From Pedosphaera sp. (GTDB taxonomy: Bacteria; Verrucomicrobiota; Verrucomicrobiia; Limisphaerales; SIBH01), in assembly GCA_009695285.1 (NCBI GenBank), contig SIBH01000006.1, forward strand, positions 1 to 38,081: a stretch of DNA of 38,081 bases, written 5' to 3'. The position numbers and the translations under genes were made by a program. Positions within the stretch are counted from its first letter, which is position 1, and each line of letters starts with the position of its first letter. A model generated the notes under the pieces. The model was not told the DNA's origin and did no database searches. It saw nothing but the letters and a program-made list of their open reading frames with translations. Positions 1 to 38,081 of the stretch are shown in pieces.

Positions 1-1440
1 TTGCTGGCTGCTGTTTCCTTTGCCGTTCGGCAACACGAGAATGTTCTCCACTCGGAACCCAAGCTGCTCGGCCATTTCCGAAAGGATGATGTCCACGGGA
101 ACACAGGCTCCGGCATACCGCACATTGTCGTTGACCATGATGAGGGGGGGCATCGCGTTTCAGCACTCGCGCACACTCAGCAATAACGCAGGCCATCTCA
201 TAAAAATATCCCCGAACCATGCGGGGAATGCCGTCATTGTTCAGCAAATCCCTCTCCTTGAGGTTTTCGAGGTAGGCGAGAATTTTTTGCAGAAGTTGCT
301 GCTGATCGGCAGCGGTGATGGCGTTCTGCCAAGCCGGGTTGATGGCCAACAGGTCTTTGGCGCGGTTTTCGACAGTGCAACTCAGCATAGCCTGCCGGAG
401 GCCGACGAGTTCATCTTCCGTCACACCGAGCAGAGCCAGCTCGAGCGCATACGTCCGCGTGTAATCGTAGCGATTGCAGTATGGGGGGGAGGTTACGACG
501 CAATCGTATGCTTCAGTCTTTAGCTTTGGCAGAAGATCAAGACATGAACCTCGGTGCAGGAGAACCTCCGGCGGACGCCGAACACCGGAGAAGAGACCTT
601 CAGGTAATTCCGATGTTTTGAGATCTTCGACGATTTGTTGAAGTTTGTCCCGGATTGCCATCTCAAAATTCAGGATGGGGCCTTTGTTGAAAACCTTTTT
701 CCCCCTGTCGTCGCCCGGAGCGATGATCCCAGCGAAGGTATTGCCCGTCCTTTCGCGTGTAGCTGATTGTTTCCAAGATGCAAAGCAATGCGAACTGTAG
801 AACTGCTTGAACCCGCTTGTTCTCGCGTTCCGCAGCCGCCAAATACTTACCGAGGGAAACCACCGTGTCAGGCGGGTACGCGCCTTTTGTGATACGAAGC
901 TCATGGAGTTGGCGACACTCAGTAGAGTCTTTCCATGGAGCCGTCGCCGCCCAAACGCTGATCGCTTCGACATCGGCCCGCTCCAGTTCCCAATCAATGA
1001 TTTGTTTGGTGTCGATGATGGTCTGTCCGATGGGGAGAAGTTCTATTCCTTCTGCTTCCATGCCTTGGGTGCCAGCCGCGAACATCGCCGTGCCACTCCC
1101 GGCGAATGGGTCGAGCAGCAGTCCCTTGCCGTTGGTGTGTTTGCCGAGAAGAACTTCAACAAGACCGGCGGAGAAAGCTTCCTTGTATTTGTACCACCGG
1201 TAAATCGCCCGGCTCTTGTTTGCCTGAAAACTCACGAGCGAGCGCGTGAGGGAAGCATCGACCTTGAGCTTGTCTTTCCATCGCTGCTCTGCTTCCGCAT
1301 TCAGCGCGTCCAGTTCTTGCAACGCTGCTGATTCAGGAACGATTTCCTCGTTCGAAACCACTGCTCCGCCAAGAGCAGTGTCGGCCAGTTCAAGAATCGC
1401 ATTGTTTTGGTTCGCTTCAGCAAGACATGTACACGGTGGA
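1..1440 (-). pseudogene. site-specific DNA methyltransferase (N4/N6 type), frame-disrupted and running off the left edge
   Basis: Minus-strand translation gives LLLDPFAGSGTAMFAAG (motif I-like), ISYTRKDGQYLRWDHRSG, then in a second frame KTEAYDCVVTSPPYCNRYDYTRTYALELALLGV (SPPY catalytic motif), then in a third frame PLIMVNDNVRYAGACVPVDIILSEMAEQLGFRVENILVLPNGKGNSSQ. Frame changes near 696-708 and 144-150. 5' start not resolved. Confidence 0.8.
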
Positions 1441-1547
1441 CTTTCTTGGAGCGAGACAGAAATGAGCCAAGATTGCGAATCCGGCTGGGAACGATGCAGC
1501 GTGTAAAAAACTTCGGTTTCACCGCCCGTTTCTGGCAGTCTCCGCGC

Positions 1548-2546
1548 ATGAAACAGAAAGAACCGATTCCCGTCACCGTGCTCACCGGCTACCTCGGCGC
1601 GGGCAAGACGACGCTGCTCAACCATCTGCTCACCCAACCGCACGGCCACAAGTGCGCCATCATCATCAACGAATTCGGCGCGATCAGCATCGACCACCAA
1701 CTCGTCGTCGGGGCGGACGAGGAAATCCTGGAGTTGAACAACGGCTGCCTCTGCTGCCGCGTGCGCGGCGATCTCATCAAAAGTTTGAACGGCCTTTTCC
1801 AAAAGCAGAAGCGCTTCGACTACGTGGTCATCGAGACCACCGGCCTGGCCGACCCCAGCCCCATCGCGCACACCTTCATGGCCTCGGAGCTGGCGGGGAA
1901 ACTGCGGCTCGACGCCATCGTGACGGTGGTGGACGCGCGCCATCTGGAAAAGGAGCTGAAGGACGGCACCGAGGCCCGGGCCCAGATTGCTTTCGCCGAC
2001 GTCATCCTGCTCAACAAATCCGATCTCGCCACGCCGGAGGAACTGGCGCGGGTCGAGACGCGGCTCCGCAGCATGAACGCCCTCGCGCAAATCCACCGCA
2101 CGCAGCGCTCGCAGATTGATTTCGGAAAAATTCTCAACGTGAAGGCGCGCGAACTGGCCGCGCCGTTCATCGCGCCTGGAAAATTTTCCACGAAGCTGAC
2201 ACTCACGCCCGTCGCCACCGACGCGCCGACGCATCATCACCACGACGAAAGCGTGCGCTCATTTTATCTGGAGGAGGAGCGGCCGCTCGACTTGAAGAAG
2301 CTGGAGGCGTGGTTCGGTGAGTTGCTCAACTCGCTCGGCGAGGACATTTACCGCAGCAAGGGCGTGCTGCACATCCAGGGGCAGCCCAAGCGCGTCGTGT
2401 TTCAAGGCGTCCAAATGCTGTTTGATTCCGCGCCGGAACGGTTTTGGAAAACAGATGAAAAACGCCTGAGCCAGCTTGTCTTCATCGGGCGCGAACTGGA
2501 CGAGGCAAAAATCCGTGCGGGGTTTGAGCAATGCCTGGCGAACTGA
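1548..2546 (+). CDS. CobW/P47K (COG0523) family GTPase, putative metallochaperone
   Basis: [28 protein letters not shown] (Walker A), [15 protein letters not shown] (CxCC), NKSD, His-rich THHHHDE loop, CobW C-terminal domain. Confidence 0.93.
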
Positions 2547-2689
2547 GCAAGTAATTTGAAACCGCAGATGAACGCAGATTTTTAGTTTAAAGCTTCGCGT
2601 TGACGCAGACCGGGGTCTTCAGAGCACCCTAACGCGTAAACGCGGAACTCCCAACGAAGATGCGCAGACGCTCCCAGCGTCACTGACCG

Positions 2690-3007
2690 ATGAAAGCCCA
2701 ACCCGAAACCGCCGGCGAATCGAAACCCTGTTACCAGCCACGCGCACAACTTTGCACCGTGCTGGCGTGGCTCTGGATTTTTCCGGCGCTGGGCGCGGTT
2801 TGGATTTTACTGACGAGCGGGAGCGAGTGGCGGCACGCGGGCGGCTGGAGGGATGGTTTGCGCGCGGTGTGGTTCGAGCAATGGATCGCGCTCGGCCTGC
2901 TCGCGCTGCATGGATTTTTCCTGGTCATGGCGCGGTGGCTGCGGCGCACGGAGCCGTTCCGAGAAGCCCCGACGGATAATAAGAACGATTTGAACGAGAC
3001 CAGTTGA
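2690..3007 (+). CDS. small hypothetical membrane protein with two hydrophobic segments
   Basis: 105-aa ORF with two predicted TM stretches (LCTVLAWLWIFPALGAVWILL; WIALGLLALHGFFLVMARWL). Confidence 0.5.
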   Translation: MKAQPETAGESKPCYQPRAQLCTVLAWLWIFPALGAVWILLTSGSEWRHAGGWRDGLRAVWFEQWIALGLLALHGFFLVMARWLRRTEPFREAPTDNKNDLNETS

Positions 3008-3043
3008 TTTCCGGTCTGAGATGCGGGTTAATCGACACAACTT

Positions 3044-3289
3044 ATGCCGCTTTACGAATACGAACTGTGCGAGGGCGATTGCGTGGCCTGTGGCGGCAAG
3101 TTCACTTTACGCCGCCCGCTCTCCGCCAAACCTCTGACCAATTGCCCGGCCTGCCGGAGGCCGGTCCGCAAAATCCTCTCGAACTTCAGCTCGCCCCACA
3201 AACTGAAGCCGCTCTCCATCACCGACGCGAAGAAGGCCGGCTTCACCGTCCTCAAGCGCGTGAACAAGGGCGAATACGAGCGGCAATGA
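3044..3289 (+). CDS. FmdB-family zinc ribbon protein
   Basis: MPLYEYELCEGDCVACGGKFTLRRPLSAKPLTNCPACRRPVRKILSNFSSP; two CxxC pairs in the MPxYEY context typical of FmdB. Confidence 0.85.
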   Translation: MPLYEYELCEGDCVACGGKFTLRRPLSAKPLTNCPACRRPVRKILSNFSSPHKLKPLSITDAKKAGFTVLKRVNKGEYERQ

Positions 3290-3341
3290 AGGCCAATTAA
3301 ATCTCGCCAAAACTGCGCGCCGGGCGCACCTTCCCACCACC

Positions 3342-5333
3342 GTGAACGAGTTGCAAACCATCCAATCGGCGCTCGACCAGGCGTCGCGCCGCCGTCGCTC
3401 AGACCGCGCGCTGCGGGGTTTCTGGCGCGGGCTGTTCGTCGGCGCGATCCTCTGGCTGCTCACCCTCGCCGCTTACAAACTGTTTCCCATCCCCGGCTGG
3501 TCGCTCGCCGCCGCCGCCGCCGCCGCGGGCCTCGCGATGCTGGCCGGACTCGTCATCGGCGGCTGGCACAAACCCACCGTCGGCGAAACCGCGCGGTGGA
3601 TCGATGCCCGCCAGCATTTGCAGGAACGTCTCGGCACGGCGCTCGAAGTCGCGCAATCGCCCGCGTCCGCCGAGTGGAAAACCCTGCTCCTCGCCGACGC
3701 CTCGCGGCACGCGCAGGGACTCGACGCGCGCCGCCTGCTCCCGTTCCATCTGCCGACGGTGGCGCGCTGGTCGGTGCTGGTGCTGGCGATCGGCGCGGGA
3801 CTCGGCTTCGCCCCGGAACGCCGGAGCGCGCAGTTCTTCCAGAAGGAAATTGACAAGGCGAACATCAAGGAGACCGGCAAGCAGCTCGCGGAACTGACCA
3901 AGCACAGCCTGGAGCAGCGCGCGCCCGCGCTCGAGCCGACCAAAGAGGCGCTCGGCACCGTCGCCGAGCTGGCCCAGCAGCTCATGCAGCAGCCGTTGAC
4001 GCGCGTCGAGGCGCTGAAAGACCTGGCCAACGCCACCGAGAAATTGAAGGAGGAGGCCAGGGACCTCGCGAAAAATCCCGCGTTGAAGCCGCTCGAAAAA
4101 GCCGCGCGCGACAGTGGCAGCCGCGGCGGGCCGAATCCCGAGGCGCTGAAAAAGCAGATCGACACGCTGCAAAAATCGCTCGGCAAAGGCGACGGCGCGG
4201 ACGTTGAGAAATTGCAGAAGATGGAAAACGCCCTCGCGAAGGCCAAGGCCGCCGCGTCGAAGCTGCCCGACAAGGACACGCCCGAAGGCAAGGCCGCGCG
4301 CGAACAGCTCGCCCAATCCCTCAGCCAGCTCGCCCAGCACGCCCGCGACGCCGGCCTGCCGATGGACAATCTCGAGGACGCCATCCAGGCGCTGCAAAAC
4401 GGGAACGTCGATCAGTTCCTGAAAGATCTCACCGCCGCCGGGGCCGATCTTGGAAAACTTCAGAACATGGCCCAGGCGATGCAGAACGCGCAGCAGCAGA
4501 TGGCGCAACTCGGCAAGGACCTGGCTGAGCAGTTGAAGAACGGCCAGACCGACGCCGCGCAGCAGACGCTGCAAAAGATGACCGAGCAGTTGAAGACCGG
4601 GCAGCTTACGCAGGAGCAGTTGAAAAAAATGCTGGCGGAAGTTTCCAAGGCGGTGGATCCGGCGGGCGATTACGGCAAGGTCGCCGAGCATTTGAAGAAC
4701 GCCGTGCAGCAGATGCAGGCCGCGAAGCAGGCCGGTTCGGACGCGCAAAAAGCGCAGGCCAATCAGCCGGCCGCGCAAGCGCTGGCCGACGCCCGCGCGG
4801 AACTCGACAAGCTCGCCCAGCAACTCGCCGACGCGCAGCAGCTTTCCGACACCATCGCCGCGCTCGAACGCGCGCAGCAGGCCATCGCCACCGGTCAGGG
4901 CTGGGGCCAGTGCAAGAATCCGGGCAATGGTTTCAACCCCAAGCCGGGCCAGCGCGGCACCGGCGCTTCCGGCGTCGGCACTTGGACCGAGGACGAGACC
5001 GGCTGGACTTATTATCCCGACAAAGTTCCGCAGGACCCGGTGGACAACTCCGGCGTGCAGCGTCCCGACATGGCCGGTAAAGGCCAGAGCGAGCGCGATG
5101 AATCGCTGAACAGCGCGCTCAAGCCGACGAAGGTGAAAGGCCAGATGGCTCCCGGCGGCCCGATGCCGAACATCACGCTCAAGGGCGTTTCGATCAAAGG
5201 GACGAGCAAGGTGGATTTCCAGGAAGCCGCCACCGCCGCGCAGACCGAGGCGCAGAGCGCGCTCAACCAGGACCAGGTGCCGCGCGCCTATCGCGGCGCG
5301 GTGCGCGACTACTTTGACGATTTGAAGAAGTGA
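3342..5333 (+). CDS. large membrane-anchored Ala/Gln/Lys-rich coiled-coil protein in MoxR/VWA cluster (DUF4175-like)
   Basis: 663-aa ORF, GTG start; N-terminal TM pair, long Q/A/K-rich helical region; directly upstream of MoxR gene. Confidence 0.7.
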   Translation: MNELQTIQSALDQASRRRRSDRALRGFWRGLFVGAILWLLTLAAYKLFPIPGWSLAAAAAAAGLAMLAGLVIGGWHKPTVGETARWIDARQHLQERLGTALEVAQSPASAEWKTLLLADASRHAQGLDARRLLPFHLPTVARWSVLVLAIGAGLGFAPERRSAQFFQKEIDKANIKETGKQLAELTKHSLEQRAPALEPTKEALGTVAELAQQLMQQPLTRVEALKDLANATEKLKEEARDLAKNPALKPLEKAARDSGSRGGPNPEALKKQIDTLQKSLGKGDGADVEKLQKMENALAKAKAAASKLPDKDTPEGKAAREQLAQSLSQLAQHARDAGLPMDNLEDAIQALQNGNVDQFLKDLTAAGADLGKLQNMAQAMQNAQQQMAQLGKDLAEQLKNGQTDAAQQTLQKMTEQLKTGQLTQEQLKKMLAEVSKAVDPAGDYGKVAEHLKNAVQQMQAAKQAGSDAQKAQANQPAAQALADARAELDKLAQQLADAQQLSDTIAALERAQQAIATGQGWGQCKNPGNGFNPKPGQRGTGASGVGTWTEDETGWTYYPDKVPQDPVDNSGVQRPDMAGKGQSERDESLNSALKPTKVKGQMAPGGPMPNITLKGVSIKGTSKVDFQEAATAAQTEAQSALNQDQVPRAYRGAVRDYFDDLKK

Positions 5334-5648
5334 TTAGGGTTATGCACCAGACTCCCCTTGCCCCAGCGGACACACTAAAGCGTGAACTCCAACGCCGCGC
5401 GCGGGCCGTTTTCGTTGAAGTTCAACCTTTAGGTTGTCCCTGTCGGCTGAAAAGGGAATCAAGTGCACAGTTCCAGACGTGATTTTCAAACCAAGGAAGA
5501 ATGAAACCTGGCCGGGAGCAGCTTTATCTACTCCGAACCCCGCAATCGCCGCCGCCCAGTGGGGCAGCCGTCCCGGCTGTGTCCCCGGCCATCTCGCCCG
5601 TAAAACTTTTCGTCCGAATTTCTCGTCCTCTCCCTCCCTGATTATTTT

Positions 5649-6650
5649 ATGACCACCGAACAACAAATCGCCTCCTTCCGCGACTCCTGGTCCGCCCTCC
5701 GCGCCGAAATCGGCAAGGTCATCGTCGGGCACGATGAAATTGTCGAGGGCACGCTCACCGCCATTCTCGCCGGCGGGCACGTCCTGCTCGAAGGCGTCCC
5801 CGGCCTCGGCAAGACGCTGCTCGTCCGCACGCTCAGCGAGGTGCTCGATTTGCCGTTCAACCGTATTCAGTTCACCCCCGACCTCATGCCGGCGGACATT
5901 CTCGGCACCAACCTCGTCGTCGAGTCGCCGGCCGGCCGCCGCGAGTTTCAGTTTCAGAAAGGCCCCATCTTCGCGCAGATCATTCTCGCCGACGAAATCA
6001 ACCGCGCCACGCCCAAGACGCAGTCGGCCATGCTCGAAGCCATGCAGGAAAAAAGCGTCACCGCCGGTGGCGAAATCCGCAAACTCGCCGAGCCATTCTT
6101 CGTGCTCGCCACGCAAAACCCGATCGACCAGGAAGGCACCTACCCGCTGCCCGAGGCCCAACTCGACCGCTTTTTCTTCAAGCTCGTCGTCGGCTACCCT
6201 TCGCGCGCTGAACTGACCGAAGTCCTCACCCGCACCACGGAGAACACGAAAGCCGAAGTCAAAAAAGTGCTGAACCACGACGCCGTGACGGAACTGCAAA
6301 AGCTCGTGCGCCAGGTGCCGGTCGCGTCGCACGTCAAGGACTACGCCGTGCGACTCGTCCTTGCGACGCATCCGAAGACCGACACCGCCGCGCCCATCGC
6401 CAACCAATACCTGCGGTTTGGCAGCAGCCCGCGCGGCGGCCAGTGCCTGATCCTCGCCGGCAAGGTTCGCGCGCTCACCCAAGGCCGCTTCAACGTGAGC
6501 TTCGATGACATTCAGGCCGTGGCCACGGCGGCGCTGCGGCACCGGCTGATTTTGAATTTTGAGGCCGAAGCCGAGGGCGTCACCACCGATCTGATCATCG
6601 CGAAGATTCTTTCGGAGGTGCCAAAGGATGCGGCGGCCGTCGCCGCCTGA
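5649..6650 (+). CDS. MoxR family AAA+ ATPase
   Basis: LLEGVPGLGKTLLVRTLSEVL, LADEINRATPKTQSAMLEAMQE, LATQNPIDQEGTYPLPEAQLDRF. Confidence 0.96.
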   Translation: MTTEQQIASFRDSWSALRAEIGKVIVGHDEIVEGTLTAILAGGHVLLEGVPGLGKTLLVRTLSEVLDLPFNRIQFTPDLMPADILGTNLVVESPAGRREFQFQKGPIFAQIILADEINRATPKTQSAMLEAMQEKSVTAGGEIRKLAEPFFVLATQNPIDQEGTYPLPEAQLDRFFFKLVVGYPSRAELTEVLTRTTENTKAEVKKVLNHDAVTELQKLVRQVPVASHVKDYAVRLVLATHPKTDTAAPIANQYLRFGSSPRGGQCLILAGKVRALTQGRFNVSFDDIQAVATAALRHRLILNFEAEAEGVTTDLIIAKILSEVPKDAAAVAA

Positions 6651-6655
6651 TTTTC

Positions 6656-7765
6656 ATGCCCGCCTTTGAAGAACATCACCTCCTCGAAATTTCCCTAGCG
6701 TTTCAAATCTACGGGGAAATTCTCCACGCCGAGCCGTGCAAGATCGGCCACATCAACGAGACCTACATCGCCACCTACAATCAGGGCGGCGTGCCGGTGC
6801 GTTACATTCACCAAAAAATCAACACGACGGTCTTCAAGGACCCGGACGGCGTGATGAACAATGTCCTCCGCGTCACCGCGCATCTGCGCGCCAAGCTGCA
6901 GGCCGCCGGTGCCGCCGATATCACGCGGCGGTCGCTCACCGTCATTCCCACGCGCGACGGGCGTCCGTTTCACCGCACGAAAACGGGCGAATGCTGGCGC
7001 ACCTTTGTCTTCATCGAGGGCCTGCGAACGTTCGAAGCGGTGGAGACGGCGAAACAGGCGTTCGAAGCGGGCCGTGCCTTTGGCGAGTTTCAGCAACTGC
7101 TCGTCGATCTGCCTGGCAAACGGCTCGTCGAAACCATTCCCCATTTCCACAACACCCGGAGACGCTTCGCCGCGCTGCAAAAAGCCGCCGCCGAGGACCG
7201 CTGTAACCGCGCCGCGTCGGCGAAAGCGGAAATCGAATTCGCCCTAACCAGGGAGAAAATCACCGGCGTCATTCTGGACGCACTCGCCAAAAAGAAAGTC
7301 CCGGAGCGCATCACCCACAACGACACGAAATTCAACAACGTGATGCTCGACGTGAAGACCGGCCGGGCCTGCTGCGTGGTGGACCTCGACACGGTGATGC
7401 CCGGCTGTGCGCTCTACGATTTCGGCGACATGGTCCGCACCACCACCAGCCCGACGTTGGAGGACGAGTTGGACCTGTCGAAGGTGAAGATGGGGATGCC
7501 GATGTTCCAGGCGCTGGCGCGCGGTTATCTCGAGGCGGCGGGATCGTTCCTCACCAAAAACGAACGCGCCCTGATCGCGTTTTCCGGCAAGCTCATCACC
7601 TTCACCATCGGGCTGCGATTCCTCACCGACTACCTCAATGGCGACACCTATTTTCGCGTGCATCGCTCCGGCCACAACCTCGACCGCTGCCGCACGCAGT
7701 TCAAACTGGTCGAAAGCATCGAACGGCAGGAAGAGGCGATGCAAAAATTTGTGAACGGACTCTAG
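6656..7765 (+). CDS. APH-fold phosphotransferase resembling N-acetylhexosamine 1-kinase (NahK)
   Basis: ERITHNDTKFNNVMLDVKTGRACCVVDLDTVMPGCALYDFGDMVRTTTSP (Brenner/HxD and DxD motifs of APH/NahK type). Confidence 0.85.
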   Translation: MPAFEEHHLLEISLAFQIYGEILHAEPCKIGHINETYIATYNQGGVPVRYIHQKINTTVFKDPDGVMNNVLRVTAHLRAKLQAAGAADITRRSLTVIPTRDGRPFHRTKTGECWRTFVFIEGLRTFEAVETAKQAFEAGRAFGEFQQLLVDLPGKRLVETIPHFHNTRRRFAALQKAAAEDRCNRAASAKAEIEFALTREKITGVILDALAKKKVPERITHNDTKFNNVMLDVKTGRACCVVDLDTVMPGCALYDFGDMVRTTTSPTLEDELDLSKVKMGMPMFQALARGYLEAAGSFLTKNERALIAFSGKLITFTIGLRFLTDYLNGDTYFRVHRSGHNLDRCRTQFKLVESIERQEEAMQKFVNGL

Positions 7766-7795
7766 CGCGCGACAAGGCTGAATCTGCCATCAACC

Positions 7796-8689
7796 ATGAA
7801 TGCGCTGCTCCCTCCCGAACTCCTCCGCCGGCTGGAACAGTTTCAACTGCTCGCCGCGCGCCGCGCGAAAAGTTCCGCCAAGGGCGAGCGCCGCAGCAAG
7901 GCGCGAGGGCAGTCCGTCGAATTCGCCGACTACCGCAACTACGTCGCTGGGGACGACCTGCGCTATCTCGACTGGAACTTGTTCGGCCGGCTCGACCGGC
8001 TGTTTCTGAAACTCTACGAGGAGGAGCGCGAGTTGCCCGTCCGCATTTTTCTCGACGCCAGCGAGTCGATGACTTTCGGCGAGCCGCGCAAGTTTGATTT
8101 TGCGCGGCAGGTGGCGGCGGCCATCGGCTACGTCGCGCTCTGCGGCTTCGACCGCGTGACCATCGTGCCGTTCCCGGAGAAAGCGGCGGATTCCACTGCG
8201 CGTGGCGCGTTGCGACAGGTGCGCGGTCGCAAATCGTCGCTCACCTATTTTCAAAACCTCTCCGCGCTCACAGCCGGCGGCACCGCGAATCTCAACGAAG
8301 CCCTGCGCCGCGGCGCGCTCGAAGCGCGGCAGGCCGGCGTGGCGATGGTGCTGAGTGATTTCCTTGACCCCGCCGGCTACGAAGCCGGCCTCACCGCGCT
8401 GGTCGGGCGCGGCTTTCAAGTGAACGCCGTGCAAATCCTCGCGCCCGAGGAACTGTCCCCCGCGACCTTTGGCGATCTGCGGTTGATCGACGCCGAGTCC
8501 GGCGCGATGCAGGAGGTAACGTTCGGAAAATTCCGCCTGCACGCCTACCAGCAGACCGTGCAAAACTTCTGCCAGCGTCTGAAAGAATTCTGCTCCAGCC
8601 GCGGTGTCAACTTTTTCAGCGTCAGTTCCGCCACTTCGCTCGAGGAACTTTTGCTCAAGCAACTGCGCGCGTCGGAGGTCTGGTCGTGA
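7796..8689 (+). CDS. DUF58 domain protein
   Basis: GQSVEFADYRNYVAGDDLRYLDWNLFGRLDRLFLKLYEEERELPVRIFLDASESM; classic DUF58 motif next to MoxR. Confidence 0.95.
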   Translation: MNALLPPELLRRLEQFQLLAARRAKSSAKGERRSKARGQSVEFADYRNYVAGDDLRYLDWNLFGRLDRLFLKLYEEERELPVRIFLDASESMTFGEPRKFDFARQVAAAIGYVALCGFDRVTIVPFPEKAADSTARGALRQVRGRKSSLTYFQNLSALTAGGTANLNEALRRGALEARQAGVAMVLSDFLDPAGYEAGLTALVGRGFQVNAVQILAPEELSPATFGDLRLIDAESGAMQEVTFGKFRLHAYQQTVQNFCQRLKEFCSSRGVNFFSVSSATSLEELLLKQLRASEVWS

Positions 8690-10530
8690 ATTTTCTTTCG
8701 CCCGAAGCCTTCGCCTTCGCCGCCGCCATCCCGGTGGTGATCGTGTTCTATCTGCTCAAGCGCAAGCGCGTCGTGAAGCTGATATCGAGCACACTGCTCT
8801 GGCAGAAATTTCTCGCCGAAACGCAGGCCAACGCGCCCTTCCAGCGGCTCCGCCACAACTGGCTGCTGATCCTCCAACTCCTCCTGCTCGCGCTTGTCGT
8901 CTTCGCGCTCGCCCGCCCGTTCCTCACCGGCAACTCCAGGAACAGCCGGCTGCGCGTGCTCATCCTCGACGGGTCGGCCTCGATGCAAAGCATCGATGAA
9001 AAACCGTCGCGCTTCGAGAAGGCCCGCACCGAAGCGCTGAAATGGGTGGACGGCATGGCCGACAACGACCAACTCGCCGTGTTCCTCGTCGGCGCACAGA
9101 CCGAGGTCAAGCAATCTGCCACCAGCGACAAACAGGCTTTGCGCCGCGTCCTCAAAGCCTGCGAACCCGCTGACTCGCCCACGCGCATCGCCGAGGCGCT
9201 GAAACTCGCGCAGACCCTGATCCGAGACCAGGAAAAAAGCGCGAATCCTGAAATCCATCTCTTCAGCGACGGCGCGCTGCCCAATCTTGGCGAGTTTGAA
9301 AACCAGACGTTGCCGCTCGTCTATCACCGCGTCGGCCAGCGCGTCTTCAATCTCGGCATCACTTCGCTCGACGTCCGCGCCAATCCCGACAACGCCGCGC
9401 AGCGCGCGATTTTCACCAGCGTCGTGAACCCCATGACCAACGAGGCGAAGGCCGAGCTCGAACTGCGCTTCGACAGCCAGGTGCTCGAAGTCCGGTCGAT
9501 CACCATCCCGCCCACGAACACCTTCAAGGACGTTTTTCTCGCGCCACAAACGCGCGACGGCGTGTTCACTATTCGCCTGACGACGCCCGACGATCTGGCC
9601 GCCGACAATCAGGCCAGCATCATCAGCCTCCTGCCCCAACCGGTCAAAGTGCTGCTGGTCACGCGCGGTAACCGGTTTCTCGAAAAGGCGCTGCGCGGCG
9701 CACCGCGGGTGCAGTTGACCACCGCCTCACTCCTCGCCGATGCCGCGCCCGGCTACGATCTCGTGGTACTCGACGATGTTACGCCGCTCGCCTGGCCGGC
9801 TGGCAACACGCTCGCCATTCACGTCAGCCAGACGAACTGGTTCTCGGAAATCTCCCGGGTCGAATCGCCGGCCATCGTCGATTGGCGCAACACCCATCCG
9901 CTGCTGCGCTTCGTCAACTTCGACAACGTGCAGGTCGCCGAAAGTCTCGCCGTGAAATCGCCCGGCTGGGGCGTATCGCTCGTGGACTCGCCGCAGACGC
10001 CTCTCATCGTGGCCGGCGAGATCGACCGGCGACGAGTCATCTGGGTCGGATTCGATCCGCTGCAAAGCACCTGGCCGTTGCGCATCTCCTTCCCCATCTT
10101 CGTCGCCAACGCCGTCGAGTGGCTCAACCCGTCCGGGGCCAACGCCAGTCAACTCACCGTCAAGGCCGGCGAACCCTTCCGCCTGCGCCTCACCCAGCCG
10201 CCCGGCCCGACGCAGATCACCCGGCCCGACGGAACCGTCCGCGAAATCGTGCTCGAAAAAAGTTCGCACGAAATAATCTTCGGCGACACCACCAAGAACG
10301 GTCTCTACCGCCTCAAGACCGGCACGAACGAAATCAATTTCTGCGTGAACCTGATGGACGCGGCGGAGAGCGACACTCGCCCGCGCGACGGTCTGCCCTT
10401 CGGCAAATACGGCAACGTGACCACCGCCACGGTCAAGCGCGCCAACCTGGAACTCTGGCGCTGGATCGCCGCCGCCGGCCTGCTCGTGCTGATGTTCGAG
10501 TGGTGGTGGTATCACAAACGGACGGCGTGA
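8686..10530 (+). CDS. BatA-type N-terminal membrane domain plus VWA domain protein
   Basis: MNFLSPEAFAFAAAIPVVIVFYLLKRKR (BatA N-term), LRVLILDGSASMQSID (MIDAS), C-terminal TM; GTG start overlaps upstream TGA. Confidence 0.93.
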   Translation: MNFLSPEAFAFAAAIPVVIVFYLLKRKRVVKLISSTLLWQKFLAETQANAPFQRLRHNWLLILQLLLLALVVFALARPFLTGNSRNSRLRVLILDGSASMQSIDEKPSRFEKARTEALKWVDGMADNDQLAVFLVGAQTEVKQSATSDKQALRRVLKACEPADSPTRIAEALKLAQTLIRDQEKSANPEIHLFSDGALPNLGEFENQTLPLVYHRVGQRVFNLGITSLDVRANPDNAAQRAIFTSVVNPMTNEAKAELELRFDSQVLEVRSITIPPTNTFKDVFLAPQTRDGVFTIRLTTPDDLAADNQASIISLLPQPVKVLLVTRGNRFLEKALRGAPRVQLTTASLLADAAPGYDLVVLDDVTPLAWPAGNTLAIHVSQTNWFSEISRVESPAIVDWRNTHPLLRFVNFDNVQVAESLAVKSPGWGVSLVDSPQTPLIVAGEIDRRRVIWVGFDPLQSTWPLRISFPIFVANAVEWLNPSGANASQLTVKAGEPFRLRLTQPPGPTQITRPDGTVREIVLEKSSHEIIFGDTTKNGLYRLKTGTNEINFCVNLMDAAESDTRPRDGLPFGKYGNVTTATVKRANLELWRWIAAAGLLVLMFEWWWYHKRTA

Positions 10531-10546
10531 CGTTTGGCCTTGTCAG

Positions 10547-10653
10547 AAGGTGGGGCGCGTCGCTCCGCGCGCGCCGTGACCCGCGAAAATCTATCATGCA
10601 TCATGCACATCTTCACTGGGCGGCGGCGCGCGCGGAGCGACGCGCCCCACCTT
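10547..10653. repeat. 30-bp perfect inverted repeat, 47-nt loop
   Basis: AAGGTGGGGCGCGTCGCTCCGCGCGCGCCG (10547-10576) is the exact reverse complement of CGGCGCGCGCGGAGCGACGCGCCCCACCTT (10624-10653). Confidence 0.95.
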
Positions 10654-10703
10654 TCTTGCCCTTTGGCATTTGGCCGACAACTCCCTGCAAATCCGTGGGA
10701 GCC

Positions 10704-11678
10704 ATGATGAGCATGAAGCTTTGGTGCTGGATCACCGCCGCCGTGTTGCTGCTCATCGGCTGCAACAACAACAGGTCTTCCGTCGTCATCTACATCGCGC
10801 AGGACGCGGAATTCGCCGGGCCGATCTTGCGTGAATTTGAAAAGGAAACCGGCATCAAGACGCGCGCGGTCTTCGACAGCGAGGCCGTGAAGACGGTCGG
10901 CCTGGCCAACCGACTGCTCGCGGAAAAAAACCACCCGCAGTGCGACGTGTTCTGGGGCAACGAGGAATTCCGCACCCGCCAGCTTGCCGCGCAAAACGTC
11001 TTCCGCGCCACGAACGGTTGGGCGGCGTTCGGCGCGCGGAGCCGGCGTGTCGTCGTGAACACGAACGTGGTGCGCGGTGCGTGGTCCGTGACCTCCCTCA
11101 CGCCCCACGCCCCACGCCCCACGCCCCAACCCATCGCCCCCGCCAGTCTGCTGGAACTCACAAACGCCGCCTGGCGTGGCAAGGTCGCGCTCGCCTATCC
11201 GATGTTCGGCACCACCTCCGCCCACTTCCACGCGCTGCGCCAGTTGTGGGGCGACGACGCCTGGCAAAACTGGTGCCGCGCGCTCGCCGCCAATCAGCCG
11301 TTTCTCGTCGATGGCAACTCCGCCGTCGTGAAATTTGTCGCGCGCGGCGACGCCTGGATCGGCTTCACGGATTCGGACGACATCGCCGCCGGGCAGCGCG
11401 AAGGCGCGCCGGTCGCCGCGCTGCCGCTCGCGGCGGAGAGTTTGCTGATCCCCAACACCGTCGCCGTCGTGCGCGGCGCGCCGCATCCCGAAGCCGCACA
11501 GCGCCTCTTCGATTACCTGCAAAGCCGCACGGTGGTGGAACGTCTCGTCAGTGCGCAGGCGCTGGAAAATATCTCGAAAGAGGAAATCACCGCGCCGGTC
11601 TTACGGCCGGATTGGGACGCCTTGATCCGCGATGCGGAATCCACCACCGCCCGGTTGAAGGAAATCTTCCTGCGATGA
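10704..11678 (+). CDS. Fe(3+)-type ABC transporter periplasmic binding protein (lipoprotein)
   Basis: Lipobox LLIGCNNN, VVIYIAQDAEFAGPILREFEKETGIKTRAVFDSE, DVFWGNEEFRT; FbpA/FutA-like. Confidence 0.88.
   Translation: MMSMKLWCWITAAVLLLIGCNNNRSSVVIYIAQDAEFAGPILREFEKETGIKTRAVFDSEAVKTVGLANRLLAEKNHPQCDVFWGNEEFRTRQLAAQNVFRATNGWAAFGARSRRVVVNTNVVRGAWSVTSLTPHAPRPTPQPIAPASLLELTNAAWRGKVALAYPMFGTTSAHFHALRQLWGDDAWQNWCRALAANQPFLVDGNSAVVKFVARGDAWIGFTDSDDIAAGQREGAPVAALPLAAESLLIPNTVAVVRGAPHPEAAQRLFDYLQSRTVVERLVSAQALENISKEEITAPVLRPDWDALIRDAESTTARLKEIFLR
11100..11127. repeat. (ACGCCCC)x4 heptanucleotide tandem repeat inside coding sequence
   Basis: Four perfect 7-bp units encoding TPHAPRPTP within the binding protein. 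Confidence 0.95.
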
Positions 11679-14179
11679 ACTGGCCGCTGCTCCAGAACAG
11701 CCTGCTGGTCGCTGCGGCGACCACGGTATTCGCAGCGGTCCTCGGCGTGACTGCGGCGCTCGCCCTTGCCGGCTCCGGCAAATCCATTCGCCACGGCGCG
11801 CTCGCGCTGGCCGCCGTGGCGCTGGCGCTGCCGCCATTTCTGGTCACCAACTGCTGGCTCGATCTGCTCGGCGGCCACGGCGCGTGGCGCGAGTGGCTCC
11901 CGCTGAATATTTTCTCCACCGCCGGCGTGGTCTGGATTCTGACGCTGCTCACCTGGCCGATTTTTCTATTCGCCGCGCTGGGGGCGTGGCGGCGGCTGGA
12001 GCCGGGCCAGCTTGAAAGCGATCCCGCGCTCTGTGGCGCGAAACTGTTTCGCTGGCTGCTGTGGCCGATGGCGCGGTCGTCCCTCGGCCTGGCCGGAGCC
12101 ATCGTGTTCGTGCTCGCGCTGAATCAGTTCGTCGTGCCCGCGATTTTACAGGTCAAAGTGTTCCCGGCGGAAGTGTGGGTGGGGTTCAATACGAACCTGG
12201 ACAACCTCGCCGCGCTGAAACTCGGCTGGCCGCTCATCATCGCGCCCTTGCTACTCCTGTTTTTGCTGCAACATCGGGACATCCGCTGGCCGCGCGGCGA
12301 AGGCGGCGTTTCGGCGGCGCTGTTTCGTCGGCAGCTTGGCGGCGGATGGTTTGTGTTCAGCAGCGTGATGACGTGGCTCGTGCTCGTTTTTTCCGCGGCC
12401 GTGCCGCTCGCGCAGCTTGGCGGGAGCCAGCGCACCTGGAGCCAGTTGCTGCCGGCGCTCGAAGCGGGCTGGCCGGCGGTCGGCCACTCGTTCTGGCTCG
12501 CGGCGGTCACGGCGACACTGACGGTCGGCGCGGGAATTGTCTGGGGACAGGTAGTCCGCACCCCGAAGGGCGGCGGCACGCTGCTCTGGCTGCTCTTTTT
12601 CACACCGGGAATTTTTCTCGGCATCGCGTTGATTTTCATTTTCAACCGGCCCGGCCTCGACTGGTTTTATCGCGGCGCGGGCGTGATGATGTTCGCGCTG
12701 GTCACGCGTTACCTCGCGGTGGGCGGAAGCGGGGCGGCGGGCGCGATCCGCCGCGCGGATCGCGAGCTGATCGACGCCGCGCGGCTCGACGGGGCGCGAG
12801 GCTGGACCTTGTTCCGCCGCGTGCTCTGGCCGCAGACCGCACCGCAACTGGCCGCCGCGTGGCATGCCGTTTATCTGCTCTGTTTGTGGGACGTGGAAAC
12901 GCTGCTGCTCGTGCTGCCGCCGGGCGGGGAAACGCTTGCCCTGCGCGTCTTCAACCTGCTTCACTATGGCCACAATTCACAAGTGAACGCCCTCTGCATC
13001 TGGTTGCTCGTGCTGGCCGTCGCGCCCTTGGCTGCATGGACCCTGTGGCGTGCGGCGCGGACGCGCTGGAGGGCGGCGATGGTTCTCACCGCAATCTTTT
13101 CGGCAACGCTCACCGGCTGCAAACCGTCCGTGCGGCCGTCGGAATTTCCCATCGACAGCAAAATCTTTTCCCGCGTCCAGATCATCGGCGCGCGCGGCAC
13201 CGGCAGCGGCGAGTTCAACAAGCCCCGTTCCCTCGCGCTCGACACGAATGACAATCTCTTCGTCGTGGACATGACCGGGCGCGTGCAAAAATTTTCTCCG
13301 GACGGAAAATTTCTACTCTCGTGGCAGATGCCGCACACCGACCTCGGCAAACCCAAGGGCATGGACTGCGACCGCGACGGAAACATCATCGTCCTCGAGC
13401 CGCACTATCAGCGGGTCAACCACTTCACGCCCGCAGGCAGACTGGTCCGGCAATGGGGCGTGCGCGGCACGAACGCACATGAGCTCACCCTGCCCCGCTC
13501 CGTCGCGGTGAATTCGCACGGCGACATTTTCCTCAGCGAATACACGCTGGTGGATCGCGTGCATGGCTTCGCGGCGCGCGACCAGCAGTTGCTCGTGGCC
13601 TACGGAGTGGCGGGGGAGAAGCCGGGCGAGTTCAACCGCGCCGAGGGATTGGGCATCGACGCGCAGGACCGGGTCTATGTCGCCGACTCGTGCAATCACC
13701 GCATCCAGATTTTTTTGCGCGACGGCAAGCTCCTGCGCACGCACGGCCGGGCCGGCAGCGGGCGCGGCGAACTGAGCTATCCCTACGACGTGCGGATCGA
13801 CCGCGCCGGGCGGCAGTATGTCTGCGAGTTTGGCAACAGCCGCATCCAGATTTTCGACGCGCAGGATGGGCCGGTGGAAATTCTCGGCAGCGCGGGCGCG
13901 GGGCCGGGGCAGTTCAGCAATCCGTGGAGCGTCGCGCTGGATTCGCACGGCAATCTTTACGTGGCCGACTCGCAGAATCATCGTGTGCAGAAGTTCATCC
14001 GGACTCCGGCGGGTAGCACAGGCCACTGGCCTGTGCCGAGCGGCGACCCGCCGCTCGGAACGGGGAAGGCGCACGATCTTTTCTACACGCTTGTTTCGAG
14101 TTCCAACGTCCTTCCCGTTCCGTCCGGCCAGTGGCCGGACGGCACAGGCGGGTCGCCCGTGCTACCCATAGCCCCATGA
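11675..14179 (+). CDS. ABC transporter permease (FbpB-like) reading in frame into an NHL-repeat lipoprotein-like domain
   Basis: ATG at 11675 overlaps the upstream TGA; binding-protein-dependent permease segments (e.g. RRADRELIDAARLDGARGWTLFRRVLWPQ) then at ~13079 MVLTAIFSATLTGCKPS (signal/lipobox) and NHL repeats (GEFNKPRSLALDTNDNLFVVD, NRIQIF, GQFSNPWSVALDSHGNLYVADSQNHRVQKF). Confidence 0.85.
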   Translation: MNWPLLQNSLLVAAATTVFAAVLGVTAALALAGSGKSIRHGALALAAVALALPPFLVTNCWLDLLGGHGAWREWLPLNIFSTAGVVWILTLLTWPIFLFAALGAWRRLEPGQLESDPALCGAKLFRWLLWPMARSSLGLAGAIVFVLALNQFVVPAILQVKVFPAEVWVGFNTNLDNLAALKLGWPLIIAPLLLLFLLQHRDIRWPRGEGGVSAALFRRQLGGGWFVFSSVMTWLVLVFSAAVPLAQLGGSQRTWSQLLPALEAGWPAVGHSFWLAAVTATLTVGAGIVWGQVVRTPKGGGTLLWLLFFTPGIFLGIALIFIFNRPGLDWFYRGAGVMMFALVTRYLAVGGSGAAGAIRRADRELIDAARLDGARGWTLFRRVLWPQTAPQLAAAWHAVYLLCLWDVETLLLVLPPGGETLALRVFNLLHYGHNSQVNALCIWLLVLAVAPLAAWTLWRAARTRWRAAMVLTAIFSATLTGCKPSVRPSEFPIDSKIFSRVQIIGARGTGSGEFNKPRSLALDTNDNLFVVDMTGRVQKFSPDGKFLLSWQMPHTDLGKPKGMDCDRDGNIIVLEPHYQRVNHFTPAGRLVRQWGVRGTNAHELTLPRSVAVNSHGDIFLSEYTLVDRVHGFAARDQQLLVAYGVAGEKPGEFNRAEGLGIDAQDRVYVADSCNHRIQIFLRDGKLLRTHGRAGSGRGELSYPYDVRIDRAGRQYVCEFGNSRIQIFDAQDGPVEILGSAGAGPGQFSNPWSVALDSHGNLYVADSQNHRVQKFIRTPAGSTGHWPVPSGDPPLGTGKAHDLFYTLVSSSNVLPVPSGQWPDGTGGSPVLPIAP
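14011..14167. repeat. cloverleaf-like palindromic element at the 3' end of the NHL coding region
   Basis: Outer GGGTAGCAC/GTGCTACCC; hairpins ACAGGCCA-C-TGGCCTGT (14018-14034), CGAGCGGC-GACCC-GCCGCTCG (14037-14057), GTCCGGCCA-G-TGGCCGGAC (14122-14140). Confidence 0.93.
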
Positions 14180-17058
14180 ACCTCCAATTCACCCATCCAC
14201 TTTACTTGCTCGCGCTGCCACCGGCGCTGGCGTGGGTGATCTGGCTGGCGTGGAAGAGCGACGTGCAGATCGGCGCGTGGCGGCGGTGGACGGCGCTGTT
14301 CCTGCGCCTGGTCATCGTCATCGCGCTGGGACTGGCTATCGCGGGCATCCAGTGGCTGCGGCCGCAGGAAGGGATGAATGTCTTTTTCCTGCTCGACCGC
14401 TCGGACAGCATTCCCTCGCCGCAACAGGAGGCGGCGCTCAAATTTGTGAATCAGGCGGCGGCGGAGAAAAAGAAGATCGACGCTGCCGGGGTGCTGGTCT
14501 TCGGCTCGGAAGCCGCGCTCGAATCGTCGGCGAACGCGGCGGTGAACCTGCTGAAAATCCAGGCCATCGTCGGCACGGAGCGCACGGACATCGCCGGCGC
14601 GATCCGACTCGGCACGGCGGCGTTCCCGGAGCGCGGCCAGAAGCGGATCGTGCTGCTTTCCGACGGCAATGAAAATCTCGGCGACGCGCTGGCGGCGGTG
14701 CTGGCGGCGCGTCCGCTGGGGGTGACGGTCGATATCCTGCCGCTCGGCAACGAGCGCGGCAACGATGTCGCGATGCAAAAGCTCGGCACGCCGCCGCGCG
14801 TAAAAAAAGGCCAGACCTTCGAGGCGAAAATTTTCATCCACGCCGACAAGGCGCAGAAGGCCACGGTGCGTGTTTTCCGCAACAACCAGGATCTGGGGCC
14901 GCAGTCGGTCGAGCTTTCCGTCGGGAAAAATCTTTTCACCTTTCCGCAGACGCTGACCGAGCCGGGCTTTTACAATTACACGGCCCAGGTCGAGGCGCCG
15001 TTTGACAGCCTGCCGCAGAACAACCGCGCGACCAGCTTCACGAGCGTCAAGGGCGACCCGCGCGTGCTCGTCATCTCGTCCGAGCCGGAGAAGGACACGG
15101 CGCTGGTGACGGCGTTGCAGTCCGCCAAGCTCGAAACCCGCGCGGTGGGCGTGGACCGTTTTCCTGCATCGCTGCTGGAGCTGCAAAGTTACGATTCCAT
15201 TTTCATCAGCAACATCGCGGCGGGCGATCTGGGCGACAGTTTGATGAAGCTGCTGGAAAGCGCGGTGCGCGATTTCGGCGTGGGCCTGGTCTGCGTCGGC
15301 GGCGATCAGACGTATCTGGCCGGCGCCTACAAAGGCACGCCGCTCGAAGCGACGCTGCCGCTGGAGATGGAACTGGACAGCAAAAAAGTTTTACCGCCCG
15401 GCGCGGTGGTACTGGTGATGCACGGGATGGAATTCGCCAACGGCAACCAGATCGCGCGCGACTGCGCGCAGGGCGTGCTGGCCGCGCTCGGCCCGCAGGA
15501 CGAGATGGGCGTGGTGCTGTGGGACGGCACGGAGCACTGGCTTTTTCCACTGGCGAAGGTCGGCAACAAAAAGGACATGGCCCGGCAGATCGCCGGCATG
15601 AGCCAGGGCGACCTGCCGAGTTTTCAGGGCGTGATGACCATCGGGGCCGAGGGTTTGAAGCGTTCGCACGCGAGTTTGAAACACATGATCGTGTTCAGCG
15701 ACGGCGATCCCGCCCCGCCATCACAGCCGTTGATGAACGACATCGTCGCCAACAAGATCACGGTTAGCACGGTGTTGATCTCCGGTCACGCCGGGCCGCA
15801 GACGATGCAGTGGATCGCCGACCAGGGCAAAGGCCGCTTTCACAATGTCATTTCCGCCGCCGATCTGCCGCAAATTTTCATCAAGGAGACGATGGTGATT
15901 TTGAAGTCGGCGATTTCCGAGGAGCCGTTCAAGCCGAAGTTCGCCGCGGCGAGCGAACTGGTGCGCGGCATCGGCGGCGACGAATATCCGATTCTCAAAG
16001 GCTACGTCTGCACGCAGCCCAAGGCCCGCGCCGAGGTGCCGCTGAAGACGGACAAGGGCGATCCGCTGCTCGCGCACTGGCAATACGGCCTGGGCCGCGC
16101 GGTCGCGTTCACCAGCGACGCCAAGGCGAAGTGGGCGTCCGACTGGATCGGCTGGGCGAAGTATAAGCAGTTCTGGTCGCAGACCGCGCAGTGGAGTTTG
16201 CGGCGCGTCGAGAACGCGGATTTCACGAGCGAAATTTCCGTGGACAAGGGCGAAGGCGTACTGAGCGTCGAGGCGCTCGACGATCAGGGGAACTACCGGA
16301 ATTTTCTCAACCTGCAAAGCGTCGTGATCAGCCCAAAAGGCGACCGGCAGATCGTGCGGCTGGAGCAGACCGGGCCGGGCCGTTACGAGGTGCATTTTCC
16401 GACGAAGGAAGTCGGCGCGTATCTGTTGAATTTGATGGACGTGAAGGACGGCCAGGTGCGCGGCTCGCAGGTGCTGGGTGCGAGCGTGAATTATTCGCCG
16501 GAGTTCGCCGCGTCCGAACCGAACCGCAGCCTGCTCCAGCGCATCGCCGAGACCGGCGAGGGAAAAGTGCTCGCGCTGCCGAAGCCCGGCGCGGGCCTGA
16601 CGGAGAATCCGTTTCTGCACGACCGCAAGAAAACTTTTCAGCCGCGCGACTTCTGGGAATGGCTGCTGAAACTGGCGGTGATTTTGTTCACGCTCGACGT
16701 GGCCGTACGCCGCATCCAGCTCGATCGCGAGGAATGGCTGAAAGCGACCGCGACGTTCCGCCGGTGGATTTTCTTCTGGCAGGGGACGCCGCGCACGGTG
16801 GAGGCGGACGTCTCGCTGACCGCGTTGCTAGCCCGGCGCGAGCAAGTGCGGACAACGCAGACCGCGCCCTCCGAGCCGAACCCGGAGCTGTTCCGCCCGA
16901 AAGAAATCGTGATCCTCCCCGCCAGACCGTCTCCAGACACTGGGGGAAAATCGGACTTCCAGCCGGTGAGCGACACGCCGACCGCCGGAAAACCGCAGAC
17001 GCCCGTCAGCACGACCAACCGGCTGCTCGACGCCAAGAAACGGGCGCAGAGGAAATGA
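14176..17058 (+). CDS. VWA / glutamine amidotransferase-like membrane protein
   Basis: N-terminal TMs, NVFFLLDRSDSIPSPQ MIDAS-like, GATase1-like VLVISSEPEKDTALV...LVCVGGDQTYLAGAYKGTPLEATLP, second VWA-like domain. Confidence 0.88.
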   Translation: MNLQFTHPLYLLALPPALAWVIWLAWKSDVQIGAWRRWTALFLRLVIVIALGLAIAGIQWLRPQEGMNVFFLLDRSDSIPSPQQEAALKFVNQAAAEKKKIDAAGVLVFGSEAALESSANAAVNLLKIQAIVGTERTDIAGAIRLGTAAFPERGQKRIVLLSDGNENLGDALAAVLAARPLGVTVDILPLGNERGNDVAMQKLGTPPRVKKGQTFEAKIFIHADKAQKATVRVFRNNQDLGPQSVELSVGKNLFTFPQTLTEPGFYNYTAQVEAPFDSLPQNNRATSFTSVKGDPRVLVISSEPEKDTALVTALQSAKLETRAVGVDRFPASLLELQSYDSIFISNIAAGDLGDSLMKLLESAVRDFGVGLVCVGGDQTYLAGAYKGTPLEATLPLEMELDSKKVLPPGAVVLVMHGMEFANGNQIARDCAQGVLAALGPQDEMGVVLWDGTEHWLFPLAKVGNKKDMARQIAGMSQGDLPSFQGVMTIGAEGLKRSHASLKHMIVFSDGDPAPPSQPLMNDIVANKITVSTVLISGHAGPQTMQWIADQGKGRFHNVISAADLPQIFIKETMVILKSAISEEPFKPKFAAASELVRGIGGDEYPILKGYVCTQPKARAEVPLKTDKGDPLLAHWQYGLGRAVAFTSDAKAKWASDWIGWAKYKQFWSQTAQWSLRRVENADFTSEISVDKGEGVLSVEALDDQGNYRNFLNLQSVVISPKGDRQIVRLEQTGPGRYEVHFPTKEVGAYLLNLMDVKDGQVRGSQVLGASVNYSPEFAASEPNRSLLQRIAETGEGKVLALPKPGAGLTENPFLHDRKKTFQPRDFWEWLLKLAVILFTLDVAVRRIQLDREEWLKATATFRRWIFFWQGTPRTVEADVSLTALLARREQVRTTQTAPSEPNPELFRPKEIVILPARPSPDTGGKSDFQPVSDTPTAGKPQTPVSTTNRLLDAKKRAQRK

Positions 17059-17131
17059 GTCCGGGAATTTATCGTTGCGCCCTTTGCCGTGAATGTGGCT
17101 TCATCTTCGCCGTTCAACCTCCGATCATCTG

Positions 17132-17410
17132 ATGAGCCGGGAACAATTGCGGATTCTTTATTCGGGCACGGTGCAGGGCGTCGGTTTCCGCTATACGGTC
17201 AAGCGGCTGGTGGCCGGTTTCGAGGTGGCCGGCAGGGTGCGGAACCTCCCCGACGGCCGGGTGGAGCTGGTGGCCGAGGGCGAACGGGCCGAGTTGCAGG
17301 CGTTCCAGCAGGCCGTCCGGGATTCCGGTCTCGGCGGGCTGATCCGGCAGGAAGACGAAACGCGGTCGGCGACGACGGATGGATTGCGCGGTTTTGAGAT
17401 TGTGCGGTAA
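17132..17410 (+). CDS. acyP: acylphosphatase
   Basis: LRILYSGTVQGVGFRYTVKRLVAGFEVAGRVRNLPDGRVELVAEG. Confidence 0.95.
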   Translation: MSREQLRILYSGTVQGVGFRYTVKRLVAGFEVAGRVRNLPDGRVELVAEGERAELQAFQQAVRDSGLGGLIRQEDETRSATTDGLRGFEIVR

Positions 17411-17422
17411 GATTTAATCAAA

Positions 17423-18145
17423 ATGAAGTATGCGGTCATAGCAGACATTCACTCCAACTTGGAAGCGCTGGAGGCGGTGCTCGCCGACACCAAGGAGCAA
17501 AAATGCACGCACTTTTGCTGCGTGGGCGATGTCGTGGGCTACAACGCCAATCCCAAGGAGTGTCTCGACATCATCCGCGGGATGAACATGCCCTGCGTGA
17601 AGGGCAACCACGACGAGTATTGCTCGAGCGAGGAGGATCTGGACGGGTTCAATCCGCACGCCGCCGAGGCCGTGAACTGGACGCGCAAGCAGCTCAGCAA
17701 GGAGGATCGGCAATGGCTGCGCGACATGAAATACGTCAAGTTGGTCGCCAGTTTCTCGATGGTTCACGCCACACTCGACGGCCCGCAACGCTGGGGCTAC
17801 GTCTTTGACAAGCTGGCTGCCGCCGCCAGCTTCACCTACCAGAACACGAGCGTCTGCTTCTTCGGCCACACGCACGTCCCGGTCGCGTTCATCCGCGATT
17901 CCGTGGTGCGCGGCGGCACCTACTCGAAGTTCAAGGTCGAGCCGGGCCGGAAATATTTCGTGAACGTCGGCAGCGTGGGCCAGTCGCGCGACAACGTGGC
18001 TAAGGCGACCTACGTGATCTACGACCTGGACGAAGGCTCCATCGAACTGCGCCGCCTCGATTACGACATTCCCAAGGCGCAGAAGAAAATCTTGGACGCC
18101 GGCCTGCCGCCGCGTCTAGCCGAGCGGCTGGCGTTTGGGAAATAG
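17423..18145 (+). CDS. calcineurin-like metallophosphoesterase
   Basis: MKYAVIADIHSNLEALEAVL, CVGDVVGYNANP, VKGNHDEY, CFFGHTHVPVAF. Confidence 0.95.
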   Translation: MKYAVIADIHSNLEALEAVLADTKEQKCTHFCCVGDVVGYNANPKECLDIIRGMNMPCVKGNHDEYCSSEEDLDGFNPHAAEAVNWTRKQLSKEDRQWLRDMKYVKLVASFSMVHATLDGPQRWGYVFDKLAAAASFTYQNTSVCFFGHTHVPVAFIRDSVVRGGTYSKFKVEPGRKYFVNVGSVGQSRDNVAKATYVIYDLDEGSIELRRLDYDIPKAQKKILDAGLPPRLAERLAFGK

Positions 18146-18147
18146 GC

Positions 18148-18207
18148 GGCGTGGGGCGTGGATGGAAGACGAACCCGCAGAATTTTTTCACGGACCACGG
18201 ACCACGG
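18148..18207. repeat. two short heptanucleotide arrays between genes: (GGCGTGG)2 and (CGGACCA)2
   Basis: 18148-18161 GGCGTGGGGCGTGG; 18191-18207 CGGACCACGGACCACGG. Confidence 0.85.
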
Positions 18208-18210
18208 CTT

Positions 18211-19245
18211 TTGAAAATTCTCATCCTCAAACCCAGCTCGCTCGGCGATGTCGTGCAGGCGCTGCCGGTGCTGCGACTGATCAAGCGCCGGCATCCGGCC
18301 AGCGAGATTTATTGGTGGATTGAGACCTCACTCGCGCCGCTGCTGGAAGGCGATCCAGACCTCGCCGGCGTCATTCCCTTTGACCGCAAACGCTGGGCCT
18401 CCCCGCCGCACTGGCCCGCGCTCTGGCGGAACCTGCGCTGGCTGCGCGCGCAGCAGTTCGACTGGGTGATCGACCTGCAAAGCCTCGCCCGCAGCGGCGC
18501 GTTCGCCTGGCTGGCCAATGGGAAATTTCTCATCGGCCTCGACGACGCGCGGGAAGGCGCGCGCGGCTATTACGATGTGATCGTTCCGCGCGCCTCGCGG
18601 CTGACCCATGCGGTGGACTGGTATCTCAGCGTGCTGCCGCCGCTCGGCGTGCCGGTGGAAAAAGATTTCGACTGGCTGCCGTCCCGTCCCGCCGTCGCGG
18701 CTTCCCTCGGGGAAAAATGGGGGGCACAATGGGACGGGACGCGCTGGATTCTGTTCCACCCCGGCGCGCGCTGGGACAACAAGTGCTGGCCGGTCGAACG
18801 GTTCGCGGAACTGGCCCGTGAACTTTCGCGGGACGGCTCGGTGCGGTTGGCGGTGCTCGGCGGCGCGGCTGACCGCGCGCTCGGCGCGGCCATCACCGCC
18901 GCCGCGCCCGGTGCCTGCCTGGATTTGACGGGCCAGACGACCCTGCCGGAAATGATCGAGTGGGTCCGTCTCGGCGAGCTGCTGATCACGAATGACACCG
19001 GACCGATGCACGTCGCCGCCGCGCTCGGCCGGCCGGTGGTCGGCATCTTCGGGCCGACCGAGCCGGCGCGCACCGGCCCGTACGGGCAGACCAAAAGCGC
19101 GCTGCAATCATTGCACCTGCCCTGCGTGCCCTGCCTGAAGAGCCATTGCGCCTACGAAAAGCCGATGGAGTGCCTGCGCGCCATCACGCCGGAACGCGTG
19201 CTGGCGGAAGTGCGGCGGCGGCTCGTGGTGCCCGCTCCTGAATAG
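18211..19245 (+). CDS. glycosyltransferase family 9 (ADP-heptose:LPS heptosyltransferase-like)
   Basis: LKILILKPSSLGDVVQALPVLRLIKRRHP, ILFHPGARWDNKCWPVERFAELAREL, LLITNDTGPMHVAAALGRPVVGIFGPTEPARTGPYG. TTG start at 18211 favoured over ATG at 18151. Confidence 0.92.
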   Translation: MKILILKPSSLGDVVQALPVLRLIKRRHPASEIYWWIETSLAPLLEGDPDLAGVIPFDRKRWASPPHWPALWRNLRWLRAQQFDWVIDLQSLARSGAFAWLANGKFLIGLDDAREGARGYYDVIVPRASRLTHAVDWYLSVLPPLGVPVEKDFDWLPSRPAVAASLGEKWGAQWDGTRWILFHPGARWDNKCWPVERFAELARELSRDGSVRLAVLGGAADRALGAAITAAAPGACLDLTGQTTLPEMIEWVRLGELLITNDTGPMHVAAALGRPVVGIFGPTEPARTGPYGQTKSALQSLHLPCVPCLKSHCAYEKPMECLRAITPERVLAEVRRRLVVPAPE

Positions 19246-19313
19246 CCCCGCCCCGCGTCGCCTCGATGGTTGCAGGCGTGAAGAAAATCAGATTCCCACG
19301 TTCGCAGCTCCTC

Positions 19314-19356
19314 CTTCAGGCGGTCGGTCGCGGTGCTTCGCCCGAGCCGCCTGAAG
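19314..19356. terminator. hairpin, possible terminator or repeat
   Basis: CTTCAGGCGG (19314-19323) and CCGCCTGAAG (19347-19356); no clear T-tract. Confidence 0.4.
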
Positions 19357-19419
19357 CGGAACTCCGAACGCACTGGTTTCCGCGCTTGCCACGATCTGAC
19401 CCGTGCCTAGACTGATTCC

Positions 19420-20283
19420 ATGAGAAAAATACTGTTACTGCTCGCCCTGCTCGGGGCCCTGCTGGCGCGCGTTTCCGCGCAAGAAGTGACGATGGAAATC
19501 GTGCTCGATCAAGAGCAATATCTCCGCGCCGAAGCCGTGCCGGTATTCGTGCGGATCTCCAACCTCTCCGGGCGGACCCTGCGCCTCGGCATGGACCCGA
19601 ACTGGCTGACGTTCACGGTGGACGCCGACGGCGTGTTGCTGCCCCGGCAGGGCGAAGGGCCGGTGACGCGCCCGTTCGATCTGGAGTCATCCAAGACCGT
19701 GACGCTGCGCGCCGACCTGACGCAACACTTCAACCTGACCGAACTGGGGCGTTACACCGTGACGGCGAAGGCCAGCCTCCAGCAGTTGAATCTGGGGATC
19801 GGGGCGAAGCCGAAGACGTTCAACATCGCCACCGGCATAAAGTTGTGGGAGCGCGATTTCGGCGTGCCGGAAAGCAACCCGCCGGAGGCGCGCAAATACG
19901 CCCTGCAACAGGTCGTTTTTCTCAAGCAGAAAAAAATTTACGTCCGGGTCACCAACGTGGACGAGAGCAAGGTTTTCCGGGTGACCCCCCTGGGCACGCT
20001 CATCTCCTTCAGCCAACCGGAGGCGCGGGTGGATCAGTCGAGCAATTTGCATGTGTTGTTCCAGGATGACGCGCGAAACTTCTCCTACTTCATCGTGAAC
20101 CCAAGCGGCGACATCATCATCCGTCGCGCCTACGATTACACCGAAACCCGCCCCCAGCTTGCGGCGACCCAGAACGGTCTGATCCTGGTCACAGGCGGGG
20201 TGCGCCGGGTGATGCCGAGCGACCTGCCGCCGCCCGCCGCTCCCAAGGCGGCTTCGACCAATGCGATCCCTGTTCCCAAATAA
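19420..20283 (+). CDS. hypothetical secreted protein
   Basis: Signal peptide MRKILLLLALLGALLARVSAQ; 287 aa; no confident family. Confidence 0.75.
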   Translation: MRKILLLLALLGALLARVSAQEVTMEIVLDQEQYLRAEAVPVFVRISNLSGRTLRLGMDPNWLTFTVDADGVLLPRQGEGPVTRPFDLESSKTVTLRADLTQHFNLTELGRYTVTAKASLQQLNLGIGAKPKTFNIATGIKLWERDFGVPESNPPEARKYALQQVVFLKQKKIYVRVTNVDESKVFRVTPLGTLISFSQPEARVDQSSNLHVLFQDDARNFSYFIVNPSGDIIIRRAYDYTETRPQLAATQNGLILVTGGVRRVMPSDLPPPAAPKAASTNAIPVPK

Positions 20284-20697
20284 GCGCTGTCTGCGGGCTA
20301 TGACGAGATCAGGAAAATTGACCGGCGGTTCGGGGTCGGCCCCGGCGCGGGCTGGCACCTGCTGCGGCTGAATGATTTTTTCGTGAACACGGAACTGGGG
20401 ACCAATTACCAGGCCAAGTTCCGCGCGGACGACACGCGGACGGAACGGTTCCATTACCGGCTGGCGGAAAATTCGTTCGGGAAAATCAACCGCCGGCTGG
20501 CGCTGGAACAGAAGTTTGAGCATCTCCCGCAGTTCGATCAACCGGGCGAGTTCCGGCTCCGCCTCGCATCCAACCTCCGCTGCTGGCTGCTGAACAACCT
20601 CTACCTCACCGTCTCCGACCAATACGACAGCCGTCCCCCCGGCGGCGTGACGCAAAACGCCCGGCAAATCCGCTCGGCCTGCGGCGTCAAGTTCTAG
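20284..20697 (+). pseudogene. C-terminal remnant of DUF481-like outer membrane protein
   Basis: Begins in the same frame directly after the preceding TAA: ALSAGYDEIRKIDRRFGVGPGAGWHLLRLNDFFVNTELGTNYQ...ENSFGKINRRLALEQKFEHLPQFDQPGEFRLRLASNL...LYLTVSDQYDSRPPGGVTQNARQIRSACGVKF. Confidence 0.65.
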
Positions 20698-21239
20698 GCC
20701 GGCTGACACTGGCGCGTCCGGCTCACTTCGAGAATCTTGTCCGCGATGGTGTCCAGGTCCGGCAACACATAGTCATGATGGCCCGGCCCGATCCACGGCG
20801 AATTCAAGAGCAGCGAAATGCAGCCGACCACCCGCGCCGCCTCCGCGTCCTGCCACCGGTTGCTGACGATGTAGGAATGTTCCAGGCCGAGATGCCACTT
20901 GAAGCCGGCCTCGACGAACAAGCCCGGCCGGGGCTTGCGGCAGGTGCAATGATCCGACTCGTCATGCGGGCAGATCAGAATGTCGTCGAGTGGAAAACTG
21001 AGGCGCAAGAGGGCGTTCATCCGGTCCAGTTCGCGCCGCGACAAATGTCCGCGCGACAGACCCGGTTGGTTGGAGGTGGCGATCAGGACGAAGCCGGCGG
21101 CCTTGAGTTTTTTCAACGGCCCGACGGCATCGACGTTCACCTTGAAGTCTTCGAGGGTGAGCGGGCTGATCTGATGTTTCCCCTGGATGGTGACATGGTT
21201 AAGCACCGCATCCCGTTCAATAAATATAGCTGGTTTCAT
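20694..21239 (-). CDS. HAD-IIIA family protein (GmhB/HisB-N type) with altered catalytic residues
   Basis: MKPAIFIERDAVLNHV, VLIATSNQPGLSRGHLSRREL, ILICPHDESDHCTCRKPRPGLF, YIVSNRWQDAEAARVVGC. Confidence 0.88.
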   Translation of the reverse strand: MKPAIFIERDAVLNHVTIQGKHQISPLTLEDFKVNVDAVGPLKKLKAAGFVLIATSNQPGLSRGHLSRRELDRMNALLRLSFPLDDILICPHDESDHCTCRKPRPGLFVEAGFKWHLGLEHSYIVSNRWQDAEAARVVGCISLLLNSPWIGPGHHDYVLPDLDTIADKILEVSRTRQCQPA

Positions 21240-21372
21240 GGTTGCTAATCAGCAGGAGCCTGGCCTGAAACCGGCCCCCTGGGGGAAGTTCAAATTTACA
21301 GGGATATCTGTATCAAAATATTTTCACGTCGCAACCTTGCGAACGGTGTCTGCTAAAAATAAAAAACACCGG

Positions 21373-22422
21373 TCATTCCATCAGTTCTTTTGCCGACGCC
21401 ACCCGCCCCGCCATGGTTTTGATGATGGGCAGCGCGCGGTTGATGGCGGTTTTTTCGATCTCTCCGGGAAAAGTTTTTAAAATGATCCGGACCGCCGCCA
21501 CTTTGTCCCCGTTACGGTCGTGCAACGGCATCGTCACTTGAACCTCCTCCTTTCCCCTGGCGTAAAAGACCGCGCCCTTGTCGATGCAGTCCTTCTCCGT
21601 CTTGGTCCCCGGTTGACCGAGCTCCTTTTCGTTGGTGCTCGCGATAATAATCGGTTCCGTCTGACCAGACGGAGTCCCGAATATTTTCAAACCGAGCACC
21701 CGGGGAAACTGCTGCTTCGTCTCGCGCAGCAGGCTGCGGGCGAAGCTTTCCTGCGGCTTGTAGGTCACCTTCAGGTCGGTGAAGTAGCTGACCGAGTCTG
21801 ATTTGGTCCAAAAGCCGACTTTTCCGGCGCTGAAGGAGCTGTCCTTGAGCGGCGGGATCAGTTCCTTGCCGTTGAGCCGGCAGCGGATTTCGTTGCCTTT
21901 GCACTCCACCGTCAACTCGTGCCACACGCCCAGGGCGACCGGCGTCTCCGGCCCGATCGGAGCGCTCCGCACGCCTTTGACAAACTTGTAGAAACGAAAG
22001 CTGTTCCCCATCGCGCTCACCCGGACGACATAATAATTTTTCTCGTCCTGGATGCGGAATGCCAGCCCGGCCATCTGCTCGATCCCGCCGCCCACCGCCT
22101 TCACCTTCACCGTGGCCGTGAAATCGCCGTAGCTCTCCTCGTCGGAAATCAGCAGCGGAAAATGTTCGTCCGTCGTCTCCCGCGACATCTGCCCGACCAC
22201 CGGCCGCTTGCTCGTGACCGGCGCGGCCGGCGAGACTGGAGGCAGGGCGGACGGCACCGCGTCCATGACGATCCGCCAGTCGCCGGGTTGGCCCGCGCCC
22301 GAGACCACGCTGCGAAACCCGCGCGGCGTCTCGTTTTCCTTCTCGGCGGTGAACTCGAAACTCCGCTCCGCCGCCGCCGCCGATAACGACAGCCACGCCA
22401 CCGCGATGAAAATTCTTAACAT
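21373..22422 (-). CDS. secreted protein with LamG/concanavalin-like (DUF1080-like) domain
   Basis: Signal MLRIFIAVAWLSLSAAAA; YGDFTATVKVKAVGGGIEQMAGLAFRIQDEKNYYVVRVSAMGNSFRFYKF...WHELTVECKGNEIRCRLNGKEL. Confidence 0.7.
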   Translation of the reverse strand: MLRIFIAVAWLSLSAAAAERSFEFTAEKENETPRGFRSVVSGAGQPGDWRIVMDAVPSALPPVSPAAPVTSKRPVVGQMSRETTDEHFPLLISDEESYGDFTATVKVKAVGGGIEQMAGLAFRIQDEKNYYVVRVSAMGNSFRFYKFVKGVRSAPIGPETPVALGVWHELTVECKGNEIRCRLNGKELIPPLKDSSFSAGKVGFWTKSDSVSYFTDLKVTYKPQESFARSLLRETKQQFPRVLGLKIFGTPSGQTEPIIIASTNEKELGQPGTKTEKDCIDKGAVFYARGKEEVQVTMPLHDRNGDKVAAVRIILKTFPGEIEKTAINRALPIIKTMAGRVASAKELME

Positions 22423-22512
22423 GATGCCGCAGCCTAGCAAACCAGACCCCGCCGACAAGCCTTAGTCCCGCCTCATTGACACGTCCGCTCATCCCCTTAC
22501 ATTTCGCCCCGC

Positions 22513-25500
22513 ATGTCGAAAACCAACGCCGATCCATCCATCCGCCTGCGTGGCGTGCGCCACAACAACCTCAAGAATTTCGACCTCGATCTCCCGCTCG
22601 GCCGGCTCATCGTCATCACCGGTCTGAGCGGCTCCGGAAAAAGTTCGCTCGCCTTTGACACGCTTTATGCCGAAGGACAGCGCCGTTACATCGAAACCTT
22701 TTCTCCCTACGCCCGCCAGTTCTTCGACCGCATGGACAAGCCGCAGGTGGACCGCATCGACGGCATTCCGCCCGCTATCGCCATCGAGCAGCGGAACACC
22801 GTCAAGACCACGCGCTCCACCGTCGGCACCATGACGGAAATCTGCGACCACATGAAGCTGCTCTGGCCGCACCTCGCCCGGCTCCACTGCCGCCAATGCG
22901 GCCAACCCGTGCGCAAAGAGCCGCCCCAGGTCGTGTGGGAGAAGGTGAATGCGGAATGCGGAATGCAGAATGCGGAATGTTTGATCACGTTCGACCTGCC
23001 CCTTTCCGAAAAACTGTCGTTGCCGGAATCGCTCGGTCTCGTGGCCAAGCAAGGCTACCAGCGCCTGCTCGTCGGCTCCGAAATCATCCGCATCGACGAA
23101 GCCGCCACTCATTCCGCATTCCGCGCTCCGCACACCGCACTCACCATCATTCAAGACCGCCTCAAGCCCACCGCCCCCGCCCGCGCCCGTTTCATCGAAG
23201 CCTGCGAACAAGCCTACCACTACGGCCAGGGCAAACTCGCCATCCACCGTCCCGGCGTCACCCCTGTTCCGCACTTCGCACTCCGCACTCCGCATTTCTT
23301 CTCTGCGGGCTTCCACTGCGCCGCCTGCGATCTCGACTACCGCGAGCCGACCCCCGCGCTCTTCAGCTACAACCACCCCATCGGCGCGTGCCCGGCCTGC
23401 AAAGGTTTTGGCCGCGTCATCAGCATCGACTACCACCTCGCCCTCCCCGACCGCTCCAAGCCTCTCGCCGGCGGCTGCGTGAAACCGTGGCAGACCGGCC
23501 ACGGCCTCGAATCGCAAGCCGACCTGATGAAATTTTGCAAAAAGCGCAAAGTGCCCGTAGACATTCCGTTCGCCGCACTGCCGAAGGAAGCGCAGGACTG
23601 GGTCATCCACGGCGACCCCGATTACGGCCAAGACTCCGCCCACGAATGGCCCCGCGCCTGGTACGGGGTGAAAGGCTATTTCCGCTGGCTCGAGAGCAAG
23701 TCCTACAAGATGCACGTCCGCGTCCTCTTGAGCCGTTACCGCGCTTACACCACCTGCCCGGACTGCCACGGTCGGCGCTTCAACGCGGATTCGCTGCTGT
23801 ATCAATTTACGAATGACGATTTACGATTTACGAGTGCATCGCCTGAAACACCCACCGCTCATAAATCGTCATTCGTAAATCGTAAATTTACCCTCGCCGA
23901 CTTCTATCAACTCTCCATCGAGGACGCCCTGGCGGTCCTCGAACGGCTGTCGGCCCATTCCGCACTCCGCACTCCGCATTCCGCATTTGAGATCGTCCTC
24001 ACCGAAGTCCGCGCCCGGCTCCGCTACCTCGTCGAAGCCGGCCTCGGCTACCTCACGCTCGACCGGCCCACGCGCACGCTCTCCGGCGGCGAGACCAGCC
24101 GCGTCAACCTCACCACCTGCCTCGGCACCCGCCTCGTCAACACCCTCTTCGTCCTCGACGAACCGAGCGTCGGCCTGCATCCGCGCGACACGGCGAGGCT
24201 CGTCCGCATCCTGGAAAACCTCCGCGACGCCGGCAACACCGTCGTCGTCGTCGAGCACGAAGCCAGCATCATGCGTGCCGCCGATCAGATCGTCGATCTC
24301 GGCCCCGGCCAGGGCGAAGCCGGCGGGGAAATTATGTTCCAGGGCACCTTCGCCGATCTGCTCCAAAGGGATCGTTCCCTCACCGGCCAATACTTGAGCG
24401 GACGCAAACAGATTGAAGTGCCGGAGCGCCGCCCCGTTTCCCTCGTAGCAGCCGACGTGAGGAGGCTCACTTCAAATTCCGATGCGCTGGCCTTGAACGA
24501 AACGCCCATCCCCTACCAGGCAACGTCCGCCCTCACCCCAGCCCTCTCCCCCGGGGAGAGGGAGAAACACTCGCCGCCCATGTTTGATTCGGAAACCGCT
24601 TCGACCACTGAAAGCGCCAAACTCAGCCCACGACAGAAAGCGTCACTCCCTCTCTCCGGGGGAGAGGGCCGGGGTGAGGGCGAGCCAGGCAACTCAATCT
24701 TCGCCGTCCCTGTTCTCACCATCACTAACGCCGCCCTGCACAACCTCAAAAACCTCACTATCGAAATTCCCCTCCGCCGTTTCGTGTGCCTCACCGGCGT
24801 GAGCGGCTCCGGCAAGACCACCCTCATCCGCGACCTCCTCCTCCCGGCGCTTGAGGAAAATCTCCGATCAAAAATCTCTGATCAAAAATCCCCCGACCAG
24901 CCCGACTCCGACGAACGTGAAGAGGACACACCCCACGCCCCACGCCCCACGTCCTCCCTCACCGGCTGGCAACACCTCTCCCAAGTCGTCCTCGTCGATC
25001 AATCCCCGCTCGGCAAAACCCCGCGCTCCAATCCCGCCGTTTACATCGGCGCGTTCGAAGACCTCCGCGAACTTTTCGCCGCCACCGAACTGGCGAAGCA
25101 GCGCGGCCTCAACGCCAGCGCCTTCAGTTTCAACTCCGGCGTCGGCCAGTGCGAACTCTGCCGGGGCGCGGGCTTCGAGAAGATCGAGATGCAGTTTCTT
25201 AGCGACATTTTCATCCGCTGCCCCGACTGCCGGGGACGGCGCTATCGCGAGCATATTTTGGAAGTGAAACTCTGCGGTCAGCGGCCGGGGAAAGTGCTCA
25301 GTGCTCAGTACTCAGTGCCCAGTGTTCGGTCCACGGCCAACACAGCCCCACTGAGCACTGAGCACTTCCCCCAAAAGCACTGGAGCATCGCCGACCTGCT
25401 CGAAGCCACCGTGGATGACGCCCTGCAATTCCTCACCAGCTTCACCCACCTCCCCGCGGGACGCCGCGCCCAGTCGAGCTTGAAACTTTTGCAGGAGGTC

Positions 25501-28500
25501 GGCCTCGGCTACCTGCGTCTCGGCCAACCGATCAACACCCTCTCCGGCGGCGAGAGCCAGCGGTTGAAGTTGGTGAGTCATTTGGCCGCGTCTTCCAAAA
25601 ACTCCGTCGCAGTCGACGTGAGGAGGCTCACTTCATCTCCGACCAGCCTCGAAGAAAAAAATCAGAGCCTCGTCACCTCGGCTGCTACACTATTTTTATT
25701 CGACGAACCCACCACCGGCCTGCACTTCGACGACGTGCGCGGGCTGCTGAAAGTTTTCCAACGCCTGGTGGACGCCGGCCACTCGCTGCTGGTCATCGAG
25801 CACAATCTCGACGTCATCAAATCCTCGGACTGGGTGATCGACCTCGGTCCCGAAGCCGGCGCACGCGGCGGACAACTCGTCGCCGCCGGCACGCCGGAGG
25901 ACGTGGCGAAATGCGAGGCCAGTCACACGGGTCGGTTTCTTCGGGAAGTGCTCGGTGCCGGCAGAGAAAGTGAGAAAGCGGGCCGGTGGGAAATTAAGCG
26001 GAAAACGCGCACATCTCACTCTCTCACTTTCCCACCTGCCCACCTGCCCCCCCGCCCCCCCACCCCCCTCGAACTGGCGCGCACCCTTTGGAACTACCAT
26101 CGCGCCGCCAGCACGCCCCGCCCGGCCGACGTGATCATCGGCCTGGGCAGCTACGATCTGCGGGTCGCGCGGCATTGCGCCCAACTCTTCCAGCAGGGCC
26201 TTGCGCCGGTCCTGTTGTTCACTGGTGCCCAAGGCAATTTCACCCGTGGCAAATGGAGCAAATCCGAGGCGGAGATGTTCGCGGACGAAGCCGTGGCCGC
26301 CGGAGTCGCGCGCGAAAACATTCTGATCGAACCACGGGCCACGAACACCGGTGACAACCTCCGCTTCAGCCGCCAGTTGCTCGAGAGTCGCGGCCATCGC
26401 GCGGAAACAATACTTCTCGTGGCGAAGTCGCAGATGCTCCGCCGTTCGCTGGCCACCGCCGCCATCGTCTGGCCCAGAGTGACCGTCCTCGCCTCCGCCC
26501 CGCCGCATCCTTTCGAGGAACAGCCGACTCCCGATCATCCGCTGGACGATCTGATCAACGAGATGGTCGGCGACCTGCAGCGGATCATCGAATATCCGCG
26601 CCTTGGTTTTCAGGCGCCTCAGGAACTGCCCGGCGAAGTCCTCGCGGCCTACCACGAACTTATCGCCCGCGGCTACACCCGGCACCTCCTCTCCCCGCCG
26701 CCCCCGCGTCCCAGCGCTGACGCCATCTCCATCCGCGGCGCGCGCGAGCACAACCTGAAAAATCTCTCACTCGACATCCCGCGCGGCCAGTTCGTCGTCG
26801 TGACCGGCGTGAGCGGTTCGGGCAAAAGCACGCTCGCCTTCGATTTGATTTTCGCCGAGGGCCAGCGGCGCTTTCTCGACTCGATGAGCACCTACGCGCG
26901 GCAGTTCGTCGAGCAACTCGCCCGGCCCGAGGTCGATCTCATCACCGGCCTGCCGCCCACCGTCAGCATCGAACAGCGCACCACGCGCGGCGGCGGCAAA
27001 AGCACCGTCGCCACCGTCACCGAGGTCTATCATTTTCTGCGCCTGCTCTTCGCGCGACTGGGCACCCAGTTCTGTCCCGACTGCCAGAAGCCGGTCGAGG
27101 CGCAGACCCGCGACCAACTCGCGCGTGGTCTTCAGGCGGAAATGAAAATGCGCGGCGACCTGCTGCTGCTTGCGCCCGTGGTGCGCAACCGCAAGGGCTT
27201 CCACACCGATGTCGCCGAGTGGGCCGCCAAACATGGCCACAAAGAAATCCGCGCCGACGGGAAAATTTACGATACGGGCAAACCGTTTCGTCTCGACCGC
27301 TTCAAGGAGCACGACGTGGAAATCGTGACCGGCGTGCTGGACAAGAAGCGGAGCGCGGCTCTCCTGAGCCGCAGCGGTTCCGTCACGGCAAAAGCGTCAA
27401 AAAAATCCAGACGCGCTTTCGATTCTGCCGCTGCTGCGGGTCAGGAGACCCGCACTCCGCAGCAGCTCATCGACGACACACTCAAGCTCGGCCACGGCAC
27501 CCTCTTCGCGCTCGATAACCACGGAAAGCTTTCCATTCACTCCACCGAGCGCGCCTGTCCCGGCTGCGGACGCTCGTTCGAGCCGCTCGATCCGAAAATG
27601 TTTTCCTACAATTCCGCGCAAGGCTGGTGCCCGAAATGCCGCGGCTTCGGCGAGCTGTTTTATCTGCCGGACGCGGAGCGCGGCGCCAACGCCGACGCCA
27701 TCGAGGAAAGTTGGTGGGGCTGGCAGGAAGGCAAACGCGAAGCCTGCCCGGAATGTCACGGCGCGCGGCTGAATCCACTGGCGCGGGCGGTGCGTCTGCA
27801 AATTTCGGAGCGCAAACTGAAGATCACCAATCCCTCCATCGACGACTTCTCGCAGCTTGCCGTCGCCGCTGCCGCCGATCTTTTCCAACGGCTGAAATTC
27901 AAAGACCGCGCCGCCGCCGTCGCCCGCGACATCCTCCCGGAAATTGCCGAGCGCCTGAAATTTCTCCGCGAAGTCGGCCTCGGTTATTTGCAGCTCGGCC
28001 GCGGGGTCACGACGCTTTCCGGCGGGGAAGCGCAGCGCATCCGTCTCGCCGCGCAGCTCGGCTCCAACCTCAGCGGCGTCCTCTACGTCCTCGACGAGCC
28101 GACCATCGGCCTGCACGCGCGCGACAACGTGCAGCTCCTCGCCGCGCTCGAACAGCTTCAGGCGCGCGGTAACTCGCTCCTCGTCGTCGAGCACGACGAG
28201 GAAACGATGCGCCGCGCCGACTACATCATCGACCTCGGTCCCGGCGCGGGCGTGCATGGCGGCGAACTCGTCGCCGGCGGCACGCTGGCCGAGCTGATGC
28301 AGCACGAAAACTCCATCACCGGCCAATGTCTCCGCGCGCAGGAGGTGAAGAAGTATCCGTCGCGCGGAAAGCGGCGGCCCGTCGATTTGGAGTGCGGTGA
28401 CTTGTCACCGCCTTCCCTGCGGCGCGACTTGTCGCGCCGCGTTTCGCGACGAGTCGCGAAACAAAAAGGCGGTGACCAGTCGCCGCACTCCAAGCGCGCG

Positions 28501-29526
28501 CTCATCCTGCACGGCGCGTCCGTCAACAACCTCAAAGACCTCACCGTCGCCTTCCCGCTGAACCGCCTCGTCGTCGTCACCGGCGTGAGCGGTTCCGGCA
28601 AGAGCACGCTGATTCGCGAATGTCTTTTCCCCGCACTGCAAACAGCCTTGAAGAGAAAAACTCGGAACTCGAAACCCCAAACTCAGAAAACTCTCACCGG
28701 CCACCAATCCCTCAAGGCCGTCTATGAAGTTGATCAATCTCCCATCGGCCGCACCCCGCGCTCCACGCCCGCCACCTACGTCGGGTTCTTCGATGAAATT
28801 CGCCGGCTCTACGCCGACACGCCGGAAGCGCGGATGCGCGGCTACACGACGAGCCGGTTTTCCTTCAACAGCGCGCAGGGCCGCTGCCCGGCTTGCGAAG
28901 GCGCGGGCAACATCAAGCTGGAGATGAATTTTCTGCCGCCCGCGTTCGTGCGCTGCGAAACCTGCGGCGGCTCGCGCTTCAACCGCGAGACGCTCGACAT
29001 CGAGCATCGCGGCAAAAACATCGCGCAGGCGCTGGATCTTTCCGTCGAGGAGGCTGTCGATTTTTTCGGTCCGTTCCAGAAGATCAGGCGGCCGCTCGAA
29101 GCGTTGCGCGATACCGGGCTTGGCTACCTGAAACTCGGCCAGACCAGCCCGACCCTGAGCGGCGGCGAGGCGCAGCGCGTGAAACTCGTCACACATCTGC
29201 TCACGGGTCTCAAGGAGCAACTGCCGCTCCCAAACGAAAAGCAGAAGGGCAATCTGTTCATTCTCGAAGAGCCGACCATCGGCCTGCACATCTCCGACGT
29301 GCGCCGACTGGTGGAGATGCTGCAACGGTTGGTCGATGCCGGCCACTCGGTGATCGTGATCGAACACAATCTCGACCTGATCGCGGAAGCCGACTGGGTG
29401 ATCGACCTCGGCCCGGAAGCGGGCGAGGCGGGCGGGGAAGTGGTGGTGGCGGGAACGCCGGAGGAAGTGGCGCGAGTGAAGCGCTCGCACACGGGGAAAT
29501 TTTTGCGCGGGCAGTTCCGGTTGTGA
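22513..29526 (+). CDS. uvrA: tandem UvrA-YdcF(DUF218)-UvrA fusion, 2337 aa
   Basis: UvrA copy 1 (~22513-25965): [81 protein letters not shown], zinc-finger CxxC pairs. YdcF-like (~26080-26650): [15 protein letters not shown]...[53 protein letters not shown]. UvrA copy 2 (~26710-29526): [61 protein letters not shown]. Confidence 0.93.
22947..22979. repeat. heptanucleotide array (GAATGCG)~4.7 in frame in uvrA
   Basis: GAATGCG GAATGCG GAATGCA GAATGCG GAATG; encodes [11 protein letters not shown]. Confidence 0.95.
23110..23142. repeat. heptanucleotide array, CATTCCG family (opposite orientation)
   Basis: CATTCCG CATTCCG CGCTCCG CACACCG CACTC; encodes [11 protein letters not shown]. Confidence 0.93.
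23267..23294. repeat. heptanucleotide array, CTCCGCA family
   Basis: TTCCGCA CTTCGCA CTCCGCA CTCCGCA; encodes HFALRTPHF. Confidence 0.93.
23805..23888. repeat. AT-rich heptamer-based inverted repeat in frame in uvrA
   Basis: TTTACGAATGACGATTTA (23806-23823) and its exact reverse complement TAAATCGTCATTCGTAAA (23862-23879); units TTACGAA TGACGAT TTACGAT TTACGAG. Confidence 0.95.
23957..23988. repeat. heptanucleotide array, ATTCCGC/ACTCCGC
   Basis: ATTCCGC ACTCCGC ACTCCGC ATTCCGC ATTT; encodes [11 protein letters not shown]. Confidence 0.94.
24445..24473. repeat. half-copy of a 25-29 bp dispersed repeat (GTAGCAGCCGACGTGAGGAGGCTCACTTC)
   Basis: Near-identical to 25606-25634 (GTCGCAGTCGACGTGAGGAGGCTCACTTC); encodes [10 protein letters not shown]. 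Confidence 0.92.
24530..24680. repeat. 34-bp inverted repeat, REP-like, in frame between UvrA-1 ATPase halves
   Basis: CCCTCACCCCAGCCCTCTCCCCCGGGGAGAGGGA (24530-24563) vs TCCCTCTCTCCGGGGGAGAGGGCCGGGGTGAGGG (24647-24680), 2 mismatches. Confidence 0.95.
24857..24955. repeat. 14-bp (2x7) array AAAAATCTCTGATC followed by ACGCCCC heptamer array
   Basis: 24857-24897 AAAATCTCCGATC/AAAAATCTCTGATC/AAAAATCCCCCGAC; 24928-24955 ACACCCC ACGCCCC ACGCCCC ACGTCCT. Confidence 0.88.
25294..25365. repeat. heptamer-based inverted repeat (GTGCTCA family)
   Basis: GTGCTCAGTGCTCAGTACTCAGTG (from 25294) and CACTGAGCACTGAGCAC (25349-25365), 16-bp exact arm. Confidence 0.94.
25606..25688. repeat. 25-bp imperfect inverted repeat, full copy of the 24445 element
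   Basis: GTCGCAGTCGACGTGAGGAGGCTCA (25606-) vs AGAGCCTCGTCACCTCGGCTGCTAC (25664-25688); encodes [10 protein letters not shown]. Confidence 0.9.
25962..26070. repeat. purine-rich / pyrimidine-rich repeat with C7-G-C7-A-C6 tract at the UvrA-1/YdcF junction
   Basis: AGAGAAAGTGAGAAAGCGG ... TCTCACTCTCTCACTTTCCCACCTGCCCACCTGCCCCCCCGCCCCCCCACCCCCCTC. Confidence 0.85.
27348..27460. repeat. large imperfect inverted repeat in frame in UvrA copy 2
   Basis: GCGGAGCGCGGCTCTCCTGAGCCGCAGCGG (27348-27377) vs CCGCTGCTGCGGGTCAGGAGACCCGCACTCCGC (27428-27460); each arm also forms its own hairpin (GCGGCTC-TCCT-GAGCCGC; GCGGGTC-AGGA-GACCCGC). Confidence 0.9.
28389..28491. repeat. cloverleaf-like hairpin element in frame in UvrA copy 2
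   Basis: Outer 26-bp arms 28389-28414 / 28466-28491 (2 mismatches); inner perfect hairpins GCGGCGCGAC-TT-GTCGCGCCGC (28419-28440) and GTTTCGCGAC-GA-GTCGCGAAAC (28441-28462). Confidence 0.95.
28660..28694. repeat. degenerate heptanucleotide array ACTCGGA/ACTCGAA/ACCCCAA/ACTCAGA/AAACTCT
   Basis: Five successive 7-bp units; encodes [13 protein letters not shown] between UvrA-2 Walker A and downstream sequence. Confidence 0.85.
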
Positions 29527-29558
29527 ACTGCCCGCGGCAGAAAGCGACAGGACGCGGA

Positions 29559-29792
29559 CTATTTCTTGATCAACGGATTTCCGTTCGAGTCGGTCCGCTT
29601 GTTCATAGCCACCATGATGATGTCAATGGTGCTCCAAACCCCCACGCCACCACAGGTGAGAAGTTTAAAAACGCCCAATCCGGTGTGCCCCGTGTAAAAA
29701 CGGTCCACGCCGAAACCACCGAGAAAAATGGCCAGCAGCAATGTGATCAGCCAGTCTTTGCCTTGGGGTGTTTGTCCTTCGCCGTTGCTCAT
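29559..29792 (-). CDS. TM2 domain protein
   Basis: KDWLITLLLAIFLGGFGVDRFYTGHTGLGVFKLLTCGGVGVWSTIDIIMV. Confidence 0.93.
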   Translation of the reverse strand: MSNGEGQTPQGKDWLITLLLAIFLGGFGVDRFYTGHTGLGVFKLLTCGGVGVWSTIDIIMVAMNKRTDSNGNPLIKK

Positions 29793-29912
29793 AATGTTCC
29801 TTCAGTTAGTTGGTTTGAGTTGTCCGCGTCCCCAGATTTGGGACAGGAGAGCCACCATTCTCTCAAACTGTGGAACTAAGTTAATTCCAAATCTGACCGC
29901 GCGCACCGCCGG

Positions 29913-31289
29913 TCAGCGATTGGCGAACGAAGGGAACACGTCCCCCTCCGGCCATTCCTTCACCGCGTTGAACGCGCGATGCAACGCGCCGTCAATCTCA
30001 CCATCGGGAAGTTTCTTGTCCTCGGACCGCTGATTGAAAAGCGCCGCCCAGCTCAACCCGTCCGCCCGGCGCACGAGCAATGTGTTCGTGCCGAGCAGGC
30101 TGCCGTTGTGCCAGTAATTCGCCTTCCCACCTGTGCCCACGGGACGAACCATCCAGCCGCAACCGTAGTAGGCGTCGGCAATTTTTCCGTCAGGCCGGCG
30201 CGCGACGGGCGCGGTTGGTGGCGCATACATCCTGGCCATGGTTTCCGGTTTTAACAGCGGGCTGCGCGCCGGATCATCCAGTGCCGCCGCGAATCGCGCG
30301 AGATCCACCGCCGAAGCGATCCATCCACCGTGCGCCTCCATCGCTTCGAGATGCCAGCAGCCGTAAGGCTGTGGAACGCGCGCCGCGCCCGGAAAAACGC
30401 TCGCGCCCGTCGCGTCGTCCGACGTGTAATAGCGGACTTCGCCGACCGCCTGCTGACCGTCCAGCGTGGCTCCGATTCTCATGCGCGTGATGCCGGCGAG
30501 TTTGAGGATTTTTTCGCGCACAAATTGTTCGTAGCCCAGGCCGGAAATTTTCCCGATGATCCGGCCCAGCACGCAGTAGCCGAAGTTGGAATAGACATGG
30601 CGCTCGCCCGGCTCGAAATCCAGCGGTTGGCCAAGCATGTAACGGATGATCGTCTCCGGGTCCGCCGGGCCGGGCAGGGCGGCGGCCTTGGAAATCTCCT
30701 TCGAGCGAAACATCGGATCACCGCTGAGGTCGCGATCCCAGCCGGCGGTGTGCTGGAGCAAGTGGAGGATGGTGATCTGGTCCAGCCGCGCGTCCACCTT
30801 CTGCCCGGCGGCGGGCAACGGCCCGAGCCGCAAGATGGGAAAGGCGCGGTCGCTCAACTGAAGTTTTCCCTCCTCGACCAGTTTCAGCACCGCCACCGCC
30901 GTGAACGATTTGGTGATGCTAGCAATGCGGAAGAGCGAATCGGCCTTCACTGGAATCTTCGCAGCGCGGTCCGCCCAGCCGTAACCGCGTGCGTAAACCA
31001 GCCGCCGGTTCTTCACCACCGCCAGCGCGCCGCCGGGAATTTTCCGCGCCGCCAGGAACGACTCCATCTCGCGGTCAAATCTCGCCAGCGGCTGCTCTGC
31101 ACGTTCGGCCGCGTGCAGCCATGCATCCAACAACAACGCCGCCGCGCCGCACCCGCCGAGAAACCGGCGGCGCGTCCAGACTGGAAAATTTTTGGCGCGC
31201 GAAATTATGCGGGATGATGGGAAGGCCGGTGGAAGTTTGTCGAGCCAAAGGGCGGGCGAAAACAGGGCTGTCTTCGTAGCGTCGGGCAT
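29913..31289 (-). CDS. serine hydrolase, class C beta-lactamase-like, with Tat-like signal
   Basis: TRRRFLGGCGAAALLLDAW; ASITKSFTAVAVLKLVEEGKL (SxxK); YSNFGYCVLGRII (YxN); WHNGSLLGTNTLLV. Confidence 0.92.
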   Translation of the reverse strand: MPDATKTALFSPALWLDKLPPAFPSSRIISRAKNFPVWTRRRFLGGCGAAALLLDAWLHAAERAEQPLARFDREMESFLAARKIPGGALAVVKNRRLVYARGYGWADRAAKIPVKADSLFRIASITKSFTAVAVLKLVEEGKLQLSDRAFPILRLGPLPAAGQKVDARLDQITILHLLQHTAGWDRDLSGDPMFRSKEISKAAALPGPADPETIIRYMLGQPLDFEPGERHVYSNFGYCVLGRIIGKISGLGYEQFVREKILKLAGITRMRIGATLDGQQAVGEVRYYTSDDATGASVFPGAARVPQPYGCWHLEAMEAHGGWIASAVDLARFAAALDDPARSPLLKPETMARMYAPPTAPVARRPDGKIADAYYGCGWMVRPVGTGGKANYWHNGSLLGTNTLLVRRADGLSWAALFNQRSEDKKLPDGEIDGALHRAFNAVKEWPEGDVFPSFANR

Positions 31290-31395
31290 CCCGCCCGGCG
31301 GGAATTGCGTTCCGCTTTGGAAACGCGCTTAAAATGGCCGCACGCCTCGCGATACTCATACGGTTCTTTCCGGGCGGCGGAACGCCCGACGCTAC
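31276..31395. repeat. intergenic inverted repeat between serine hydrolase and glgB
   Basis: GTAGCGTCGGGC (31276-31287) and GCCCGACGCTAC (31384-31395), with further internal complementary CCGCCCGG/GGGCGG stretches. Confidence 0.88.
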
Positions 31396-31448
31396 CTGCC
31401 ACACTTTTTCATGTCCCTTCCCACCCGTTCTCGCCAGAGTTCGCGCGC

Positions 31449-33647
31449 ATGATTCTGACCAGGCCCGAACTGGAGAGCCTCACCCAGGCCAAACATCGCT
31501 CGCCGCACCAACTCCTCGGCATGCACCCGCTCGACGACGGCTCCGGCGTCGTGGTCCGCGCCTTCCTGCCCAACGCCGCCGCAGTGGAAATCGCGCCGAC
31601 CCACGAAAAGAAGAAGCCGAAGATCAAACTCGAACGCCTCGACGACTCTGGCCTATACGAGGGCGTCAGTAGCGGCGCGCAGCATGTCTATGCCTACGAC
31701 CTGATCATCACCGATTATCAGGGCCACGTCCGCCGCACCCGCGACGCCTACTCCTTCCTGCCAACGCTCGGCGCAACCGACCTCCATCTTTTCGGCCAGG
31801 GCGACGAGCGGCGCATCTACGAAAAACTCGGCGCGCAGCTCCGCGTCATCGACGGCGTGCCCGGCACCAGCTTCGCCGTCTGGGCGCCGAACGCGCAACG
31901 GGTCAGCGTCGTCGGCGAGTTCAACGGCTGGGACGGGCGTTATCACGCGCTGCGGCTGCTCGGCGCGTCCGGCGTCTGGGAAATTTTCATCCCAGGCGTC
32001 GGCGAAGGCGCGCTCTACAAATACGAGATCAAGGACGCGCACGGCAGCATCTTGCTCAAGACCGATCCCTACGGTTTCTTCTTCGAGCCGGCCCCCAAGA
32101 ACGCCTCGATTGTCTGGGACAACCGCAAATTCAAATGGACCGACGCCGACTGGATGAAGCAGCGCGGCCAGCAGGATCCGTTGCGTGCGCGCATGAGCAT
32201 CTATGAAATCCATCTCGGCTCGTGGATGAAAAAGTCCGCCACCGAGTCGCTCAGCTACCGCGACATCGCCGCGCCGCTCGTCGAATACGTCAAGCGGCTC
32301 GGCTTCACGCACGTCGAATTTCTCCCGGTGTCCGAACACGCCTTCTATCCGTCATGGGGCTATCAGGTCACCGGGTTTTATTCGCCGACCTGCCGCTACG
32401 GGACGCCGGATGACTTTCAATTCCTCGTCAACGCCCTGCATGAGGCGGGCATCGGCGTGTTCATCGACTGGGTGCCGGCGCATTTTCCGCGCGACGAATG
32501 GGCGCTAGCCCGCTTCGACGGCACGGCGCTTTACGAGCACGAGGATCCGCGCAAAGGCGCGCACCAAGACTGGGGCACGCTCATCTTCAACTTCGGACGG
32601 CACGAGGTTAAAAATTTTCTCAACGCCAACGCCATCTTCTGGTGCGAACGCTTTCACATCGACGGCCTGCGCGTCGATGCCGTGGCCTCGATGCTCTACC
32701 TCGACTATTCACGCAAGGCCGGCGAATGGGTTCCGAACCAGTACGGCGGGCGCGAACACATCGAGGCCGTGGAGTTCTTGAAATCGTTCAACCACCTCGT
32801 CCACACCGAATGTCCCGGCGTCGTGACCATCGCCGAAGAATCGACCGCCTGGCCGCTCGTCACCCGTCCACCCTATCTCGGCGGCCTCGGCTTCAGCTTC
32901 AAGTGGAACATGGGCTGGATGCACGACACGCTAAATTTTTTCGGCCGCGAAACGGTGCATCGCAAATATCACCAGAACGATCTCACCTTCGCGATGCTCT
33001 ATCATCACAACGAGAATTTCGTCCTACCCCTATCGCACGACGAAGTGGTGCATGGCAAACACTCGTTGATCGGGCGGATGCCCGGCGACGACTGGCAGGC
33101 CTTCGCAAATCTCCGCACCCTGCTCGGCTACCAATGGTGTTTCCCCGGCAAGAAACTGCTCTTCATGGGCTGCGAGTTCGGCCAGCGCGGCGAGTGGAAC
33201 GCCAACGCCGCGCTCGACTGGTGGCTGCTCGACCAAGGCCCCTTCCATCGTGGCCTGCAACAATTCATTGCCGATCTGAACCTGCTTTACCAGGCCGAGC
33301 CGGCGCTGTGGGACGGTGATTACGCGGTGGAAGGATTTTTCTGGTTGGACTGCACCGATCACCAGAACAGCGTCATGTCCTTCGTCCGCCAGAACCGGGC
33401 CGGCACCAACCATCTCCTCGTCATCCTGAATCTTACGCCGGTTTTGCGGACGAACTACCGCCTCGGCCTGCCGCTTGGTGGTTTCTGGCGCGAAGTCCTG
33501 AACAGCGACGCGGTCGCGTATGGCGGCAGCAACCAGGGCAACCTCGGAGGCGTCACCGCCCAAGAACATCCACTGCACAATCAATCATACTCCGCCGAGT
33601 TCACGATCCCACCGCTGAACGTCTCCGTCTTCCGTCACGAGGGATGA
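31449..33647 (+). CDS. glgB: 1,4-alpha-glucan branching enzyme
   Basis: [92 protein letters not shown]-like, [23 protein letters not shown]. Confidence 0.97.
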   Translation: [732 protein letters not shown]

Positions 33648-33686
33648 CGCGGCCGGGCAAGTTCTTTTCTGTAAATTGATTGAGCA

Positions 33687-33830
33687 TTAAACTGAGGACG
33701 GGGGTTGGTTTTCCATGTTGAGGTAGATTTTTCCGGTTTCCCAGTCGTCGCTGGTCTCGGCCAGGAGCGCGGAGATCAAGCGCAGGAGGGATGGTTCATT
33801 GGGGAAGACGCGGGCCACGCGGGTGCGACA
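33687..33830 (-). pseudogene. IS256-family transposase C-terminal remnant
   Basis: RTRVARVFPNEPSLLRLISALLAETSDDWETGKIYLNM resembles the C-terminus of Mutator/IS256 transposases; no upstream transposase body. Confidence 0.75.
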
Positions 33831-33979
33831 ATGTGTCCAGCAAGTTGACGACAGCCGATCCTCCCTCCTGTTCCCGACGGTCATGCCTGTTCAAGAGTGA
33901 TCCGGCGACGCGGCCGTGAGGCCAGTCTGAACATTTCGCTCGCCGGCCGGGCGCGGCGCGTTTTACGCTCAGACAATGC

Positions 33980-36900
33980 ATGAAAAATTTCGCGGCGTTT
34001 CTGTGGATTAGTCTGGCCGTCTTCGGCGTCACGTCGTGGTGCTCCGGCGCGGAGCGGTCGTGGCATGACGGGAAAGGATTCAAATGCGCGGAACTGGGGG
34101 CGCCGGGGGGAGATCAGGCCGGTTTCACATTGCTGCCGCCGAAGGACACCGGCCTGGCCTTCACCAATTCGATCGACGAGCAGGAGGGGGAGGCCAACCG
34201 CGTTTTGCTCAATGGTTCGGGCGTGGCGGCGGGAGACTTTGATGGTGACGGCCGGCCGGATTTGTTTCTGTGCAGCCTGGAGGGGCGCAACACGCTCTAC
34301 AAAAATCTCGGGAACTGGAAGTTCAAGGATGTCACAGCCGCCGCCGGTCTGGTCTGCACGAACCGCCACACCCGGGGCGCGGTCTTCGCGGATGTGAACG
34401 CCGACGGCGCGCTCGATCTGCTGGTGACGGTGTCAGGCCGGGGGGTGCTGTGTTTCTTGAATGACGGTCACGGGAAGTTCACGGACGCGACGGCGGCGGC
34501 GGGCACGGCCAGCAAGTTCGGCAGTGTGACGCTGGCGCTGGCCGACGTGGATGGCAACGGCACGCTGGACTTGTACGTGGCCAATTATCGCACGGACAAC
34601 ATCCGCGACCAGGGCCAGGTGGCCATCTCGATGGTGCGCGGCCGGATGACGATTCAGCCGTCGCTCCGGGACCGGTTGGTCATCATCAACGGCGAGGTCT
34701 ATGAGTACGGTGATCCCGACACGCTCTATCTCAACGACGGCCAGGGGCATTTCAAACCGAGGTCGTGGACGGACGGAACGTTTCTCGACGAGGCCGGCCA
34801 ACCGCTGGCCGAGGTGCCGCGCGACTGGGGACTCTCGGCCACGTTCCGCGATCTGAACGGCGACGGCTTCCCCGATTTGTACGTTTGCAACGACTACTGG
34901 ACGCCGGACCGCATCTGGATGAACGACGGCCAGGGCCGTTTCCGCGCCATCGACCGACTGGCGCTCCGGCACATGAGCGGCAGCTCAATGGGCGTGGATT
35001 TTGCGGATCTGAACCGCACCGGGCACATGGACTTTCTGGTGGCGGACATGTTGAGCCGCGACCATCGGCTGCGCAAACGTCAGTCCTTCGCCCAGCGGCC
35101 GGCCGCCGCGCTGGTCGGGACTTTCGATGACCGGCCGCAGGTGTTGCGCAACACGCTCATGCAAAATCGCGGCGACGGCACCTTCGCGGACATTGCCGAC
35201 CTCGCGGGGCTTGCCGCCTCCGACTGGGCGTGGCAGCCGGTGTTTCTGGACGTGGACCTGGACGGTTACGAGGACGTGCTCATCACCACCGGCCACCGCC
35301 GCGACGTGCAGGACCTCGACGCGGCGGCGCGCATCAAAGCCGGCGAGCATCCCTGGCCGGAGGGCGACGGCCTGATGGAATATCGCGGGAAAATGATGAC
35401 CGTGCAGGAGGCGCTGCTCACCGAGAACATGCTCAACGCCCGACAGTATCCCCGACTCGATTCACCCATCGTCGCCTTTCGCAACCAGGGTCAATACCGC
35501 TTTCAGGAAACCACGGCCGCGTGGGGCTTCAACACCCTCGGCGTGCACCATGGGCTCGCCCTCGCAGACTTCGATGGTGACGGCGACCTCGACGTGGTGG
35601 TGAACAACCTCGGCGCACCCGCCAGTGTTTACCGCAACAACACCAGCGCGCCGCGCGTGGCGGTGCGCCTGACGGGCAACAAGCCCAACACTCAGGGTAT
35701 CGGCGCGAAAATCAAACTGCTGGGCGGCGCGGTGCCAATGCAGAGCCAGGAAGTCGTCAGCGGCGGCCGCTACCTCTCCGGCTCGGATCCCATGCTGGTG
35801 TTTGCGGCGGGAAAATCCACCGGGGACATGACCCTCGAAGTGACCTGGCGCAACGGCCGCGTCAGCCGCCTCGGCGGCGTGGCCGCGAACCGCGTTTATG
35901 AAATTGAAGAAGCGGCGGCGGCGGACGCGCCGCCCGCGCGGCCCGGCGGGATGATCCCGCTGTTCAAGGATGTCAGCGGCCTGATCGATCACACGCATTT
36001 TGATGAGAGCTTTGATGACTACGCGCACCAGCCGCTGCTCCCCTTCAAGTTGAGCCAGCTCGGGCCGGCGGTGGCGTGGCACGATCTCGATGGCGACGGC
36101 CACGATGATTTGATCATTGGCAGCGGACGCGGCGGCGCGCTTTCATTTTTTCGTGGAGACGGCAAGGGTGCATTCGTCAAAATGGAGCCGGCCGCCGGCC
36201 TGGCCCTGCCAGATGACGCGACCGGCCTGGTCGGCTGGACGCCGGAGCCGGGGCGGCGCGCGCTGCTCGTCGGTCTCGCCAGCTACGAGGAGACCAATCA
36301 TCCCGCCGTGGTGCAGGTCGATTTCACCGGCGGCGTGCTCAAGGTGGGCGGCACCTTGCCGGAGAACGGCTCGAGCGCCGGCCCGCTGGCCGTGGCGGAC
36401 ATGGACGGAGACGGCCGGCTCGATTTGTTCGTCGGCGGGCGCGTCCTGCCGGGGCGTTTTCCCGAAGCCGCCTCGTCGCGGATTTTCCGCCACGACGGAA
36501 AGCGTTTGCAGCCCGATCTGGAAAATTCCCGCGCGCTGGAAAAGGCCGGCCTCGTCAGCGGCGCGGTCTGGAGCGATCTGGACGGCGATGGCTTCCCCGA
36601 TTTGATCCTCGCCTGCCAATGGGGGCCGGTGCGCGTCTTCAAAAATCAGGCGGGCCGACTGCGCGAGATCACCGCCGAACTGGGCCTGGACAAATTTACC
36701 GGCTGGTGGAACAGCGTGACGACCGGCGATCTCGACAGCGACGGCCGGCCGGACCTCATCGCCGGCAACTGGGGATTGAACTGCGCCTGGCCCGCCTCGG
36801 AGGCCAATCCGGCCCGGATTTTTTACGGAAATTTTGGCCCAGGCGAAACGCTTGACCTGATCGAGGCCGGGACCGACCCGGCCACCGGGATCGTCGCCCC

Positions 36901-37684
36901 CCTGCGGATGCTCAATTCCCTCGCCGCCTCGATGCCGTCCTTGCGCGCGCGCTTTGCCACGCACCAGGCCTACAGCGAGGCCAGCGTGGCGGACGTGATC
37001 GGGCCGCCGCTGGCCCGGGCGCGCGAAGCCCGCGCCAGCACGCTGGCCTCGATGGTGTTTCTCAATCGCGGCACCAATTTCAGCGCGCTGGAACTGCCGC
37101 TGGAGGCGCAGGTCGCGCCGGTCTTCTCAGTGAACGTGGCCGACGTGGACGGCGACGGGCACGAGGATGTTTTTCTCAGCCAGAATTTTTTCGCCACGCG
37201 CCCAGAAATGCCGCGCCTCGACGCCGGTCGCGGCCTGTGGCTGCGCGGTGATGGCACCGGGAAATTGCGCGCGCTGTCGGGCCAAGAATCCGGCGTGAAA
37301 ATTTACGGCGAACAGCGCGGCGCGGCCCTGGCGGATTTTAACGAGGACGGCCGGATCGATCTGGTCGTCACACAGAATGGCGCGCCGACGCGGCTATTTC
37401 AAAATGTCACCGCCCGACCCGGCCTGCGCGTGCGTCTGGCCGGTCCGCCCGGAAATCCTGACGGCGTTGGAGCCGTGCTGCGTTTGCAATCCGGCCCGCG
37501 CCCCGGCCCCGCCCGCGAAATCCACGCCGGCTCCGGCTATTGGTCACAGGACGGCGCGGTGCCGGTCATGGGCGGCACCGAGCGCCCGACCCAGATCGTG
37601 ATCCGCTGGCCGGGCGGTCAAATCACCACCACGGAAATCCCTGCCGGCGCCCGCGAGATCACCGCGCCTGCGCCCAAGCCCTGA
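33980..37684 (+). CDS. FG-GAP/VCBS repeat protein with ASPIC/UnbV domains (CRTAC1-like), secreted
   Basis: Signal MKNFAAFLWISLAVFGVTSWCSGA; repeated GDFDGDGRPDLF, DLDGDGHDDLIIG, DFNEDGRIDLVV; ASPIC VRLTGNKPNTQGIGAKIKLLGG and VRLAGPPGNPDGVGAVLRLQSG. Confidence 0.93.
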   Translation: MKNFAAFLWISLAVFGVTSWCSGAERSWHDGKGFKCAELGAPGGDQAGFTLLPPKDTGLAFTNSIDEQEGEANRVLLNGSGVAAGDFDGDGRPDLFLCSLEGRNTLYKNLGNWKFKDVTAAAGLVCTNRHTRGAVFADVNADGALDLLVTVSGRGVLCFLNDGHGKFTDATAAAGTASKFGSVTLALADVDGNGTLDLYVANYRTDNIRDQGQVAISMVRGRMTIQPSLRDRLVIINGEVYEYGDPDTLYLNDGQGHFKPRSWTDGTFLDEAGQPLAEVPRDWGLSATFRDLNGDGFPDLYVCNDYWTPDRIWMNDGQGRFRAIDRLALRHMSGSSMGVDFADLNRTGHMDFLVADMLSRDHRLRKRQSFAQRPAAALVGTFDDRPQVLRNTLMQNRGDGTFADIADLAGLAASDWAWQPVFLDVDLDGYEDVLITTGHRRDVQDLDAAARIKAGEHPWPEGDGLMEYRGKMMTVQEALLTENMLNARQYPRLDSPIVAFRNQGQYRFQETTAAWGFNTLGVHHGLALADFDGDGDLDVVVNNLGAPASVYRNNTSAPRVAVRLTGNKPNTQGIGAKIKLLGGAVPMQSQEVVSGGRYLSGSDPMLVFAAGKSTGDMTLEVTWRNGRVSRLGGVAANRVYEIEEAAAADAPPARPGGMIPLFKDVSGLIDHTHFDESFDDYAHQPLLPFKLSQLGPAVAWHDLDGDGHDDLIIGSGRGGALSFFRGDGKGAFVKMEPAAGLALPDDATGLVGWTPEPGRRALLVGLASYEETNHPAVVQVDFTGGVLKVGGTLPENGSSAGPLAVADMDGDGRLDLFVGGRVLPGRFPEAASSRIFRHDGKRLQPDLENSRALEKAGLVSGAVWSDLDGDGFPDLILACQWGPVRVFKNQAGRLREITAELGLDKFTGWWNSVTTGDLDSDGRPDLIAGNWGLNCAWPASEANPARIFYGNFGPGETLDLIEAGTDPATGIVAPLRMLNSLAASMPSLRARFATHQAYSEASVADVIGPPLARAREARASTLASMVFLNRGTNFSALELPLEAQVAPVFSVNVADVDGDGHEDVFLSQNFFATRPEMPRLDAGRGLWLRGDGTGKLRALSGQESGVKIYGEQRGAALADFNEDGRIDLVVTQNGAPTRLFQNVTARPGLRVRLAGPPGNPDGVGAVLRLQSGPRPGPAREIHAGSGYWSQDGAVPVMGGTERPTQIVIRWPGGQITTTEIPAGAREITAPAPKP

Positions 37685-37969
37685 AGCCGCGTTTTGTAAA
37701 AAACCCCGGCGCTGGGGCGCAGGCCAAATCCTTGTCGTCCGGGCGTGATTCTTCAGCATTGTAGCAGGAGTGAAACGCCCGCTCTCTCCATGAACCAAAA
37801 GGTGGGGCGAGACTCTGTCGAGCCGATTTTACCGCCGCCATCGGTGCGGGGTGTGATTAAAAGCGAGTGAGGGCAGTTTCCTTGCGGAGCGCCGGTCTGT
37901 GCCCGGCTTAGATTATTTCCATAAAACATATAGCTTTATACTGGTGGGCGGTTCTGGCAGGATGAGGGC

Positions 37970-38081
37970 ATGAAAGCCATTCCCGTCCCCGGGCGTGAAC
38001 GCATCCTCAAGCTCTACGACCAAGGCAAAAGCACCGGGGAGATCGCCGCCAGCTTCGGCTACTGCGTGGCCGCCGTGCGGC
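37970..38081 (+). mobile_element. IS630-family transposase N-terminus (truncated by window edge)
   Basis: MKAIPVPGRERILKLYDQGKSTGEIAASFGYCVAAVR, the HTH typical of IS630-type transposases. Confidence 0.7.

Follow-up and report, generated by a model that had tools for sequence, protein, structure and literature searches.

The window analyzed here, a 38,081-nucleotide stretch of DNA, is contig C94. The source genome is a fragmented MAG of the Verrucomicrobiota (2.15 Mb, 57% complete) whose named relatives are Limisphaerales/Pedosphaera-type MAGs. The relatives used for comparison are draft MAGs, none closer than the order. A gene for a solute-binding protein in the window has a tandem heptamer array inside its coding sequence, with the following features.

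10704-11678, + strand: ABC-transporter solute-binding protein of 324 aa with a lipobox-like LLIGC and an FbpA/FutA-type fold (PF13531/PF13416/PF13343 matches; AF2 model with pLDDT 91; FbpA as the top fold match).
11066-11091, + strand: 5' arm of a hairpin, consisting of the degenerate heptamers CGTGGTG CGCGGTG CGTGGTC CGTGA; inverted repeat with 11098-11123; DNA fold z -4.2; TRF period 7 at 11066-11090.
11079-11129, + strand: 17 extra residues (126-142) compared with short-loop orthologues, from the alignment of 110 orthologues.
11098-11128, + strand: 3' arm of the hairpin together with the tandem heptamer array (ACGCCCC)4, encoding TPHAPRPTP.

The initial annotation had placed (ACGCCCC)4 at 11100-11127 within this gene and read its peptide as TPHAPRPTP, and both were confirmed; perfect period 7 extends slightly further, over 11099-11128. 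The sequence GTGCGTGGTCCGTGA upstream of the array is present; rather than standing apart as a curiosity, it forms the 5' arm of a hairpin in which it pairs imperfectly with the array. The arms of this hairpin (11066-11123; arms 11066-11091 and 11098-11123) are mismatched in places and keep the 7-bp register (shuffle p ~0.01), and the stretch that contains it folds at z = -4.2 as DNA compared with shuffles. The arm pairing has decayed. The window element is a 58-bp heptamer hairpin, and other copies have just the unit in common with it. Inspection of the sequence found no GTAG or CGTC tag in the element at 11066-11128, and an Rfam search of the window gave no match. A perfect 30-bp inverted repeat (AAGGTGGGGCGCGTCGCTCCGCGCGCGCCG; loop with (ATCATGC)2; fold z -9.7) lies at 10547-10653, in the gap that separates a vWA-domain gene from the gene for the solute-binding protein, and may be terminator-like or a dispersed element.

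The host protein had been called iron-binding. The structure model and fold match confirmed a periplasmic-binding fold of the FbpA type, but iron is a putative ligand only, as the FbpA iron tyrosine pair is not conserved and the YY of 7w3w aligns to TDSDD. This motif (11370-11381 in the window, residues 223-226) is conserved in the family at the FbpA iron-tyrosine position. Because it replaces the iron tyrosines, the family probably does not bind ferric iron as its ligand in the way that FbpA does. NCBIfam matches of the protein to aminoethylphosphonate and thiamine binders were far under the cut-off.

The array encodes part of a loop at residues ~120-140, which the AF2 model renders without secondary structure at pLDDT 63-72, compared with ~95 elsewhere. 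Counted from the NTN strand to LTNxxWRGK, 78 of the 110 orthologues have 28 residues here versus 45 in the window protein. It was therefore correct that VVVNTN and LLELTN normally lie close together, and the description of a heptamer insertion between them is right relative to most orthologues. The loop (residues 125-143) is 7 to 30 residues longer in 23 of the 110 orthologues, and at other internal positions of the alignment extra sequence is found in at most 6 rows each. On the tree, the long-loop state requires 8 changes, 4 of them forced by well-supported branches. Strong inverted repeats (score of ≥11) were present in 11 of 17 distinct long loops versus 0 of 72 short loops (Fisher 3e-10). 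Homologues with an equivalent loop but no DNA repeat would have refuted the initial annotation, and this was half the case: long loops equivalent to that of the window protein do exist in orthologues, but most of them hold another repeat element and a few are free of a detectable repeat. Neither a hairpin nor a heptamer was found in 6 of the 17 distinct inserts (L087, L094, L080, L066, L069, and L139), indicating that the loop also varies by other routes.

The loop inserts belong to unrelated families, including heptamer hairpins (L031; L114/L116), CCTCCCAGGAGGGG (L034), CCCTCTCCCCCG (L027), GGAGCGCCGAGC (L012), and the GTAG-tagged GTAGCCGCCGAGG (L064 and L073), among others. The three inserts that we tested were all multicopy in their own genomes, with 25 BLAST matches in G016, 82 in G186, and 48 in G050, counting both strands. 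Heptamer arrays are found at this same loop in four lineages (the window, G016, L114/L116, and G181). Judged from a rough tree and the dissimilarity of the insert sequences, these four lineages would have acquired their arrays independently. The loop thus appears to be a recurrent acceptor site, an old landing site filled with differing repeats in relatives. In G181, the loop of the orthologue (L224) contains tandem heptamers of AACTTCS and GCCCTTC. This orthologue reads in two frames, with the frame break downstream of both arrays and outside them.

The significant fold of the window hairpin (z -4.2) and the recurrence of hairpins at this loop among other lineages could reflect a regulatory element of the transporter operon, acting in mRNA or as single-stranded DNA by pausing, stability, or protein binding. 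However, approximately 80% of the orthologues have no hairpin at the loop, the elements are unlike each other in sequence and length and occur in unrelated genes too, and the arm pairing of the window copy is no longer intact; we consider such a role highly unlikely. We also considered that ribosomes might bypass the insert or that it might be spliced out; this is disfavored, as the inserts of the orthologues examined are in frame without stops, except in G181 and G026, where the gene reads in two frames.

The initial annotation had related the array to others in the window, at 24928 in uvrA and at 18148 between genes, and this kinship was borne out. The features concerned, with the further repeats of the uvrA-like gene, are as follows.

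18148-18207, no strand assigned: two intergenic heptamer stretches, GGCGTGGGGCGTGG ... CACGGACCACGGACCACGG, inverted relative to each other, from sequence; fold z -0.8.
22513-29526, + strand: uvrA-like ORF of 2337 aa in which a DUF218 segment separates two UvrA halves; numerous heptamer arrays and palindromes.
22941-23148, + strand: heptamer-armed inverted repeat in uvrA with GAATGCG / CATTCCG arms; 39-nt arms, 82% complementary.
23804-23888, + strand: heptamer-armed hairpin in uvrA, ATTTACG / TAAATCG; 31-nt arms; z -5.5; loop common to the inserts of relatives.
24445-24469, + strand: GTAG-tagged REP-like arm GTAGCAGCCGACGTGAGGAGGCTC in uvrA, from sequence; same motif in inserts of relatives.
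24528-24682, + strand: palindrome CTCACCCC...GGGGTGAG in uvrA; 44-nt arms, 89% complementary; loop 646-733 also insert-bearing in relatives.
24927-24951, + strand: second ACGCCCC-type array, in uvrA, encoding TPHAPRPTS.
25287-25372, + strand: heptamer-armed hairpin in uvrA, AGTGCTC / CACTGAG; 23-nt arms, 96%; z -5.6; loop 927-949 filled in relatives too.
27348-27460, + strand: palindrome with 28-nt arms in the second UvrA half, 89% complementary.
28387-28493, + strand: palindrome with 28-nt arms in the second UvrA half, 93% complementary.

The uvrA array CACACCCCACGCCCCACGCCCCACG is built from the same heptamer, with two perfect ACGCCCC units at 24935-24948. The reverse-type GGCGTGGGGCGTGG (near 18148) and CACGGACCACGGACCACGG (18189-18207) were likewise confirmed; the intergenic pair (18130-18215) folds no better than shuffles (z -0.8). 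The peptide TPHAPRPT is indeed common to UvrA and the solute-binding protein, but it has no meaning at the protein level. As 7 and 3 share no factor, a 7-nt unit passes through all three frames, and an ACGCCCC array in sense orientation is read as the cyclic heptapeptide TPHAPRP whichever frame is used. A protein-level kinship of the two peptides was rejected for this reason. The palindromes at 24528-24682, 27348-27460, and 28387-28493 are longer and nonheptameric. As with the loop of the solute-binding protein, the UvrA loops at window residues 148, 249, 435, 646, 927, and 1030 hold different elements in different relatives. One UvrA insert (L197, in G036) belongs to the GGAGCGCCGAGC family, as does the insert in the solute-binding protein loop of G186.

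The excess of heptamer arrays extends over the genome. Exact period-7 runs numbered 9 in the window versus 0.07 expected from an order-3 Markov model, 36 versus 1.0 in the first 347 kb sampled, and 49 versus 3.7 in 746 kb taken in stretches from the 2.15-Mb genome. In 80 related loci there were 43 versus 1.7 expected. With 9 against 0.07 and 49 against 3.7, the runs of the window are not due to chance. Periods 4, 5, 8, 10, and 11 were close to expectation, and periods 6 and 9 were raised in a codon-like manner; enrichment of these two periods is common in coding repeats. Most exact runs are 17 to 31 bp long, with a maximum of 38 bp. The sequence ACGCCCCACGCCCC occurs 20 times in the 2.15-Mb genome versus 0 to 2 times per genome in 37 relatives. 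An inverted partner no more than 220 bp away (score of ≥11) accompanies 35% of the period-7 arrays compared with 1.7% of control positions, and at most ACGCCCC sites a clear partner is missing. Among the sampled arrays, 33 of 51 are internal to coding-like ORFs, a status that is ORF and GC3 based and approximate except for the nine proteins confirmed by profiles, namely, RibD, UvrC, an MsbA-like exporter, MurC (twice), HemC, DnaK, a DinG-like helicase, CarB, and RimO. In each of the 24 ORFs with internal arrays in the source genome, the sense strand is the C-rich one (p 1e-7). Since the bias was not replicated in the 80 related loci (10 versus 8), we do not claim it as a general rule for arrays in coding sequence.

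For HemC, the loop at residues 119-133 is of the ACGCCCC type in the source genome and of the AACTCTC type in G024 (hemC of L055 523-1560 and of L248), with its length unchanged. The term "insertion" is therefore not always apt, because the HemC array overwrites the loop without lengthening it, and a loop can be overwritten as well as lengthened. The replacement of HemC loops at constant length, together with the six nonrepetitive long loops of the solute-binding protein, would also fit ordinary hypervariable, low-complexity surface loops in which relaxed selection and local slippage generate repeats without any dispersed element; period-7 slippage could be a property of the polymerase, a hypothesis cited in PMC4692102. 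Against this stand the inserts that are multicopy families in their own genomes and the ACGCCCC unit, which recurs at 13 sites across the portion of the genome that was sampled and is nearly absent from relatives. We therefore regard local hypervariability as an unlikely explanation.

Intragenic repeats in bacteria are usually read as phase switches. A unit that is not a multiple of 3, present in four perfect copies, would suit a phase-variable contingency locus in which 7-bp slippage shifts the frame and turns the binding protein off and on, and the array-bearing orthologue L224 does read in two frames downstream of its arrays. The frame break of L224, however, lies outside the array, and the arrays are short (mostly 17 to 31 bp and never above 38 bp). 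Sister arrays moreover occupy hemC, carB, murC, ribD, and dnaK, conserved single-copy enzyme genes in which switching would be costly; a change of ±7 would break these genes, which argues against switching as a general role. The analysis yielded no support for the view in the initial annotation that the array is the best slippage candidate of the window. A contingency function is thus very unlikely, and the loop repeat is probably tolerated repeat DNA rather than a switch. That the source genome is a fragmented MAG, 57% complete, might suggest an artifact of assembly or binning, but the length of the arrays is below that of a short read, and the heptamer pattern was found again in 24 of 80 independent loci and in many further genomes, so that we give this explanation almost no weight.

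Several known repeat systems resemble these elements in part. Rickettsia palindromic elements (Ogata 2000/2002), as described in PMC10969869 and PMC6649704, are in-frame palindromes in many unrelated protein genes, where the protein tolerates them, and also have copies elsewhere in the genome. Here, too, inverted repeats lie in frame in conserved genes (those for the solute-binding protein and UvrA), are multicopy, and are also found outside the gene. Unlike the Rickettsia elements, they have no conserved family sequence of ~100 to 150 bp, with the unit alone shared by other copies; their arms are 7-bp tandem arrays, the elements are about 60 to 200 bp long and belong to Verrucomicrobiota, and one loop is reused by unrelated elements. 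In cyanobacteria, Xanthomonas, and Beggiatoaceae, heptameric repeats are genome-wide, have a lineage-specific unit and inverted arrangements, and are reported to be mainly intergenic and underrepresented in coding regions (PMC4692102, PMC4679880). Our genome shares with the cyanobacterial and Xanthomonas repeats the excess of period 7 over neighboring periods, but its arrays are not mainly intergenic, 33 of 51 lying in coding-like ORFs. The P6b element of the Nostoc trnL intron has hairpin stems of 7-nt repeats that were replaced independently across lineages at one tolerant position (PMC4476775); there the site belongs to the RNA of a group I intron, whereas the present one is protein-coding DNA. 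In the open-licence literature we found no description of in-frame, protein-coding hairpins with heptamer arms, nor any of unrelated elements that reuse a single loop throughout an order.

A further known system consists of GTAG/CGTC REPs inside genes, reported among others for the two uvrA genes of Opitutus terrae, a verrucomicrobium (Di Nocera et al. 2013, PMC3733652). GTAG-tagged copies likewise occur in the uvrA of the window and in the loops of relatives, and mobilization of the window element as a REP by a RAYT transposase would be in keeping with the GTAG start of the L064 and L073 inserts and of one uvrA arm, with the Y1-transposase genes detected in 9 of 10 genomes searched, and with the intragenic REPs of the O. 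terrae genes. The window insert, however, is a heptamer array without a GTAG or CGTC tag, and the sole Y1 match in the source genome (57% complete) is partial with an internal stop. Insertion sites of intragenic REPs are also reported to be mostly different (PMC3733652), whereas here inserts recur in a single loop from lineage to lineage. A candidate transposase family exists for tagged REPs (PMC3733652) and none for heptamers; in the draft MAGs examined, we identified no element boundary, target duplication, or transposase for the heptamer class. An origin of the window element as a RAYT-mobilized REP is, like phase variation, very unlikely.

We consider it quite likely that the sequence in the solute-binding protein gene represents a class of heptamer-armed repeat elements that are spread over the genome and tolerated in permissive protein loops. 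They would behave as Rickettsia palindromic elements or intragenic REPs do, but with heptamers of the cyanobacterial type. This reading draws on the observed enrichment of period 7, arrangement in hairpins, specificity for the loop and its recurrent use, presence of the inserts in multiple copies, and location in conserved genes. Short elements with 7-bp units, often hairpins with heptamer-array arms, occur throughout the genome, and the copy described here sits in frame within a solvent-exposed loop, where it would be tolerated because the loop is unimportant for the fold. It would be translated as a Pro-rich linker peptide and be selectively neutral. In other Limisphaerales, the same loop is filled by unrelated palindromic or heptamer elements that are multicopy there, and several UvrA loops and one HemC loop behave likewise. 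The sequence of steps would be insertion or overwriting, in-frame survival through selection, and later decay.

The elements may arise by 7-nt slippage inside the arms combined with inverted copying via fold-back template switching. Unit order is mirrored across arms at L157 14737-14814, with the order AG-AA-GG-AG in each of two arms, and at uvrA 23804-23888, where the variant unit AATGACG is mirrored with a one-unit offset; the mirroring suggests that one arm arose as an inverted copy of the other. Units that are uniform within an arm, as at L057 1942-1967 and in the four of the window, point to later slippage. It is conceivable, although we hold it to be rather doubtful, that a self-propagating, transposase-independent 7-nt process of slippage and fold-back copying continually makes and spreads heptamer-armed hairpins in Limisphaerales, overwriting permissive loops of essential proteins. 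If so, genome-specific heptapeptides are taking the place of linker sequences throughout the proteome.

Tolerance of the loop explains the placement of these repeats better than a switch does, with unrelated elements reusing one loop in different lineages, and the inserts provide a natural map of protein sites that tolerate insertion. They also caution that shared repeat peptides are not proof of homology, and comparing them is a way to ask what sets the period at 7 and what keeps hairpin arms matched.

Some further observations concern the array-rich regions themselves. Eight exact heptamer arrays lie on contig C80 of the genome (L057, 10.6 kb). One of them, of the unit CCCTCCG, is the longest found at 38 bp, and the contig also has a mirrored hairpin at 1885-1965. 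The UvrA halves and the DUF218 segment form a single open frame in the window and separate ORFs in most relatives; the frame of 2337 aa could be a fusion or the result of a missing stop in GC-rich DNA. Downstream of it are genes for a beta-lactamase-fold (serine hydrolase) protein (29913-31289), a GlgB-type branching enzyme (31305-33647), and a large FG-GAP/ASPIC-UnbV protein (33980-37684).
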